From: Bremerella volcania
GTDB taxonomy: Bacteria > Planctomycetota > Planctomycetia > Pirellulales > Pirellulaceae
NCBI RefSeq assembly: GCF_007748115.1
Contig: NZ_CP036289.1
Location: 6,262,001-6,326,000, forward strand
Direction: 5' to 3'
Length of the DNA: 64,000 bases
The notes under the pieces were generated by a model. That model searched no databases and was not told the DNA's origin. It saw nothing but the letters and a program-made list of their open reading frames with translations. A program made the translations under genes and the position numbers. Of the stretch, positions 1 to 64,000 are shown in pieces. The stretch's first letter is position 1. Each line of letters begins with the position of its first letter.

Positions 1-434
1 GAGATCGAGGTGCGGCGATCTCGTCCCTGCGAATGAGAGAACTCATGACACGTGTCTTCCTTGACTTGGTCATTGGTAACGTGGCCTGGGTCTACGGAGA
101 CAACCCAAGCGGGGCGATTCTACGGCTTTTGCTCAAATGCCTCAACAGAAACCAGGTGAGGCGAAATTTGCCTCATTTTGAGACAAGACGTCTCAGATCG
201 ACAGCACGTAAGAAATATTAGTCAAGTTCGATACGAGAATTTTTGCGGTAAGAAGTATAGTGACCATAACAGCTTATATCGAACAGCGCGGTCATCGGGG
301 CATTTTCTTCGAATCTGGCTTGGGGTTTGCAGTGTTTAACCTTTTGGCAGAAGAGGCGAACTACACGCTGAGCGCGCGCGTCAAAGTAGATTGCGACCCC
401 CCTCGCATGCCCAACCGATTTGAGGGAACGATCG
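1..434. other. Upstream intergenic region with small dyads
   Basis: I see no convincing gene here. It holds several short inverted repeats: a 7-bp dyad at the window edge (1-22), TGAGGC/GCCTCA at 157-162 and 170-175 with a 7-nt loop followed by four T, and GAGAC/GTCTC at 180-194. The second could be a weak terminator of a gene left of the window or an operator for the kinase-like gene. Short open frames here lack coding character. Confidence 0.4.
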
Positions 435-2339
435 ATGATAGAGCTATCCAAGTTAGGTCCGTTTGCCCTGGAGAACCGCCTCGGCAACGACCCTGACAGT
501 CATGTATTTCATGGCTTTCATCTCAAACAAAAACGTCAAGCGGTCGTTTGCATTCTGCCTGAACGATACGCTGAAAATCCTCGGGCACGACAACGGCTCG
601 AGAAGCGTAGTCGTCAGTTGATGAAGTTGAATCATCCCAACATCGTGCGTTATCACGGGGCGGGGATCGATCAGGGGATTCCGTTCTTCGCTCTCGACTT
701 CGTCGATGGGATCAGCCTTCAGCAGTATCTCGAACAGCACGGTCCCCTTCCGTGGGAAACCGTGGTCGAGATTGGACTGCAGGTATGTGCCGCCCTGGCA
801 GCATCGCATCACATGAACATTCACCACTTGGATGTTCGACCGGCTCATATTTTGCTTTCCGGTGCCGGATTGACCGATCCACGCAAGCCGCTGACCGTTC
901 AGCTGACCAGCTTCTGGGCCGACCCACGCTGGCGGCGATCGTCGCTGCTGCTATTCCCGAAAGATCGCCAACAGTACCTTTCGCCTGAGCAGTTTGAAGA
1001 TCCCCAGTACGTCGATGATGCCACCGACATCTTCTCGCTGGGATGCGTCTTCTATGAGATGATCACCGGCAAGCTGCCCTTCAATCCGTTGGCCTCCGGC
1101 GACGAGCGATGGAAACTGCCTGAACGGCCGGCGTCGTTGGAACTCGATTGCCCCGTGTGGCTCGATCGGGTCATCATGCGGATGATCGAAATCATGCCCG
1201 ATCGCCGTCCGCCCGACATCGATTCGGTCGCGGCTGGCCTGCGCGAATCCCAAGACGCGGTGGCTCGCGGCATGAGTGCGATCGAGCATGCCTTGGTCGG
1301 CAACAACGGCCGCGAGAGCATCATCGACATCGGTATCGACCGCAGCGAAGCCGAGAAGCTGCTCCACAAGCCCGTGAGTCACGAACGGGGGTCGTTCTTC
1401 AACAGCCGAATCTTCCTGGGACTAGCATTGATCGTGGTGATCGGAGCACTGGTTTGGTTGCTTCGACCACTTAACGATGCCCAGCTTTACGCACGAGCCG
1501 AACCGTTGATGCTCACCGACGACACGACCAAGTGGCGTGAGGCCGAGACTAATTACATTCAGCCCCTGCTAGAGCGTTACCCTGATAGCGAGTACGCCGA
1601 CGAGGCGCAAAACTGGCTCGACATGATTCAAATGGAACGCGCCGAAGCTCGCCTGGCGATCAGTCTGCGCATGGGTCGCGAGTTCCGCAGCGATGCCGAA
1701 CGCCGCCTGGCGAATGCTCGGGGCTTGGAAGAAAATGGCAATCACCTGGGAGCCTGGCATCAGTATGACATGATTCTGGAAGAACTGCCGGAGACGGTCG
1801 ACAACCGCCCTTATCATTTGATCGCCAAGCGAGAGATCAATCGACTGCAGCACTTGCGAGTCACCGGCAAGGTTCAGAACTCGTCACTCAATGACTTCGT
1901 CCTTCAGGCCGAAGAGATGACCGTTTCAGGCGACGTGAAGAGAGGTCGCGAGATCTTCCGCCGAATCGTTTCGTTGTATCAAGAGTCGCCTGACGGGGCC
2001 GGTGCCGTGGAACTCGCCAAGAGCGAGCTTGCCAAGCCGATCTCGATGTCGGCCACGAAGGAAGGAAACTCGGCCAAGACCAAGGTCGCTCAGGAAACCG
2101 ATACCCCGCAGGAAGTTCGTAAGCCGGACCTGAATTCGGCCGAAGCGCCGGCCGACGCAGGGCCGGTGATGCCAACTCCTGTGACGGATCCAGCATCCGA
2201 TGCGGCGCCTTCCACCAGCGAGATCGACCTTTCGGAAACGGCTTCGCCGGAAGCTGGCCCGATTGAAGAGAAGCCCGTGAAACGAGCACCTTTGTTTCCC
2301 GTGAACCCAGGCTTCTCTGGCGATTCGTCCGAGCTTTAA
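435..2339 (+). CDS. Membrane-anchored serine/threonine protein kinase-like protein, probable pseudokinase
   Basis: The N-terminal ~280 residues have a Hanks-type kinase fold: a glycine-loop region at 8-27, an HRD-like loop HLDVRPAHIL at 131-140, an SPE (APE-like) motif at 183-185, and DIFSLG at 198-203. Several catalytic residues are changed: the VAxK lysine reads VVC (Cys39), the catalytic-loop Asn is His138, and DFG reads TSF (158-160). Asp133 is kept. A membrane helix lies near residues 325-345, followed by a helical outer region that may carry TPR-like repeats and a Pro/Ala/Glu-rich tail. An upstream in-frame TTG exists at 420, but ATG 435 is preferred. Seen: domain order and lost residues. 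Inferred: a signalling scaffold or sensor rather than an active kinase. A strong terminator follows. Confidence 0.85.
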   Translation: MIELSKLGPFALENRLGNDPDSHVFHGFHLKQKRQAVVCILPERYAENPRARQRLEKRSRQLMKLNHPNIVRYHGAGIDQGIPFFALDFVDGISLQQYLEQHGPLPWETVVEIGLQVCAALAASHHMNIHHLDVRPAHILLSGAGLTDPRKPLTVQLTSFWADPRWRRSSLLLFPKDRQQYLSPEQFEDPQYVDDATDIFSLGCVFYEMITGKLPFNPLASGDERWKLPERPASLELDCPVWLDRVIMRMIEIMPDRRPPDIDSVAAGLRESQDAVARGMSAIEHALVGNNGRESIIDIGIDRSEAEKLLHKPVSHERGSFFNSRIFLGLALIVVIGALVWLLRPLNDAQLYARAEPLMLTDDTTKWREAETNYIQPLLERYPDSEYADEAQNWLDMIQMERAEARLAISLRMGREFRSDAERRLANARGLEENGNHLGAWHQYDMILEELPETVDNRPYHLIAKREINRLQHLRVTGKVQNSSLNDFVLQAEEMTVSGDVKRGREIFRRIVSLYQESPDGAGAVELAKSELAKPISMSATKEGNSAKTKVAQETDTPQEVRKPDLNSAEAPADAGPVMPTPVTDPASDAAPSTSEIDLSETASPEAGPIEEKPVKRAPLFPVNPGFSGDSSEL

Positions 2340-2369
2340 CCGCAAGTCACGCAGCGAATAATTCCCAGG

Positions 2370-2412
2370 CAAAGGCCTGTCGAAACATGCGTTCGACAGG
2401 CCTTTGGCTTTT
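2370..2412 (+). terminator. Intrinsic terminator after the kinase-like gene
   Basis: A perfect 14-bp stem AAAGGCCTGTCGAA / TTCGACAGGCCTTT (2371-2384 and 2392-2405) with a 7-nt loop is followed by a T-rich stretch. It sits 30 bases after the stop codon. Confidence 0.8.
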
Positions 2413-2581
2413 ATACCGGCTGTAATGATTCTGACGCCAACCCCCTCTCTCTGGCGTGGGGATTACCGTAACCATCTAGCGGCCCCGATTGGTTTCTCGG
2501 CTTAAGTTTCAAGTGAGCCAAGCTACGTTTCGCATGCGGAGCGTTTACCGCTATTTACCCTCAGGTTAGGACCACGCCGGA

Positions 2582-3733
2582 ATGCTCCGCGTTTTGGAAA
2601 TCAACGAAACCCAGGATCTATCCTACGTGCGATGCAATTGGCATCGACTGTGGGAATCGACACCGGGCGCGACGTTCTTTCAAACGCTCGAGTGGCTGCA
2701 GATCTATTGGAAACACTTTGGCGAAGGCAAACTGCTGCGCGTGCTGCTGGTTCTCGACGGAGAGCGCCTGGTCGGCGTGGTACCGTTTGTCGTGGTCAAA
2801 GAACCGACGCGCCTGGGCAAATTGCGTGTGCTGACCTACCCACTTGCCGATTGGGGTACCCACTTCAGCGTCCTCGCCGAGAACCCTCACGAGACGCTCC
2901 GACGTGCCCTACAGCATGTCCAGATGACGCCCCGCAACTGGGACATGATCGACCTGCGTTGGCTTGCCGAGGAAGACCTGGAGGTCAATCTGACCAGCGA
3001 TGCAATGACCGAGGCCGGCTACACACCCAACCCAGGCGTCTGGAAGGAAACGGTCTTTATTGACTTTGAAGGGTCTTGGGATGATTACCTGCGATCGCGT
3101 AGCCCCAAACTGCGCAGTGATATTCGTCGCAAACTCAAGAAGTTCGATCAGCCCGGCCGCATTCACCTCGAACGATACCGTCCTTTGGGAAAAGCGGCGG
3201 GGGACTGCAACCCTCGCTGGGACCTTTACAATCAGGCCACATCGATCGCCGAAAAGAGTTGGCAGGGACACTCGACCACCGGGACAACTATTTCCCATCG
3301 ACCGATTCGACGGTACATCAAAGACTGTCATGTCGCCGCGACCGAACTGGGCATGCTCGACCTGGCGATGCTTTACCTCGACTGCAAGCCAATCGGCTTC
3401 TGCTATAACTACTGCTCCGATGGCCACATCTTCGGTCTGCGTCGCGGCGATGCGCCCGAAGCTCGCGAACATGGGCTCGGTACGGCCCTGACGGCCATCC
3501 TGATCCGCGATAGTTTTGAGCGTGGTGACAAGTCGCTCGACATGGGCCCCGGTTCCTTCGAGGCGAAGCGGCGCTGGATGACGCGAATCGCGACCGTTGG
3601 CCGCATGACCCACTACCCCATGCTGGCCCCTCGAGCCCAGATTCTTCGCCTGAAGCATTGGCTTCAAACCTGTCACGACCGTAAGACAGGACGCCTGCGA
3701 ACGGCCTTGGAAGAGAAACAAGGTCCTCTCTAA
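2582..3733 (+). CDS. CelD/BcsL-like GNAT acyltransferase
   Basis: This 383-residue soluble protein resembles the CelD/BcsL (Acetyltransf_6) group of GNAT-fold proteins: an N-terminal segment with WHRLWESTP and TFFQTLEWLQIYWKHFG, then a second GNAT lobe around residues 240-330 with PIGFCYNYCSDGHIFGLRRG and a conserved GLGTALTAILIRDSF helix. Family members are often encoded in polysaccharide or exopolysaccharide loci and are thought to acylate sugars or lipids, but the acceptor is unknown here. ATG 2582 follows a spacer with no strong ribosome site. It stands alone between two terminator regions. Confidence 0.8.
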   Translation: MLRVLEINETQDLSYVRCNWHRLWESTPGATFFQTLEWLQIYWKHFGEGKLLRVLLVLDGERLVGVVPFVVVKEPTRLGKLRVLTYPLADWGTHFSVLAENPHETLRRALQHVQMTPRNWDMIDLRWLAEEDLEVNLTSDAMTEAGYTPNPGVWKETVFIDFEGSWDDYLRSRSPKLRSDIRRKLKKFDQPGRIHLERYRPLGKAAGDCNPRWDLYNQATSIAEKSWQGHSTTGTTISHRPIRRYIKDCHVAATELGMLDLAMLYLDCKPIGFCYNYCSDGHIFGLRRGDAPEAREHGLGTALTAILIRDSFERGDKSLDMGPGSFEAKRRWMTRIATVGRMTHYPMLAPRAQILRLKHWLQTCHDRKTGRLRTALEEKQGPL

Positions 3734-3871
3734 GCTAGCAACACTTCTTCAGATTTGCTGACGAAACTTATCGAGATTTCTTGATCGCTTGCAGCGTAAT
3801 TAATAGCATGCGAATCATCTCAGAAAATCGATTGATCCGTGCAGCGCTGATTGCGCCTCAAGAAACGAAAC

Positions 3872-3920
3872 ACGGTCGAAAGTCTTTACTACCACGAGGT
3901 AATCAGGGGCTTTCGACCGT
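3872..3920. terminator. Hairpin between convergent genes
   Basis: Perfect 11-bp arms ACGGTCGAAAG (3872-3882) and CTTTCGACCGT (3910-3920) enclose a 27-nt loop. Position between convergent genes suggests a transcription stop, although no long T-run follows on either strand. Confidence 0.5.
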
Positions 3921-3940
3921 CGCGCTTCGTTGGATTATGT

Positions 3941-3966
3941 GCCTGACGGGTTAGTTTTCGTCAGGC
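3941..3966. terminator. Second hairpin between convergent genes
   Basis: Perfect 8-bp arms GCCTGACG and CGTCAGGC enclose a 10-nt loop. It probably acts with the preceding hairpin to separate the two transcripts. Confidence 0.45.
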
Positions 3967-4076
3967 GATTCCTTCCAGAAAGTGGGCTCTGAAAGGTTCA
4001 TTTTGCTTGGCTAATAAGGAGTTCGCAGTGAGGCATCGAAATTGTTCCCGCTCTGCGAAAAATATTTCGCCTTTTT

Positions 4077-5345
4077 TTAGGCGATCAATTCCTTAATCAC
4101 CTTACCGCCATTGGCGATCTTCATCGGACGACCGCTCTTGCTGGTGAACGTGGTATCAAGCGAGATACCCATCGCACGGCAAACGGTGGCCATCAGGTCT
4201 TCCGAGCTGTATGGTTCGGTTTCCACGCGAGTACCATCCGAGCTGGTTTCACCAACCGCGATACCGCCGTTGATGCCACCACCACCGACCACGGTGCTCC
4301 AGCTGCGAGCCCAGTGATCGCGACCGGTGTTGCCGTTGATGCGTGGCGTACGGCTGAACTCACCCATCCACACGATCGTGGTGCTTTCCAGCAGACCGCG
4401 TTGCTTCAGGTCGGTTACCAACGCACTCATCGCACGGTCGAGGACCGGCAGCTTGTTGTCGGACAACGTGTTGAAGATGTTCTGGTGGTTGTCCCAACCG
4501 CCCAGATCGACTTCGATGAATGGAACGCCAGCTTCCACCAGACGGCGAGCCAGCAAGCAACCACGGCCGAAGCCATCGTTACCGTACAGTTCCTTCATTT
4601 CTTCTGGTTCTTCCATAACCTTGAAGGCCTTCATCTGATCGCTGGTCATCAGCTTGACCGTCTTGTCCAGAATCTTGGCGTGATCCAGGGCAGCCGGACC
4701 GCGGTTCTGGTTGACGAAGCCACCTTCGATCAAACGCAGCATTTCCAGGCGGCTTTGCAGGGTTTCATCTCCCCAGCCCTTCATGCCCAGGTTACGAACC
4801 TGGCCATTGCTGCTGACGGTGAACGGTGCCCACGACATCCCCAAGAAGCCTGGGCCGACGCTACCACCACCAACCGAAACGAACGGTGGGATTTCCAATT
4901 CATTGTGGTCGCTGGCCAGTTCGTGAGCGATCACCGAACCGTAGCTGGGGTGTTCGATGTTCGGATTGGGCACGTAACCGGTGTGCATGTAGTAACGGCC
5001 GCGACCGTGATCCGCTTCGCGGGTGCTCATCGAGCGAACGACCGAGAGGTTGTCCATCACCTTGGCAGTCAGCGGCATGTGCTCGCTGATTTGCAGGTCA
5101 CCCTTGGTGCTGATCGGACGGAAAGGACCACCGGTGTTGGTACCTGGCTTAAGATCCCAGATGTCCATCGTGCTAGGACCGCCGCCCATCCAAAGCATGA
5201 TGCAGCTCTTGCCACGCTTCTTCAGGTCTTGAGCATTGGCCTGGATAGCGCTTCCCATCATCAACGAGGGAGCGATCATGGCCGATGCGCCAGCCATGTG
5301 CGACATGAAGTGACGTCGGGTCATCCCCTGTGGAGCAAAACTCAT
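4077..5345 (-). CDS. DUF1501 domain-containing exported protein
   Basis: The 422-residue product starts with a twin-arginine signal ([14 protein letters not shown]). The body has the DUF1501 signatures [21 protein letters not shown] near residue 50, [13 protein letters not shown], and a C-terminal [20 protein letters not shown] block. DUF1501 proteins belong to the alkaline phosphatase/sulfatase-like superfamily and are extremely common in planctomycetes, usually beside a DUF1549/1553 protein, as here (75 bp downstream of it on the same strand). The pair is inferred to act in the periplasm, possibly on polysaccharides, but no substrate is established. A Shine-Dalgarno-like AAGGAA precedes the ATG. 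Confidence 0.92.
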
Positions 5346-5420
5346 AATAAAGTTCCTTGTTTGATGCGCCCGACGACTCGGGCCAGCGGTATTGTTACTG
5401 GGTTGGAGTACGTCGACAGA

Positions 5421-7091
5421 TTAGTGATTCAAAATAAACTCGTTGCTGTTCAAGAGAGCCCAGAAGACGTCTTGCATGGCCTTGGCCATGTCTCCCTTGT
5501 GAACACCAATGAGGTAGTTAGCGGCCTGCAGCTCGTTTCGCGTTGGGCGGCGAGCCACCGTTGCCATGTACAAGTGATTGATTGCTTCCTTACCATCGCG
5601 ACCTTCCGCGGCCATGCGGTGGATGAAGCTGCCTTGCTTCGTGCTGACGGCGTCCATGACCAGGTCGCCATTGAACATCATCAGGGCCTGAGGAATAGTG
5701 CCGTTGAACGTCGTCGCTTCGTCCCCTTCATCGGTTCCGAAGGCGGTGACAAACTGCTGCATCCATTCGCTCTTCTTCTTTTCCTGAGCTTCGTAATTGC
5801 CGCGAGTCTTGTGAGCCTCGGTGGCGACCAGCAGCGATTCGTACAGCTGTTCGGCCTGCATCTGACGCAGGTAGAAGTGGCTGAACTTCGGCGGTTCGCC
5901 GACGGTCGGATCGTCCAGGGCATTCCCCTTGGTGATCTTGCTGGAAAGACCATACGCTTCGCTCAGGGTGATCCAGCGGATCAAGTCCTTCAGGTTGAAA
6001 CTGTTACCACGAACTTGCTCACCCAGGTAGGTGACCAGTTCCGGATGGGTGGGGCGATTGTGGGGGCCCATGTCGTCGACAGGCTTCGTGAAGCCGTAAC
6101 CGAGGAAGTGACCCCAGTAACGGTTGGCGATCGCTTCGGGCAGGTTCTCGGAGTCGATGATGAACTTCGCCAGTTCATCGCGACGGTTGACTTCCGAAAC
6201 ACGACCACTGGTGGGGATCTTCTGACCATCCAGAAATTCTGGATAAGCGACCTTCAGCAGGCCGTTACGCAGTTCGTAGTAAATTTCGGCATTGTTGATG
6301 TTGCGGCCTTCTCCCATGAAGTCGACGTTGTTGAGCGTCATCGCTCGCATGTTATCGTCGCCACCAGCAGGCATCTGACCACGTTGAGCACGCGTTTGAC
6401 GGAAGAACGCGTTCATGTTCCAGAACTTTTCCTGCTTCCATTCGTTGAATGGATGGTTGTGGCACTGGGTACACTGAACCTGCATACCGAGGAAAATCTG
6501 GGCCGTCTTGGCGGTCGCCTGAACGCCATCTTCTTCCAACTTGTCCATGTAGAAGTTGACGGCACCGTTGAAGTTGGGCATGCCAGGCGTGTTGGCACCG
6601 GTAGCGGTCACCAGTTCTTTGACTATTTGGTCGTATGGCTTGTTTCGAGCGAAGCTATCCCGTAGGTACTTTTGCATCCCAGGGCGGCTGATCTGCGAGT
6701 TGTTGTCAGTACCGCCGTTACGACCAATCAGGATGTTGGTCCAAATGGTGGTCCAGTTGCGGGCATATTCTTCGGTGTATTGCTCGTCGTAGAGGAGCTT
6801 GTCGACCAGATTCTTCTTCTTGTCCTTGCCGCGATCACGCTGAAACTCATTCAATTCGTCGACCGAAGGAACGCGTCCCAGGACATCAAGGAACAGGCGA
6901 CGTGCCCAAACAGTGTCGATCTCTTCGGGAGATGGCGAGATTCCATAGTCTTCCCAACCGAGACGAATCTTCTCGTTGATCGTGGCAACCTGTGGGATGC
7001 CGTAATCTTCAGCTTTATCAGCGGCACTCAAGCCCGCGGCCATTGCGAGCACGACGCCGAACGTAACGGGAAGAAATTGCCAGCGCGACAT
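5421..7091 (-). CDS. DUF1549 and DUF1553 domain-containing exported protein
   Basis: The 556-residue protein has a Sec signal peptide (residues 1-24, ending SAA). DUF1549 occupies roughly residues 35-240 and includes RRLFLDVLGRVPS and a single CTQCHNHPF motif, which could bind heme (CxxCH). DUF1553 follows, with SGRVSEVNRRDELAKFI, NRYWGHFLGYG and a C-terminal LNSNEFILNH ending typical of the family. Partner of the downstream DUF1501 gene and surely co-transcribed with it. It is shorter than many relatives because it lacks the extra N-terminal cytochrome domain. Function in the family is unproven; a periplasmic redox or sugar-degrading role is only inferred. Confidence 0.92.
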   Translation of the reverse strand: MSRWQFLPVTFGVVLAMAAGLSAADKAEDYGIPQVATINEKIRLGWEDYGISPSPEEIDTVWARRLFLDVLGRVPSVDELNEFQRDRGKDKKKNLVDKLLYDEQYTEEYARNWTTIWTNILIGRNGGTDNNSQISRPGMQKYLRDSFARNKPYDQIVKELVTATGANTPGMPNFNGAVNFYMDKLEEDGVQATAKTAQIFLGMQVQCTQCHNHPFNEWKQEKFWNMNAFFRQTRAQRGQMPAGGDDNMRAMTLNNVDFMGEGRNINNAEIYYELRNGLLKVAYPEFLDGQKIPTSGRVSEVNRRDELAKFIIDSENLPEAIANRYWGHFLGYGFTKPVDDMGPHNRPTHPELVTYLGEQVRGNSFNLKDLIRWITLSEAYGLSSKITKGNALDDPTVGEPPKFSHFYLRQMQAEQLYESLLVATEAHKTRGNYEAQEKKKSEWMQQFVTAFGTDEGDEATTFNGTIPQALMMFNGDLVMDAVSTKQGSFIHRMAAEGRDGKEAINHLYMATVARRPTRNELQAANYLIGVHKGDMAKAMQDVFWALLNSNEFILNH

Positions 7092-7469
7092 GGGGATACC
7101 TCTCTGCGACTAAAAATGGACGGCGAAAAGCCCTCGTGCGTAACGAGTTAGGTCTGTCCATTGTGAGCTACTATCCTGACTAGACATTGCAAGAATGCCG
7201 TAACTCAACCTGGATAAACGTGCGTGTACTATGAATGTACTCGTTGAATTTCCGGAATCGGAGGGTTTTCTGGGAGTTTTTCCCCGCCAGCGGACAAGAT
7301 GCGGGATCACTCTTATATTCTGCGGAATTCGAGTAGATTATTCCGGCCTATCAAAAGTGGTGTTTTTTATCGTAAATTTTGTTTTTTCGATTTGATATCG
7401 CATTTCGCGGCACCTATACCCCCACGCGGGGCGTATCATAATTGCACACTGCTCAATTTTGCAACGCGC
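7092..7469. other. Leader/intergenic region before the DUF1549 gene
   Basis: This AT-richer stretch lies between the minus-strand terminator at 7478-7513 and the DUF1549 start. It should hold the promoter of that operon on the minus strand, but I could not find a convincing -35/-10 pair. No coding sequence is supported. Confidence 0.4.
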
Positions 7470-7698
7470 AAAATAAAACAGGCGAGTCGTCTCTGTTAAA
7501 CGAACTCGCCTGTTCTATTACGGATGGAAGGGGGAGATCCTTCCAACTCAAGCCTCTTATCATCCTTTCGGAACAACCTTAAACCAATGCCTCTAAAGGA
7601 TTAAGGTCCTAAACCGGTGTGCCTCTTCTTAAAACCGGCCCCTGTTATCAAGGATCCTCTTCTCTGTTCCGACCCTGTCTCAGTTTCCGTTAGGACGC
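7470..7698 (-). ncRNA. Candidate sigma-54-driven structured small RNA (~230 nt)
   Basis: A -24/-12 promoter predicts a start near 7698 on the minus strand, and a strong intrinsic terminator ends the transcript near 7470. Between them no protein of useful length is encoded. The RNA can form a stem CCGGT/ACCGG (7638-7634 with 7618-7614), a perfect 7-bp stem ACCTTAA/TTAAGGT (7607-7601 with 7582-7576), a perfect 7-bp stem TGGAAGG/CCTTCCA (7545-7539 with 7531-7525), and the terminator. Four (A/U)AGAGG motifs recur at 7661-7656, 7627-7622, 7595-7590 and 7558-7553, spaced 32-37 nt; two fall in loops. The RNA is also rich in GGA. Inferred roles: titration of an RNA-binding protein or antisense pairing. 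It could instead be a leader with an attenuator for the DUF1549 operon downstream. Confidence 0.6.
7478..7513 (-). terminator. Intrinsic terminator of the candidate small RNA
   Basis: Perfect 10-bp arms ACAGGCGAGT/ACTCGCCTGT enclose a 16-nt loop. Read on the minus strand, the stem is followed by TTTATTTTG, a good U-run. The plus-strand side has a weaker TTCTATT, so it could also work for plus-strand transcripts. Confidence 0.8.
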
Positions 7699-7707
7699 TA
7701 GACACAT

Positions 7708-7725
7708 ATGCAATAGGCGTGCCAA
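7708..7725 (-). promoter_or_regulatory. Sigma-54 (RpoN) -24/-12 promoter
   Basis: The minus strand reads TTGGCACGCCTATTGCAT. It has the invariant GG and GC spaced by exactly 10 nt and matches the consensus YTGGCACGrNNNTTGCW at all but one position. Predicted start of transcription is about 12 nt beyond the GC, near 7698. Confidence 0.75.
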
Positions 7726-8055
7726 AAGAAAATACTTACTCGCTTCGCGCGACAGCATGGCTCTAACCCAAGAAACGCTGGGCCACGATCTCAAAGGAGT
7801 TAGCCGATCCCGTTTGACCAGGCCTTCCACTCTTTCGAGGGCCTCGCAGAACCTTGAACGGCGATCGGGGTTTGTTGGAATGTGCCCCAGGATGAATGCT
7901 CCTTGTGATGAAGAATCCGACGCGGACGCGACTTACAGTAGCTTGTAAAGGGATCAGGCTGCTAGTTTTTGCCGATGCCAATCCCTAGACTGAAATTTCA
8001 GGGTGCTGCTGCCCCTTGAATTGTCCTTGTCACGTCGGCTCGCGGAGAAGATGTT
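7726..8055. other. Divergent regulatory region between the small RNA and the ECF sigma gene
   Basis: No gene is supported. An imperfect dyad CCGATCCCGTT (7804-7814) and AACGGCGATCGG (7857-7868) lies about 95-160 bp upstream of the sigma-54 promoter, the usual distance for an enhancer-binding-protein site. This is suggestive only. The plus-strand promoter of the ECF gene must also lie here but is not recognisable. Confidence 0.35.
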
Positions 8056-8694
8056 TTGTCGATTTCGGAATCGACTGCCCGAAGATACGAACTGCAAGAT
8101 CCGGATGTCCGGCTCATGCTGTTGGTGCGCGATGACGACGCGGCCGCGTTCGAAGAGCTGATGCTCCGATACCAACGCCGGGTCGTCACGGTGTTGGAAC
8201 ACTTGGTGGGGAAGCGAGATCTAGCCGAAGACCTTGCCCAGGACGTCTTTATGCGCGTTTATCGCTCGCGCAAGTCGTACGTGCCGGGCTCGCGGTTCTC
8301 GACATGGCTTTTCACCATCGTGAACAACGTGGCCAGCAACGCCCGCCGCAGCCTGGCCCGTCGCAAGGAAGTTCAAGTCACCAACGCCGCCGAGCAATCA
8401 GGCAGCCAACCGGCTGACCCCATGGAGCGTATCGCCACGGCAGCCAGCGGCATGATGCCTACCCGGCAACTCGATAAATCAGAAATGGGTTCGATCGTCC
8501 GCCAGGCGGTCGAGTCCCTCAACGAACGACAACGGATGGCCGTGTTGCTCTCGAAATTTGAAGAGATGAGCTACGCCGACATCGCCGAAACGATGGGCAT
8601 GTCGGTTCAAGCCATCAAGTCGTTATTGTCCCGAGCCCGGGCCAACCTGAAAGAAGCCCTGCAACCCTACTTACAAGAAGGAACCGTCCCCTAA
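8056..8694 (+). CDS. ECF-type RNA polymerase sigma factor
   Basis: The 212-residue protein has sigma region 2 (AFEELMLRYQRRVVTVLEHL through DLAEDLAQDVFMRVYRSR and FSTWLFTIVNNVASN, residues ~35-95) and sigma region 4 (LNERQRMAVLLSKFEEMSYADIAETMGMS, ~155-185, then SVQAIKSLLSRARANL). The start is TTG 8056, chosen because GGAG at 8044-8047 lies at the right distance. It is followed by an anti-sigma-like gene and an exported protein, the usual layout for a signal-controlled alternative sigma factor. The inducing signal is unknown. Confidence 0.9.
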   Translation: MSISESTARRYELQDPDVRLMLLVRDDDAAAFEELMLRYQRRVVTVLEHLVGKRDLAEDLAQDVFMRVYRSRKSYVPGSRFSTWLFTIVNNVASNARRSLARRKEVQVTNAAEQSGSQPADPMERIATAASGMMPTRQLDKSEMGSIVRQAVESLNERQRMAVLLSKFEEMSYADIAETMGMSVQAIKSLLSRARANLKEALQPYLQEGTVP

Positions 8695-8711
8695 GCATCC
8701 TGATGGAAATC

Positions 8712-8754
8712 TCTCCAGTCCCCTCTCCCTTGGAAAGGGAGAGGGGACTGGAGA
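8712..8754. repeat. Perfect 20-bp palindrome between sigma and anti-sigma genes
   Basis: Arms TCTCCAGTCCCCTCTCCCTT (8712-8731) and its exact complement (8735-8754) flank a GGA loop. The left arm recurs unchanged at 62291-62310, so it is a dispersed element. There is no T-run, so it may act as an RNA stability or attenuation element inside the operon rather than as a full terminator. Confidence 0.8.
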
Positions 8755-8812
8755 CGACCTAGGAACATTAGCGGATCAAGCGGGCCTATCCCGCCTATCT
8801 AGCGACGTAGCC

Positions 8813-9325
8813 ATGACCGATCCCACTGCACATCCCGACGCGAAGACCGAGATGGACGAGCTGCTGGCCGCCTATCTCGACAACGAGCTTGACGATACGG
8901 AACGCTCGCTGGTCGAAACACGCCTGGCCGAGGACGAAACGTTCCGCAGCCGGCTCGACGACCTCGATCGCGCCTGGGATATGCTCGACGCACTTCCCAA
9001 AGCCGATCTCGACGACGAAAAGTTCGTCCGCACCACGGTCGAGATGATCACCGTCGCCGCGTCGCAAGAGATTCAGCAGTACGAGCAACAGCGCAAACGA
9101 ACCGCCATCATTCGCCAGGCAGGCATTGCTTTGGGCATCGTGGCCTTGATCGGCATGGGTTACATGCTCACCCAATGGCGGCTCAATCGCCCCGATCGCA
9201 TTCTCGTCGATAACCTGACGGTCATCGAAAACGTTGACGAACTGGAGCGTGTCGACAATATCGAATTTCTGGAAGCCCTGCGGAAAGAAGGCCTTTTCAC
9301 GGGAGAGACCAGCGATGAATCGTAA
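8813..9325 (+). CDS. Anti-sigma factor-like membrane protein
   Basis: The 170-residue protein starts with an acidic helical domain, DELLAAYLDNELDDTERSLV, characteristic of zinc-finger-type anti-sigma N-termini (residues 15-60), but without the Zn-binding His-x3-Cys-x2-Cys. One membrane helix lies at about residues 102-122 (RQAGIALGIVALIGMGYML), and a short acidic C-terminus faces outside. Position directly after the ECF gene supports a role in holding that sigma factor at the membrane. The next gene overlaps its end by 11 bp. Confidence 0.75.
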   Translation: MTDPTAHPDAKTEMDELLAAYLDNELDDTERSLVETRLAEDETFRSRLDDLDRAWDMLDALPKADLDDEKFVRTTVEMITVAASQEIQQYEQQRKRTAIIRQAGIALGIVALIGMGYMLTQWRLNRPDRILVDNLTVIENVDELERVDNIEFLEALRKEGLFTGETSDES

Positions 9326-10493
9326 CGCAATCTCTGCCGCGACGGTCGTGGCCCTCGTCCTGGTGACGGCCCTGATCGGTCACTCGCAGGAAACGACCGC
9401 CGAGCGCGTGGCCCGCATCGAAGCGATGTCGGCCGCCGACAAGTCGGAACTCCGGCTGAAGCTGGAACGCTTCGAGAAGCTTTCGACCGACGAACGCAAG
9501 CGGAGAACTGCCTTGAACGAGGCGCTCAACGAGCATCCCGACGGGGAACAGCTGCGCGAGGTGATGCACCGCTATTACGACTGGCTGAAGACGATCAGCT
9601 CGGTCGAGCGTCTGAAACTGCAAGAGCTGCCACCCGAGGAACGAATCACCGAGATCAAACGGATCATCGCTTCTCAAGAGCGAAAGCAGTTTGAAGAGTT
9701 CACGCGGTATGCCTTCCGAGACATTCAACCCAAACGTGAAGACTTCCAAGCCATCAAGATTTGGTTTGATCAATGGCGCGACGCCCATAAAGAGGAGATT
9801 CTCGCGAACGAGCAGCAGATTTACGATAAGGTTCCCTGGCTGAAAGAGCGTCTGGAAGACGCAGCGGATGATCGCAAGCTGTTCGTCATCTGGGCCTGGC
9901 TCATGCGCGACCCTGAAATGAAAGCGATCATGCCATCGGACAAAGACTTCCAACAATTGTCCTCTCAGTTAGACAAAGAAACGCAGCAGCGACTTCAGGC
10001 GGAAACGCCAGATCGGCAACGGGGCCTCTTAAGCGCCCTGATGCAGGCCGCTGTCTTCGCCCATTTCCAGAACCGCGTGGATGATGACCAGCTGCAGAAG
10101 TTTTACCGCAAGCTGCCGGAGAAACGTCAGGCCGAACTCGCCGCACTTCCGCCTGAGCGTTTCGATGCCGAGCTACGTCATGAGTACATGCGAGCCAACG
10201 GGGGTCGCTTCTTTGGCGGTCGTCCGCCAGGACCACCGTGGGATCGCGATCGAGACGAACGTGATGGTCGCGACGGCCGCCGCGGAGATGGCCGGGGGCC
10301 AGACGATCGCGACCCGGAAGGTCGCGGGCCCGAAGGGCGTGGTGATCGTGGACCAGGCGGGCCTCCCGGCATGCGAGGCGATCGTGAACGGGGACCGCGT
10401 CCTCCGGAATTCGATGGCCCGCCACCTCCGATGCGTGACGGCCCTCCTCGACCACGACAAGAAGAATCGCCCGCTCCTTCAGACGAAGTGTAG
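9315..10493 (+). CDS. Exported helical protein with Arg/Gly/Asp/Pro-rich tail
   Basis: I do not recognise a family with certainty. The ATG at 9315 overlaps the anti-sigma gene and starts a signal peptide (residues 1-25, AVVALVLVTALIGHSQ region). The mature part to about residue 290 is charged and helical (repeated ERxxRIEAM, LSTDERKRR, LPPEERITEIKRI), somewhat like DUF3106-type or CpxP-like periplasmic proteins. The last ~90 residues are a low-complexity DRDERDGRDGRRGDGRGP-type run ending in Pro-rich sequence. Co-transcription with the sigma/anti-sigma genes suggests an envelope sensor or effector of that system. Confidence 0.7.
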   Translation: MNRNAISAATVVALVLVTALIGHSQETTAERVARIEAMSAADKSELRLKLERFEKLSTDERKRRTALNEALNEHPDGEQLREVMHRYYDWLKTISSVERLKLQELPPEERITEIKRIIASQERKQFEEFTRYAFRDIQPKREDFQAIKIWFDQWRDAHKEEILANEQQIYDKVPWLKERLEDAADDRKLFVIWAWLMRDPEMKAIMPSDKDFQQLSSQLDKETQQRLQAETPDRQRGLLSALMQAAVFAHFQNRVDDDQLQKFYRKLPEKRQAELAALPPERFDAELRHEYMRANGGRFFGGRPPGPPWDRDRDERDGRDGRRGDGRGPDDRDPEGRGPEGRGDRGPGGPPGMRGDRERGPRPPEFDGPPPPMRDGPPRPRQEESPAPSDEV

Positions 10494-10544
10494 CCGCTTG
10501 GCAAAATGGCCGTGATGCAGCCCGCGCAGAGATGAAATCGACGC

Positions 10545-11009
10545 ATGGCATCCTCTCCAGATCTCCCGTGGGATATCACCAGCACATCGGCAACCGACTC
10601 TCCGGAAGTAGACCAAGTCCATACATGGCTTCGTGAATATAATTGGAACGCCAACCAGGCGTTCATGGAACGCGCCACCCACGATGCGGATTTCTCGAAA
10701 CCACTGGTCCTGCTCGCGCGGGATCAAAACAAACTCGTCGGTGGATTGATTGCCGAGCATGTCCTGGCCTGGCTGAAGATCTCGATCATGGCGGTCGACC
10801 CTCCGTATCGCGGCCAGGGGATTGGATCGAGCCTGTTGATCGACGCGGAGCGGCGTGCCGCGGCGATGGGCTGCAAGTACCTCTACGCCGACACCATGCA
10901 GTACCAGGCACCCCAGTTCTACCTCAAGCACGGGTTCCAGGTCGCCGGGCAGATCCCGAACTGGGACTCGCATGGACACACGAAGTTCTTCATGACCAAA
11001 GAACTTTAG
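10545..11009 (+). CDS. GNAT family N-acetyltransferase
   Basis: The 154-residue product has the GNAT core: beta-4 ISIMAVDPPYRGQGIGSSLL with the acetyl-CoA loop R-G-Q-G-I-G (about residues 83-100), the following helix DAERRAAAMGCKYLYADT, and the C-terminal QAPQFYLKHGFQVAGQIPNW. This is the usual arrangement of stand-alone acetyltransferases of 140-160 residues. The substrate cannot be told. It lies 51 bp after the exported-protein gene and may be in the same transcript. Confidence 0.85.
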   Translation: MASSPDLPWDITSTSATDSPEVDQVHTWLREYNWNANQAFMERATHDADFSKPLVLLARDQNKLVGGLIAEHVLAWLKISIMAVDPPYRGQGIGSSLLIDAERRAAAMGCKYLYADTMQYQAPQFYLKHGFQVAGQIPNWDSHGHTKFFMTKEL

Positions 11010-11139
11010 CGCTCGATTAAGCTGCCGCTGGCCCTTTTTGAGAACTTTGATTTTTTCTGGCAATACTTCACCATGCCGTGCGAATACTTTCCGCCATCCC
11101 AAGTCTCAGACAACTGCCCCTCACGACGGGAGATCGATC

Positions 11140-11622
11140 ATGCCGGTCGCGATCAAAACATCTGTGCTGTTTGCCGCACTACTCTGTGCGACCTTCGGCT
11201 GCAACTCCTCCGAGAATACCAACCCAATTCCAGTGCCAGCTGGCGTGGTGATTGAACTCTATGAAGTGGCAGCGGCTCCAGGAAACAATACCAGGACGGC
11301 GGTCGATCCCACCACTGGTAACCCCATCGATCTCGTAACGCCGCCGCTGATCGTCACCAACGATATCGACACGATTGCCCAGCAAGTCGATACGAATCAA
11401 CCAGGTCAGCCGATGCTGAAGATTAGTCTGACACCAGGCGGCGGTCAGAAGATGCTCGCGGCAACCAGCAAACCCACGGCCAGCAAGTTGGCCCTGGTCG
11501 TCAATGGCAAGGTCGTTGCGGTCGCACAAATCATGGTTCCGATTCAGGATTCAATGGTCCTTAGCGGAGACTATCAAAACCCCGGGTTCGAGATGGCGCG
11601 CAAGATTTTTGCAGGCGAATAG
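11140..11622 (+). CDS. Putative lipoprotein
   Basis: The chosen ATG has GGGAG 7 bases upstream and begins a lipoprotein signal peptide ending in the lipobox TFGC, with Cys at residue 20. The mature 140-residue domain has no family I recognise; the central part (PLIVTNDIDTIAQQVD, QPMLKISLTPGGGQKMLAAT, KLALVVNGKVVAVAQIMVPI) suggests a small beta domain similar to the SecD-type substrate-flap motif, where a 'product of quantities that can be set to zero' theme is common. That resemblance is weak. Expected in the periplasm, anchored to a membrane. Confidence 0.7.
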   Translation: MPVAIKTSVLFAALLCATFGCNSSENTNPIPVPAGVVIELYEVAAAPGNNTRTAVDPTTGNPIDLVTPPLIVTNDIDTIAQQVDTNQPGQPMLKISLTPGGGQKMLAATSKPTASKLALVVNGKVVAVAQIMVPIQDSMVLSGDYQNPGFEMARKIFAGE

Positions 11623-11632
11623 TCCATCGGCC

Positions 11633-12388
11633 TCAGTAGTAGAACCGAACCTCAGGGAACTTCTGCTTGAAACGTTCGCCGGCGGCGTGCGTGATTTGGT
11701 GATATACCCGAAGGCGTTCCAGGTTTTCGCCAGGGGCCGCGTGCCGCAAGTATTCGTCGGTGATCTTCGCATCCTGAAACTTGATCGAGGTCAGGTAGCT
11801 GCTGCCGACTAGTTGCTGGAAGCTCCACTGATTGACGAACGTATCGTAGACGTACAGCCGCGAGAGCCGCTGCATCTCGGCCGGAAACACCAGGTTCCCA
11901 CTGTCTTCGAGCACGCAGTCACTGATGCGAACGTAATAGAGACGATCGAGCGAGCCCAGTTCCGAGAGACTCGCCCCCTCGAATTTGCAGCATTGAAAGT
12001 AAAGCCGCTCAAGCGACGTGAGATGCTTCAGGAACGCCAGGTTCCCCTCGGGAAACTGGCAGTCGTCTAATGACAGCCGCGTGAGATGCGAAAGCTTTCC
12101 CATTTGGCGAACGCTGGCCCGAGTTAGCTTGCCGCCATGAATTTCCAGTTCCACCAGCCGCGGAAGATTGGCCACTGCGGTCAGTTCCTCGGGGCCTGGG
12201 TCGAACAGTTCCAGTTCGCAGTAGACGCCAGTGATCGACTCCCACATTCGCAGATCGTGCCCCCTGACACGCATCAGCGAGATCGCTTCCTGCTGCTTGT
12301 CATACGGAGACGGATCGCCAGCGTAGGTTGCGGAACTTCCGCCGACGATCGCACAAATCACCATGAATCGGATGAAGAAAAGAGACAT
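11633..12388 (-). CDS. Leucine-rich repeat-like exported protein
   Basis: The 251-residue protein has an N-terminal hydrophobic signal (residues 1-22) and then irregular leucine-rich repeats of about 24-27 residues, for example LPRLVELEIHGGKLT, LSHLTRLSLDDCQFP, LTSLERLYFQCCKFE, LDRLYYVRISDCVLE and LERLRVYHQIT. Such proteins are common in planctomycetes and probably bind proteins or glycans in the periplasm. An in-frame GTG one codon upstream is an alternative start. It ends 10 bp from the convergent lipoprotein gene. Confidence 0.75.
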   Translation of the reverse strand: MSLFFIRFMVICAIVGGSSATYAGDPSPYDKQQEAISLMRVRGHDLRMWESITGVYCELELFDPGPEELTAVANLPRLVELEIHGGKLTRASVRQMGKLSHLTRLSLDDCQFPEGNLAFLKHLTSLERLYFQCCKFEGASLSELGSLDRLYYVRISDCVLEDSGNLVFPAEMQRLSRLYVYDTFVNQWSFQQLVGSSYLTSIKFQDAKITDEYLRHAAPGENLERLRVYHQITHAAGERFKQKFPEVRFYY

Positions 12389-12727
12389 CACCCAAGCCTT
12401 CGGTTTGCCAGTAGCACGCCAGAAAGGGCCGACCGAAACGTAGTGGGGTGGCCGGTCGATGTCTTTTTGTTATGACGCGTATCGGACTTGGCTTCAAGAA
12501 GATTTTTGCCACAGAGGGCACAGAGAGCACCGAGGGAGGATTTTTTGACCACGGATATCACGGATAAAAAAAAGCCATCGACTTTGTCGATAGCTCTTGA
12601 ATAGATTCAATCTAAGAGGCTTAGTCACGATACTTAAGGCAACAGACTTCTTATCCGTGTCATCCGTGGTTACTCTTCTCTTTCTTTCTCTCTGTGATCT
12701 CTGTGCCCTCGGTGGCTAAATCCTCCC
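12389..12727. repeat. Composite dispersed inverted repeat (CACGGATAA / CACAGAGGGCACAGAGA type)
   Basis: No gene. The outer arms are a CCACAGAGGGCACAGAGAGC-type sequence near 12509-12530 and an inverted form CTCTGTGATCTCTGTGCCCT near 12692-12711. The inner arms are CCACGGATATCACGGATAA (12550-12568) and TTATCCGTGTCATCCGTGG (12651-12669), near-complements. Related pieces occur near 31165-31185 and 55036-55066, so this is a dispersed element. A terminator lies inside it. Confidence 0.75.
12565..12595 (-). terminator. Intrinsic terminator of the 1467-residue protein gene
   Basis: On the minus strand a 10-bp stem AGCTATCGAC/GTCGATGGCT (one G-U pair) with a 3-nt loop is followed by eight T. It lies 130 bases beyond the stop codon. 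Confidence 0.8.
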
Positions 12728-15700
12728 CTACTTCGTACCAGCCTTCGAGGCCAGGCTTTCCAGGTAGGTCACCAGGTCGGCCAGTTCCTGGACGGTTGCC
12801 TCGTTAGCCAGGCCGACCGGCATGATCGAGATGTCGTCCTTTTTCTGGCCGAGAATCTCGTCGGGGTTCAAGGTGATTTCGTTCCCCTGGTTATCACGGA
12901 TGACGATCTTCTCCGGGCCTTCGAAGGTGATGAAGCCGGACAGCAGGCGGCCGTCTTCCATCTGGAAGATATTGGTCACGAAGCCTTGGGCCAGCGACTT
13001 ACTCGGCAGCACGATCGCTTCGGTCAGCTGATCCCGCTTGTAGGTCTTGGCAACCTGCGGCAGGTAAGGGCCGCGCGGCGTTTCGTTCGGATCGACCGTA
13101 TGGCACTTGTTACAGGCCAGCTTGGCGAAGAGCTGTTCGCCGCGAGCCTTGTTCCCCTTCATGCCGACGACCATCTTGATGACCTCCGCCGGATCGATCG
13201 TGGCCACCTTCGGGCCGGTCGGCTTGTTCATCTGGGCCTTCAGCTTCCAGGCATCGGCGACCTTGCTGGCGGCCGAAGCGACCTCGGCACTCTTGCTGTC
13301 GAGCAGTCCCAGGACCTTATCTTCCAACTGACGATCGTTGACGATCATCGCCGCAGAAAGCAGTTGCGGCTGACGAGCCGGGTCGTTCCAGCCGGAAGCC
13401 AACGAACTGGTCACGGTACTTTCCACTTCGGGCGACAGCTTCTTTTGCTGCGAGAGGGTCAGCAGACCAGCTTCGGCCCAAACTGCTTCACCCGTGGTCG
13501 GCGTCTTGGCGAGACTTTCCAGCACACCGATCTGACGGCTCAGCTGATCCTTGTTCTGGAACTGGCTGAAAGCCTTCTTGAATGCGGCACTATTGGCGTC
13601 GGCCTGGTGCAGCTTGGTGAGTCCTGCGAGTGCGACCTTCACGGTATCCGCGTCGGTGCTGCGGAGCAGGGCCGTGACGGCCTGGCCGCGAACTTCCGCG
13701 TCGGTAGCGTCGCCGGTGGCGGTCGACTTCAACAGTCCGATCGCTTCGCTGGGAAGCGCGTTGGAAGATGCAATCAGGTTCACCGCCGCGGCGGCAAACT
13801 TCGGATCGTTAGCCGCTTTCTCCAGGGCCAGACGCAGCGTGCCATCCAGTTCGACTCGATGTCGCTGAAGCTGCGTGAGCAGGAACGCCGATTCCTCGTT
13901 ATCGGCCGAAGCCAACGTACTGCGCAGCACGCCGCCGATTTTATCGGACAGTTCCCACTTCTCAGGCTGATAGTAAGGACCTCGCGTATCCGGCCGCGTC
14001 CCCCAACTGTTCCCCTTCCATTGGCCGTCGACGAAGTAGAGCCGGCACAGCGCGGTCAGCAAACCTTGGCGACGATAGGCATCGTCTTCCTTGGCCAGAC
14101 GTTCAATGAGCCCGTCGACCACTTCCGGCTTGTGCATCCGCTGCAGAGCGAATAAGGCGAACTGGCGTTTACGCTCGCTGGCAGTGCGGCCATCGATGAT
14201 CGCAAACATTGCCTCGTAATCTTCCAGGTTAACCACGGTGCGAAATGCCGTGTGACGAAGCACAGGGTCATCGGAACCGAGGAATGTGGCAGCGCCACCA
14301 GCTCGTTCACTTTCCCAATTCGTTACGTTCGCTGGTGGTGTAAGCCGACCTTTGGCAATGATGGCCTCCAACACCATTCTTGGATTCTTGCTGTTGAATT
14401 GTTCTTCAATCAAGCGATTGAGGGGGCCATGAGCACTAATCTCTAAATTGACCCCACCGGCAGCGACGAAGTCAGATAGCGCTCGAATAACCAAGGGGCC
14501 AATATCGGAGTCAGAGAATAGCGGCTCAAACTCAGCAAAACTACTTTCCAGAGAGATATCAGGGCCTCGTACTGAATTCGCCTCAAGCACTATCTGCGTC
14601 GCAAGGTAGAGCGCTGCGACTCGGGTTTCAGGGGAGGGCTTCTTACGATCGAATTCCTTCCCTTTCGCGATAGACATAGCCTTCTTGAAAGTTGCCAGAA
14701 CGAGTTCTTTTCCTTTCTTCGTGCTAAAGTCACTCCGGGCCAGCAACTCACGCTGAGCCGCCAACCGGCGACGATGACTCTCTGAATAGAGCATCGCGAA
14801 CAATTCGTCTTCGCTGGCTTCCCGCAGGTTCGGCAAAGCCTCGGCCTTATATCCCTTCGGCTTCACCTGCACCAAATACCCAACGTCCTCGCCGTTATAC
14901 TTGAAGGTCGCTCCCTTCCAGCTCGCAGCATAAATATTGCTGTTGGCGTCGACGTCCAGGTCGGTCACGCGCGGCAATCCCAAAAACTCTTCCTGATTGA
15001 CCTCGAAGGTCGCTCCCTTCCGCTTCGGATTGTGGCGATAGATCCAGCTGCGGCCCCAGTCGGCGGTGTACAGCGCGTTGCCGTAACCTTCGGGGAAGCC
15101 GGGTTCGTCCATGTACAACGCACCGCATCCGGAACCACCACCGTAATCGGCCAGCGGCTGGACGATCTCTTCGCCGAAGTTCATGTACAAGCGGGGATAG
15201 CCGTGGTCTTCCAGGCCGCTGAAGTGATGCAGGCGAATGTCCCAGCCGCCGCCGTCGTTCGTGTTGTCACGCGTGAAGGCATTCATCAGCGGGTCGACGG
15301 CCACTTCCAGGATGTTCCGCGTGCCGTAGCTGTACATCTCCATGTTCGAGCCATCGGGACGAACCCGCAGCACGCCGCCACCGCGGCACTGTAGCTTGCG
15401 TCCATCGGCCCCTTCAGCCTCCATGAAACCGAAGTCCCCGATCGCCAGGTACAACCAGCCATCGATCCCTAGCGTCACACCGTTGGACGTATGGTCGGCC
15501 GGGCGATCCTTGAAGGTGAACGCCAGGTTCTTGATCAGAATCTCTTGCTTGTCGCTGCGGCCGTCGCCGTCTTCGTCGATGAACGCACTCAGATGCGGCG
15601 GATGCAGCACGTACAACCGATCGCGATCCCACACGATGCCGCGGGGGGAATCGACGTCCGGCACGAACAGCTTCACCTCGTCCGCCTTGCCGTCGCCGTC

Positions 15701-17131
15701 GGTGTCTCGCAGACGATGGATGGCACCGCGCTTCAGTTCGCGATCGAGCGAACCGTTCTTGTCGACCGAAACGTAGACGTCTCCTTCCGGCGAAGCGGCC
15801 ACGAAGACCGGATAGTTCACCGCCGGTGGCGCCGCGAAGATCGTCTTCTCGAACCCTTCCGGCAGCTTCACTTCGGCCAGCTTCTGAGCGTCTTCGTCCT
15901 GCTTGGCTTTCTCCGGAGCGACTTCGATCATCTCCTTACCGAGCAGGCGCAACTCGCGAATCGAAGCCCAGCCGCCGTGCTTGCTGTTCAATGCGCTGAC
16001 GCGGATGTAACGGAAGCCGCCAGCGACGAATTCAAAGTCGTGCTTGTTGTCGTCTTTCTGCGACTGGTCGACGATCGTCTTCCAGCTCTTGCCGTCGGCG
16101 CTGCCGTCGATCGTGTACTGATAGACGCCCCCTTCCGATTCCCAATCGATCTGAGCGCCACGCAGTTCTTTCGGCTCGCCCAGGTCGACTTCCAGCCACT
16201 GCGGGTAGTTCGCTCCGCCGGCACACCAGCGGGTCGACTTGTCTCCATCGAAAGCGTTCTTGGCGAAGTTGTTCTTGCCGGTCTCTTCGCTCGAGGCCTT
16301 GGCCGGTTTGTCCAAAGCGAGATTCACCGGAACCAGCTTCGGTGCGGCGTCGACTGGCTTCAGGTATTCATCGCTCAGCTTATCGCAGGCCCACAGCGTG
16401 CCGCGGGTCAACATGTTCAGGAATGTGTCGGCTTCCATCGTTTCGTTGTGATGACCAAGCGTGGTGCCGAAGACCTTGGCGTCGCCATATTGGTTGGTCC
16501 AGATGCAGACGTGCTCGTCCCCTTGGTTCAGCTCCTTGGAAGCCCCCAACACGTGCGTGTTCTCCCACACCTTCGCGATGTGATACAGCTCGCCTTGCGG
16601 GTTCGCCCAGGCAGGGCCGAAGCCCTGCATGATGGGATGCTGTGCGTCGTAGTTGTAAACGGCGTGCGGATAATGGGCACCATGACGATGCGAAGTCACG
16701 CCGCAGAACTTGAACCACTGATCGGTTCCGTCACGATAGCAGTGCATCGCACAGTGAATGACGACGCCTGGCAGGCCTTCCTGATGCGGCTTCAACACGC
16801 GCGCGGTCCACGCGGGATCTTTTACCGCGGCGAAGCATTCGTTGTGCAGGACGATGTCGTACCCTTCTGCCCAGTTGGGATTCTGGTAGAGGGGAATCTT
16901 GGTATCGGTGGTGCTGCCCCCTTCGTGGACCACGGTCACTTCGATGTGAGCCCTGGCTTCGAGCCCTTCTTTGATGATGTTCTTCTGCGTCTGGTAGTCG
17001 TGGCAGCAGCCGCCGGTCACCAGCAGCGCCTTGATGGGCTTCGGGGCGTCAGCCGCCCTAAGGGTGGCCGGCAAAAGGCAAAGCGTGACTACAGACAAAA
17101 CGCGGGCAAAAAGCGAGCGGGAGGATGTCAT
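12728..17131 (-). CDS. Giant exported ThuA / discoidin / PVC-type heme-binding / HEAT / cytochrome c protein
   Basis: The 1467-residue protein has a signal peptide (1-26). A ThuA-like domain (about 30-265, KALLVTGGCCHDYQTQK, VIHCAMHCYRD, KVFGTTLGHHNETM) is followed by a discoidin-type F5/8C carbohydrate-binding domain (275-400, AFDGDKSTRWCAGGANYPQW, YIRVSALNSKHGGWASIREL), a propeller of the PVC 'membrane-bound dehydrogenase' type (415-790, TDGDGKADEVKLFVPDVDSP, DHTSNGVTLGIDGWLYLAIG), HEAT-like helices (800-1290) and a C-terminal cytochrome c domain with CNKCH near 1341. The end SIMPVGLANEATVQELADLVTYLES is typical of the TIGR02603-type heme domain. Inferred role: periplasmic oxidation of a sugar, passing electrons to the C-terminal heme. 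No partner gene is adjacent. Confidence 0.92.
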   Translation of the reverse strand: MTSSRSLFARVLSVVTLCLLPATLRAADAPKPIKALLVTGGCCHDYQTQKNIIKEGLEARAHIEVTVVHEGGSTTDTKIPLYQNPNWAEGYDIVLHNECFAAVKDPAWTARVLKPHQEGLPGVVIHCAMHCYRDGTDQWFKFCGVTSHRHGAHYPHAVYNYDAQHPIMQGFGPAWANPQGELYHIAKVWENTHVLGASKELNQGDEHVCIWTNQYGDAKVFGTTLGHHNETMEADTFLNMLTRGTLWACDKLSDEYLKPVDAAPKLVPVNLALDKPAKASSEETGKNNFAKNAFDGDKSTRWCAGGANYPQWLEVDLGEPKELRGAQIDWESEGGVYQYTIDGSADGKSWKTIVDQSQKDDNKHDFEFVAGGFRYIRVSALNSKHGGWASIRELRLLGKEMIEVAPEKAKQDEDAQKLAEVKLPEGFEKTIFAAPPAVNYPVFVAASPEGDVYVSVDKNGSLDRELKRGAIHRLRDTDGDGKADEVKLFVPDVDSPRGIVWDRDRLYVLHPPHLSAFIDEDGDGRSDKQEILIKNLAFTFKDRPADHTSNGVTLGIDGWLYLAIGDFGFMEAEGADGRKLQCRGGGVLRVRPDGSNMEMYSYGTRNILEVAVDPLMNAFTRDNTNDGGGWDIRLHHFSGLEDHGYPRLYMNFGEEIVQPLADYGGGSGCGALYMDEPGFPEGYGNALYTADWGRSWIYRHNPKRKGATFEVNQEEFLGLPRVTDLDVDANSNIYAASWKGATFKYNGEDVGYLVQVKPKGYKAEALPNLREASEDELFAMLYSESHRRRLAAQRELLARSDFSTKKGKELVLATFKKAMSIAKGKEFDRKKPSPETRVAALYLATQIVLEANSVRGPDISLESSFAEFEPLFSDSDIGPLVIRALSDFVAAGGVNLEISAHGPLNRLIEEQFNSKNPRMVLEAIIAKGRLTPPANVTNWESERAGGAATFLGSDDPVLRHTAFRTVVNLEDYEAMFAIIDGRTASERKRQFALFALQRMHKPEVVDGLIERLAKEDDAYRRQGLLTALCRLYFVDGQWKGNSWGTRPDTRGPYYQPEKWELSDKIGGVLRSTLASADNEESAFLLTQLQRHRVELDGTLRLALEKAANDPKFAAAAVNLIASSNALPSEAIGLLKSTATGDATDAEVRGQAVTALLRSTDADTVKVALAGLTKLHQADANSAAFKKAFSQFQNKDQLSRQIGVLESLAKTPTTGEAVWAEAGLLTLSQQKKLSPEVESTVTSSLASGWNDPARQPQLLSAAMIVNDRQLEDKVLGLLDSKSAEVASAASKVADAWKLKAQMNKPTGPKVATIDPAEVIKMVVGMKGNKARGEQLFAKLACNKCHTVDPNETPRGPYLPQVAKTYKRDQLTEAIVLPSKSLAQGFVTNIFQMEDGRLLSGFITFEGPEKIVIRDNQGNEITLNPDEILGQKKDDISIMPVGLANEATVQELADLVTYLESLASKAGTK

Positions 17132-17320
17132 CTAGGAAAAACCTACTTGCTTTAGAAGTTTTCAGGGGAGGGAAAGTGGGGCGAGGGTCCACGTTTACTA
17201 TAGTTCATGACGCCTGAATCGGAACCCGCGGCGAACCGAAGAATAGGCGTTCGATTGAGATAATTCTCTCAATTTCAGCCGAAAACAAGTGAATCTGACG
17301 CGTTCGGCTTCCTCTTTCAC
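17132..17320. other. Promoter region of the giant protein gene
   Basis: Short spacer upstream of the minus-strand giant gene. A TACTATAGT sequence at about 17196-17204 could be a -10-like element on either strand. No gene is supported; an 18-codon plus-strand frame after it is too short to claim. Confidence 0.3.
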
Positions 17321-17755
17321 CTATTGAGAAGGGGAAGAACCTGCCGCGTGGATTGGCTCGCCGGTAAAAACACTCAGAAGCAAGTAGATTGCTAGTGCCA
17401 ATCCCAGAAGCGTCACGACGGCCGATACCCACACGGCCAGATACATGCTGTAACGACGGGGCCGCTGGTCGAGCGTCATCTCGCGAATGAACCCCCTATG
17501 CTGCCAGGCCGAGACGCCAATCAGCGTGGCACCCAACAAAACGAAACTAATACCGATTAGCGAAGAGAACAGCGGCGGACTGATATCGACGCCGGGGTGG
17601 CGGAGCATCCGGAGAAACAAACCAAACCGCGCAACCAGAAACCCAACGCCAATCACGGCGAGCCCCGTACGCAGCCACGCGAGCATGGTCCGCTCGGCAG
17701 CGAAGAAGACACGCGGATCAGACGGTGGCAACGGCTTTTGCTGTTCAGTGCTCAT
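17321..17755 (-). CDS. DUF202 (YidH-like) inner membrane protein
   Basis: The 144-residue protein has the DUF202 signature FFAAERTMLAWLRTGLAVIGVGFLVARFG (residues 18-46) and two further membrane helices (SSLIGISFVLLGATLIGVSAW and YLAVWVSAVVTLLGLALAIYL). Length and three-helix topology fit the family, whose members are small inner membrane proteins of unknown function. Monocistronic. Confidence 0.88.
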   Translation of the reverse strand: MSTEQQKPLPPSDPRVFFAAERTMLAWLRTGLAVIGVGFLVARFGLFLRMLRHPGVDISPPLFSSLIGISFVLLGATLIGVSAWQHRGFIREMTLDQRPRRYSMYLAVWVSAVVTLLGLALAIYLLLSVFTGEPIHAAGSSPSQ

Positions 17756-17994
17756 GATGAAGAACGATTCTGACGGGTCTCGTTCGAATGTTCAATCATG
17801 CAGAAACTCAACTGAGTGGCCCGGAGAGCGATCTCTGGGTTGGCTTGCCGACAGGCGGCTCATGCAAGAACGTAACTCAAAGCTGAGTCACTACCTAATT
17901 CCAACCGAACTCATTAGCCGCTTGTAGCCTACGGCTACCAGAGAGAAATCCCTCTGGGACACCCGGTCGCATCGTGTGTTCAGCCTGGAAGCGA
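17756..17994. other. Intergenic region with small hairpins
   Basis: The region between the desaturase stop and the DUF202 start carries GTAGCC/GGCTAC (a 6-bp stem near 17926-17940), part of the dispersed TAGCC-type repeat family. No gene is supported. Confidence 0.35.
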
Positions 17995-19149
17995 CTAAGC
18001 CGACTTGGCCATCTCGTTGTGGGAGGAAGCCGGTTCGACGTTCGTCGATTCGGCTTGCGTCGCTGGCCGGGCCGGACGATTCATCAGCCGGCCGCAGCGT
18101 TTCCACAAATCGAGGAACGCGTGCGTGAAAGAGGTCTCGTTCGTCTGATGATACGGCGAGCCTTCCGGCAGCTTCTCGATCAAACGGCGATGCGCTTCCG
18201 GCATCGCGTGGTACGGCAGCGAGGGGAACATGTGATGCAATGCATGGAAACGCGTACCGATGGGTGCCCAGATCTGGGTAATCCACTTGTTGCCGGGAAA
18301 GTTCACCGAGTCCAGCAACTGTTCCAGGAAGGTCATTTCCCCTTCGTGGTTGTGCCAACGATGAGCGACCAGCGTACGCAGGGCGTTCAACGTCAGGATG
18401 AACACGCCGGTACAGTAGGCCTGAATCAGGAAGGGATACGGGTACCCACCTACGGTCAGTGCCCCAATCAGCACGCCCAGGCACCACAGGAAGCACAACC
18501 CTTCCTGCAGACGAATCAATCGCATGGCGGTCTTGGTCGGCAGCGGACGAATGTATTTCGGATCGATCACCATCGACGACGCGTGCTGAAATGCCCAGTC
18601 GCGGAAACGGGGGCTGATCCAGGTCAGTGGCGTCAGTACCAGGAAACGAAAAACGGCCAGAAATGGAACGACAAAGCTCGAGGCTAAAAAGGCAAAAATC
18701 TGCCAGCGGCCTTCGTATTCGATCGGGAGGTACTCGCCATCCATATCGGTGCCGTAGTGTTTTCGGCGATGATGATCGAGGTGCGTATAATAGACGAACG
18801 ACGGCATCAGGAAAGGAATGCCCACCAGCAGGTTCCACGTCACGCGGAACGCCGTGAAGGTGCCGGTACGAAGATGGACCAGTTCGTGAATGAACATCGC
18901 CAATCGGTAAAACAAACAACTGCTGATCACGAAGAACAACGCTTGCTGCCAGCTGAACAGTTCGCTTTGACGGACCATCCGAAAGCAAACCAGCCCGACC
19001 GAGAAGCTCACCAGAAAGTCGGTCCAGTAGATCCACGGCTTGGGCTGGAACAAGTCACCAATCGACTTACGGGCCTCGGCCATCGAAAAATCATCGGTCT
19101 TGTTGCAGTGCAAAGGAGCTTGCAAAGATTTGTCGGAGGTGTCGCTCAT
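17995..19149 (-). CDS. Membrane fatty acid desaturase
   Basis: The 384-residue integral membrane protein has the three histidine boxes of the di-iron desaturase superfamily: HELVH at 88-92, HLDHH at 123-127 and HALHH near 305-309, separated by hydrophobic helices. These boxes ligate two irons for O2-dependent introduction of a double bond or hydroxyl into an acyl chain. It is divergent from a ketoacyl synthase gene (384 bp between starts), which suggests linked synthesis of an unusual lipid. Substrate and position of attack cannot be read from sequence. Confidence 0.88.
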   Translation of the reverse strand: MSDTSDKSLQAPLHCNKTDDFSMAEARKSIGDLFQPKPWIYWTDFLVSFSVGLVCFRMVRQSELFSWQQALFFVISSCLFYRLAMFIHELVHLRTGTFTAFRVTWNLLVGIPFLMPSFVYYTHLDHHRRKHYGTDMDGEYLPIEYEGRWQIFAFLASSFVVPFLAVFRFLVLTPLTWISPRFRDWAFQHASSMVIDPKYIRPLPTKTAMRLIRLQEGLCFLWCLGVLIGALTVGGYPYPFLIQAYCTGVFILTLNALRTLVAHRWHNHEGEMTFLEQLLDSVNFPGNKWITQIWAPIGTRFHALHHMFPSLPYHAMPEAHRRLIEKLPEGSPYHQTNETSFTHAFLDLWKRCGRLMNRPARPATQAESTNVEPASSHNEMAKSA

Positions 19150-19533
19150 GGCTGTATCGAGTCGTTGCCGGGTTCGCGGTTTCGGGAAATCCGTCCATGA
19201 TTCGGGATTACTTCCTAAGCATCAAAATCGGCTGTGGCGATAGGGCGGGTTCCGCCAATTGTTCAGGCTCGGTCAAGTTTCCGGCGGAAGGAGGGTAAAG
19301 GATGACGATTACATCAACCCAGGGATGCCAACATCCATACGCAAAGTTTAATTTACGGAATTCTAACCACCCACCCTTCCAAGATGGCATTTTCTTCCTA
19401 AATTATCGACATTGCCGCAAAATTTCGCAAATGGCGAATTTGTCGTTGCCGGGCCGATCTAGGGAAGGGGAGGGCCTACCGATATAACAACAGTCAATCT
19501 TTCGCGATCGCTTCAGGAAAGCCAAGCTAACGG
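19150..19533. promoter_or_regulatory. Divergent promoter region, desaturase / ketoacyl synthase
   Basis: This 384-bp AT-richer spacer separates divergent starts, so it must carry both promoters. I see no clear -35/-10 pair, operator dyad or open frame with coding character. Confidence 0.4.
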
Positions 19534-20799
19534 ATGCAGTCCCAAGTCGAAGTCGTAATTACTGGTAATGGGGTAGTGAGCCCCATCGGAATTGGCAACG
19601 AGGCCGTTTGGGAAAGCCTCATGGCTGGCAAGTCTGGGATTGCGCCCCTTTCCGTATTCACCATGCCCGACTACCCGGTCACCTTCGGGGGCGAGCTGAA
19701 AGACTTCGACGGCAAGAAGTACGTTAAGCCTCGCAAGGCGTTGAAGGTCATGTGCCGCGAGATCCAAACCGGATTCGCCGCGGCTGCTCTGGCGATGGAC
19801 CAGGCCGGCCTCGAGCCTGGCAGCGTCGACCCGGAACGTCTTGGTGTCGTCTACGGCAGCGAGATGATGTACAGCGACTTCGAAGACCTGCGGGCCGCCT
19901 ACGATCAGTGCATCGAAGAGGGCTGGTACCAACACGACCGCTGGGGTCCCTCGGCGATGAGCGAAACCAACCCGCTGTGGATGCTGAAGTACCTGCCCAA
20001 CATGCCCGCTTGTCACGTGGGTATCTACTACGACGGTCGCGGCCACAACAACACGATCTGCCTGGAAGAAGCCAGCGCGATCAACGCGGTAAGCGAAGCG
20101 CTGGCCCACCTGCGTCGCGGGACGATGGACTGCATGATCACCGGGGCGACCGGCTCTCGTTTGAATTTGAATGTTCTGCTGTATCGTGGCGACTCGCTCC
20201 TTTCACACCGCAACGACGAGCCTGAGAAGGCCTCGCGTCCGTTTGAAAAAGATCGCGACGGATCGGTCAGCAGCGAAGCAGCCGCCGCGATGGTTCTCGA
20301 AACGCGCGAGAAAGCGGAAGCACGCGGGGCGAATATTTTGGGCAAAGTCCTCGGGGCCTCTTCGACATTTGGTCGTGTTACCGCCGATGCCCCTGTTTCC
20401 CCCACCGCGGTCAGCAGTTGCATCGCCGCGACCCTGCGTGATTCCAGCATCACCCCCGATGACCTGGCATGTATTGTGTCGCACGGTTCCGGCAACATTG
20501 CCGACGACCCGCTCGAAGCCGAAGGCATCAAGGCCGCGCTCCCTGGCGTCCCGGTCGCGGCCCTGAAAAGCTATTACGGCAACAGTGGATCCGCGTGCGG
20601 AGCACTCGACGCAGGCGTCGCCGTCTTGGCCCTACAGCACGGTAAGGTCCCAGCGACCTTGAATTACGATACGCCTGACCCGGCGTGTGATATTCCAGTC
20701 ATTCATGGTCAGCCATTGGATATCGACAAGCCGGCGATCCTGATCCTCAGCCATACCCGCAAAGGGCAATGTGCGGCGATGGTCGTCGCCAAAGCCTAG
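19534..20799 (+). CDS. Beta-ketoacyl-ACP synthase family protein with Cys-His-Asn residues
   Basis: The 421-residue protein has the thiolase fold of KAS I/II: VITGNGVVSPIG at the N-terminus, a nucleophile region with Cys176 (NNTICLEEA), the first His at 317 (VSHGSGN), Lys345 and the final LKSYYGNSGSACG block. In ordinary KAS II the last motif has His (GHxxxAxG); here it is Asn350, so the apparent triad is Cys-His-Asn, as in KAS III-type enzymes. Elongation by decarboxylative condensation may therefore be altered. Partner of the divergent desaturase. Confidence 0.85.
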   Translation: MQSQVEVVITGNGVVSPIGIGNEAVWESLMAGKSGIAPLSVFTMPDYPVTFGGELKDFDGKKYVKPRKALKVMCREIQTGFAAAALAMDQAGLEPGSVDPERLGVVYGSEMMYSDFEDLRAAYDQCIEEGWYQHDRWGPSAMSETNPLWMLKYLPNMPACHVGIYYDGRGHNNTICLEEASAINAVSEALAHLRRGTMDCMITGATGSRLNLNVLLYRGDSLLSHRNDEPEKASRPFEKDRDGSVSSEAAAAMVLETREKAEARGANILGKVLGASSTFGRVTADAPVSPTAVSSCIAATLRDSSITPDDLACIVSHGSGNIADDPLEAEGIKAALPGVPVAALKSYYGNSGSACGALDAGVAVLALQHGKVPATLNYDTPDPACDIPVIHGQPLDIDKPAILILSHTRKGQCAAMVVAKA

Positions 20800-20828
20800 C
20801 CCCTTGGATCGAACCAACGGGAAAACCG

Positions 20829-21338
20829 ATGACGGATGACTCTCCATTCAAATCTCCCGAAATTGTCGACCAGCCTCACGACTCGTTCGACAAACGCTCG
20901 CAAGAGATTTTCAAACTGGCCCGAGGTCTTCGGTGGTTAGAGGTTTTATGTGCGTGCTATCTCGGTGGTCTATATGCGTCCGCGTTCGCCTACATCGCAG
21001 TTGCGGAATCACTTGGCAAGGATCCGAGTAGCCTCTCTGTTTTGACGACACTTACGACGCTGTTTATCGTCTATTCAATCGTCAGCGTGATCTCGGGGAT
21101 AGTGGTCTACCTCGTGCTTGCTCGATGTGGATACCTGATTCGCTATTATTGGATCGTCGCGATTGCCGGTATCCCTTTGGTGTCAATTGTGGGGGTCGTC
21201 TTGGCGGCTCGACTGATTCATCGTGAACTACGTTCTCATGGTTTGAAATTCGGCTGGATTGGCCCGTCGCATAAGGCGATCGTCGAGCAGTTGCGGCATG
21301 ACGACGGCTCGCCGGTCGATCCCAAAACCTCAGTATGA
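20829..21338 (+). CDS. Small membrane protein with SPFxSP N-terminus
   Basis: The ATG at 20829 gives 169 residues beginning DDSPFKSPE, a short N-terminal motif shared with the proteins at 24726 and 25231 and loosely with 22529. Three hydrophobic helices follow (about residues 45-70, 80-105, 115-140), and the protein ends in a polar tail. No family is recognised. Planctomycetes often carry many small membrane proteins with an N-terminal NPYxSP/SPFxSP tag; its role is unknown. Confidence 0.65.
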   Translation: MTDDSPFKSPEIVDQPHDSFDKRSQEIFKLARGLRWLEVLCACYLGGLYASAFAYIAVAESLGKDPSSLSVLTTLTTLFIVYSIVSVISGIVVYLVLARCGYLIRYYWIVAIAGIPLVSIVGVVLAARLIHRELRSHGLKFGWIGPSHKAIVEQLRHDDGSPVDPKTSV

Positions 21339-21419
21339 AACGCCGGGAAGCAGGCTACACTAAAAGGAATGTCTCGCCGTGGCGAGTAACTGACGCATTC
21401 TCGTCCAGGGTTGTTCACG

Positions 21420-22532
21420 ATGCTCAAGGGATGTGGTCTCTCGCTGCTTTTGCTGGCCGTATTGGTAGCCGGCTATATGTACGCGTTCGACCAGGTTTTC
21501 CAGCGTCCCGAAGGGCTGATCTCCGGCGGCATCTCGGGCCTGATCACCTTCTTCTGCATCGGGGCACTAACCAACGCCTGGACAGCCTGGAGCGACTGGT
21601 CGCTGATCTCGAAGGCCGAGTTCGGATTGCAACTAAACGATGGCTGCAAGATCGCCGTCGCCGGACGCATTCGCCCCGAAGGGGAGCCGCTGAAAGCTCC
21701 CTTCTCCGGCAAGCCGTGCGTGATCTGCGAGTACGACGTTTGCAAGCCTGAAGTCGACACGTCGGATAGCGCCGATGAAAACACAGCCTCCGACTTCGCG
21801 GGCTTTTTGATGTCGCCTTGCAAAATCCAAACCTCGTGGGGAGATGTTCGCCTGTTGGGCTTTCCGATGGTCGACGATGCGATCGCCGACAACTGCCTGA
21901 GTTCCTCGGCCATTTCCGCTGCTCGCGAGTTCTTACAAAACACCGAATTCGAAGATCGATCGGGCATGAAGGTCGTTTCGGTCTTGGCCGTCTTCGGCGA
22001 AGTCTGGTCGGACGACGATGGCCGCGTGGTCAGGCACCTACGGCTAACCAACACGCCCCTCGATCAAGTCATCCCCTTCGGGAGCGAAACCGACTTGATG
22101 ACCATTGAAGAAGCCGCAGCGATCGATGCCGCGGCTGGCGTTAACCAGGAGGACGATGAAGAGGATGAAGACGAAGGAGAACTCACCGAAGAGAATCGAG
22201 TCTTCGGTCCCTTACCCAAACTCATCGAAAAACGTATCGAACCCGGCGAAGAGGTCGTTGTCTTCGGTATCTACGACGAAGCCCGACGCGGGCTCATGCC
22301 GCGCAAGGGAAGCATGGTCGTCAACCGCCTGAAGCGAGGAACCGCCGCGGAAGTCGCCGCCAAACTTCGCAGTAGCGTCATGACCAACGTCATCGGAGGC
22401 CTCCTGGTGCTGGCCATCCTGCACGGCGTGATCGCCTTTGCGGTGATCAACCTGGCCGAGCCGAAAGAGCCTGCCCCGCCGGTCGATAACGATGTGCGGC
22501 TGATCGTTCCTATCAACCAACAACTGGCATGA
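21420..22532 (+). CDS. Membrane protein with GIDE-like domain
   Basis: The 370-residue protein has two N-terminal helices (residues 2-23 and 36-56), then a soluble region with CKIAVAGRIRPEGEPLKAPFSGKPCVICEY, which resembles the GIDE/MULAN-type BAM domain seen in bacterial and eukaryotic membrane proteins, an acidic stretch NQEDDEEDEDEGELTEEN, and a last helix near 320-345. Role unknown. TTG at 21411 is an alternative start. The stop overlaps the next start by 4 bp (ATGA), so the two genes are translationally coupled. Confidence 0.7.
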   Translation: MLKGCGLSLLLLAVLVAGYMYAFDQVFQRPEGLISGGISGLITFFCIGALTNAWTAWSDWSLISKAEFGLQLNDGCKIAVAGRIRPEGEPLKAPFSGKPCVICEYDVCKPEVDTSDSADENTASDFAGFLMSPCKIQTSWGDVRLLGFPMVDDAIADNCLSSSAISAAREFLQNTEFEDRSGMKVVSVLAVFGEVWSDDDGRVVRHLRLTNTPLDQVIPFGSETDLMTIEEAAAIDAAAGVNQEDDEEDEDEGELTEENRVFGPLPKLIEKRIEPGEEVVVFGIYDEARRGLMPRKGSMVVNRLKRGTAAEVAAKLRSSVMTNVIGGLLVLAILHGVIAFAVINLAEPKEPAPPVDNDVRLIVPINQQLA

Positions 22533-23644
22533 CGATTCCGGAATCGCAAGAGTCGCCGTTCGCTTCGCCAGCGGGCCTCGATGAGGAAGCGGACCAGGTC
22601 CGTAGCATCATGGGGGACTACTTGTACAACATCGGCCAGCAGTTGGGCTGGGCGACGCTCGCGGCGTACGTTCAGGCCGGTATGTTGGCCGTGCTCATGC
22701 TGACCAGTTGGATGCGGGACCAGTGGAAAGCGGAAGTACTTCAACTAGTTGTTATAGCGGCGCTGCTTGTCCTGGTGGGTGCCGTCGGCATGGGTCTTTA
22801 CAGCGTGCGGCAGTTAGCCGACGCATTTCAGTACGACAACAAAAAACGAGCGGTGTTGCTGTTTCTGAGCGTGATCCCCTGGCTCGCCGTTATCAGTCTA
22901 TTTATCGTGATCGATCATGCCCGACACGTTCTGGCTCAGCAGCGCGTACCGCTATCGGGCATTGGGGTCGATTGGCTGGCCCTTTCCAATCTGGTGAAGT
23001 CGTTGTTCGGCACCACCTTTCACGAACCCTTTTCCACGGCCCAACAGAACCAACTATATAACCTCGCATTCTGCGACGACCCCTTCCTCGCCCAAGCGGC
23101 GGCCATCAAAGGGAGCTTTCCTTGGCCGACGCTGCCTGATCTGACCGAGGTCCTGCACAGCTGGGAGGATTACGCCGGAAACGAGATGGTCGATGCTCGC
23201 GTTCGCATTCAGCACTGTCGGCTGCTGAAGTCGCAAGCACGAACGCTTCCACCGCTGCAGATCCTGGCGGTGATCTGGGAACTTCCCGGCGACGACGATC
23301 CGATCTTCCTGGCATGTTATCAAGGCGGGATTTGCATCTTCATCGATCGACTGGGCGAATGCGCGATGGTAACCGCGCCATCGCCCAAACTTTCTGCTGA
23401 AATCGAGAAGCTGCTGGCCCAGGCAGACCAGTGGCTCGACCGCGTCGCGAAGTACGATTTCCCCCGCCCCGCGGCACCACCAGCGACCAATGCCCGGCTC
23501 ACCTTCATCACCACGCAGGGTACGCGGGCCGTCGAACAGTCGTGGGCAGACATCTACCACCATCCCGATTCGCGCCAGCTTGTTACTTCGATCGAAGCGG
23601 TGCTTCAGGCCATTCCCGATGATCCGAGCGAGCGAGCTCTTTAA
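22529..23644 (+). CDS. Conserved membrane protein, function unknown
   Basis: The 371-residue protein starts TIPESQESPFASPAG, a variant of the SPFxSP motif. Three helices follow (about residues 45-65, 68-90, 100-125). The C-terminal ~230 residues are soluble and may fold as an alpha/beta domain; I see no catalytic motif. The start overlaps the upstream gene's stop by 4 bp, so its product probably works with the GIDE-like protein. Confidence 0.65.
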   Translation: MTIPESQESPFASPAGLDEEADQVRSIMGDYLYNIGQQLGWATLAAYVQAGMLAVLMLTSWMRDQWKAEVLQLVVIAALLVLVGAVGMGLYSVRQLADAFQYDNKKRAVLLFLSVIPWLAVISLFIVIDHARHVLAQQRVPLSGIGVDWLALSNLVKSLFGTTFHEPFSTAQQNQLYNLAFCDDPFLAQAAAIKGSFPWPTLPDLTEVLHSWEDYAGNEMVDARVRIQHCRLLKSQARTLPPLQILAVIWELPGDDDPIFLACYQGGICIFIDRLGECAMVTAPSPKLSAEIEKLLAQADQWLDRVAKYDFPRPAAPPATNARLTFITTQGTRAVEQSWADIYHHPDSRQLVTSIEAVLQAIPDDPSERAL

Positions 23645-23736
23645 CGGAAACTTGATGCCCGGCGGATGGAATCTACCCATCAGGCTGCGTAGACTTTAGG
23701 TCAACAATTTTTCCTCTCAAAAAGAAAGGGTCTGCC

Positions 23737-24642
23737 ATGCCCCGTTTATTTTCACTTGCGATTGTTGCCCTGCTGGTTGCTGGAAGCTCCCTTTCCGCCG
23801 CCGAAAAATCGAAGCACGTCCTGCTGTTGGGCATCGATGGCTGCCGTTTCGATGCGTTGACCAAGGCCAAAACGCCGAACCTCGATAAGCTGCGCGAGAA
23901 CGGGATTTACTCGCCGACGGCGCTCATCCTGGGGGATCGTTACCTGAAGAACGACACCGTCAGCGGGCCTGGCTGGGGCAGCATCAACACCGGCGTCTGG
24001 GCCGACAAGCACAATGTGCAGGACAACGGCTTTAAGGAGCCCAAGTTCGACAAGTACCCGCACTTCTTTCACTACGTGAAGAAGAGCATGCCGGAGGCGA
24101 AGACCGTTTCGATCATCAACTGGACACCGATCGCCCAGTACATCGTTTCGTCGGCCGACGTATCGATCGACACGAAGAAGGGGACCTCGTACGCCGAAGC
24201 CGACGACGACGCAGCCGCCGCGGCCATCGTGGAACTCGCCAAGGATGACGGCCCCACCGCGATGATGCTCTACCTGGGCGAAGTCGATGAAGCCGGCCAC
24301 GCCCACGGCTTTCACCCCACGGTCCCTGAGTACATTGCCGCGATCGAGCATGTCGATACGCTGGTCGGCAGCGTGCTCGAAGCAATCGAAAAACGCACCG
24401 ACCAACAGTGGCTGATCGTCGTCACCAGCGACCACGGCGGCTCCGGCAAAGGACACGGCGGCGGACACAAAAACCCCGACATCCTGAACAGCTTCCTGAT
24501 CGTCAGCGGCGAAGCCGCCAAGCGAGGGAAGTTTGAAAAACAGGTCTACATCGTCGATGCGGTGCCGACTTTGCTGACGTACCTGGGCGTCGAGATCGAC
24601 GAAGCCTGGGAGTTGGACGGACACGCGGTTGGGCTGAAGTAA
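23737..24642 (+). CDS. Alkaline phosphatase-like phosphodiesterase/nucleotide pyrophosphatase
   Basis: The 301-residue exported protein (signal peptide 1-22) has the alkaline phosphatase superfamily metal motifs: LLLGIDGCRFDAL (first Asp site, residues ~30-42), a nucleophile region TVSGPGWGSINTGVWADKH, an Asp/His site GEVDEAGHAHGFHP near 185-198 and VTSDHGGSGKGHGG near 228-241. These fit type I phosphodiesterases that use two metal ions to cleave phosphoesters. Substrate unknown; periplasmic. Confidence 0.88.
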   Translation: MPRLFSLAIVALLVAGSSLSAAEKSKHVLLLGIDGCRFDALTKAKTPNLDKLRENGIYSPTALILGDRYLKNDTVSGPGWGSINTGVWADKHNVQDNGFKEPKFDKYPHFFHYVKKSMPEAKTVSIINWTPIAQYIVSSADVSIDTKKGTSYAEADDDAAAAAIVELAKDDGPTAMMLYLGEVDEAGHAHGFHPTVPEYIAAIEHVDTLVGSVLEAIEKRTDQQWLIVVTSDHGGSGKGHGGGHKNPDILNSFLIVSGEAAKRGKFEKQVYIVDAVPTLLTYLGVEIDEAWELDGHAVGLK

Positions 24643-24713
24643 AGGAGGGACCCTCGCTCGCACGGGCCGCGTAGTTACTACCAGGAATTCGACCCGCGAC
24701 ACGCGGGCCCTAC

Positions 24714-24719
24714 TATAAT
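24714..24719 (+). promoter_or_regulatory. TATAAT -10 box directly before a GTG start (leaderless)
   Basis: TATAAT is followed by 6 bases and then GTG 24726, placing the expected transcription start at the start codon itself. The 14-base context GGCCCTACTATAAT recurs almost unchanged at 25211-25224 before the paralogous gene. No clear -35 was found. Confidence 0.5.
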
Positions 24720-24725
24720 GTGGGC

Positions 24726-25181
24726 GTGACACCCGACGACTCCCCATTTCGATCACCGAGTCTGGACTCCACTCAACCTCAGGTGGATGAGGAGGCCCAT
24801 GTCCTTCAGATCGTCTGGTTTCACCGAACGACGGAAATCTTGCTTCTGGTTTTCGCCGGATTTACGATCGTCCCTTGGCTATTTTCTCTGATCGGCCTGG
24901 GAATTCCCGTTCGCTACTTGTTAATTCCGTTTTGGTGCTACATTCTGGTCTCAACCGTGGTCGTCTTTCGCCTGTCCCAGTTGGTCTATTCAACCAGCAT
25001 CGCGATCCTTTGCGGGCTCTTGATGCTGACGGTCATCTTGGGCTTGCCTGTCTTGGCCATCGTCAATCAAAAAGCCGTCCGCGTTCTCAAGCGTCAGGGG
25101 CTAAAACCTGGCCCGATGGGCATGAGCCAATCGGAAGCCAGGATACAACTCCGATCGCTCAGGAAACGAGACGAGTCGTAA
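24726..25181 (+). CDS. Small membrane protein with SPFRSP N-terminus, intact copy
   Basis: From GTG 24726 the protein has 151 residues. It begins TPDDSPFRSPSLDSTQ, has two hydrophobic segments (about residues 38-60 and 65-110) and ends in a conserved GLKPGPMGMSQSEA block. The start was picked by comparison with the neighbouring paralogue at 25231, whose ATG aligns with this GTG; GTG 24720 is possible. No ribosome site is visible because the -10 box occupies the place; the mRNA is probably leaderless. No family recognised. Confidence 0.6.
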   Translation: MTPDDSPFRSPSLDSTQPQVDEEAHVLQIVWFHRTTEILLLVFAGFTIVPWLFSLIGLGIPVRYLLIPFWCYILVSTVVVFRLSQLVYSTSIAILCGLLMLTVILGLPVLAIVNQKAVRVLKRQGLKPGPMGMSQSEARIQLRSLRKRDES

Positions 25182-25218
25182 CGGACAACGAAACAATCCA
25201 CGCTCGCCGGGGCCTTAC

Positions 25219-25224
25219 TATAAT
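25219..25224 (+). promoter_or_regulatory. TATAAT -10 box before the paralogous gene
   Basis: Same sequence and same distance to the start codon (ATG 25231) as at 24714, showing that the duplicated unit included the promoter. Confidence 0.5.
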
Positions 25225-25230
25225 GCAGGG

Positions 25231-25752
25231 ATGACGCATGACGACTCCCCATTTCGATCACCGAGCCTGAATTCGACCCAGTCTGCCACGGATGAGGAGG
25301 CTCGGATTCGTGATAGGCCCAATGCTATTGTGGATTGTGGGAATCTCGCTTCCGACCCGAGTGAAGTGGATCGTTTATTGGTGCTTCGTTTTATCGCGGC
25401 CTTCGTCATCTTTCGTCTGGCGCAGCAGATCTATTCGACACTGGTCGCCATTCTTTGCGGCTCGCTGATTCTACTTCCGTTACCGTGTCTGGTTCCGTTG
25501 CCGTTAATGGGTCTTTTGGTCTTGCTCAACGTCAATCATGAAGCTTTGCGCGAGCTGAACGAGCATGGTCTCCGACCGGGGTTCCTGGGCATGAGCCAAA
25601 GCGCGGCGCTCGCTCAGCTCAACATGCAAAGAGCTGAGCCGGGTGCCATGCCCACGTCCACTTGGGCATGCGTTCCAAGCCCCAACGGGGCGACAGATAA
25701 TAGCCAGGGGCGTCAGCCCCTGGTAGGCGATCAGAAAAAATCCAAGCCCTGA
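25231..25752 (+). CDS. Degraded paralogue of the preceding SPFRSP protein
   Basis: The N-terminus (THDDSPFRSPSLNSTQ) and the later part (FRLAQQIYSTLVAILCG, GLRPGFLGMSQS) match the gene at 24726. Between them, the reading frame differs: the homologous helix is encoded in another frame (PMLLWIVGISLPTRVKWIVYWCFVL), entered after a deletion of some tens of bases and left by a 1-base deletion just before TTTCGTCTGGC. The C-terminal ~40 residues read into a dispersed repeat. This is probably a decaying copy, with the frame restored by chance. Confidence 0.5.
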   Translation: MTHDDSPFRSPSLNSTQSATDEEARIRDRPNAIVDCGNLASDPSEVDRLLVLRFIAAFVIFRLAQQIYSTLVAILCGSLILLPLPCLVPLPLMGLLVLLNVNHEALRELNEHGLRPGFLGMSQSAALAQLNMQRAEPGAMPTSTWACVPSPNGATDNSQGRQPLVGDQKKSKP

Positions 25753-25805
25753 AAGGGCGACATAGTCGTGCGATATTCACCAACTATGTCGCCCCGTTGG
25801 GGCTC
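25668..25805. repeat. Dispersed CCCCAACGGGGCGACAGATAATAGCC repeat
   Basis: The element contains GCCCCAACGGGGCGACAGAT, AATAGCCAGGGGCGTCAGCC and, inverted, CATAGTCGTG...CTATGTCGCCCCGTTGGGGC. The same blocks occur near 55150-55350. It supplies the C-terminal codons of the degraded paralogue. Confidence 0.75.
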
Positions 25806-25866
25806 GGAAGAACTCGGGTCTAACTTTACGTTCTCCTCGAAACGTTGACGGCGTGTACCTTGTTCA

Positions 25867-25903
25867 CCCCCTCACCCTAACCCTCTCCCCCAAGGGGCGA
25901 GGG
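25867..25903. repeat. Short CCCTCTCCCC/GGGGCGAGGG hairpin repeat
   Basis: CCCTCTCCCC (25881-25890) pairs imperfectly with GGGGCGAGGGGA (25894-25905). It is a diverged member of the repeat seen at 8712 and 62291. Confidence 0.55.
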
Positions 25904-25914
25904 GACAGGAATTA

Positions 25915-25948
25915 AAAAAGCCCTCGACGGTTTATTGTGAGGGCTTCT
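25915..25948 (-). terminator. Intrinsic terminator of the S1-domain gene
   Basis: 8-bp arms AAGCCCTC (25918-25925) and GAGGGCTT (25939-25946). On the minus strand the stem is followed by TTTTTTAA. It lies 30 bases after the S1 gene's stop. Confidence 0.8.
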
Positions 25949-25975
25949 TTGTGAATCAAGTTTTGCTGGTAGGTG

Positions 25976-27586
25976 TTACCATTTCAAGCCGAACTTGGCG
26001 CCTTCGCTTTGGTCGTTGGTGATGCCCCCTTTGAGTGGCTGGTTCGACTTCTTCTTGACCGACAGTTCGCGGTCGACGTCGGTTTCCGGCTCGTCCTTGC
26101 GGCGGCCGCCTTGCTTCGAGTCGGCCGGTGGCGGCTGGGTGGCTTTGATCGAGAGGCTGATCCGGCGCTTGGCCTGGTCGATGCTGAGGACCTTCACTTC
26201 GACTTCTTCACCCACTTTCAGTACGCTGGAAACACGGCTGATGCGGCTGTAGCTCACTTCGCTGACGTGCACCAGGCCTTCGATGCCAGGGGCAATTTCA
26301 ACGAACGCACCGAAGTCCATCAGCTTGGTCACCTTGCCAGGCACGACCTTGCCGACGGCGAACTCGCTGGCGACCTTTTGCCAGGGGTTCTCCATGGTGT
26401 CGCGGATCGAGAGACCGATCTTGCCGGTCTCGGGATCCATCTTGGTAACCTTCACCTTCACGGCCTGACCTTCGGCCAGGACGTCGGAAGGATGTGATAC
26501 GCGGTCCCAGCTGATCTGGCTCACGTGAACCAGGCCATCGACGCCGCCGATGTCGACGAATGCGCCGAAGTCTTGAATACGCGTGACGGTCCCTTCGCGA
26601 ACCTGACCCACGGTCAAGCTGCCCAGGACGTTTTTCTTGTTGTCTTCGGCCATCTTCTCGGCGACTGCCCGGGCACTGAGCACCAGGTTGCGCTTCTCGG
26701 GATTGGCTTCGGTCACCAGGCACTGCAGCTTGCGTCCCTTGAACTCTTCCAGGTCCTTCACGTGGTAGGTCGCAACCTGGCTGGCCGGGATGAAGCCGCG
26801 AGCCGTACCGACGGCACACTCGAGGCCACCCTTGTTCACGCCATCAACCACCGCGTCGACGACGATTCCTTCCTTGATGTCTCCCCAGTCTTGAACGCTG
26901 GTCGAAGCACCGGGGATGCCGACTTCATAGAGACGCTGGCTACCGTTGAACGTGCCGATCGAAACTTCGAGCTTGTCGCCCACCGAAGGAGGTGCCACGA
27001 AGCTGCGAATCGAAGCGATCCCTTGGTTGCCTTGGGGCAGATCGAAGAAGACGTCTTCGCGATGCACGCGAATGACGGTGCCGGTCACGCGGTCTCCTTC
27101 GTCCAGGCGAACGGCCGCCGGGGCTGGCGTTTGGTTGCTCATCACGTCGTCGATCGACGTTCCACCGAACGCGGCTTCCAGTTCGGCTTCGATGTCTTCC
27201 ATCGTCTCGCGGCGATTGGGGACGTGAACCTTGCCCCCCTCGACTGGCAAGCGGTAGTCCGGCTCGCCTTCTTCCTGCGAGGCCTCGGCCAACGTTTCGC
27301 TCAGGTCGGCCGGGATTTGGGTCGGATCGTCGTTGTCTTCGGCGGGTCTGGGCTGCGAAGGACGCTTGGGCTTGGGGGGCTGACGCTTGGCGGGCGCTGG
27401 TGCCGGAGCATCTCGCTGCGAACCGATCAGCACCTTCTTCTTTTCCTTGTCGTCGCCATCGGCGGTGTTTTCGACTGGGGTTTCTGCGGGTGCAGGAGCG
27501 GCGGAAGAAGCCTCCGGGGCCGAAGCTTCAGGAGATTGGGGGGTGGGTTCCACGGAAGCGGGATCCTTCTGAGGATCAGTCGACAT
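25976..27586 (-). CDS. S1 RNA-binding protein with four S1 domains (ribosomal protein S1-like)
   Basis: The 536-residue protein has an Ala/Pro/Glu-rich, low-complexity N-terminus of about 150 residues, then four S1 domains: GDRVTGTVIRVHREDVFFDL, GIVVDAVVDGVNKGGLECAV, VGQVREGTVTRIQDFGAFVD and VGKVVPGKVTKLMDFGAFVE, ending in a basic tail. S1 proteins bind mRNA at the small ribosomal subunit. The start MSTDPQKDP at 27586 was chosen over an in-frame start at 27652 because the intervening sequence looks like a leader. Bacterial S1 usually has four to six domains; the long acidic/Pro-rich N-terminus is unusual. Gene symbol withheld, since several S1-domain proteins can coexist. Confidence 0.85.
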   Translation of the reverse strand: MSTDPQKDPASVEPTPQSPEASAPEASSAAPAPAETPVENTADGDDKEKKKVLIGSQRDAPAPAPAKRQPPKPKRPSQPRPAEDNDDPTQIPADLSETLAEASQEEGEPDYRLPVEGGKVHVPNRRETMEDIEAELEAAFGGTSIDDVMSNQTPAPAAVRLDEGDRVTGTVIRVHREDVFFDLPQGNQGIASIRSFVAPPSVGDKLEVSIGTFNGSQRLYEVGIPGASTSVQDWGDIKEGIVVDAVVDGVNKGGLECAVGTARGFIPASQVATYHVKDLEEFKGRKLQCLVTEANPEKRNLVLSARAVAEKMAEDNKKNVLGSLTVGQVREGTVTRIQDFGAFVDIGGVDGLVHVSQISWDRVSHPSDVLAEGQAVKVKVTKMDPETGKIGLSIRDTMENPWQKVASEFAVGKVVPGKVTKLMDFGAFVEIAPGIEGLVHVSEVSYSRISRVSSVLKVGEEVEVKVLSIDQAKRRISLSIKATQPPPADSKQGGRRKDEPETDVDRELSVKKKSNQPLKGGITNDQSEGAKFGLKW

Positions 27587-27806
27587 GGGAAAGCCTCGGA
27601 CGAGAATCAGAAAACCGAAAGGGGGTGTAACTATTAGCGCCCTCTTGGTCACCTCTATAGTAAGAGGGCGAAGTAACTGAGTTTATCAGCAAAAATCGGC
27701 CTGAACAGGGAATCTAGCCTCCTACGAGCGTGGTAGTTCGATTTTCGAAATAGTTAGGCCGCTAGCGGCTGAAAACCTGTTAAGCTGTGTCCATGGTAGA
27801 TTTGCC

Positions 27807-28400
27807 ATGAAGCGAACCCCTCTTGGAAGTGACCCCAGCATAGGCATGAATTTCGATCCGTACCCCACTGAAATCGCCGAACTTATCCAGAATGCCCCCT
27901 TGTGCCCCCTGGGCCCTGGTAATCCGGATCGGTCGGTGCTGGAGCGGCTCCAGGCAATCGATGTTAATTCCTTGAGTAACAAACCGGTGAAAGATCACGA
28001 GATGGCTCGCGCTTGTATCAGCGGTTTGTGGCTGCTCTGGAATTACTTGGATGAGTCGCACACGGTAAGCCAGGATTTGCCCAGTTCCACCGGCAGCTAC
28101 TGGCACGGAATCATGCATCGGCGCGAGCCAGACTATGGCAATGCCAAGTATTGGTTCCGCCGCACGGGCGATCACCCCGCGATGGAGGCGCTCGCCGAAA
28201 GGGCAAATTCGCTGGCTTCCGGCGAAAACCTCGATCGCTATACCCAATTCCTGGCGGAGCGACATTGGGACCCGATGGCGATGGTGGACGCTTGTGAAGC
28301 CACGGCTCGCGGCAAGTGCGCAAACGAGGAACTTTTACGCAAAGTAGCCCAGTCAGAATGGGAAACGTTGTTTGAATACTGTTATTCGCGTGCTTTTTAG
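27807..28400 (+). CDS. Conserved protein of unknown function
   Basis: The 197-residue soluble protein has no motif I can name. Well-formed blocks include ACISGLWLLWNYLDESHTVSQ, SYWHGIMHRREPDYGNAKYW and TGDHPAMEALAERA, with invariant-looking His/Arg/Asp/Tyr residues (HGIMHRREPDY) that could form an active site. There is no signal peptide or membrane helix. Normal codon use supports a real gene. Confidence 0.7.
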   Translation: MKRTPLGSDPSIGMNFDPYPTEIAELIQNAPLCPLGPGNPDRSVLERLQAIDVNSLSNKPVKDHEMARACISGLWLLWNYLDESHTVSQDLPSSTGSYWHGIMHRREPDYGNAKYWFRRTGDHPAMEALAERANSLASGENLDRYTQFLAERHWDPMAMVDACEATARGKCANEELLRKVAQSEWETLFEYCYSRAF

Positions 28401-28492
28401 CGCTCGGATGACCACTGGCAAAGACAGAGAAGCAAGGCTGGCTCGTCCATTATCTCATCTCAATTATTCAGCCTCCGACCGAAGAGAATAGA

Positions 28493-28987
28493 ATGCTCCG
28501 TTACGACTTTGAAGATAGCTTGGGCTATTGGGTTTTCAGTGTCGCCCATCTGATGACGCGTGCGATGAACGATGAACTGGGGAAACTCGGCATCACCTAT
28601 CGCCAATGGGAAGTCTTGTGCTGGCTCTCGTACATGGGTGAAATCACCCAAAGCGAACTGGCCGACCAGATGCGTATCGAAGCCCCCACGCTTGTCGGGG
28701 TGATCGACCGCATGGAACGCGACGGCTGGATCGTCCGCGAGACCGACCCCAACGATCGCCGCAAGAAGATCATCCGCGCCACCGAAAAGGTGGAACCCAT
28801 GTGGGAACAAATGGTCAATTGCGCCAAAAGCGTGCGAGCCAAGGCCCTCCGCGACGTTCCGCAGGAAGAAGTCCAGAAGGCCAAAGGCACGCTGGCGGTC
28901 ATTCGCGGCAATTTGCTTTCCGAACTCCCCGGGCATAATATCCCAGCAGAGCCCATCGGCCAGAAGCAAGCCACGCAGACGCGATAA
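28493..28987 (+). CDS. MarR family transcriptional regulator
   Basis: The 164-residue protein has a MarR winged helix: ITYRQWEVLCWLSYMGEITQ (helix 2-3), SELADQMRIEAPTLVGVIDRM (recognition helix) and RDGWIVRETDPNDRRKKIIR (wing with the conserved D-x-R-R-K), residues ~35-100. MarR proteins are dimers that release DNA on binding small ligands or oxidants. The target is not clear; neighbours include the downstream radical SAM gene, but a repeat separates them. Confidence 0.9.
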   Translation: MLRYDFEDSLGYWVFSVAHLMTRAMNDELGKLGITYRQWEVLCWLSYMGEITQSELADQMRIEAPTLVGVIDRMERDGWIVRETDPNDRRKKIIRATEKVEPMWEQMVNCAKSVRAKALRDVPQEEVQKAKGTLAVIRGNLLSELPGHNIPAEPIGQKQATQTR

Positions 28988-28997
28988 TCGAGTAGAA

Positions 28998-29081
28998 TCA
29001 AGTTTTCAGTTTTCAGTAATAAGACTGGTTGAGCCAAGCTCACTCACACTGAAAACTGAATACTACAAACTGAAAACTTGA
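28998..29081. repeat. Inverted repeat of the AGTTTTCAGT family overlapping a start codon
   Basis: The left arm TCAAGTTTTCAGTTTTCAGTA (28998-29018) and the right arm 29061-29081 are complementary with two mismatches. A second copy of the right-arm core lies at 29048-29062. The right arm ends at the A of the radical SAM start codon, and there is no Shine-Dalgarno sequence in between. Family members also lie at 30195-30350 and 38178-38250. Confidence 0.75.
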
Positions 29082-29950
29082 TGAATACGCACCACCTCCA
29101 CACCCAACACCAGCGCACGTTCGAAGGGAACCGGTTCGTCTACCCGGTCCTTTCTCGCCGGAGCAAGGGGCTATCGGTTGGTGTTAATTTAAATCCCGAC
29201 AAGATCTGCAATTTCGATTGCATCTACTGCCAGGTCGATCGCCGCACTGAAAGCGAAGTCCGCTTCGTCGAAAGCGATCGTTACTTCCACGAACTGGAGG
29301 AAATGCTCGACCTGTGTGCGTCCGGCGAAATCTTTCACACGGCCAAGTTCGCCGAGACGCCGCCCCATCTGCGGCGCGTCAACGACATCGCATTCAGCGG
29401 CGATGGCGAGCCGACCACCTATAAAAACTTCGACGATCTGATCGAGCGCAGTGCCGAGATCAAGCGTAAGCATGGTCTCGACGACGTGAAGATGGTGCTG
29501 ATTACCAACGCCACCATGTTTCATCGGCCGCACGTGCAGCGCGGTCTCGAGATCCTCGACGCCAACCAAGGCGAGATCTGGGCCAAGCTCGACGCCGGCA
29601 CGGCAGAGTACTACCGCACCATCGAACGAACCAAGATTCCCTTTCAGCGGGTTCTCGATAACCTGCTGCTGGCCGCGAAGCTGCGTCCGATCGTCATTCA
29701 ATCGATGTTCCTGAAACTGCTGGGCGAAAGCCCCAACGCCGAAGAGATTGCGGCCTTCTGCGATCGCTTGAACGAAATCACCCAAGGGGGCGGCCAGATC
29801 AAGCTGGTCCAGGTTTACACCGTGGCCCGCAAGCCGGCCGAGTCGATCGTCACGCCGCTCGAGGACTTTGAGGTCGACGCGATCGCCCAAGCTGTCCGCG
29901 ATCGCACAGGACTACCAGCGGAAGTTTACTATGGCAGTTCGGACTACTAG
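29081..29950 (+). CDS. Radical SAM protein
   Basis: The 289-residue protein has the radical SAM cluster motif CNFDCIYC at about residues 44-51, plus the GDGEPT-type motif (AFSGDGEPTTYKNF) and a C-terminal KLVQVYTVARKPAE block typical of a widespread stand-alone family related to wyosine-type enzymes. It should bind a 4Fe-4S cluster and S-adenosylmethionine; the reaction is unknown. The ATG at 29081 is used; a TTG sits directly upstream. It overlaps nothing and is 2 bp from the next small gene. Confidence 0.85.
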   Translation: MNTHHLHTQHQRTFEGNRFVYPVLSRRSKGLSVGVNLNPDKICNFDCIYCQVDRRTESEVRFVESDRYFHELEEMLDLCASGEIFHTAKFAETPPHLRRVNDIAFSGDGEPTTYKNFDDLIERSAEIKRKHGLDDVKMVLITNATMFHRPHVQRGLEILDANQGEIWAKLDAGTAEYYRTIERTKIPFQRVLDNLLLAAKLRPIVIQSMFLKLLGESPNAEEIAAFCDRLNEITQGGGQIKLVQVYTVARKPAESIVTPLEDFEVDAIAQAVRDRTGLPAEVYYGSSDY

Positions 29951-29952
29951 GC

Positions 29953-30183
29953 ATGGCTTCTGAGTCGAAAAATACCGTATACCTGATGGCCGGCGTGATC
30001 GCTGCGCTCGCCTTGTGGGGCATCTACCTGGCCATCGGTTCGTATCTGGGCCTGGCCGAAGGAACCCGCGGGTACGACATCCGCCGCGGTTTGATCGTGT
30101 TTGCCTGCATGGCCGGCTTTTTGCTCTTTTGGGGAGTATTGTTATGGAACCGCCGACGACGGTTGGGCTCGGATGATGAATGA
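29953..30183 (+). CDS. Small two-helix membrane protein
   Basis: The 76-residue protein has two hydrophobic segments (residues ~8-31 and ~45-63) and a basic C-terminus (RRRRLG). It starts 2 bp after the radical SAM stop and is surely co-transcribed with it. No family recognised. Confidence 0.65.
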   Translation: MASESKNTVYLMAGVIAALALWGIYLAIGSYLGLAEGTRGYDIRRGLIVFACMAGFLLFWGVLLWNRRRRLGSDDE

Positions 30184-30201
30184 ATTTAGTTTGAAGTTTT
30201 C

Positions 30202-30349
30202 AGTGTTCCGTTTTCAGCAAGCCGTAGGCTGGCTACGGCTTCTTAGCCGATAGCCACCTTATGCTTGACGCCTTTGCTGTGAGGAAAGATGGCTATCCGC
30301 CGAAGACGCCGGTAGCCATCCTACGATTGAAAACCGAAAACGGAACACT
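30202..30349. repeat. Nested inverted repeats (AGTGTTCCGTTTTC outer, TAGCC inner)
   Basis: Outer perfect 14-bp arms AGTGTTCCGTTTTC (30202-30215) and GAAAACGGAACACT (30336-30349) enclose pieces of another family, CGTAGGCTGGCTACGGC and GATGGCTATCCGCCGAAGAC. One repeat family appears inserted in the other, or both share a structure. Confidence 0.7.
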
Positions 30350-30426
30350 TCCCCCTTGCCGCCAGGCGCCTCTAGAATGCAAGTAATTAGGTCCACTAGC
30401 CAACCAACCCAGTGAAGGATCGGGAT

Positions 30427-30636
30427 ATGTCTGAAACCAAGATTCGCATCCGTGACAACGGCCCCTTTTTGGTCGAGGGACCGGTGACGCTCGAAGACTC
30501 CGAGGGCAACTCCTACACCATCGACAAGCCTAGCATCGCCCTGTGCCGCTGCGGCCATTCGGACAACAAGCCGTTTTGCGACGGCAAGCACAAGCATTGC
30601 GGATTCACTTCCGAAGATCGCGCCAACCCGGCCTAG
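30427..30636 (+). CDS. CDGSH iron-sulfur domain protein
   Basis: The 69-residue protein has the complete CDGSH-type ligand set Cys40, Cys42, Cys51 and His55 in LCRCGHSDNKPFCDGKHKHCGF (3Cys-1His), which binds a 2Fe-2S cluster. CDGK replaces CDGS. A single such domain in a short soluble protein is common in bacteria and is linked with redox or iron handling. GTG 30412 could extend the N-terminus. Confidence 0.9.
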   Translation: MSETKIRIRDNGPFLVEGPVTLEDSEGNSYTIDKPSIALCRCGHSDNKPFCDGKHKHCGFTSEDRANPA

Positions 30637-30679
30637 ACAGACGTCTCCCGCATCTGCCACCATCGCCAGGAGAACGAAT

Positions 30680-31084
30680 ATGGAACCGGTCGATATCCGT
30701 CGCGATACGGAAACGTACTGTAACCTGATGAACGCCTATCTATTGGCACAGGTCGCAGAACTCGATGCCACGCTCCAGCAAAACGGCATCGAAGATCAAG
30801 GAATTCGCAAAAGCATCTGCGCCCAATTCGGCATGAGCATGGGTCAGGTGTTCGACATGGGCTGGATTGGCGTCAGTGGCGAGCGATTTCATCCGCTGTT
30901 GATGTTCAGCGAAAAATACCTCGACGATGCCGCCACACCGATCGGCGAAGTCGGTCCCCTGGAAGGACCAACCCGCGAAGACGATTTCCACGCCATGGCC
31001 GTCGAGGCGGTTTCGACTTTCTACGACGACCTGCAAGGAGACCTCGCTCGCGTACCCTATGGCGCGCTGGACGAAGAACTGTAA
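30680..31084 (+). CDS. Conserved protein of unknown function
   Basis: The 134-residue acidic soluble protein has good coding statistics and AGGAG 8 bases before its ATG. Features: QVAELDATLQQNGIEDQGIRKSI and a DDLQGDLARVPYGALDEEL end. No family or catalytic motif is recognised. It follows the CDGSH gene by 43 bp and is probably in the same transcript. Confidence 0.65.
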   Translation: MEPVDIRRDTETYCNLMNAYLLAQVAELDATLQQNGIEDQGIRKSICAQFGMSMGQVFDMGWIGVSGERFHPLLMFSEKYLDDAATPIGEVGPLEGPTREDDFHAMAVEAVSTFYDDLQGDLARVPYGALDEEL

Positions 31085-31593
31085 GCACGCGTTGCCGTCC
31101 CCTCGCCCCTTGGGGCTGATAAGGCACGCCCAATAAGACGTGAGTGTGGCACCTAACTCATCTTCTTATCCGTGTAATCCGTGGTTGGTCTTCTCTTAAA
31201 AAAAGCTAAGAACCAGCGGCATTCTCGACGTGAAGTTTTCATCGCGTTTTCTCGGCGAAAACCGTATTTTCGGCATCTCTTGTCAGGGCGAAAACCTACT
31301 CGTCAGCGACTTTCAATTTCGTGACGCAGGTTCGACATACGGCTGACAAGTTATCCCCATTTCGGACGCTCGGATATGGAGATTTTGTGAAGGTCTAAGT
31401 TGTTGCATGGACGCTTCTTGGTGCCACAAGCCAGCAGAATTTTTACCGCACCGGGTGTTACTTGGTGGAACGCTCCTCAGGTCAGTGCGTAGAATTCGTG
31501 CCTCTTGAAAGTTGGCCCCGCTCCGCGAGAAGAATTGTGGGCGTGCCGGGCCCATTTGGATCACGTCTCGAAAGGATAGGAAGCCAAGTCCGC
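31085..31593. other. Intergenic region with repeat remnants
   Basis: No gene. It starts with a CCCCTCGCCCCTTGGGGC hairpin (about 31101-31118) and a TTATCCGTGTAATCCGTGGTT copy (about 31167-31187) of the repeat seen at 12650. The rest, AT-richer, should carry the promoter of the next gene. Confidence 0.45.
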
Positions 31594-32520
31594 ATGGAAG
31601 AACCAACTGTCGATCTCGCCGCAACCGATACCACCCAACCTGCGGCGGAAACCACCGCGTCCGAATTCCCCTTGAGCGACGAACTGCTGGCCAAGCTGGA
31701 AGCAGCTTCGGCTCCCTATTTGGGTCAGTGGACCAAGTTGATCAGCACGACCAACTGGGACAAGGGAAAGATCATTTATCAGTGGCGAACGTCTCTGCAG
31801 GAGGCAGGGGCGCCTACTTCCGAATACGCCGACGATGCCTGGGCTCGTCGCGTGGGGGGAGTGACCGGTCAGCATGTCGGTCGTTTGCGCCGGGTCTTCG
31901 AGCGTTTCGGTGATAACTACCCCACTTATGATGGCCTTTTCTGGAGCCACTTCCAGGCCGCCATCGAATGGGACGACGCCGAGATGTGGCTGGAAGGTGC
32001 CGCTGAAAACAAGTGGTCAGTCGCCTCGATGCGAAACCAACGCTGGGAAACGATGGGCAAGCTGGAAGCCGATCGCCCGAGCGACGACGTGATCGCTTCG
32101 GAAGTGGACGAAGACTACGAACCGGCCCAAGGCAGCGACGACGAAGTTCGCGGCTCCATTGGCGAAATGGATGGCCCCAGCGGACCCTTGCACGAAGGTC
32201 CTGATTTCGGCGATGAAGAGCAAGACACGCACGCTCGGGAATCAGGGCTGGCCGAAGGTGAAATCGGCGATTCGACCGAAGCCCCTTCGTTGGTGAAGCC
32301 GTTTGCCGAGATCGGTTCGATGCCGGACGACGTACTGGATGCGTTCGAGGCGTTCAAGCTGGCCATCATTCGCCATCGCAGTGCCGGCTGGGAAGAGATC
32401 AGCCAGGAAGACATGGTCAGCTGCCTGGAGTCGCTGAAGGTTCTGGTGAATGCCCCCAGCGGTGAGCCAGAGAAGGCCAAGAAGCCGATGGCAGATGGGC
32501 AGCAGCCTGCCCCTTTCTAG
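31594..32520 (+). CDS. Conserved acidic protein of unknown function
   Basis: The 308-residue protein starts at ATG 31594 (preceded by AGGAAG). Residues ~35-150 form a conserved block rich in aromatic residues: YADDAWARRVGGVTGQHVGR, VFERFGDNYPTYDGLFWSHF and DAEMWLEGAAENKWSVASMR, which could be a DNA- or protein-binding helical domain. The middle is acidic and disordered. The last part (LDAFEAFKLAIIRHRSAGWEE) is helical. I do not recognise the family. Confidence 0.65.
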   Translation: MEEPTVDLAATDTTQPAAETTASEFPLSDELLAKLEAASAPYLGQWTKLISTTNWDKGKIIYQWRTSLQEAGAPTSEYADDAWARRVGGVTGQHVGRLRRVFERFGDNYPTYDGLFWSHFQAAIEWDDAEMWLEGAAENKWSVASMRNQRWETMGKLEADRPSDDVIASEVDEDYEPAQGSDDEVRGSIGEMDGPSGPLHEGPDFGDEEQDTHARESGLAEGEIGDSTEAPSLVKPFAEIGSMPDDVLDAFEAFKLAIIRHRSAGWEEISQEDMVSCLESLKVLVNAPSGEPEKAKKPMADGQQPAPF

Positions 32521-32539
32521 ACTAATGCGACATTTGTAG

Positions 32540-32574
32540 TGGCTATCGGACGATCGGTCCGGTAGCCATTTTTT
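32540..32574 (+). terminator. Terminator built from a TAGCC-type repeat
   Basis: 12-bp arms TGGCTATCGGAC/GTCCGGTAGCCA (32540-32551 and 32557-32568, one G-U pair) with a 5-nt loop are followed by six T. The stem is the core of the dispersed TAGCC repeat family, here serving as a proper intrinsic terminator. Confidence 0.8.
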
Positions 32575-32722
32575 ATGGGCCGCGCAGTTGTAGCGATTCC
32601 GCAGGTTCTGCCGGCCGTGCAGCTTAGATTGTTCCTGTTTGCTGCCTACCGCTTGCTTGCGAAAGGGGCAGATGCGACCCAAGCTTCCAACAAAGTCTCG
32701 TCTTTCTTGTTGGAACCATCTT

Positions 32723-32869
32723 ATGTCTTATCTCGTGGTATTCGCGGGCCTGTTGGGCTTGACCCTGTACTTGGACCTAACCGTATTGATGTCGGCAGGC
32801 ATCATCATGATTGGCATGACCATCTGGGCCGTGCTGATGAATCGCAAACTGCATATCCCCAAGTGGTAA
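32723..32869 (+). CDS. Small membrane protein (48 residues)
   Basis: ATG 32723 opens a 48-residue frame with two closely spaced hydrophobic segments (SYLVVFAGLLGLTLYL and TVLMSAGIIMIGMTIWAVLM) and a basic end (NRKLHIPKW). The hydrophobic character and normal codon use support it, but length is short and there is no strong ribosome site. No family recognised. Confidence 0.5.
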   Translation: MSYLVVFAGLLGLTLYLDLTVLMSAGIIMIGMTIWAVLMNRKLHIPKW

Positions 32870-32873
32870 GCCG

Positions 32874-33239
32874 CTAATCCTGCTCGCTAAGCCAGGCCAC
32901 CAGCGTGTCGCGATCGCTGGCCGCTCTTACCTTCGCGCCGCGATTGTGCGCGACCGTTTCCCAGAAGAAGTTGATATGCTCGCGCGGCATGAGCGCCGCG
33001 GCCTTGTAGGATGGGCCGAACTTCTCCGCGACCAGCAGCCCAACACGATAACGGGTCATGTTGTCCATGACCGAACTCAAGCTCATTCCATTGACCAGAA
33101 CACCATTCTTGCCGGTGCGTTGGCACTCTTGATAAATCAAGTCGACCAACTCCTCCCAATCTTCCGGGACATGGTCGCCTGTGCATACGAACTCAAGAAA
33201 GCCGGGGTGCTCGATCTTTTCGACGCTGAGTTTCTTCAT
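32874..33239 (-). CDS. STAS/SpoIIAA-like protein, tandem copy 4
   Basis: A 121-residue soluble protein, the last of four tandem paralogues on the minus strand. Shared layout: a start region of the form EHxxxLEFV-x-GD, a middle DxxxxxxxTGKxxxLVN strand-helix, an RYRVGLLVAEKFG helix and a C-terminal WETVAHNRGAKVRAASDRDTL followed by WL. This resembles the SpoIIAA-like STAS/Sec14 fold, in which a small alpha/beta domain binds a partner protein or lipid. Here the strand that usually starts IFVD reads VLVN. Start MKKLS chosen; 33260 is possible. Confidence 0.7.
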   Translation of the reverse strand: MKKLSVEKIEHPGFLEFVCTGDHVPEDWEELVDLIYQECQRTGKNGVLVNGMSLSSVMDNMTRYRVGLLVAEKFGPSYKAAALMPREHINFFWETVAHNRGAKVRAASDRDTLVAWLSEQD

Positions 33240-33317
33240 GGTGTCCCACTTCGAACGCATCGAGGGAATACGGCCAGGTTCCTCGTGACCGCAACTCTAA
33301 CACCCTCACTAACGTCG

Positions 33318-33683
33318 TCAAGCAACTTCATCGAGCCACTCGAGCAGCTTGTCGCGATCGCGCCCTGACCTGACGATGGCTCCCCGATTGGTCGCGACGG
33401 TTTCCCAGAGCTGATCTGGATCGTCCGCTCGAGCGAGCGTTGCGATCCTTGCATTTGCCCCGAAAATTTCGCCGGTAAGAACTCCGATCCGATACCGCAA
33501 CATCACGCTGTTGGAAAGCGTGACCTGGGATGCATCGACGAATATTCGCGACTTGCCTAACCGCTCGCTATCGGCCGCCATCTGGTGCAGCAGATCGATC
33601 CAATCTTCAACGGTGTGATCGCCCGACAGGGTGTACTGCAAGTACCGAGGATGCTCCTGTAGGACGATCGTGAAATCAGTCAT
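33318..33683 (-). CDS. STAS/SpoIIAA-like protein, tandem copy 3
   Basis: 121 residues with the same pattern as its neighbours: HPRYLQYTLSGDHTVEDWID, GKSRIFVDASQV, MLRYRIGVLTGEIFG and LWETVATNRGAIVRSGRDRD. It starts 6 bp after copy 2, and so is in the same operon. The conserved strand IFVD holds the Asp/Ser region (VDAS) where STAS antagonists carry their phosphorylatable residue, but whether that applies is not known. Confidence 0.75.
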   Translation of the reverse strand: MTDFTIVLQEHPRYLQYTLSGDHTVEDWIDLLHQMAADSERLGKSRIFVDASQVTLSNSVMLRYRIGVLTGEIFGANARIATLARADDPDQLWETVATNRGAIVRSGRDRDKLLEWLDEVA

Positions 33684-33689
33684 GAGAAT

Positions 33690-34064
33690 TCAATCTTCCT
33701 GTAGCAGCCACGTTAGCAAGCTCGCGCGATCGCTACTGGCCCTGACAATCGCCCCGCGATTGGTCGCGACGTCTTCCCAGAACGTATCTTGATCAGCCCA
33801 ATGCGAGAAAGCCGCAATGCGGACCGACGCACCAAATGCTTCACCCATTCGAACGGCCATACGATAGATTACCATGGGGTCAGTCCGAACGGTTTTGTCG
33901 CTTTGACCTCGATCGACGAAAATCCGTCGTTTGCCGGTTTTCTTGGTGGCCTCGACCATGGCTTGTAACAGTTCTTTGAACGCTTCTTCGTCGCGCACTT
34001 CTTCCGGAACGACGAACTCCAGGTACTCGGCATGTTCTATGTAAGGATGTTCAAACTTGGACAT
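33690..34064 (-). CDS. STAS/SpoIIAA-like protein, tandem copy 2
   Basis: 124 residues from MSKFEHPYIEHAEYLEFVV. It has TGKRRIFVDRGQ, VIYRMAVRMGEAFGASVRIA and FWEDVATNRGAIVRASSDRA, matching the other three copies position by position. An in-frame start at 34103 would overlap copy 1's end; the inner ATG matches the N-termini of the paralogues better. Confidence 0.75.
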   Translation of the reverse strand: MSKFEHPYIEHAEYLEFVVPEEVRDEEAFKELLQAMVEATKKTGKRRIFVDRGQSDKTVRTDPMVIYRMAVRMGEAFGASVRIAAFSHWADQDTFWEDVATNRGAIVRASSDRASLLTWLLQED

Positions 34065-34092
34065 GACGATAAACACGCAAAGTGATAGGTCC

Positions 34093-34542
34093 TCATGCGT
34101 CACTGGTAAGCCAATTAAGCAGCGTCATACGATCGTCTCCCGATTTGGCGATCGCAGCACGATTCGTCGCGACGGTCTCCCAGAAGTTATCGTCATCCCA
34201 AACTGGCCGCAAAGCTGCCAGGCAAGCGCGGATGCCGAAAGTCGCGCCGGCTCGAATTCCCATACGATAGTGATTCATTGGATCAATCGCGTTTGATATG
34301 CCCGACAAATCGACGAAAATTCGAGATTTCCCCGTCTTGCTGATTGGCTCAACAATATCGTGCATCAACGCGATCCACTGGGGTTCCGAGGGATCTCCCG
34401 AAACGATGAATTCCAGGTAGACGCAATGCTCCACCATGTCGACTTTGATATGCGAAATTGAGAGTTTTTTTGACGAGAAAAGGAATAACGACAAGGAGAC
34501 CCTCAAATAAACGTGTTTTGCAGTACCGCAAAACGGATTCAT
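34093..34542 (-). CDS. STAS/SpoIIAA-like protein, tandem copy 1
   Basis: First gene of the array. The conserved part (VEHCVYLEFIVSGD, KTGKSRIFVDLSG, HYRMGIRAGATFG, FWETVATNRAAIAKSGDDRM) is as in the others. The true start is uncertain: the first ATG gives a 149-residue protein with an odd hydrophobic leader; TTG 34494 has GAGG at the right distance and aligns better with the paralogues. Four copies at 40-50% apparent identity point to old tandem duplication. Confidence 0.7.
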   Translation of the reverse strand: MNPFCGTAKHVYLRVSLSLFLFSSKKLSISHIKVDMVEHCVYLEFIVSGDPSEPQWIALMHDIVEPISKTGKSRIFVDLSGISNAIDPMNHYRMGIRAGATFGIRACLAALRPVWDDDNFWETVATNRAAIAKSGDDRMTLLNWLTSDA

Positions 34543-34555
34543 TCGGCAACATTGA

Positions 34556-35131
34556 TTATTGCAGTTTCTCTAAGAAACCACACAAAGATTTTCCCAGACC
34601 TTCAGTCGTTTCTTGCTGCTGGGAATCCTTGAGGGAACCATCATCAGCAAACGCATTATTAGCCTGCGAAATAGCCATCTGCTTGGGCAGCACGATCACC
34701 CCGATGTTTTGCAGAATGGCTCGCACGTGGACCAGCCCGCGCAGTCCGCCTAGCGCCCCCGGCGAGGCACTCATCAGCGCGCACACTTTACCCTGGTACG
34801 CAGCCAGTCGCCCTTCCCCTTCAACTGGCCGCGAGACCCAGTCAATCGTGTTCTTAAGCAGAGGCGTGATCGAACTGTTATATTCCGGACACGACAGCAA
34901 CAACCCCTGATGCGCCAGGAATAACTCTTTCAACGTCTTGACGTTCTCTGGGATTCCATGCTCGGCTTCCAGGTCGCCGTCGTACAGCGGCATCGGAAAG
35001 TCGGCCAGGTCGAGCAGTGTGACCTCGGCCCCAGCCTCTTGAGCCCCTTTCACGGCGATTTGAATCAGCTTTTTGTTGAACGAATCGCGGCGGGCACTTC
35101 CTGCGAAAGCGAGGATCTTCGGTCGGCTCAT
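34556..35131 (-). CDS. NADPH-dependent FMN reductase
   Basis: The 191-residue protein has the flavodoxin-like FMN-binding fold: ILAFAGSARRDSFNKKL (phosphate loop, residues 5-22), LLSCPEYNSSITPLLKNTID (79-98) with the FMN-contact PEYN motif, and VCALMSASPGALGGLRG near 115-130. These enzymes reduce FMN, quinones or azo/chromate compounds using NAD(P)H. Adjacent to the STAS array but transcribed into it (14 bp from its first gene), so the array may be in the same operon. Confidence 0.9.
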   Translation of the reverse strand: MSRPKILAFAGSARRDSFNKKLIQIAVKGAQEAGAEVTLLDLADFPMPLYDGDLEAEHGIPENVKTLKELFLAHQGLLLSCPEYNSSITPLLKNTIDWVSRPVEGEGRLAAYQGKVCALMSASPGALGGLRGLVHVRAILQNIGVIVLPKQMAISQANNAFADDGSLKDSQQQETTEGLGKSLCGFLEKLQ

Positions 35132-35262
35132 GTCGGGCGGCTCCTACGGGTCAAGACTTTGGGACTGAACCATCATCGTAACAACGGAAGCAACCGAGAA
35201 AAGTGACCACTCATCACCGCAGGCCGCGCAAGCAACCCCGGGAATTGCAATCAAACGAGACA

Positions 35263-36693
35263 CTAACCCAGGGCAAAGAGTTCCGGGCCGCACTGCTGCG
35301 TGACGACTTCGCCGAACAGCGTATGCGCGTGGCAATCGTAAACCACCACCGGCATGATCTTGCCGATCTGTCGCGGGTTACCATCGAAGACGACGATCCG
35401 GTCGCAGTGCGTGCGTCCGATCAACTGCGTCGCGTGCGGGTTCTCGACTTCATCCGCCTTCTTGAGGGCCGTCTTGCTGGGACCTTCGACCAGCACGTGG
35501 ACCGTGTCGCCGATCAGCTTCTGGTTGTCTTCCAGGCTGATGCGATTCTGGATCGCCAGCAGGTCGTTGTTGCGCTGTTGCTTCACGTGATGCGGTATGT
35601 CATCGATGAAGAGGTCCGCGCCGCGCGTTCCTTCGCGCTGGCTGTACTTGAAGATGAAGCTATTCTTGAAACGGCACTCTTCGACCAGCTCGACCGTCTT
35701 CTGGAAGTCTTCTTCCGTCTCGCCGCAGAAACCGACGATGAAGTCACTGCTGACCGCGTAGCCAGGCACCATCTCGCGAATGCGGGCCATCATCTCGCGA
35801 TAGTCGGCCACGGTGTAGCCGCGTTTCATCCGCTTGAGGACCTCGTCCGAGCCACTTTGCAGCGGCACGTGGAGATACGGCGAGACCTTGCTCAAATCGC
35901 GAACCGCTTCCAGCAGTTCCCGCGTCATGTCCTTCGGGTAGTTGGTCACGAACTTGATGCGCTCGAGTCCTTCAATCTCTTGCAGCTCAGCCAGCAGATC
36001 GGCCAGTCGCCAGAGCTTGCCGCTTGAGTCGGTGGCCTTGTAGCTGTTGACGGTCTGACCGACGAGCGTGATCTCGACGGTGCCGTGCTCGGCCAGGTGA
36101 CGGCTTTCGCGAAGGATGTCTTCCGGCGAACGTCCCTGCTCGGGGCCGCGCACGCTCGGCACGATGCAGTACGTGCAGAACTTGTCGCAGCCGATTTGAA
36201 TTCGCACGTAGGCCTGAAACGGAGTGGGACGCATCTCGGGATCGCGCAGCGGATCGAAGCTTTCGTGGCTGCGTGTGATTTGATCGCGGGTACCATCCTT
36301 ACGCCCCAGGCTGACTTCAATCTGCTTCCCCTGGCCGGCGTTGATCTTGTCGATCATCGAAGGAATCTGATGCAGTTGGCCGGGCCCGACGATCAGGTCG
36401 ACGTAGGGTGCCCGGGTGAAGATCTTGTGCTGATGGTTCTGGGCCATGCAGCCCATCACGCCGATGACCTTCTCGGGGTTCTTCTCTTTCAGGTCGCGCA
36501 GCATGCCGAGGTGGCTGTACGTCTTGTTTTCCGACTGAGCACGCACGCTGCAGGTGTTGAAGAGCAGGGTATCGGCTTCTTCCGGTTTGGTCGTCAGGAC
36601 GTAACCTTGCTTGCGGAGCGAGGCCACGACCAGCTCGCTATCGAGCATGTTCATCTGACAACCCACGGTTTCAATAAAAAGACGTTTTTCCAT
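35263..36693 (-). CDS. miaB: tRNA-2-methylthio-N6-dimethylallyladenosine synthase
   Basis: The 476-residue protein has the methylthiotransferase layout: N-terminal UPF0004 domain with Cys in ETVGCQMN, FNTCSVR and GVMGCMAQN; a radical SAM domain with GCDKFCTYCIVPSVRGPEQGR near residue 160; and a C-terminal TRAM-like domain (LVEGPSKT, LIGRTHCDRIVVF). It converts i6A37 to ms2i6A37 in tRNA with two 4Fe-4S clusters. Length and motif order are normal. It is the first gene of a run with no obvious partner. Confidence 0.96.
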   Translation of the reverse strand: MEKRLFIETVGCQMNMLDSELVVASLRKQGYVLTTKPEEADTLLFNTCSVRAQSENKTYSHLGMLRDLKEKNPEKVIGVMGCMAQNHQHKIFTRAPYVDLIVGPGQLHQIPSMIDKINAGQGKQIEVSLGRKDGTRDQITRSHESFDPLRDPEMRPTPFQAYVRIQIGCDKFCTYCIVPSVRGPEQGRSPEDILRESRHLAEHGTVEITLVGQTVNSYKATDSSGKLWRLADLLAELQEIEGLERIKFVTNYPKDMTRELLEAVRDLSKVSPYLHVPLQSGSDEVLKRMKRGYTVADYREMMARIREMVPGYAVSSDFIVGFCGETEEDFQKTVELVEECRFKNSFIFKYSQREGTRGADLFIDDIPHHVKQQRNNDLLAIQNRISLEDNQKLIGDTVHVLVEGPSKTALKKADEVENPHATQLIGRTHCDRIVVFDGNPRQIGKIMPVVVYDCHAHTLFGEVVTQQCGPELFALG

Positions 36694-36835
36694 GCGGACG
36701 AATCTTCGTATGGCGTGACGGACAGACAGCCTGGAGTTCGGGTGACACTGCTAACTCGCTCAGCGGTGAGGGGTGGGTAGCTGCTTCGCTCCGCTGGACA
36801 AGCCAGCAGTGGCACCCGCTCATTGAATTCCCAGA

Positions 36836-37105
36836 CTAGGCAGCCTCTTTTTGTTTCTGCTTGATGAATTCTTCAAACTGTTGCTGTTCGGCGAGTTCGC
36901 GGGCCTTCTTCTCTTGTTCGGCCTGCTGCTTAAGGACAATCTCGCGTTGGCGGCGGAATTCCTCCTGGAACTGTCGCTCTAAGCGAATACGGCGTACCCT
37001 CATCAGTCGCACCAATCCCATGATGGCGATGTAAGAAGCGACCGCAAATAGAACGATGTCCCAGCGACTCACAGTATATAATCCCGCGTCCGTGCAGAAA
37101 TCCAA
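36836..37105 (-). CDS. Small membrane protein with charged coiled coil
   Basis: Up to 89 residues: one membrane helix (WDIVLFAVASYIAIMGLVRL, about 15-34) then a strongly charged helix (RRIRLERQFQEEFRRQREIV, EQEKKARELAEQQQFEEF) likely to form a coiled coil in the cytoplasm. The first codon is TTG; GTG 37072 is an alternative start. No family recognised. Confidence 0.6.
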   Translation of the reverse strand: MDFCTDAGLYTVSRWDIVLFAVASYIAIMGLVRLMRVRRIRLERQFQEEFRRQREIVLKQQAEQEKKARELAEQQQFEEFIKQKQKEAA

Positions 37106-37185
37106 CGGTGTATCTTAAACAACGACCCCCTATGGGGGCGAGAGGGATTTCCGCGGCAAACTGGGTAAAACGGGCTAGAAACGGA

Positions 37186-38172
37186 TTATTCTTGCGGCGA
37201 AAGCTGCGATTCCGATAGGAGTCGATCGCCTACCTGGGGATGGTGACCATGGACGAAATCCGCTACCTGCATCGGTTTCTTACCGGCTGGCTGCAGCGAG
37301 TCGACTACGATCTGGCCATCCTTCGCCGCGAAATAGAGACGATCTTCGGCCACTTGCGAGACCGAGCCGGGCGAAATTCCTTCCGGGGCTGGCTCGCGCA
37401 ACAGGCGGATCTCTTTAAGGATAATCCGTAGCGGCGGCTTTCCCTGGTGCTCGAGATGGGTGAAGCAGCCTGGCCACGGCTGATACGCGCGGAACTTGTT
37501 GTAGATCAGCTCAGCGGGTTCGTTCCAGTTGACGTCCGCATCCGACTTGGCCAGACGCGGTGCCTTGGTGGCGAGGGACTGATCCTGGACCTTGCCCGGT
37601 GTCCCTTCGGGGCCATGCTTCAGCAGCATCTCGATCGACTCGAGCACGGCCGATACGCCCAGATCAGCCAGGCGGGGTTCCAGTTCAACGGTCGTTTCGG
37701 TCGGACCGATCGGCGTACGGACGACCTTCAAGCAAGGTCCTCCGTCGAGCTTGGGCGTCATGTGAATGACCGTGATGCCGGTCTCTTCATCCCCACTTAG
37801 AATCGCCCAGTTCACCGGCGCCGCGCCACGATACTTCGGCAAGATCGAACCGTGCAGGTTGATGCCGCCGTAGGTCGCCGTGGCGAGGATGAAGTCCTTC
37901 AAGATCTGGCCGTAGTCGCACACGACTAATAGATCCGGCTGAAGATCGGCCAGCAGTTGCCGCGACTCTTGGGTATTCACGCTGACCGGATCATGGATGG
38001 CAATGCCATGCGCGTTGGCCACATCGCGCATCGGTGTCGGTATCGAAGACTTCCGCCGATGCACCGAACGCACCGGCTGAGTGAAGAGGCAAGCGACTTC
38101 GTGCTCGCTCGCAATCAAGGCCTCGAAGGTGGGAACCGCAAACGGGCCAGTCCCCATCATGACGATTTTCAT
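37186..38172 (-). CDS. fmt: Methionyl-tRNA formyltransferase
   Basis: The 328-residue protein has the 10-formyl-THF formyltransferase signatures: MKIVMMGTGPFAVPTFEAL at the N-terminus, INLHGSILPKYRGAAPVNWAILSGD (catalytic Asn/His, residues ~105-130), GITVIHMTPKLDGGPCL, and a C-terminal domain with FRAYQPWPGCFTHL. It formylates the initiator Met-tRNA. It lies directly downstream of def, the deformylase that later removes this group, the usual pairing; a repeat hairpin separates the two. Confidence 0.95.
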   Translation of the reverse strand: MKIVMMGTGPFAVPTFEALIASEHEVACLFTQPVRSVHRRKSSIPTPMRDVANAHGIAIHDPVSVNTQESRQLLADLQPDLLVVCDYGQILKDFILATATYGGINLHGSILPKYRGAAPVNWAILSGDEETGITVIHMTPKLDGGPCLKVVRTPIGPTETTVELEPRLADLGVSAVLESIEMLLKHGPEGTPGKVQDQSLATKAPRLAKSDADVNWNEPAELIYNKFRAYQPWPGCFTHLEHQGKPPLRIILKEIRLLREPAPEGISPGSVSQVAEDRLYFAAKDGQIVVDSLQPAGKKPMQVADFVHGHHPQVGDRLLSESQLSPQE

Positions 38173-38177
38173 TTATT

Positions 38178-38250
38178 AGTTTTCAGTGTTCAGTGTTCAG
38201 TTCAGACGAAGTCTCCAGGCAGTCTTACTAAAAACTGAACACTGAAAACT
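38178..38250. repeat. Perfect 17-bp inverted repeat between def and fmt
   Basis: Arms AGTTTTCAGTGTTCAGT (38178-38194) and its exact complement (38234-38250), AGTTTTCAGT family. It fills the space between def's stop and fmt's start on the minus strand and could form a hairpin that changes the relative expression of the two. Confidence 0.8.
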
Positions 38251-38259
38251 TCCAACTAA

Positions 38260-38838
38260 CTAAGCATACTTTTTCTCAAGTTCGTCCTGGAACTTCTTAA
38301 TCTCCTGGTCGGTCGGCAGCTTCCCTTCGCCGCGCAATCGTTCGAAGGTCAGCTCGAATTGGTCGATCTGCGGCTGGATGTCGTACAGCGAGTCTTCGTC
38401 CATCCGGTCGGTGAACATCACCCCGTCGAGATGGTCGGTCTCGTGCTGAACGCAGCGGGCAAACATGCCGTCGACCTTCTGCTCGAACTTCTCGCCATTG
38501 GGCATGTAGGCGCTGAACATGATTTCCGCCGGACGCATCACCGGGCCATACACGCCAGGTAAGCTGAGACAGCCTTCTTCCGCTTCGTCCGAGCCGGTTC
38601 CCCGGTTGATGGCTGGATTGATGAAGACCAGTTCTTCCCCCTCTCCCTTTTCACCGGCCAGGTTCATGATGAAGAACCGCAGCGGAATACCAACCTGGTT
38701 GGCGGCCAGGCCGATTCCCCGAGCCTGGTACATCAGATCGAACATCTCGGCAATCATGCCGCGAAGCTCCGCGTCGACGCGTTTGACAGGCTTCGATTTA
38801 TAACGCAGCGTGGGGTGAGGAAAGTGAATAATCTGCAA
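38260..38838 (-). CDS. def: Peptide deformylase
   Basis: The protein has all three deformylase motifs: GIGLAANQVG (motif 1, GxGxAAxQ), EEGCLSLPGVY (motif 2, EGCxS) and QHETDHLDGVMF (motif 3, HExxH). These bind Fe2+ and remove the formyl group from nascent proteins. Start: TTG 38838 gives 192 residues beginning QIIHFPHPTLRYKS as in relatives, with AGGA 8 bases upstream; a TTG at 38865 would add nine residues. Confidence 0.95.
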   Translation of the reverse strand: MQIIHFPHPTLRYKSKPVKRVDAELRGMIAEMFDLMYQARGIGLAANQVGIPLRFFIMNLAGEKGEGEELVFINPAINRGTGSDEAEEGCLSLPGVYGPVMRPAEIMFSAYMPNGEKFEQKVDGMFARCVQHETDHLDGVMFTDRMDEDSLYDIQPQIDQFELTFERLRGEGKLPTDQEIKKFQDELEKKYA

Positions 38839-38959
38839 CGTAGCGGTCCTAAGAGCCGGGCCCAAACAGCGGGATCAGGCCTTGCTTATCCACGGACAAG
38901 CGAGGCCGGTAAACGATCCATTATAGGAAGAATCGGGGACCGGTCGACCGGCAGAGCTG

Positions 38960-41900
38960 CTACGCAGGCCGGCTGCGGCCGTGCACTGGGTAGACACGCG
39001 GTTCTTCCATTTCCTCGGAAGCGGCTGCCGGGGATTCGCTTTCAGCCGATGGCTCTTCCGAGGGTGTTTCCGCAGCGTCATCGTCGTGTTCTCGGTTGCT
39101 GCGGGCCTTACGATCGGGACGGAAGACTCGTCCTAGCGGGCCGGCCAGCAGGGCCGGCAGGAATACCAGGTCACCAATCAGGGCCACCGCCAATAGCGAG
39201 ACCATCAGGTAACCAAACCGCTGCGTCGGGGTAAACGTGCTGAAAGCGAACACGGCAAGCCCCAGACCACCGATGATCGTCGTCTGGAACATGGCCATCG
39301 CACAGCGGTTGTACGCTTCTTTAATGGCGTGCGATCGCGTGTAACCTTCATCCAGACCCCAGCGGAACCAGGTCAGGAAGTGGACCGTATCGTCCACCGC
39401 CACGCCCATCGCCACGCTGGCGGTCATCATCGTACCGATGTCGACTTCGATCCCGGTCCAACTCATAAAGCCGAACACGATGCAAATCGGAAAGACGTTC
39501 GGCAGCATCGAAATGAGACCGGCTCGGAAGCTCTTGAGAACCAACATCATCACCAACGCGATCAAGGCAAACGCCCAGACCGTGCTTTCGATCAGGTTGG
39601 TCAGCAGCGTACGGGCCGCCTTGTAAACGACCGGAACGACGCCTGTATAGACCAGCGAAACCGGGGGACGATCGTCGCTGTACATCCGGGGAATCTCTTT
39701 CCCGGTGTACTCGTGCGCGGTGACGTCGAAGGTCCCCTTGATATTAGCGTTGTCGGAAATCGCCCCCATGTCGTAGATCGCGTTGGGTTCGACGAGAACG
39801 ACATAGTCCGCATGACCGCGGTTGTTGTTCAGGATGTAGTCCAGACGCTCCTGGCTATGCACGTTCGGATCGTGATCCAATAACTTGATACGAGCATTGA
39901 CCAGCAAGTCTCGTAGCGTTTCGGAAAACACCTTCGTCGCGTCGAGGTGCCCGTAGCGATCGTGATGTTCAGACTTGCCGGCAGCCGCTTCTTTCGCGGC
40001 CTCGTAGTTGACGCCCAATAACGCGACCTTGGCGTTGACGTATCCGGCGCCGTCTCGGTCCTTGTCGATCTGGGCCAGAATGCGATCACGGGCCTGGTAG
40101 GCATCCATGATCGGCTCGGTGACCTGCTTCAGGTCGTTGACGAAGTTGCCGTAGTCGATGTTTTCCAAAGCCCCCAGTCGCAGACTGACTCGCCACAACT
40201 CGGCGCCGTTCTTCTTGTCGACGCGCAGGTAATCGGACTTCACGAACTCGTTGAACGAAGCTTCCAGTTGCTTGCTGTAGGCATAACGCTCTGACAGCGA
40301 GGCCGTGCTGTTGCCGGCATCGGGAAGTTCCGGGGCGAACGTCAGTGCCGACATCGGCGGCCCGACCAGTTCGGCACCGTCGGGGCCGAGGTATTCTTCG
40401 ACCACGTTGGCCACACGCTGGGCCATCTCCATGCGTTCGAGAAACTTGTACTGGAACTTCGGATCGACCTTGTTTTCGTTTTTCAGGGCCAGCGGGTTGA
40501 GGGCCTTCTCTGGATCGGCTTCATCGTAGTACAGCATCTCCGGCTCGACGCGGACGACTAGTTCCATGGGAACCAGCTTGCCGAGGTTATCTTCCAGCCA
40601 GGCATAGTCCTGGATGATGCGGGCATCGTCGTCGAACATCTTCAGCAGCTGAACGGAGGTCTTCAGATACTGAAGTCCGAACGCAAAGAAGAGGAAGATC
40701 GCTAGGCAGCCCAGGGCGACCTTGATGTTGTGCGCGATGATGAAGTCGCCGATTCGATCCCCAATTCCGCGAATCCATTGTCCCGCCGCGGAAGGTTCGA
40801 TCGGCTTCGATTCCCCCTTCTTCTTCGCGGCATTGGGGGGCCACATCTGCAGCGCCGCCGGCAGGTAGGTGAACAGCAGCAAGAGCGTCGCCAGAACGCC
40901 CATCGCCGAGAAGATCCCGAACTTGTGAATCGGCGTGATGCTACTGGTGGCCAGCGATCCCAAACCCACGGCGGTGGTGACCGCGGCGATCGTGCAGGGA
41001 TACCAACCGTGAGCGATCGTCAGCTCCGGGGCGTTCCGCAGAGTGCCGGACTCGTTCACCACGTCCTTGTAGTAGTTCACGATATGGATGGCACCCGATA
41101 AGCCCAGCACGTACACGACCGCCGGCATCGACATGATCACGGCGTCGGTGGTTGGATCGAGCCACCAGATGAAACGGCCCGCGGTCCAGTAAATCAGCGA
41201 TAGACTCGTCACCGCGCTGATCCCGCCGACGAAGAAGACCATGATCGTCAGCTTGATGCTCCGCAAGCACATGTACGAAAGACCCAGCCCGATAATCACG
41301 CTGAAGCTGACCAGGCGGGCCAGCGTCCGTTCCCCTTCTTCGTCGATCGAAACGTTATCGACCGGGGGACCGCCCAGGCGAAGTTCTTCCAGCGGGACGC
41401 CAGCCTGAATGGCCAGTTCTTCCAATTGACCCAGCGGACGGCCCAGCACGCCGTGTCCCATCGTGCGGCGCAGATCGACCTTGCCGGCATCGGTCAGGGT
41501 AACGATCAAGCAGGTCTGCTCGCCATCGGGACCGAAGAGCGTGCCGGTCAAACGGCTGAGGGCTTTCTCGCGGGCTTCTTCCAGATCCTTGGGGCTCGGG
41601 TCGTCGTCGCGAACGAGCGTGCCGCCAGGGGCAGCCAGCTGGGCCAGAACATCAGGCCCGGTCGTTACTGATTTGAAGAGCCGCGCTTGCAGCAGCTTTG
41701 GTTTCTTGTAGTACTCTTCGTGGACCTTCTTTACATAGTCGCCATCGGCCGAGTTGCCTCCAGTGAAGACGCGCTCGGCGGCGCGGCTCAGTGCACCGAT
41801 CACGGTGCTCTGGCCATTCCACTTGTAGAGCTCGCCATTTTCCAGCAGGTAGTACCAGGTCGCGTCATTCCCCAGAAACCACTTCTCGTTCTGGCCGGCC

Positions 41901-42286
41901 CACCCTTGGTGATCGTCGCCAGGGTAATAAAGCCCCAGTTCATCTCCGATGAAGTCAGGCAAGCGATGATCGATGGGAACTTTGTTCTTGTCTTCTTCGG
42001 TCAGCGGCGGAGGTACCAAGAGCCGCGCGAGATAGTCGAGACGCTGATCGTCGGCGGTGCAGCCTTCCCAGCTGATCAGAACGAACTGCTCGCCCAGGAA
42101 GTGATCGCGGAACCAATCGAGTTCTGAGGTTTCCGCGAAGTCACTGGGAAGCCAGTCCTTCACGTCATTCCTCATCTGTTCCAGCGACAATCGTGCCCCG
42201 CGCAGCGCGAACGGCACGAGGAAGAAGATCGCCATCAAAATGAACAGAGCGTAACGCTCGAAGAATGTTGGTCGACGCATCTGCAT
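38960..42286 (-). CDS. RND/MMPL-family transporter (HAE3-type)
   Basis: The ~1108-residue protein has two halves, each with a large periplasmic loop and a six-helix membrane unit: helix 1 at residues ~8-28; loop; helices around 350-510; second helix pair ~545; loop; helices 870-1060 with GTMMTASVAMGVAVDDTVHFLTWFR, the sterol-sensing-like motif typical of MMPL/HAE3 proteins. The C-terminus is acidic. It likely exports lipids or hydrophobic compounds with proton motive force; no periplasmic adaptor gene is adjacent. Start MQMRRPTFFERY chosen at 42286; 42280 is possible. Confidence 0.88.
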   Translation of the reverse strand: MQMRRPTFFERYALFILMAIFFLVPFALRGARLSLEQMRNDVKDWLPSDFAETSELDWFRDHFLGEQFVLISWEGCTADDQRLDYLARLLVPPPLTEEDKNKVPIDHRLPDFIGDELGLYYPGDDHQGWAGQNEKWFLGNDATWYYLLENGELYKWNGQSTVIGALSRAAERVFTGGNSADGDYVKKVHEEYYKKPKLLQARLFKSVTTGPDVLAQLAAPGGTLVRDDDPSPKDLEEAREKALSRLTGTLFGPDGEQTCLIVTLTDAGKVDLRRTMGHGVLGRPLGQLEELAIQAGVPLEELRLGGPPVDNVSIDEEGERTLARLVSFSVIIGLGLSYMCLRSIKLTIMVFFVGGISAVTSLSLIYWTAGRFIWWLDPTTDAVIMSMPAVVYVLGLSGAIHIVNYYKDVVNESGTLRNAPELTIAHGWYPCTIAAVTTAVGLGSLATSSITPIHKFGIFSAMGVLATLLLLFTYLPAALQMWPPNAAKKKGESKPIEPSAAGQWIRGIGDRIGDFIIAHNIKVALGCLAIFLFFAFGLQYLKTSVQLLKMFDDDARIIQDYAWLEDNLGKLVPMELVVRVEPEMLYYDEADPEKALNPLALKNENKVDPKFQYKFLERMEMAQRVANVVEEYLGPDGAELVGPPMSALTFAPELPDAGNSTASLSERYAYSKQLEASFNEFVKSDYLRVDKKNGAELWRVSLRLGALENIDYGNFVNDLKQVTEPIMDAYQARDRILAQIDKDRDGAGYVNAKVALLGVNYEAAKEAAAGKSEHHDRYGHLDATKVFSETLRDLLVNARIKLLDHDPNVHSQERLDYILNNNRGHADYVVLVEPNAIYDMGAISDNANIKGTFDVTAHEYTGKEIPRMYSDDRPPVSLVYTGVVPVVYKAARTLLTNLIESTVWAFALIALVMMLVLKSFRAGLISMLPNVFPICIVFGFMSWTGIEVDIGTMMTASVAMGVAVDDTVHFLTWFRWGLDEGYTRSHAIKEAYNRCAMAMFQTTIIGGLGLAVFAFSTFTPTQRFGYLMVSLLAVALIGDLVFLPALLAGPLGRVFRPDRKARSNREHDDDAAETPSEEPSAESESPAAASEEMEEPRVYPVHGRSRPA

Positions 42287-42690
42287 CAAAATCCGCTCTT
42301 TGAGAATCCTTGAGCAACCCGGATCGAGGACACTGGAACGCTCATGCCTAGATCCAACGCCATCGGCTCTGCCAATGAACCCCACTATGAGAACGCGGCG
42401 ACGTCGGCCGGCGTCTCACAGATTTTTTGTTGATTGCTGCTTTCTACGCAAAACGGTAAAAACTTCGCCAATTTTTGCGTCCGTTAGCGATTAAAGCTAC
42501 AGTTTTCTTCAAGTTGAGTCTATGACAGGCGCATTTCACCTAAGCTGTGCATCTTCACCATTTGCAAATTGGGGTGCTTTCAACGACCTTCGCACCACGG
42601 AAAAAGAAGATCTGCACCGCTCGCCTGGGTAGAATACCGCAACTTCGTCCAATTCATGCATTTGATTCCCCAATTAAGGAGCGATGGGCA
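42287..42690. other. Divergent intergenic region, transporter / transaldolase
   Basis: It carries the two divergent promoters. An AT-richer part near 42420-42540 is the probable promoter zone, but no -35/-10 pair is convincing, and I see no gene. Confidence 0.4.
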
Positions 42691-43737
42691 ATGACGACGC
42701 CACTTGAGACACTCATTCAGGCAGGTACCAAAGTATGGCTCGATTCCATTGACCCCGAGTTGGTCGATTCCAACTACAAGCTGGGCGTTTCCGGGGCGAC
42801 TTCCAACCCGGTTATCGTTTCCGATCTGATCAAATCGGGGCAGTTCGACAGCTGGATCGAAGAGTTGACGGCCGAGGGGAAAGAGGCCGACGAGATTGCC
42901 TGGACGATCACCGATCGCATGGTCCAAAACGCCCAAGACGTCTTTTTACCGGTGTGGGAGCGCACTGAGGGGAATGACGGTTACGTCAGCTTCGAGTTGG
43001 ATCCGCTGCTGGAAGACCCCGATCGCAACCTGCCGCATGACGAGCGCGTGGCGCAGTACATCGAACTGGGCAAGAAGTGGGGCATCGGCCACAAGAACCG
43101 CATGATCAAAGTCCCCGCGACCCCGGCCGGCATCGATGCACTGGAAGAACTTTGTGCCGCCGGCATCACGCTGAACGTGACACTTTGCTTCACGATGCGT
43201 CAGTATCACGCCGCTCGCGAGGCCGTGTGGCGCGGTGCCCAAAGGCGCCAATCGACCGACGCGTTCAAAAGTGTCTACTCTATCTTTGTTTCTCGCGTGG
43301 ATGTTTATTCCGAGAAGCATTTGCCTGATCTCAGCGACGCCGCCCAGGGGCAGCTCGGGATCGTTAACGCAAAAAACATCTGGAAGGATAACGCCGACTT
43401 CTGGACCGATAAGAATCTGAAGCTGCAGCAGGAGCTGATTTTCGCCTCGACCGGCACCAAGCTCCCTTCGGATCCACCGTGGAAGTATGTGGCGGCGTTC
43501 GCTGGCGACGGGATCGAAACGAATCCACCCAAGACCAACCAGCAAGTGCAAGAGAGCGGCAAGTCGTTCGGTCGCGAAATCGACCAGATGCCGCCGCAAG
43601 AAGTGCTCGACGAACTCGACAGCAAGGTCGACTACGTGCACCTGGAAAAGATCCTCATGGAAGAAGGGATCGCGAAGTTCGCCGATCCGCAAAAGGCACT
43701 TCTGCAGTTGATCGAATCGAAGAAGGCCGCCGTCTAA
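42691..43737 (+). CDS. Transaldolase family protein
   Basis: The 348-residue protein has the transaldolase signatures: [16 protein letters not shown] (Asp near residue 17), [11 protein letters not shown] (26-36), and the Schiff-base lysine in [18 protein letters not shown] (Lys ~137), followed by [11 protein letters not shown]. It transfers a dihydroxyacetone unit in the pentose phosphate pathway. It is longer than the smallest subfamily (~220 residues) and fits the ~340-380 group. ATG 42691 has AAGGAG 9 bases upstream. The next gene is convergent, 12 bp away. Confidence 0.9.
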
Positions 43738-43749
43738 CGTGATCGCCCT

Positions 43750-45063
43750 TTAAAGGTACTGGGCAAACAAATCTCCCTCCGGCCAATTGCTAGCCGAATT
43801 GGCCGGAGCATGCAGCGGCCCGTCGATCTTGCTGGCGTACGCCTGGCCGTCTGGGGCACGATCTTGGTTGAATAGCACACACCAACTGACCCCATCGGCG
43901 CGGGAGACCAACAGCGTCGATACCCCGGTCAGGCTCCCGGTATGCCAGCAGGTCCACGGCAAATGACTGTCTGGCGATGGGCGCGTTAACCAACCGCACG
44001 CGTAGTAGGCTTCGTTGCCGGAGAACTTCTTGCCGTCGATCTTGGGTGGTGCGAACATCGTTTTCAGCGATGCGCGCGACAGGATCGGATCCCCCGTGGG
44101 AAAGAACAGACCAGAGGTAAATCGAACCAGATCAATCGACGAGGCCAGCCAACCTCCGACCGGTGCCAGGTTCTCGATGCGCTCGATGCCGTACGGGTAG
44201 GGGACCCACTGGGTGCTTTCCAACCCCAACACATTCGCTCCGGTTCGCCCTTTGGAGTCGCGATACTGCACCTCCCCCTCGGCCGCGTCTTCTTTCAGCG
44301 TGCGCGCCAATTGCATGCGGCGGATGCCCAGCGGGTGCAGGACTTGTTGCTGCACGTACTCGTCGTAGGCCTGATCACTTTGCTGCTCGATCAAACGTCC
44401 CAGCATCAGGTAACCAATATTCGCATAAGCGCTCTTTTGGCCTGGGTCGAAGTCGAGCTTTCTGGTCAACGCGAATCGCAGCAGATCCTCTTTCGAGAGA
44501 GGAAAGTCGACACCCAGTGCCACTTTCACCGGACGGCTAATCGCGAACGGATCACCAGAGACTTCTTTGTCAAAACCACCGGTATGCTGCAAGCATTGCC
44601 GTACTGTGATCTCGGCCAGGCGCGGATCGGCCCATTCTTGAGCGTCTTCCGGCAAGAAGTCGAGGTTCAACAGCGGGACGATCGGCTGATCCAACGTCAG
44701 CTTCCCCTGTTCCGCCAGTTTCATGACCGCGACTGCGGTAATCGGCTTGGTCAAACTGGCTATGCGAAACAGCGAGGTTGGCTGAACGTGCGATTCTCGG
44801 GCAAGATCGGCGAAGCCGAACCCCTTGGCGTAAACCAGCCGTCCCCGGTAGGCGACCGCCAATGATGCCCCCAGCGGCTCATTCTCCTGAAAGAACTTCT
44901 CCATCAGCAAGTCGTAAGCCGCCAGCCCAGGCAGGCTCTGACCGGTCGAGGTTACGTTCTCCGCGGCCTCGCTTCGGCCGGCGGACCAGGCACCCAAGCC
45001 GCTGACGGAAAGCGCGGCACCAAGCCTGGTAAGAAAACGGCGGCGATTGCAAGGGGCGTTCAT
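43750..45063 (-). CDS. Beta-lactamase-like serine hydrolase (exported)
   Basis: 437 residues. Twin-arginine-type signal (NRRRFLTRLGAALSVSGLGAW), then the class C/penicillin-binding-protein-like fold: SLTK catalytic motif (FRIASLTKPITAVAVMKLAE, residues ~110), YAN (KSAYANIGYLMLGRLIE, ~215) and a late HTG (CWHTGSLTGVSTL, near 390). Such proteins act as esterases, D-Ala-D-Ala peptidases or lactamases in the periplasm. The ATG overlaps the stop of the upstream epimerase gene by 4 bp, so the two are translationally coupled. Confidence 0.9.
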   Translation of the reverse strand: MNAPCNRRRFLTRLGAALSVSGLGAWSAGRSEAAENVTSTGQSLPGLAAYDLLMEKFFQENEPLGASLAVAYRGRLVYAKGFGFADLARESHVQPTSLFRIASLTKPITAVAVMKLAEQGKLTLDQPIVPLLNLDFLPEDAQEWADPRLAEITVRQCLQHTGGFDKEVSGDPFAISRPVKVALGVDFPLSKEDLLRFALTRKLDFDPGQKSAYANIGYLMLGRLIEQQSDQAYDEYVQQQVLHPLGIRRMQLARTLKEDAAEGEVQYRDSKGRTGANVLGLESTQWVPYPYGIERIENLAPVGGWLASSIDLVRFTSGLFFPTGDPILSRASLKTMFAPPKIDGKKFSGNEAYYACGWLTRPSPDSHLPWTCWHTGSLTGVSTLLVSRADGVSWCVLFNQDRAPDGQAYASKIDGPLHAPANSASNWPEGDLFAQYL

Positions 45064-46058
45064 GCTTCGGAACCATCGAGTGCAGGGAGATAACCGTTGG
45101 CGCGAAACCAAATCAGCGCGTCACGCAGCGTTCGATCGAGCGGGCGAATCTGGTAGTCGAGTTCTTCCATCGCCTTGTCGCTGCGATAGTAATGATACTG
45201 ACTACCCATCTTAATTGCCGCCGAGTTCACTTCCGGCTCTTTCCCATCCATGTGACCATACATATCACCGCTCAGTCCGGCAATCATACCCATCAGCGGT
45301 CCCAGGCGTCCCCACGGCGGACGCCGGCCGGTGATGGCGGCCATGCGTTTCCAGAGGTCGAAATACGTCAGATTCTCGCCCCCCAGGATATAGTTCTCGC
45401 CGACTCTTCCCTTATGAATGGCCGTGATGATCGCGGCCGCCACGTCGCGAACATCGCACGTGCTCCCTCCGCCGCGCGGCGCCAAGGGTGGCTGCTTTTT
45501 CACCACGGAAATCAACATGCGTCCCGACGATGGCTTCCAGTCCCAGGGGCCGAACATCAGCGCCGGGTTCGCGATCACGACGTTCAAGCCTTGCGGAACC
45601 ATCTCGCGCAGGGCGTCTTCCGCGGCGCGCTTGGTGACCACGTAGGGACAAGGAATCTTTCCCTCGCGCGGCGAATCTTCGTTGGCCGACGCATCCTTCT
45701 TGCCGACACCCAGCGCGTCGACCGACGAGACGTGCACCATGCGAACTCCCTGCTTCAAGGCTGCCGCCGCGACGATCTTGGTCCCTTCGACATTCACCTG
45801 GTGCATCAGCTTTTCTTTGGTCCAGCCAATGTGCACCACCGCGGCCGAGTGAATGACCGCGTCGACGCCGATCATCGCCGTGTTGACCGCCTCCTCTTCG
45901 CGGATGTCGCCAGGTACGGGCTCGACGTCAAGCCCAGCTAGCGAACGATCGATTCGGGGATCCCGGACCATTACGCGAACTTGATGTCCTTGCCCGAGAA
46001 GCATCCGAGTTACGTTGTTGCCCACTAATCCGGTCGAACCGGTCACAAGTACCAGCAC
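45060..46058 (-). CDS. NAD-dependent epimerase/dehydratase (extended SDR)
   Basis: The 332-residue protein has a Rossmann motif VLVTGSTGLVGNNVTRMLL (residues 3-21), a DAVIHSAAVVHIG block, the catalytic YxxxK (YVVTKRAAED, ~150) and Ser in VHVSSVDALGVG. It resembles extended SDR enzymes of the 3-beta-HSD/dihydroflavonol reductase/HpnA group acting on sugars or sterol-like lipids. The start codon is GTG, with GGGAG 8 bases upstream. Coupled to the serine hydrolase. Confidence 0.88.
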   Translation of the reverse strand: MLVLVTGSTGLVGNNVTRMLLGQGHQVRVMVRDPRIDRSLAGLDVEPVPGDIREEEAVNTAMIGVDAVIHSAAVVHIGWTKEKLMHQVNVEGTKIVAAAALKQGVRMVHVSSVDALGVGKKDASANEDSPREGKIPCPYVVTKRAAEDALREMVPQGLNVVIANPALMFGPWDWKPSSGRMLISVVKKQPPLAPRGGGSTCDVRDVAAAIITAIHKGRVGENYILGGENLTYFDLWKRMAAITGRRPPWGRLGPLMGMIAGLSGDMYGHMDGKEPEVNSAAIKMGSQYHYYRSDKAMEELDYQIRPLDRTLRDALIWFRANGYLPALDGSEA

Positions 46059-46332
46059 TGTCTTTCTCCCATCGCGGTTGTTCGCAGTCTGCGTGCGCCC
46101 TAATTGTCGCCCAGTTTCCCCTGTCGTGACATAGGAGAAGGCTAGGTATCCGATTCGCCCCTTAACATCCCTAACGGGGGAGACCGCCGCCCCAAACCGA
46201 CTATCAAAAAACTTAAAATATATGGCAAGCGTTTCTTCTAACCGATAAGATACGTGCGGAATGTCGGTGTTCTTATCTCTTATCTCGACGACTTTTCCAA
46301 GTTCGCTCCGGTCTCATCACGGGAAAACTTAA

Positions 46333-47238
46333 ATGCTTCGTTACGCCATAACGCGTCGGTCGCGGTCGCGCGCCTTTACGCTTGTCGAACTATTGGTGGT
46401 AATCGCCATTATCGGAGTTCTGATTGCCTTGCTGCTGCCAGCCGTTCAACAGGCTCGCGAGTCAGCCCGGCGAATGCAATGCTCGAACAATATGAAGCAA
46501 ACCGCGCTGGCGATGCATACCTACCACGATATTCACGGCATTTTGCCACTGCCAGGCTACGGGGGTAACCACCTGGGATGGAGCGCTTCGATCCTTCCGC
46601 AGTTGGAACAGAATGCGATTGCCGAAGGGCTCGACTACACCACCGGCAGTCACGTGGCAACCGGACGCGTGAAATACGGCATTGCTCGGATCGATGCTTA
46701 CCTGTGTCCGAGTGCTCCGAGTTCCGAGATTTACTCCCCCCGCACCGACGAGGTCTACAACGGCCAGCAGTGCTACGCGATCCACTACTTCGGCATCCTG
46801 GGGCCGCAAGGCACCAACGCCACCAGCGGCCAGGCCTACGACTGCCAGAACCTTTCCGAAGCATTCGGCGGCAAATGCACCGAGGGGATCATGTGGGAGA
46901 AAGGATCGAAGTTCCGCGACGTGACCGATGGTCTTTCCAACACCTATCTGATGGGTGAGAACTCATGGAAAGACATGCCGTACCGCCGCTACTGGTTACG
47001 AGGCGAATACAACGATTCCCGCGGCAAGCTCTTTTTGATCTCGAAGAACATCCAGAGTCCCGTCAATAGCGGTGTGGACGATAAGTGGAATACGGTCGCG
47101 TTCGGCAGCATGCACCCAGGCGGCGCCATGTTCTCGCGTGGTGACGGTTCGGTGACGTTCGTCCCCGAAACGGTCGACTTCGCCACGTTTTTGGCCGGGG
47201 CCAGCAAGGCCGGTAACGAGCCTGTCAGCACCAACTAA
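46333..47238 (+). CDS. DUF1559 prepilin-like protein
   Basis: The 301-residue protein begins with a type IV pilin-like signal (RSRAFTLVELLVVIAIIGVLIALLLPAVQQ, cleavage before Phe), then the DUF1559 marker ESARRMQCSNNMKQTALAMHTYHD and the C-terminal FGSMHPGGAMFSRGDGSVTF. DUF1559 proteins are massively expanded in planctomycetes; they are thought to be secreted through a pseudopilin-type system. The usual partner, a small lipoprotein, follows. Confidence 0.95.
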   Translation: MLRYAITRRSRSRAFTLVELLVVIAIIGVLIALLLPAVQQARESARRMQCSNNMKQTALAMHTYHDIHGILPLPGYGGNHLGWSASILPQLEQNAIAEGLDYTTGSHVATGRVKYGIARIDAYLCPSAPSSEIYSPRTDEVYNGQQCYAIHYFGILGPQGTNATSGQAYDCQNLSEAFGGKCTEGIMWEKGSKFRDVTDGLSNTYLMGENSWKDMPYRRYWLRGEYNDSRGKLFLISKNIQSPVNSGVDDKWNTVAFGSMHPGGAMFSRGDGSVTFVPETVDFATFLAGASKAGNEPVSTN

Positions 47239-47271
47239 GCCATTGCATCCTTTGCCCCTGTGCGTTTCATC

Positions 47272-47691
47272 ATGCTTCGAACCGGTTACTTGCTTGGCTT
47301 AGTTTCGCTCGTATTGTTGGGAACCTCGATTGGCTGCCGAGCGAAGAGCGATTTAGAAACCTACCCGATCTCAGGCACCGTCACCTACCAGGGAAAGCCG
47401 GTTCCGATCGGGTCGATCACGTTGATCCCCGATTCGAACCAAGGGAATCGCGGAGCGGCGGTCTCGCTTGAAATCATTGACGGCAAATTCGATTCGGCCA
47501 GCGCGTCGCGCGGTCATATCGGCGGACCGCATGTCGCCACGATCATTGGCCTGGATGGCAAGGGCGACGACGACCTGTTTCCCAAAGGGTACATGCTGTT
47601 CCAGGACTACCAGATGACGCTCGATCTGCCGAAGGAACCTTCGACCAAAGATATCGTCGTGCCGACCGATCAAAAGAAGCCGCGTCGCTGA
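47272..47691 (+). CDS. Small lipoprotein with transthyretin-like domain
   Basis: Lipoprotein signal ending in the lipobox TSIGC (Cys near residue 21), then a beta-rich domain opening YPISGTVTYQGKPVPIGSIT, the common carboxypeptidase-regulatory-like/transthyretin-like layout found directly after DUF1559 genes in planctomycetes. A GTG at 47260 could extend it. Expected to be membrane-anchored and paired with the upstream DUF1559 protein. Confidence 0.85.
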   Translation: MLRTGYLLGLVSLVLLGTSIGCRAKSDLETYPISGTVTYQGKPVPIGSITLIPDSNQGNRGAAVSLEIIDGKFDSASASRGHIGGPHVATIIGLDGKGDDDLFPKGYMLFQDYQMTLDLPKEPSTKDIVVPTDQKKPRR

Positions 47692-47735
47692 AATTCCGCT
47701 CAGATTCCGTGTTTTCGTGTGATTCGAACGCAAGA

Positions 47736-47763
47736 GACGCACCCGGATGACTCCGAGTGCGTC
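47736..47763. terminator. Hairpin between convergent genes
   Basis: GACGCAC-C-CGGA pairs with TCCG-A-GTGCGTC around a short loop. It lies between the convergent lipoprotein and PRC-barrel genes. There is no T-run, so confidence is moderate. Confidence 0.4.
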
Positions 47764-47827
47764 CTCCCGCTTTCGCGGCGTGCGTGGTCGGTTTCGCTAC
47801 TCTCTCAAGTAGCTCGAAACGCGGTGA

Positions 47828-48670
47828 CTATTTGTCGCCAGTTTCAGCGAATGCCTTTTTGACGTTCGTTCGCGTTTCTTCGTGATCCAACTCGGCATAG
47901 TACTTATCCGAAGTCACCTTCGGAGCAGCACCGATGATGTTTTTATCCGCATCGATCATGGCCGTGTACTGGTTATCTTCGGTCTTGGTGACCTTCACCT
48001 TGTCGACAGGAACCGGGGTGTACTTTTCGCCCACGCCCAGGGTACCACCGGAACCGATGATAAAGTACTCAGCCTCGCATGCGTCCAACTTGTGGTTGAA
48101 GACGATGTCATCTAGCTGACCGATCGCTTCGTTACCGCTGCCTTTGACTTGCAGATCGTTCAACGCCGAAGCGAGGAACATCTCTTCCGCCTTCAGTTGC
48201 GGAGCGTCGGTCGACTTGAAGTACTTGCTGTTACGTTCGTAGAACGAATCGACAGTCAGGTCGGCACAATGTTCCAGCGACAAAGCAGGAGCATTTTCCA
48301 AGTCTTCGGCCGACATCGGAACGCTGATTTTCAGCGTGGCGTCGTCATCCGTATTGACCCAGGCCATATTCACCGTCTTAGCGGGAACAGCATGGTTGGT
48401 TTCACCGACGCCAGCGACGCCGCCGCTGCCGACGATCAAGTAAGCGACTTTGCCGTCTTTGGTCATGACGATGTCGTTGACCGAGCCAACCGTATCTTCT
48501 TTGTTGCTGCCGTAGACACTAGCGCCAAGTACGCGGGTGGCGGTAATACGATCCGACTTTGCGGAAGTCTTCGCTTCCTTCTCTTGATTCTTAGCGGGCT
48601 TTTCATCGGCCACAGCGGGAACGACCAATGCCAAGGCGAGGAAAAGTCCTAAAATACGCGTTACTAACAT
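47828..48670 (-). CDS. Exported protein with two PRC-barrel domains
   Basis: The 280-residue protein has a signal peptide (VTRILGLFLALALVVPAVA), then two PRC-barrel-like repeats: TRVLGASVYGSNKEDTVGSVNDIVMTKDGKVAYLIVGSG (residues ~45-85) and a second QVKGSGNEAIGQLDDIVFNHKL...YFIIGSGG (~180-230). PRC-barrels bind proteins or small ligands and here are exported. ATG 48670 has AGGAG upstream. Confidence 0.85.
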   Translation of the reverse strand: MLVTRILGLFLALALVVPAVADEKPAKNQEKEAKTSAKSDRITATRVLGASVYGSNKEDTVGSVNDIVMTKDGKVAYLIVGSGGVAGVGETNHAVPAKTVNMAWVNTDDDATLKISVPMSAEDLENAPALSLEHCADLTVDSFYERNSKYFKSTDAPQLKAEEMFLASALNDLQVKGSGNEAIGQLDDIVFNHKLDACEAEYFIIGSGGTLGVGEKYTPVPVDKVKVTKTEDNQYTAMIDADKNIIGAAPKVTSDKYYAELDHEETRTNVKKAFAETGDK

Positions 48671-48799
48671 TTCACGATCTCCTAAATGAAACTGAGGTTG
48701 TTCGAGGTAGAAGAAGTGAGTCGCAACTGCCATACCGACTTGAGGAAAGTCTTTCAAAAATACTCAAATGATCGCAAAACTGCCTGTTTTCTTGCGATC

Positions 48800-48838
48800 G
48801 GACAAGGCGATACCGCGCAGTTTATCATCGCCTTGTCC
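48800..48838 (-). terminator. Hairpin downstream of the GH13 gene
   Basis: Perfect 12-bp arms GGACAAGGCGAT (48800-48811) and ATCGCCTTGTCC (48827-48838), 15-nt loop, 75 bases beyond the GH13 stop on the minus strand. The tract after it is only weakly T-rich. Confidence 0.55.
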
Positions 48839-48912
48839 TCATGCGTTAGGATCGCTGATCGTTTCTCGAACAGCTTGAACGCAATTCCGTCAGCAAGCGC
48901 GCTATCGCCGAC

Positions 48913-50727
48913 CTAAGACGTCGGATCTTGCGAGTAGATCAGCATGCTGTAGGGACTGATCGAGAGCGTCCCGGTATGCGGCAACCCGTCCATTGGCTTT
49001 TCCTGCGGATCTAACTGCGAAACGGTTGACGAAACGAACGTCGCGTTGTAAACCGGAGCCGCGCTATTGAGCCGCAGCTTCCACGTTCCACCGCAGGGAA
49101 AACCAACGTGATAGTTCTCCAGCGCCTGATTCGAAAAATTGACGACTACGATCACATCGTCCCCCAGGCCGTGATCGAACCACCGCTGATAAGCGATCAA
49201 CTTGCATTCATCGTTCCGGTGGTAGACATGCACATGCTGCCCCATTAAACCCCTCGTTATGCCGTGCAGGTTACGTCGAGCGTGGATCATATCGCGGTAA
49301 AGCATCACGACGCCGGGGAATTCCTCTTTCCGATCCCAATCCAGCGGGTCGGTATCCTGGAACCAGCCATCTTGCAGGAACTCTTGTCCTTGAAAAAGCA
49401 TCGGGATGCCTGGCGTGGTCATCATCACCCCCGCGGCCAGCGTCGATCGATGCCGCGCGTAGCCGTCGGTCGGCTGTTCCGGATTGATCTCAGATGGGAG
49501 CCGCGACTTGCCGTTGGCGACCTCGTCGTGCGACTCGGTGTAAACGACGCGTTCAAACGCATCGATGTTATAGCGGTAGGTGATCGCGCTGATCAGTTTA
49601 TCGAGGTCGCGCCCGGCGTCGCTGGGCTGCTTGGCCAAGTCGCGCACTGGATGCACGAACTCGGCATCCCATTGGCTCGAAAAATGTGCCCCTCCTTCGG
49701 CCGCGTCCTTGGTCAGATAAGGATTGGTTTGCAAGTCTTCGGCAATGAGCAGCGTCCCAGGTCTGGCATTGCGCACGTCTTGATTGATCCACTGGGCCAG
49801 GCTCCATCCCTCGGGAAGATCGCTTTGTCCGTCGACGCTGCGCATATAGAGCGTCATGTCGTAACGCAAACCGTCGACATGGTAGTCGTTGATCCACATC
49901 ATCGCGTTGTCGTAGATGAACTGACGCACCTCGCCCCGGCCATAGTCAGGCCGGGTATCTCCCCAAGGCGTCTTGCTGCGCCAGTCGTTATAGAAGTAGA
50001 TGCCGCCCTTGCCGTTCTCGTTCCACAGGTCGAACTGCCAGATGTCGAGATCGCTCGGGCCGAAGTGGTTGTAAACGACGTCCTGAATGACGCCGATTCC
50101 CCGCTGGTGTGCGGCTTTCACAAACCGCTTCAGACCCTGCGGTCCCCCATAACCGCTTTCCACCGCGAAGATCTGGGCCGGATTGTATCCCCAGCTGATG
50201 TCCCCGGCGAACTCGGCCAGCGGCATCAACTGAACGACGTTTACACCCAGCTTCACCAGGTGATCCAGGCGTTTGATTGCGTCGCGAAAGGTTCCGACAG
50301 TGTCTTCCTCCGAACGATTGAACGTCCCCAGGTGCATCTCGTACAGAACGATATCGTTCCACGCTGGCAGCCGGTAGTTGTCGTCACCCCAGTCGAAATC
50401 GGTCTGATGGATGACGCTGTTTCCGACGGAACTGGTCACTTCCCGGGCACGAGGATCCATGCGGCTGACCTCGTGATCGCCACACTTTAACTGGTAACGG
50501 TACTCATCGCCCGGCTTTGCCTTCGGCACGTTGATGTACCACCGGCCGTTCTCTTCGGCTTGCATCGGCATCGTCTTCGGATCCCAATCGTTGAACGTTC
50601 CGATGAGGCTCACACTGTCCGCGTGAGGTGCCCATAAACGAAACGCGACTCCAGAGTCGTGTGGAATGGGGCCCATGCCCGCGTGAACCGTTTCCGTGGT
50701 GGCCGACGAACCTGATAGGTTTGTCAT
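48913..50727 (-). CDS. GH13 alpha-glucan branching-type enzyme
   Basis: The 604-residue protein has an N-terminal CBM48-like domain (VAFRLWAPHADSVSLIGTFNDWD, residues ~27-60) and a GH13 barrel with the conserved regions QDVVYNHFGPSD (I), VDGLRYDMT with the nucleophile Asp near 293 (II), LLIAEDLQ with the acid Glu near 327 (III) and VYTESHDEVANG with the transition-state Asp near 399 (IV), and a C-terminal beta domain. This fits glycogen branching enzyme or a related glucanohydrolase; the exact reaction is not decided, so no gene symbol is given. Confidence 0.9.
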   Translation of the reverse strand: MTNLSGSSATTETVHAGMGPIPHDSGVAFRLWAPHADSVSLIGTFNDWDPKTMPMQAEENGRWYINVPKAKPGDEYRYQLKCGDHEVSRMDPRAREVTSSVGNSVIHQTDFDWGDDNYRLPAWNDIVLYEMHLGTFNRSEEDTVGTFRDAIKRLDHLVKLGVNVVQLMPLAEFAGDISWGYNPAQIFAVESGYGGPQGLKRFVKAAHQRGIGVIQDVVYNHFGPSDLDIWQFDLWNENGKGGIYFYNDWRSKTPWGDTRPDYGRGEVRQFIYDNAMMWINDYHVDGLRYDMTLYMRSVDGQSDLPEGWSLAQWINQDVRNARPGTLLIAEDLQTNPYLTKDAAEGGAHFSSQWDAEFVHPVRDLAKQPSDAGRDLDKLISAITYRYNIDAFERVVYTESHDEVANGKSRLPSEINPEQPTDGYARHRSTLAAGVMMTTPGIPMLFQGQEFLQDGWFQDTDPLDWDRKEEFPGVVMLYRDMIHARRNLHGITRGLMGQHVHVYHRNDECKLIAYQRWFDHGLGDDVIVVVNFSNQALENYHVGFPCGGTWKLRLNSAAPVYNATFVSSTVSQLDPQEKPMDGLPHTGTLSISPYSMLIYSQDPTS

Positions 50728-51248
50728 ACAAGAGATCCCTTAAAGGGCGCGAGTCGGAGGGACACGGCTCCGCTCATGCAGTGATAGCAATCGTGTCCAA
50801 TGGTTAGTAGAGACGCACGTCATCAAGAAATAAAGGACACCGTGGACGTCGACCTGAAATCGGGGGTTATCAAGCCGACTATCCACGGGCCACTTGCCTG
50901 CTTCCTGGGAATTAATCACAGACTGTTCAACGGCCGCAAAAGCGGTTGTGAATCTATGAAAAATCCCGAAATAGGCCAATCGTTCGATTCACATTGCTTT
51001 GCGACTGTGGGTGGGCTTAATTGCACGCCCTGTGCCAAAACCGGGTATCCACTGGGAATTGATGATCAATTTCCGAGTCATGCCCCCATATCGCGGTTAA
51101 AATGGAGAAGATCCTTCCCTTGAGGCAATCTTTGTCGATTGCTCTGCCGGTCGATAGAAGGCCCATATGGTCTGAAATCACGCTTGTCGCAACGAGAGTG
51201 GCTGGCTACAAACCAGTAATTACGTGTCCCTTGCCCAGCATTCATGTT
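50728..51248. other. Divergent intergenic region, GH13 / VWA locus
   Basis: No gene is supported; some short frames occur but lack coding character. The promoters of the GH13 gene and the VWA/ExbBD locus must lie here, AT-richer parts being near 50810-51060. Confidence 0.4.
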
Positions 51249-52247
51249 ATGTCGACCAGCCAACAACTCGAATCGATTCAGCCTGCGGATCAAATCCAGT
51301 GGGTCAAATCCCGCCGGGTGATGCCTGCCTGGCTGATGTCTCTGTTGATCCATGCGCTGCTGGGAACCCTTTTGATCCTAACCGTTCGTACGGTAGCGAA
51401 AGGAATCGGCGACGAGCCGGCTCGGCGTGGTAGCATCGCGCTGGCCAATCGCAGCGAGAACGCCACCGAGTACTTCGACGGCGACTCCAGCCAAACGGCC
51501 GATAGCCAGACAGCGACCGATTCACAGCAAGCCGCCCAGGCCATCAGCCAGGCGCTGCCCTCGGTCGACCTTCCCCCAAGCGCTTTGGGCAATCTCCTTC
51601 CTCAGGGAGATCAGGCCCTGACCGGCGAAGAGGCATCGGGCCTTCCTTCCGCTGGCGGCATGACCCAAGGGGGAGCGACCTCCAAAGGTGGCCTGGGCAA
51701 CGAAGGGAAGACCTCGGTCTTTGGCGCCGAAGGGCGCGGAAATAAGTTCGTGTACGTCTTCGACCGCAGCGGCAGCATGGACGGCAGGCCTTTGGCCGCC
51801 GCCAAGCAGCAGCTTATCAAGAGTCTGCACGATTTAGACAAACTGCATCAGTTCGCCATCATCTTCTATAACGAAAACCCCCAGGTCTTCAGCCCTCGCG
51901 GCAACGGCCCCCAGTTGGTATTCGCCGACGAACAAGGGAAGAACCTGGCCGAGCGTTTTGTCCGTGGGATCATTGCCAGCGGTAGCACGCAGCATGTCGA
52001 TGCCTTGTCGTTGGCACTGCGGATGAATCCGGATGTCGTCTTCTTTCTGACGGATGCCGATCAGCCGCAGCTGTTTCCGGCCGATCTCGATCGAATTCGC
52101 AAGCTGAACAAAGGGTGTTCGATCCATGCGATCGAATTTGGCTACGGCCCCTACGATGGACGACGCAACTTTCTGGTAAAATTGGCCGACGAGAACGACG
52201 GCAAGCATGTTTACGTCGATATCTCGAAGCTCCGTGCCCAACCTTAA
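51249..52247 (+). CDS. Membrane-anchored von Willebrand factor A (VWA) domain protein
   Basis: The 332-residue protein has one N-terminal membrane helix (AWLMSLLIHALLGTLLILTV, about 27-46), a Ser/Gln-rich spacer, and a VWA domain with the MIDAS motif FVYVFDRSGSMDG (DxSxS, residues ~165-177) and a later GIIASGSTQHVDALSLAL with the MIDAS Thr. VWA domains bind metal-dependent protein ligands. ATG 51249 was chosen over frames further up. First gene of the locus with ExbB/ExbD. Confidence 0.85.
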   Translation: MSTSQQLESIQPADQIQWVKSRRVMPAWLMSLLIHALLGTLLILTVRTVAKGIGDEPARRGSIALANRSENATEYFDGDSSQTADSQTATDSQQAAQAISQALPSVDLPPSALGNLLPQGDQALTGEEASGLPSAGGMTQGGATSKGGLGNEGKTSVFGAEGRGNKFVYVFDRSGSMDGRPLAAAKQQLIKSLHDLDKLHQFAIIFYNENPQVFSPRGNGPQLVFADEQGKNLAERFVRGIIASGSTQHVDALSLALRMNPDVVFFLTDADQPQLFPADLDRIRKLNKGCSIHAIEFGYGPYDGRRNFLVKLADENDGKHVYVDISKLRAQP

Positions 52248-53313
52248 TATCCCTAACCTGAAGAGATTGAGACTTCCGTTGCCTCGTCGCGCGATTCTGT
52301 TCACGCTTGTTCTTTCTCTGATCGCACTGGGCGACGCGCAGCACCGGTGCGCGGCCGACGATACCGTCACCCTTCGCCCGACCACTCCCAATGCCGAGCC
52401 CACCAAGGTTCGCGGCAACGTCATCGACTACACCGGCCAGGTCCTGACCCTGCAAACGGCCTCTGGGCAGACGAGCATCCCCGCCGAAAAGGTCGCTTCG
52501 GTCGAGACCGACTATGCTTCCGACGTGCTGCAAGCGAAGCAGCTTCTCGCCGAAGGCAAGTCGAGCGAAGCGGCCCGAATGTTTGCCGCCGCGGTCTCAG
52601 GCGAACGTCGCCCGTGGGTGAAGCGTGAGATCCTGGCCCTGGAATCGCTCGCCCTGCAGAACGCCGGACGGTATATCGAAGCGGGCAACACGTTCCTCCA
52701 GATCGTAGCCGACGATCCGCAAACAGTGCATTTCGATGCGCTGCCGTTGGCCTGGTTCAGCTTGCCACCCCATTTCGAGCGCGATCGAGCGGCGCGGCAG
52801 TGGATGGAGGTGCCGTCCCCCTATGCCCAGCTTCTGGGTGCGAGTTGGCTGCTGAGCACGTCCGATCGTTCCCAGGCGATCCAGGTGCTTGGCAATCTTC
52901 GCCGCAGCAAGATCCCGCAGATCGCGATGCTGGCCGAAGCTCAGCTATGGCAAACCAAGATCGTCACCGCCAGTCAGGCCGACGTGCAGCAGTGGCAGCG
53001 GCAGTTGGATGCCGGGTTCCTGCGCGGAGCGGCACTGGCCGGGCCAACGCTGGTGGTCGGCAAAGCATGGCGGCAACTCGATAACGACAACCAGGCCGCC
53101 CTCACATTGATGCGGCCGCCGATCCTGTATCCCAATCTGCGACCCGTCGCGGCAGACAGCCTACTTCAAGCAGGTCGGGCCCTGGAAAGGGCCGTAGAAG
53201 CCGACCAGGCGGAGCGCGTCCTGCGCGAGGCCATCGATCAATATGGCGACCAGCCAGCACGACAGGAAGCGGAAATCAACCTCAAACGAATCGCCAGCTC
53301 AGGTAGCAACTAG
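52207..53313 (+). CDS. Exported helical-repeat protein of the VWA/ExbBD locus
   Basis: Up to 368 residues; the start overlaps the VWA gene by 41 bp, and GTG 52234 is an alternative. A signal peptide (RRAILFTLVLSLIALGDA) is followed by a small domain with KVRGNVIDYTGQVLTLQTAS (residues ~65-90) and then helical repeats (ALESLALQNAGRYIEAGNTF, ADSLLQAGRALERAVEADQA) of TPR type to the end. Expected to be periplasmic and to work with the proton-driven partners that follow. Confidence 0.75.
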   Translation: MFTSISRSSVPNLNIPNLKRLRLPLPRRAILFTLVLSLIALGDAQHRCAADDTVTLRPTTPNAEPTKVRGNVIDYTGQVLTLQTASGQTSIPAEKVASVETDYASDVLQAKQLLAEGKSSEAARMFAAAVSGERRPWVKREILALESLALQNAGRYIEAGNTFLQIVADDPQTVHFDALPLAWFSLPPHFERDRAARQWMEVPSPYAQLLGASWLLSTSDRSQAIQVLGNLRRSKIPQIAMLAEAQLWQTKIVTASQADVQQWQRQLDAGFLRGAALAGPTLVVGKAWRQLDNDNQAALTLMRPPILYPNLRPVAADSLLQAGRALERAVEADQAERVLREAIDQYGDQPARQEAEINLKRIASSGSN

Positions 53314-53322
53314 GAGGCAGCC

Positions 53323-54153
53323 TTGGCCAACTTGACACGTATCGGAATTTGGACCGCCTGCCTGGCTGTGCTGGCGTTGGGAATGCTCGGAAACGGATCG
53401 CTCCTGTTCCCAACCGCCGGACCAACACCGGCCATCGCTCAAGACGCGCCGGCGGCCGACCCGCCGGCGAGCGAACCAACCGCGCCGCCGGAAAAGACCG
53501 GCTTCATCGACATCGTCCTCAGCGGCGGAATCGTGGGGGGACTGATCCTCATCTTCCTGCTCGCGCTGTCGATGACGGCGGCGTACCTGGTCTTTGAACA
53601 AGCGATGACGATTCGCAAGACCGAGATCATGCCACCGGAGCTGGGCGATACGGTTCGCGATCATCTGCTGGCCGGCAAAGTGCAAGAAGCCGAGCGTGCT
53701 TGTCGCGAGCGTCCCAGTTTCCTGTCGTTCGTCCTGTTGAGTGGCATCGCCGAACTCGATGGAGGCTGGACCGCGGTCGAAAAGGCGCTTGAAGACGCCA
53801 CCGCCGAACAATCCGCGCGGCTGTTTCGCAAGATCGAATACCTCTCGGTCATCGGCAACATCGCTCCGATGGTTGGACTGCTTGGTACGGTCACCGGGAT
53901 GATCTTCGCCTTCCAGCAAGTGGCGGCCACGCAAGGAGCCGCCGGGGCAGGGGACTTGGCCGAAGGGATTTACCAGGCCCTGGTTACCACCGTGGGCGGC
54001 TTGCTCGTGGCAATTCCTTCACTGGGTGCGTTCGCCATCTTTCGTAACTGGGTCGATGAACTGGTGGCCGAAGCCGCTTACGTCGCTCAGCAGGTCTTCA
54101 CTCCGCTCAAGCGCCGCAAGCGCCAAGCTGCCGCCCAGGCCTCAAGGAGCTAA
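53323..54153 (+). CDS. MotA/TolQ/ExbB proton channel family protein
   Basis: The 276-residue protein has a signal-like N-terminus, then three membrane helices in the TolQ/ExbB pattern: helix near 62-85 (VGGLILIFLLALSMTAAYLV) and the family block RKIEYLSVIGNIAPMVGLLGTVTGMIFAFQ (~170-200) followed by a helix with LVTTVGGLLVAIPSLGAF (~225). These form the stator channel with ExbD. The start TTG 53323 is set by AGGAGG at 53312-53317. Confidence 0.92.
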   Translation: MANLTRIGIWTACLAVLALGMLGNGSLLFPTAGPTPAIAQDAPAADPPASEPTAPPEKTGFIDIVLSGGIVGGLILIFLLALSMTAAYLVFEQAMTIRKTEIMPPELGDTVRDHLLAGKVQEAERACRERPSFLSFVLLSGIAELDGGWTAVEKALEDATAEQSARLFRKIEYLSVIGNIAPMVGLLGTVTGMIFAFQQVAATQGAAGAGDLAEGIYQALVTTVGGLLVAIPSLGAFAIFRNWVDELVAEAAYVAQQVFTPLKRRKRQAAAQASRS

Positions 54154-54158
54154 CGCCC

Positions 54159-54587
54159 GTGCGTGTGCCAAACAACTTGAAACCGGGCCAGGCCGAATTC
54201 AACATGACGCCGATGATCGACGTGGTGTTCCTGTTGATCATCTTCTTCCTGGTCTCCAGCCACCTGGCCAAGCAGGAAGCCCAGATGCCGCTGCCGCTAC
54301 CCACTGCGGAAAGTGGCCAAGAGATCATCGACGATCAACAGCCTCGCGTCGTGGTGAACATCGAGTCGGACGGATCGCTCATCCTGGCCGGCCGCCGCGT
54401 GCCACCGGAACAGTTGAAAGAGCGTCTGGCAACCGAGCGAGCGCGAACCGGGGACTCGATTGAACTGCGCATCCGCTGCGATCGAGAAACTCCCTACGCC
54501 AACGTGAAGCCCGTGATGCTGGCCGCCACCGAGGCTGGCATCTGGAGCATTGCCTTCTCCGTGATTCGACCGGAGGACGCACGATGA
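54159..54587 (+). CDS. ExbD/TolR family protein, first copy
   Basis: The 142-residue protein has the single N-terminal helix of ExbD/TolR with the proton-bearing Asp in NMTPMIDVVFLLIIFFLVSS (residues ~18-37), then a periplasmic domain. Start codon GTG. It follows ExbB by 5 bp. Confidence 0.92.
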   Translation: MRVPNNLKPGQAEFNMTPMIDVVFLLIIFFLVSSHLAKQEAQMPLPLPTAESGQEIIDDQQPRVVVNIESDGSLILAGRRVPPEQLKERLATERARTGDSIELRIRCDRETPYANVKPVMLAATEAGIWSIAFSVIRPEDAR

Positions 54588-55027
54588 GACGCCCCAGCCC
54601 TTACCGAGATCGCGGACCGCTCCAGGTTGCCATGACGCCGATGATCGACGTCGTGTTCCTGCTGCTGATCTTCTTTCTGTGGACGGCCAGTTTTCAGATC
54701 GTCGAGTATGCCTTACCCAGCAGCATTTCGCCCCCGAGCAACGTCGGTTCCTCAGCCGAAAGAGAACTCGAGATCGAAGACTTCGAACAAATTGTCGTCC
54801 GCATCACCGGCGAGCCTGGCAACTTCACCTACGCCGTCAACGAACGACGAACTCAGGAACTAACGGAAGTTCGCGAGATCCTCGGCACGTTGGCATCGAT
54901 CAAGAATGACGTTCCCTTGATCATCGACCCGACCGAAGTCGTCCCGGTCGGACAGGTCATCGACGTGTACGACATCGGCCGGCTGTTGAACTTCCAGGAG
55001 ATCCAGTTCGCGGTCGAACCAGATTAA
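54584..55027 (+). CDS. ExbD/TolR family protein, second copy
   Basis: 147 residues, again with the Asp-bearing helix (AMTPMIDVVFLLLIFFLWTA) and a periplasmic part distinct from the first copy. The start overlaps the first copy by 4 bp (ATGA). Two ExbD per ExbB gene suggest a heteromeric stator. Confidence 0.92.
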   Translation: MRRPSPYRDRGPLQVAMTPMIDVVFLLLIFFLWTASFQIVEYALPSSISPPSNVGSSAERELEIEDFEQIVVRITGEPGNFTYAVNERRTQELTEVREILGTLASIKNDVPLIIDPTEVVPVGQVIDVYDIGRLLNFQEIQFAVEPD

Positions 55028-55394
55028 GAGGACAACCACGGATGGCACGGATGAACACGGATAAGTTGTAGGATGGCTACGCCTTCCGAGGCGATAGCCA
55101 TCCTACAACAGACAAAACTTAGAACTCAGTTTGTTAATCAGATCAACTCCTAGCCCTGTAAGGGCGACAGATAATAGCCAGGGGCGTAAGCCCCTGGAAA
55201 GCGACCCTCTAAAACGTTGAGCCCCAACGGGGCGACAGAACTTCTCCATGAATGTTTTCTGTCGCCCCTTCAGGGCTCACGACGCTTGGGTCAACGGCAC
55301 CAGGGGCTTGCGCCCCTGGCTATTATCTAGCGCCCCGTTGGGGCTGAAGAGCGTTTCGACCACCAACGACGCGAGTTACGCATAACCGCTTCCC
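55028..55394. repeat. Compound repeat region inside the ExbBD locus
   Basis: No gene. It contains a CACGGATGGCACGGATGAACACGGATAAG copy, a GATGGCTACGCCTTCCGAGGCGATAGCCATC hairpin (TAGCC family, 55073-55103) and an inverted pair of the GGGGCGACAGATAATAGCC family (55160-55335). Three repeat families meet in one gap, which separates the last ExbD gene from the TPR gene. Confidence 0.7.
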
Positions 55395-57896
55395 ATGAAA
55401 ACGATTCCCTTCATCACGATCTTCCTCCTCATGCTGACCAGCGCAGCCTGGGCGCAGTCGGCGCTGGAAGACGATCGCCGAATGATGCAGGGGCTGCTCG
55501 ACCGCCAGTTGTTTGGTCTGGCCGAGCGTTATGCCGCGCAGCAGGTCATAGCCGAAGGGATCACTTCGTCGCATCGGGCCGAGATGGCCGCGGAACTCGT
55601 GCGAGCGTATTCGCTGCACGCGCTGAATGCTCGCCCAAGTGAGCGCGAGCGCTACTGGAACTCGGCCGCAGCGGTCCTTCCGCAGTTTCAAAAACAATTT
55701 CCTGACCCAGCTGCATCGATCCTCATCGAAGTGCAAACCGCCCATAGCCAGCTGGCCCAGCTACGACTCTTGCGGCAGGAAGGGGAGGTCTTCGGCGACA
55801 ATGCCAAGCTCAACCAGGCTCAAAAGCTTTCCGCCCAACTGCTCGGGCAGTACGAGGCCTTACAGGAAAAAGTCGACGGGCTGCTGCGCGAGTCGCATTC
55901 GCCCAACAACCGACTGCCGCTGACGTCGGATCAGCTTCTGGCCCTCTCACGCAAGGTCGCGCTGCAATCGGCCGAGGCGACCGAACAGCAGGGACTCAGC
56001 TACCCACCTGATTCGCTCGATCGCACCAACGCGATGGTCCAGGTCCTGCAGCAAGTCGAACCGCTGACCAAGCTCCGGCCTGATACCCAGGTCAAATGGC
56101 CTGCCCAACTGTTGGCCATCCGAGCCCTGCGTCATCTCGGCCGGCTGGATCAAGCCAGAAGCACCGTCGCCATGCTCCGGAGAATGGACCCACCCCCGCC
56201 GGTTTCTGTCCTCAGCGCCGCTTGGGCGGAAGACATACGTGTAGCTCTGGCACAGAACGATTTGCCGCTCGCGACGCAAATGATCAACCAGGCCCGCGGG
56301 ACCGACGGGATGGCTTCGGCCGAACTCGACTACGCCATCTTCGAGACCTACCTCTCCTTTTGGAAACAGGCCGAAGAGAAACAAAACACCCCGGACATTC
56401 AACTGTGGCAAGGACGCAGCGCGGCGGTCGTTCGCGAGTTGGAACAACTGTATGGTCCCTACTGGGCCCGCCGTGCCGAGCAACAGCTGACCGGCAGTGC
56501 GAGTACCGGCGGCACGCAGAACGTCGACCTGCTGCGCCGCACCGCCGAGAACTACGTCCGGCAGAAGGACTGGGACGAGGCGATCAAGAACTACGACCTC
56601 GGCGCCCAAGCGGCCCGTGCTTCCAATCAGCCGTCGGAAGAATACCAGCTTCGCCTGGCCGCCGCCGCGGTGGCGGTCGAAGCAGGCAACCTGGCCGAAG
56701 GGGTGAAGCGGCTGCGGGGAGCGGCGCTCGAGTTTCCTGCCGAGCAGGATGCCTCCTTGCGGCACTTGACGGCGGCTTACTACCAATCGCAGATTGCCCG
56801 GCAGTCGGACCCGCCGCAGTTGGAACCCTACATCGCACTGCTGCGCGAGAACCTCAGCCGCTGGAACGAAGGAGAGCCAGCCGCCCAGGCCGCCATGTGG
56901 CTTGCGCAGATCGAATTCTCGCGCGGCAATTGGCGGGCAGCGACCGAGGCCTACCTGCTGATCCCACCGAAGTCGACGCACTTCCCGCTGGCGGTCGAAG
57001 GGGTTCGTCAGGCATCGCTCAAATGGTTTCAAACGGCCGGCGCGAAGCAGGAACTCGTCCCGCAAGACGTCCGCAAAGTGATCGACTACTTCGAGCAAGT
57101 CGTCCTCAATGGCCAGTCCGGCGGCGGCGAATGGACTGCCACCATGCGTCTGGCCTCGGAGTCGGCCGCTCAGCTGTGGCTGAACTACACCGACCACGGA
57201 TACGACAACGCGCGAGCCGTGATCGAAGTTGCCCTGCGTTCCAATCCCAACGGCCCGGATGGTTGGCGAAGCCGATTGGAATCGCTGCAAGTGATCGCGC
57301 TGGCCGGCCTGGGAAAGCTCGATCAGGCCCAAGCCAAGCTGCAGCAAGTCCGTGACGATAGTCCTCACCAGTTATTCGAAGTCCTGCAAGCACTCGGCCA
57401 GATGGGCGGCTCGGCCTCGCCTGCGATCCGGCAACAGATCGCCCAGATCGAACTGACGGTCATCGCCATGCTGCGGCCGAACATGATGCAGCTGGACGAA
57501 CAAACGCGGATGGTCATTGCCACGCGCGAAGCAGAAGCCTTGGCCGCCAGCGGCAAGCTCGACCAGGCAATCGAGCTGTACGCAACCCTCGCCCAGCAGC
57601 TGCCCAATGATTCCGAAATTCAAGTGGGGCTGGCCCGGATGCTTTCCCGCGGAACCACCGCCGAGCAACAAGAGCAAGCCCTCGATCGCTGGCGACAGAT
57701 CAGCCGCAAAAGCCGCACGCAGTCTCCCACCTGGTATGAAGCCAAACTCGAAATCGCCCGCTGCCACATTCAGCTCGGCAACCCCGAAGAAGCGAAGCAG
57801 ATCGTGCGTTACCTGCAAACGCTGTATCCCGACATGGGCGGACCGGAGATGAAGGCCCGGTTTGTAGAGTTGATGCAGGGCTTGCCGCGGAATTAA
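55395..57896 (+). CDS. Large exported tetratricopeptide repeat protein of the ExbBD locus
   Basis: The 833-residue protein has a signal peptide (1-21, MLTSAAWAQ) and then helical repeats of ~34 residues through its whole length (for example LARSTVAMLRRMD, AIKNYDLGAQAARASNQ, ALAGLGKLDQAQAKLQQ, QAIELYATLAQQLPND), typical of TPR solenoids. Expected to be periplasmic and to scaffold the locus. Start ATG 55395. Confidence 0.8.
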   Translation: MKTIPFITIFLLMLTSAAWAQSALEDDRRMMQGLLDRQLFGLAERYAAQQVIAEGITSSHRAEMAAELVRAYSLHALNARPSERERYWNSAAAVLPQFQKQFPDPAASILIEVQTAHSQLAQLRLLRQEGEVFGDNAKLNQAQKLSAQLLGQYEALQEKVDGLLRESHSPNNRLPLTSDQLLALSRKVALQSAEATEQQGLSYPPDSLDRTNAMVQVLQQVEPLTKLRPDTQVKWPAQLLAIRALRHLGRLDQARSTVAMLRRMDPPPPVSVLSAAWAEDIRVALAQNDLPLATQMINQARGTDGMASAELDYAIFETYLSFWKQAEEKQNTPDIQLWQGRSAAVVRELEQLYGPYWARRAEQQLTGSASTGGTQNVDLLRRTAENYVRQKDWDEAIKNYDLGAQAARASNQPSEEYQLRLAAAAVAVEAGNLAEGVKRLRGAALEFPAEQDASLRHLTAAYYQSQIARQSDPPQLEPYIALLRENLSRWNEGEPAAQAAMWLAQIEFSRGNWRAATEAYLLIPPKSTHFPLAVEGVRQASLKWFQTAGAKQELVPQDVRKVIDYFEQVVLNGQSGGGEWTATMRLASESAAQLWLNYTDHGYDNARAVIEVALRSNPNGPDGWRSRLESLQVIALAGLGKLDQAQAKLQQVRDDSPHQLFEVLQALGQMGGSASPAIRQQIAQIELTVIAMLRPNMMQLDEQTRMVIATREAEALAASGKLDQAIELYATLAQQLPNDSEIQVGLARMLSRGTTAEQQEQALDRWRQISRKSRTQSPTWYEAKLEIARCHIQLGNPEEAKQIVRYLQTLYPDMGGPEMKARFVELMQGLPRN

Positions 57897-58182
57897 AGGT
57901 GGCTGCTCGGCCATTCGGATGAGTCGACCGCAATTGACAGTGCGATACTTGCAAGTACCTAGTTCGTTTTGCCCAGAGGCAGACCCAAGATTCATCGCTG
58001 AATGTTATAAACTTGTCCATTCACGCTCGGGGGCGTTGCATCCCATGCACTACATCGCAATGATAGTTACGACACAAGGCTTATGACAAGTCGTCTGCAG
58101 AAGGTCATTCACAGCGCCCGTAGACTCGGCTGAATGCACCCGATGTCTCCTAAAGTGGATTGGATGAAGGACGCATTAAATT
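57897..58182. other. Intergenic region before the restriction-modification genes
   Basis: AT-richer than its left neighbours; no gene or clear promoter is seen. It marks a change of base composition toward the restriction-modification pair. Confidence 0.4.
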
Positions 58183-59235
58183 ATGGCAGCTACTAAAGCT
58201 CAATCCAGCAAACTCGCAAGGACGAATCGGTCGCTGCCGAAGCGCCAGTTGAGTGAAGGAGACGTCGAATCACGTGATCAAGTACGACTGCACTATGGAG
58301 ACGCATTAGAACTCTATGGCTCATGGCGGACCCCGATCTGCATAGTTTCCGACGGTCCCTATGGCATTAAAGGTTTCCCTGGCGACCCTCCTACACCTGA
58401 AACGCTGCCGGAGATCTATCGCCCGCACATCGAAGCGTGGTCACGTTACTCGACACCAGAAACGACCTTGTGGTTCTGGAACACCGAACTTGGCTGGGCG
58501 ACTGTACATCCCATTTTGGTTGCGAACGGCTGGGAATACCGGTGCTGCCACATATGGGATAAAGGCCTAGGCCATGTGGCTGGCAATGCCAACTCGCAGA
58601 CATTGCGTAAGTTTCCTGTGGTTACCGAAGTTTGCGTGCAATACGTCAAACCTGCTCGCTTCCGATTCGAGGGACGTGAAGTTTCCATGCAGGAGTGGCT
58701 TCGGCTGGAATGGCTGCGTACTGGCCTTCCATTGTCGCTTACAAACGAGGCCTGTAATGTTCGCAATGCAGCGACTCGAAAGTACTTTACCAAGTGCCAC
58801 CTTTGGTACTTCCCACCCGTTGAAGCGTTTGAACGGCTAGTCGCCTATGCGAACACGCATGGTGCAACTGAAGGAAAACCCTATTTTAGCATTGATGGCA
58901 ATCTACCGTTAAGCGGCGAGCAATGGTCACGAATGCGCGCAAAATTCCATTGTGAAGTAGGAATTAACAACGTCTGGCGAGAGCCGCCTGTCCGCGGTGT
59001 CGAGCGATTGAAAGAAAAATACCGCTGTGTCCATAACAACCAGAAGCCGCTTCGACTGATCGATATCTGTATCCAAGCCTGCACCGAACCTGGTGATGTG
59101 GTATGGGAACCATTCGGCGGCTTATGCTCAGCAGCGATTGCCTCCCATTCAAACGGTCGGGCATGTCATAGTGCCGAGATCATGCCGGAATACTGGTTGG
59201 CATCAACAGAAAGGCTGAAAACGTACGATGAGTGA
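58183..59235 (+). CDS. Site-specific DNA methyltransferase (N4-cytosine or N6-adenine), type II R-M
   Basis: The 350-residue protein has motif IV SDGPYGI (residues 56-62) and, near the C-terminus, the SAM-binding motif I PGDVVWEPFGGLCSAA (~300-316); motif order IV then I fits the beta group. Between them is a target-recognition region. The motif S-D-G-P-Y differs from the commonest DPPY and NPPY. It overlaps the next gene by 8 bp. GC is lower than the surroundings. Specificity is unknown. Confidence 0.88.
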   Translation: MAATKAQSSKLARTNRSLPKRQLSEGDVESRDQVRLHYGDALELYGSWRTPICIVSDGPYGIKGFPGDPPTPETLPEIYRPHIEAWSRYSTPETTLWFWNTELGWATVHPILVANGWEYRCCHIWDKGLGHVAGNANSQTLRKFPVVTEVCVQYVKPARFRFEGREVSMQEWLRLEWLRTGLPLSLTNEACNVRNAATRKYFTKCHLWYFPPVEAFERLVAYANTHGATEGKPYFSIDGNLPLSGEQWSRMRAKFHCEVGINNVWREPPVRGVERLKEKYRCVHNNQKPLRLIDICIQACTEPGDVVWEPFGGLCSAAIASHSNGRACHSAEIMPEYWLASTERLKTYDE

Positions 59236-60145
59236 TGCCATACCCGCACCACCTGAGAAAACGGAGCCGGGCAATTCGGTACATTCCAAGCTATTTAACG
59301 ACGTTCGCGAAGCGATTATATCTCTTCCGGCCTATTTCCGCACGGAGACATTTATTTCTGGCGTAGCGGCAACGGACATCCACACCCTCAATACCGTATT
59401 GGGTGCAACGATCGAAGATCAGGTCGTGCAAACTTTGAATTCGATGCGTCTCGTATGGGACCCCAACGAAGAATATGCCCTTTACAGTTTTGTCAGACAA
59501 TCCCAGACTTTTCCTGATGTTCGATTACAAAAAGCGGGCGAATCACCGGATGTCCTGATGGGCATCGAACTCAAAGGGTGGTACTTATTGGCCAAAGAGG
59601 GAGAGCCGAGTTTCCGTTATCAAGTGACACCTGCAGCTTGCAATCCTCAAGATCTGATCGTCGTGGTGCCATGGGTGTTGTCACAAGTAATCAGCGGGAA
59701 GCCACAAGCTTTTACCCCTTATATCGAATCGGCACGTTACGCAGCTGAGTACCGAAATTATCATTGGCAGTTTATTCGCAATTCTCGCAGCGATAAAGGA
59801 ATTAGCGCTCCTGAATCTGTCAAACCATACCCACACAAAGCCGACGAAATCGCAGATAGACCAGCCTCAGACCAGGGAGGGAATTTTGGACGGTTTGCAC
59901 GTACCGGGATCATGGATACATACCTTGGGGAAATGCGCAAGTTACAGCTTTGCGGAGTGAGAATTGAGTATTGGCTATCTTTTTTGCGAGCTTTCCAGGA
60001 CCAAAAGAGTGAAGATGCCGTGAGAAGTGCATTGGAGCGTCTCGCTGGACAGGTCAGTGATGACGATACGGAAACACCACCGTCTCATGCTTCAGTACTA
60101 GCCATTGTGGATGAATTACGAAGGCTCGCTGGACTAGACGGCTAA
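59228..60145 (+). CDS. Probable type II restriction endonuclease
   Basis: The 305-residue protein overlaps the methyltransferase gene and has a PD-(D/E)xK-like core: SPDVLMGIELKGW with Asp108, Glu114 and Lys116, preceded by a helix containing Glu63 (ATIEDQV). No membrane helix or signal. Sequence alone gives no known homologue, which is normal for restriction enzymes; the pairing with the methylase supports the call. The cut site is unknown. Confidence 0.75.
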   Translation: MSDAIPAPPEKTEPGNSVHSKLFNDVREAIISLPAYFRTETFISGVAATDIHTLNTVLGATIEDQVVQTLNSMRLVWDPNEEYALYSFVRQSQTFPDVRLQKAGESPDVLMGIELKGWYLLAKEGEPSFRYQVTPAACNPQDLIVVVPWVLSQVISGKPQAFTPYIESARYAAEYRNYHWQFIRNSRSDKGISAPESVKPYPHKADEIADRPASDQGGNFGRFARTGIMDTYLGEMRKLQLCGVRIEYWLSFLRAFQDQKSEDAVRSALERLAGQVSDDDTETPPSHASVLAIVDELRRLAGLDG

Positions 60146-60432
60146 ATTAACTATCTTTTTGAATCCAAAGACCCAGCAGCTGTAGTTCAAGATCGTTATC
60201 GGCTGCCATGAAACTATAAACCAACCTCATTTGTTCAACCGACCGCTGATTACACTAGGGATGCTTGCCGATCGGTGAGTCACAAGGATGGCTACCGGCG
60301 TCTTCGGCGGATAGCCATCTTGATTTTGTGGGACAGGCTTAGCAGGCGAAGGTGGCTATCGGCTGGGAAGCCGTAGCCACCCTACCACCGTTTTACCTAT
60401 GCCTTGCCAACAGCAGCGGTATTTTGCTCGAA
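60146..60432. repeat. Repeat-bearing spacer (TAGCC family)
   Basis: It contains GATGGCTACCGGCGTCTTCG (about 60287) with inverted GGATAGCCATC, and GGTGGCTATCGGCTGGGAAG with CCGTAGCCACC (60353-60380). These are copies of the TAGCC hairpin family, at the right edge of the restriction-modification pair. No gene is supported. Confidence 0.6.
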
Positions 60433-60540
60433 TTAGCTACCAAACGGGTTGGTCGCCTTGAGTGGACGAGAGACGTGCACGCCCAGCACGATCGCGATCG
60501 AGGCACCGAAGAAGATCAACATGGTTTGGAATTCGAGCAT
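60433..60540 (-). CDS. Very small membrane protein (35 residues)
   Basis: The frame MLEFQTMLIFFGASIAIVLG begins a 35-residue product with one hydrophobic helix and a short polar end, LKATNPFGS. Codon use looks normal and the length is sharply limited by stops. There is no strong Shine-Dalgarno sequence, so the claim is moderate. Confidence 0.4.
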   Translation of the reverse strand: MLEFQTMLIFFGASIAIVLGVHVSRPLKATNPFGS

Positions 60541-60857
60541 GGCTAGGTTCTTTGTCTGAAGGTTTTTCCTGAGGGGTGATGCGTTGCTGGAAGAACTAAA
60601 TTCACTTGCCGTGCCAAAGTGCGAACCGGTCGCGTGAATTTCGAAAGGGGCCGCTTTTGCCCGGAGAAACCGGCACAATCGGCAGACTCGGAAAGAAACA
60701 CCGGGAGGAGGTGAGGTGGTTGGTTATCGAGTCGACAACATCATTCGCGTTGTGAGATGTCCAGGCAAGTGGCTAGCAGAAAATTTGGTTTGTGCTGCGG
60801 CAAACCGATAGCAGTGCATCGCTTGCTGCTGAAGACCTCTGCGTCAAGAAAACGAAA
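60541..60857. other. Intergenic region
   Basis: I see no gene here. The part near 60700-60840 could hold the promoter of the small membrane peptide gene on the minus strand. Confidence 0.35.
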
Positions 60858-60892
60858 AAAGCTGAGCCCTCGATGGTCGAGAACTCAGCTTT
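60855..60892 (-). terminator. Intrinsic terminator of the Gly/His/Asn-rich protein gene
   Basis: 9-bp arms AAAGCTGAG/CTCAGCTTT (60858-60866 and 60884-60892) with a 17-nt loop; on the minus strand the stem runs into TTTTTTCG. It lies just after the stop of the 60920 gene. Confidence 0.75.
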
Positions 60893-60919
60893 CGTTCGTT
60901 CAAGTTTTCGCCGTAAGAA

Positions 60920-61546
60920 CTAAGCTTCTGGCGGAGCGGCTGGGGTTGGTGCTTCAGCCGGGGTGATTGGCTGTTCGCTGTAGCTGCCTGGGACGTAGCC
61001 TTCTTCGGTGATGACGCTGCCCCCTTCGACGCTGTGGGCAGGGGCACCGTAGTAGTAATTGTTACCGCAGTTGCCGCCGGGGCAGCTGCCGATCTTGTTA
61101 TTCCAGTGTGGGCGGTGGTGGAAACCGAGGTGCCAGCCGTAACCCAGGTCGGCGGCGTTCCAGGTCCAAGGACCGCGAACGTTGTAAACGCCAAACTGCT
61201 GCGTGTCGCTAGGCCAGTAAGGGGTCGTGCCCAGGCTGCTGGGGTGACCGGTGATGCCGCCGGCATAGGCCTGGCCGAACTGGTGATACACCGGCGTCAT
61301 GCGGCTGGAAGGGACGCCCCACGAGTAGTTCGTCTGCATGTTGGCATTCGGGGGAACGACCATCGCCACCGGCGTCTGGTAGTTTTCATAGGCGTAGCCG
61401 CCGTGCCATGGAAGCTGCGAAGCGTGATGGGCATTGGCGTTGTTGCTGTAGCCACGTCCCCACAGCCAACCAGCTTCAGCCGTTTGCACGCTGCCGCCAA
61501 GGGTCAGGCCGACGAGGAGAGCGAGAATCAGTCGTGTCTGGGTCAT
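60920..61546 (-). CDS. Exported Gly/Asn/His/Tyr-rich protein
   Basis: 208 residues with a signal peptide (1-25, LILALLVGLTLGGSVQTAEA). The mature part has an unusual composition rich in Gly, Asn, His, Tyr and Trp (for example GRGYSNNANAHHASQ, WHLGFHHRPHWNNKIG, CPGGNCGNNYYYG), with a CPGGNC pair that could be a disulfide. It resembles structural or adhesive surface proteins in composition; no family recognised. The C-terminus is Pro/Ala/Glu-rich. Confidence 0.7.
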   Translation of the reverse strand: MTQTRLILALLVGLTLGGSVQTAEAGWLWGRGYSNNANAHHASQLPWHGGYAYENYQTPVAMVVPPNANMQTNYSWGVPSSRMTPVYHQFGQAYAGGITGHPSSLGTTPYWPSDTQQFGVYNVRGPWTWNAADLGYGWHLGFHHRPHWNNKIGSCPGGNCGNNYYYGAPAHSVEGGSVITEEGYVPGSYSEQPITPAEAPTPAAPPEA

Positions 61547-61601
61547 CGTCTTTATTTCCTACGTGAAGCGAGGGACGTGGTCCGGCTCGAGCAAGTTCTG
61601 A

Positions 61602-61967
61602 TTAAAAGAAGGGGTTGTAAGGATTCAGCCAAGTGCGACCGCCGTACCAGTGAGCCTTGGTGCGGTTGAAACCCTGACCACCGTTGTAGTAGTGGTAGTA
61701 GTTGCGGTGGTGCTTGTACAGAAACTCGTGCGGATTCAGCGGTGGATACGAAATGTACGTTTGCGGAACGTACGGAGGAGTCGTCACCGGAGCGGTGTAC
61801 ATCGCAGCCGGGTATCCGTAGTACGGATCGGCGACGTAGTACTGGTTCATGACGTCGGGGTAGACGGGTGGGCTGGCATATTCGTTCGCCTGAGCCGTCG
61901 AGCCAACCGCCATCCAGCCTGCGGTCAGGACCAGGGCGAACAAACAAGTTGTTGCAATGCGTTTCAT
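61602..61967 (-). CDS. Exported Tyr/Pro/His-rich small protein
   Basis: 121 residues from ATG 61967, with a signal peptide (1-27, MAVGSTAQA). The mature part is rich in Tyr, Pro and His (YPDVMNQYYVADPYYGYPAA, KHHRNYYHYYNGGQGFN). It lies 55 bp upstream of the start of the preceding protein's gene on the same strand, so the two are probably co-transcribed and similar in job (cell surface). An in-frame ATG at 61997 adds ten residues. Confidence 0.7.
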   Translation of the reverse strand: MKRIATTCLFALVLTAGWMAVGSTAQANEYASPPVYPDVMNQYYVADPYYGYPAAMYTAPVTTPPYVPQTYISYPPLNPHEFLYKHHRNYYHYYNGGQGFNRTKAHWYGGRTWLNPYNPFF

Positions 61968-62372
61968 CCGATTGATAGCTCCTGCCAAGTGCGGCAATTA
62001 GGCAACCACGCTTTTGGCCGTGGATGGGTTCTTTTAGCTTCGCCATGTACATATGTCGGGAAACTGGTCCAAACCGCCACCACTGGGTACTTCGGCAATC
62101 TGCGCGGGTCAGATAAGTCCAGACCTTCCGTCCTTGGTTAAATCGGCTATTCCGGTGGGTAGTCTGAGTCTTTATGAAGCTATCATGCCAAAAACCCCTA
62201 TTCTTCCGAGTATGACAGTCATCCCCAATCTCCAGATCCTGCCGCTATCCCCGTAACCGACAAACTTTACTACAATCGTCGATTCAATCCTCTCCAGTCC
62301 CCTCTCCCTTGGGAAGGGAGAGGGGACACGATTTCATAAGAATCTCAGTCCGCGACCACAGGAGTTTCCACG
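61968..62372. other. Divergent region before topoisomerase VI
   Basis: No gene. It contains the palindrome listed at 62291. Promoters for the Tyr-rich gene and for topoisomerase VI must lie here; neither was resolved. Confidence 0.4.
62291..62327. repeat. Copy of the CTCCAGTCCCCTCTCCC palindrome
   Basis: The 20-base left arm TCTCCAGTCCCCTCTCCCTT is identical to that at 8712-8731; the right arm pairs over 14 bp (GTCCCCTCTCCCTT / AAGGGAGAGGGGAC; 62297-62310 and 62314-62327) with a GGG loop. It sits 46 bp before the start of the topoisomerase gene. Confidence 0.75.
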
Positions 62373-64000
62373 TTGTCGGAAGGCGCCACCACTACTGCGA
62401 ACGGAACCGCAAAGCGTAAGAAGTCTGCTCCCCGCCGCGCGACGGCCGAAACGATGGCCAAGAAGCAGCGCGAGATCTCGGTGAGCGAGTTCTTCGCCAA
62501 GAATCGCCATATGCTGGGTTTCGACAACCCGCGCAAGGCCCTGCTGACGACCATTAAGGAAGCCGTCGATAACTCGCTCGACGCGTGCGAAGAAGCAGGC
62601 ATTCTGCCGGAAATCTGGGTACACGTCGAACAGACCGGCGAAAGCCGCTACAAGGCCGCCATCCAGGACAACGGGCCAGGCATTCTCAAGAAGCAAATCC
62701 CGCTGATCTTCGGCAAGCTGCTGTACGGCTCGAAGTTCCACCGCCTGCGCATGAGCCGCGGCCAGCAAGGGATCGGCATCAGTGCCGCTGGTATGTATGC
62801 CATTCTGACGACCGGCAAGCCGATTAAAATCGTCAGTAAAACAGGTGCCAAGAAGCCTGCCCACTACTACGAATTGCGGATCGATACCAAGGTCAACAAG
62901 CCCGAGATCCTTAACGGCAAGGGAGACGGCGAAGACATCCCGCCCGGCGAAAAAGGGGAGAAGTACATCGAAGACCACGGCATCGAATGGGTCACCCATC
63001 ACGATCCCGAGAAGCCCGATGCCAAGCCCAAACCGATCGTTTCCGGCACGCGAGTCACGCTCGACCTGGAAGCCAAGTACCAGCGCGGCAAAGGAAGCGT
63101 CGACGAATACCTCGAGCAAACGGCCATCGCCAACCCGCACGTCACGCTGCACTACATCGACCCCAGCGGCAATCAGAAAACGTACCACCGTTCGACCGAC
63201 GTCTTGCCGCCGGAAGCGACCGAAATCAAGCCGCACCCGTACGGGGTCGAGCTGGGCCGGTTGGTTTCGATGTGCAAGGAAACGACCGAATCGAGCCTGT
63301 CCGGCTTTTTAACTACGTCGTTCTCGCGCGTCAGTCCTTCGATCGCCAAGCAGATCTGCGACAAGGCCAAGCTCAGCACGCGGATGCGGGTGAAGCGGAT
63401 CGATCGCGACCATGCCGAGCACCTGTACGCGGCGATTCAAGACACGAAGATCTCGAACCCGACGACCGACTGCATCGTGCCGATCGGCGAAGAGCAACTG
63501 CTCAAAGGTCTGCATAGCGTGGTGCCGGCCGAGTTCTACGCCGCCGCGACCCGTCCGCCGGCCGTTTACCGGGGCAATCCATTCCAGATCGAAGTCGCCC
63601 TGGCTTACGGCGGCAACGTCGAAACGCAGAAGATCACCAAGGATCTGCTGAAAGAACTGCTGTACGAAACCGATGCCCGCACCGTGCGGCAGTTTTTGAT
63701 CCTCACGTTCAATGGCCTTGGCCCCGATGCGGCCGACAAGATCATCAAGCAGTCGAAGGTCGGCACGCGAAAGAGCCCCAACAAGCTCAAGCCGAAGGAG
63801 ATCGACCACCTCTTCGAAGCGATGCAGAACGTCAACGTCAACGAGGGGCAGTCGATGCAGGTTTACCGGTACGCCAACCGCGTGCCGCTGCAGTTCCAGC
63901 ACGGCGACTGTGCGATCACCAAGACCATCGCCCAGACCAACTGGCGTTCGTATGGCCTTTCGCAGTCGCGCGGCAACTTGCCCAGCGGCCCGGTCACCAT
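62373..64000 (+). CDS. top6B: DNA topoisomerase VI subunit B (partial, cut by window end)
   Basis: The frame runs open from TTG 62373 (AGGAG 8 bases upstream) to the window edge, at least 542 residues. It has the GHKL ATPase motifs: KEAVDNSLDACEEAG (N box, Glu63, Asp66, Asn67), DNGPGI (99-104) and GQQGIGISAAGMYA (130-143), and later the topo VI-B blocks YRYANRVPLQFQ and TNWRSYGLSQSRG. Topo VI B partners with the Spo11-like A subunit to pass DNA duplexes; it is typical of archaea and found in few bacteria. The A subunit gene probably lies just beyond the window. The 3' end is missing. Confidence 0.92.
   Translation, partial: MSEGATTTANGTAKRKKSAPRRATAETMAKKQREISVSEFFAKNRHMLGFDNPRKALLTTIKEAVDNSLDACEEAGILPEIWVHVEQTGESRYKAAIQDNGPGILKKQIPLIFGKLLYGSKFHRLRMSRGQQGIGISAAGMYAILTTGKPIKIVSKTGAKKPAHYYELRIDTKVNKPEILNGKGDGEDIPPGEKGEKYIEDHGIEWVTHHDPEKPDAKPKPIVSGTRVTLDLEAKYQRGKGSVDEYLEQTAIANPHVTLHYIDPSGNQKTYHRSTDVLPPEATEIKPHPYGVELGRLVSMCKETTESSLSGFLTTSFSRVSPSIAKQICDKAKLSTRMRVKRIDRDHAEHLYAAIQDTKISNPTTDCIVPIGEEQLLKGLHSVVPAEFYAAATRPPAVYRGNPFQIEVALAYGGNVETQKITKDLLKELLYETDARTVRQFLILTFNGLGPDAADKIIKQSKVGTRKSPNKLKPKEIDHLFEAMQNVNVNEGQSMQVYRYANRVPLQFQHGDCAITKTIAQTNWRSYGLSQSRGNLPSGPVT

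Follow-up and report, generated by a model that had tools for sequence, protein, structure and literature searches.

Why should a near-perfect sigma-54 promoter stand in front of some 230 nt that carry no conserved protein? An earlier note had read the minus strand at 7470-7725 of the window (the whole stretch of DNA that was analysed, 64 kb long) as a signal-driven regulatory RNA acting by protein titration, for which it pointed to CsrA-type proteins, or by masking ribosome sites, and had placed it alone between a DUF1549 operon and a sigma factor locus. Below, coordinates are window positions, the genome of the window is G000, the sigma-54 RNA is called RNA B and its partner RNA A. The parts of B are as follows:

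7708..7725, minus strand: sigma-54 -24/-12 promoter of RNA B, TTGGCACGCCTATTGCAT, a sequence match, with TTGGCAC...TGCA in 14/14 homologues
7470..7698, minus strand: predicted RNA B, its start put at ~7698, 12 nt past the -12 C, and its end at the U-run of the terminator
7562..7696, minus strand: predicted multibranched domain; closing stem P1 (7685-7696 with 7562-7573) encloses hairpins H1, H2 and H3
7656..7675, minus strand: putative A-binding site 1, GGGUCGGAACAGAGAAGAGG, in hairpin H1, loop included; complementary to the A seed over 20 contiguous nt
7621..7642, minus strand: putative A-binding site 2, GGGGCCGG-N6-GAAGAGGC, in hairpin H2; pairs with the two ends of the A seed, an internal loop lying between them, in 14/14
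7589..7595, minus strand: third AGAGGC copy, in the loop of H3, found in the window's genus only; 6-7 nt complementary to the A seed
7552..7558, minus strand: fourth copy, AAGAGGC, between P1 and H4, where the fold predicts a single strand; all 14 have AGAGGC
7526..7546, minus strand: variable hairpin H4, predicted from the fold
7470..7513, minus strand: intrinsic terminator, ACAGGCGAGU...ACUCGCCUGUUUUAUUUU, a strong hairpin with a U-run

The promoter is exactly as the earlier note described it: the box reads TTGGCACG-CCTA-TTGCAT with GG-N10-GC spacing, at 7725-7708 of the minus strand. Nowhere else in the 6.5 Mb genome is TTGGCACGN4TTGCAT matched exactly; sigma-54-type sites with up to two mismatches number 80, compared with 37 for the reversed pattern. 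The sigma-54 gene itself is present in eight of the nine genomes of the genus, the ninth being 68% complete; B thus combines the -24/-12 box and the genomic sigma-54 factor that together mark a sigma-54-dependent gene at the level of sequence. By eye, the alignment of the homologues shows no common upstream element beyond ~30 nt. Elsewhere in the family (L100 184-596, G228), a P-II nitrogen regulator gene (PF00543, 101 bits) is preceded at ~40 nt by a B-like sigma-54 box, which hints at nitrogen control through sigma-54 in this family.

The ~230 nt behind the promoter end in a terminator run, UUUUAUUUU, whose last position is 7470, and the minus strand folds more stably than all 200 of its dinucleotide shuffles (z -3.44), in agreement with the strong stems and intrinsic terminator noted earlier. 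A conserved small protein was considered and rejected, the longest open reading frames of four type-1 sequences (34, 57, 18 and 28 codons) being unlike one another. When the whole window was searched against Rfam, B stayed below the gathering threshold (best E 1.1, 17.4 bits, cut-off 67).

The same 64 kb hold three Acido-Lenti-1 RNAs (RF01687; 46.9-56 bits, cut-off 37), at 25678-25723 (-), 55152-55197 (-) and 55300-55345 (+), the last two ~100 bp apart and in opposite orientation. The table of the paper describing this RNA (PMC2864571) names Acidobacteria and Lentisphaerae in the portion available, which also lists Rhodopirellula-1 without an Rfam number. We found no papers on small RNAs of this group in the open-licence PubMed Central literature. 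A comparison of sigma-54 regulons that includes Planctomycetia (PMC12316311) does not use the terms 'small RNA' or 'sRNA' in its main text, and a table row in an excerpt of PMC9029176 reads 'PVC group 8', apparently an sRNA count.

The 271-bp region of B is present in all nine genomes of the genus, the other eight at 87-95% identity, and homologues occur in five genomes of two further genera, which makes 14 genomes in three genera (g1, g8 and g20), Blastopirellula marina DSM 3645 (L014) among them. The earlier note had tied the candidate to conservation of box and stems in relatives and had proposed a covariance model search across the family. When 241 genomes of the family were searched at the DNA level, 14 sequences came back; a covariance model made from these recovered the identical 14 genomes. 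All 14 keep TTGGCAC...TGCA, the loop stretch CAGAGAAGAGGA, the GAAGAGGC loop, a later AGAGGC and the terminator; one script had searched for such a box, and the alignment was made without using it. RNAalifold assigned 41 pairs to these sequences; for 14 of the pairs, at least one sequence has changed on both sides. Since these reflect few independent events, and MAFFT shifts the closing stem by one column between genera, we take the covariation as support for a structured RNA rather than as proving each helix. In H1 and H2 together, 98.7% of cells are paired and none has a two-sided change, so these two hairpins have one-sided support only.

The four (A/U)AGAGG repeats that had drawn attention to this RNA were all found, at 7661-7656, 7627-7622, 7595-7590 and 7558-7553. 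Four copies of AGAGG compare with a shuffle mean of 1.06 and are reached in 12 of 1000 shuffles; the B. marina homologue has three (mean 0.70; reached in 27 of 1000). A 15-mer from one of the loops, GGAACAGAGAAGAGG, occurs exactly in 95 of the 241 family genomes and in 48 of 68 genera, compared with a single genome for the reversed pattern. In the open-licence literature of PubMed Central this core 15-mer appears in a single paper, which concerns a human gene. At most loci that were read, it lies on the opposite strand of another short gene, which we named RNA A:

G000:C1:5388271-5388400, minus strand, outside the window: RNA A of the window's genome

RNA A is predicted to be ~118-144 nt long and to start at a sigma-70-like promoter, with a CU-rich seed, GGCCUCUUCUCUGUUCCGGCCCC, just 5' of its terminator. 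Its layout comprises the promoter, a variable part, and GGCCTCTTCTCTGTTCCGGCCCCG leading into the terminator hairpin and T-run. A TGGACA/TATSAT-like promoter pattern was present in 32 of the 37 loci scanned and absent in five, and in three of the 32 it lies too near the seed to be credible. A model of 62 positions was made from 38 A sequences, whose mutual identity is partly a matter of construction because they were chosen by the exact 15-mer. This model matches 102 of the 241 family genomes at 46.9 bits or more, the next genome scoring 34 bits; the count is our own, at a best E of 1e-14 or less, and stricter filters apply in searches over 40 genomes. Of these A-positive genomes, 94 contain the exact 15-mer, and in G144, where the 15-mer occurs without an A match, the locus is not sponge-like by eye. 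Furthermore, strong matches to A (E below 1e-18) were identified in 17 other families among 396 genomes sampled from the order. A is divergent from a suhB-like inositol monophosphatase gene (PF00459 in the window's own genome) in 29 of 34 loci from the model search, nine from the window's genus. Rfam had no match for A in 14 loci (best 16.4 bits, cut-off 49.5). The A seed is kept in many genomes without a match to the B model and, since that model finds B in only 14 of the 241 family genomes, A does not need B. The two genes lie 0.88 Mb apart in the window's genome; in L155 (G056:C259) they are ~3.5 kb apart on one contig and flank ECF sigma and anti-sigma genes.

The 23-nt A seed finds 20 contiguous pairs in B, one or two of them G-U, in 11 of the 14 genomes; when each sequence was shuffled 500 times by composition, runs grew no longer than 13-17. 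One mismatch in site 1 (19 of 20) leaves runs of 6 plus 13 in L004, L005 and L007, where 13 nt does not exceed what shuffles give (maxima 15-16) and site 2 pairs more strongly. Masking site 1 leaves GGGGCCGG-N6-GAAGAGGC as the next site in 14/14. An internal loop separates its pairing with one end of the seed from that with the other; G005 has GGGGUCGG at this site and retains the pairing. The energy of site 2 is -33.2 to -37.5 kcal/mol in 14/14; of the 200 dinucleotide shuffles made for each sequence, 0-4 do as well. The other AGAGGC copies of B offer 6-7 nt to the seed. No site in G000 other than A itself and B comes within one mismatch of GAACAGAGAAGAGGC. Compared as whole molecules by RNAduplex, A and B beat all 200 shuffles in eight of the 14 genomes and stay within their range in six; because this comparison permits pairing around large loops and ignores each RNA's own fold, we added the seed-based tests. 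The gain from co-folding A with B over folding them separately is 14.0-28.0 kcal/mol in 14/14, a figure that stands without a shuffled control. B therefore has one of the features that define a sponge, namely extended and evolutionarily kept complementarity to the conserved seed of a separate sRNA. The A-complementary stretches are also among the most invariant parts of B, much else of which varies between genera.

The genes around B are these:

5421..7091, minus strand: DUF1549/DUF1553 (PSCyt2/PSD1) gene, reading in the same direction as B and downstream of it in 14 close relatives and at five diverged loci
4077..5345, minus strand: DUF1501 gene, second in the presumed operon
8056..8694, plus strand: divergent ECF-type sigma factor gene, adjoining B in 14 close relatives

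B is flanked by the DUF1549 gene and the ECF sigma gene in every one of the 14 close relatives. Diverged B-like RNAs were sought by the complement of A only, with position left unused. Among nine extra 15-mer copies that belong to neither A nor B in multi-copy genomes, three are sponge-like (G069, G148 and G055), three are contig-end copies of one repeat in G009, and three (G029 twice, G066) are something else. Among the matches listed, A-positive genomes gave 13 second, weak matches to the A model, of which one is sponge-like with a sigma-54 box (G227), two are possible (G029 and G058) and ten are unconvincing. The resulting B-like RNAs are:

G069: three sites; sigma-54 box 11/12; terminator by eye
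G148: four sites; sigma-54 box 10/12; terminator by eye
G055: three or four sites, depending on threshold; no convincing upstream box; terminator by eye
G227: one strong and one weak site; box 12/12; no clear terminator by eye
G029, a weaker case: one site; box 8/12; terminator by eye

The number of sites in G069, G148 and G055 is matched by none of 150 shuffles. For G227 and G029, four and five of 150 match the number of sites, and none matches the best site. A box score of 10/12 alone, as in G148, is weak evidence, because a 10/12 match also occurs downstream of the RNA in G055. Each of the five RNAs is followed, in the same orientation, by a DUF1549-DUF1501 operon (the position in G029 was derived by hand), the DUF1549 proteins there being 54-61% identical to that of the window, and no match to the ECF sigma gene was found in these loci. 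Since the position next to the DUF1549 operon is shared by the 14 relatives and the five diverged loci, and the sigma gene is unmatched in the latter, the operon is the anchor. It follows that B does not quite sit alone, as the earlier note had it: the site upstream of the operon is kept even where the sequence of the RNA has turned over. What is kept are the A-complementary sites and, in most cases each, the sigma-54 box and the terminator.

Two further sequences came up in this search. GGAACAGAGAAGAGGRACCCGT is common to L278, L279 and L280, from two genera (G029 twice, G066), and is not sponge-like. In G058, L287 has at 675-699 a hairpin, GGGGCCGGAACAGAGAAGAAGCCCC, followed by a terminator-like hairpin, without a sigma-54 box; this possible short RNA may be a minimal A antagonist, and no DUF1549 match was found in the surrounding 8.5 kb.

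With promoter and terminator sequence, conservation, complementarity and position of B established, what does the RNA do? Because its sequence matches the most conserved stretch of A base for base, B probably soaks up A upon a signal. We thus regard B as a stand-alone non-coding RNA that acts as a signal-induced sponge of A, a reading to which we assign a probability of about 0.6. From the features above we infer transcription of B, its pairing with A in the cell, the direction of the effect, the targets of A and the existence of the signal, as follows. An enhancer-binding protein would activate sigma-54 RNA polymerase, and B would be made. Its predicted fold would present one full-length and one centrally bulged complement of the seed, plus one or two short AGAGGC copies. 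Pairing with the CU-rich seed would then sequester A or mark it for double-strand decay, and targets under the control of A, presumably mRNAs with purine-rich AGAGAAGAGG-like ribosome-binding regions, would be released. Judged by its letters, the A seed looks like the complement of such a purine-rich region. A-complementary 15-mers with up to three mismatches show no excess in the window's genome (162, compared with 170 for the reversed control). We read 28 of the 162 sites, 14 with two mismatches and 14 with three, and none of the two-mismatch sites has a start codon within 24 nt that opens at least 60 codons; the three-mismatch site L220 lies 3 nt before an ATG that opens 141 codons. No Hfq (PF17209) was found in any of the nine genomes of the genus by a search that finds Hfq in five of 14 control genomes, and a long perfect duplex is what one would expect where Hfq is missing.

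The rival that we take most seriously, unlikely as we think it, reverses the roles of the two RNAs: B would be the leader of the DUF1549-DUF1501 operon, transcribed from the sigma-54 start, with its terminator as an attenuator, and binding of A, as the regulator, would set read-through or decay of B, as the target. The constant position speaks for this, B being upstream of the DUF1549 gene and in the same orientation in 14/14 relatives and 5/5 diverged loci despite the altered RNA and sigma neighbour. However, the terminator is complete and is followed by 378, 246 and 326 nt (G000, G035 and G056) before the assumed DUF1549 start codon. This gap contains a TGATAC element in five of nine sequences (window 7434-7439, G006, G055, G069 and G227; TGTATTGTTTTGATACA in G227 and TTTTGATACA in G069), which may belong to a promoter of the operon's own, separate from that of B, or to an operator. 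Nor is an antiterminator fold apparent in the predicted structures as they stand.

Less probable still is that B is an ordinary trans-acting sRNA with mRNA targets of its own, its match to A reflecting shared targets or a secondary interaction. The predicted fold does expose several purine-rich loops that could serve such a function; the invariance of precisely the A-complementary stretches, and the persistence of the A seed where the B model finds nothing, argue against it.

That the loop repeats titrate something is probable, and to this extent the earlier note stands, whereas CsrA as the partner is unsupported and, in our judgement, very improbable. The genus is rich in CsrA-family proteins (PF02599; 5-11 matches per genome in G000-G008, 11 in the window's own), a number of paralogues that seems unusual. 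However, the many GGA triplets to which the note had pointed carry no weight, with seven in the window's B compared with 7.75 on average in shuffles (seven or more in 756 of 1000) and four in the B. marina homologue compared with 6.41. Three of the four repeats read AGAGGC rather than AnGGA, AnGGA loop repeats above chance are absent from B, and binding of CsrA would not require a match of 16-20 nt to A. Finally, a chance meeting of promoter-like and terminator-like sequence without any RNA can be set aside, given that 14 genomes from three genera all retain the promoter, the loops and the terminator as a set.

The two RNAs may be parts of a wider arrangement, on which we would put even odds: a Pirellulales two-RNA switch, in which a sigma-54 sponge at the DUF1549-DUF1501 locus gates an order-wide, Hfq-independent A whose CU-rich 23-nt seed hardly varies. 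The sponge would have been rebuilt in sequence several times, yet would have retained its decoy sites, its position and, for the most part, its promoter type. Bacteria with no detected Hfq (nine genomes of one genus) would then have a conserved regulator that acts by base-pairing, an RNA that antagonizes it and a sigma factor that turns this antagonist on. Such a switch would also amount to a natural experiment on a sponge whose decoy sites outlast the turnover of its remaining sequence.

How does this compare with known systems? Sponges of CsrA of the CsrB/RsmZ type carry repeated AnGGA motifs in loops. B as proposed shares with them a repeated loop motif and the logic of titration; its motif, however, is not AnGGA and is explained by complementarity to an RNA. 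CrcZ of Pseudomonas is a sigma-54 promoted non-coding RNA whose repeated short motif titrates Hfq/Crc. It resembles B in its sigma-54 promoter, in the several copies of a short motif and in the titration of a post-transcriptional regulator that we propose for B, whereas the partner of CrcZ is a protein complex, and that proposed for B is an RNA, in a genus in which Hfq was not detected. SroC and ChiX are sRNA traps, and such sRNA sponges are mostly processed from tRNA or mRNA transcripts and linked to Hfq. Another, 3'ETS-leuZ, is described in the part of PMC10470494 that concerns it as an sRNA sponge for RyhB. Like these three, B as proposed would base-pair with an sRNA and tune or relieve its action; unlike them, it comes with a sigma-54 promoter and a terminator of its own and with two long sites, one of them centrally bulged. 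The nearest described case that we met, likened to B by description and not by sequence, is CjNC140-CjNC110 of Campylobacter jejuni, for which the relevant passage of the same paper (PMC10470494) reports a direct sRNA-sRNA interaction without Hfq or ProQ and suggests that one partner may be under sigma-54. That pair, too, works without Hfq; compared with it, as there described, B is distinguished by its multiple sites, and A by its conservation across an order.
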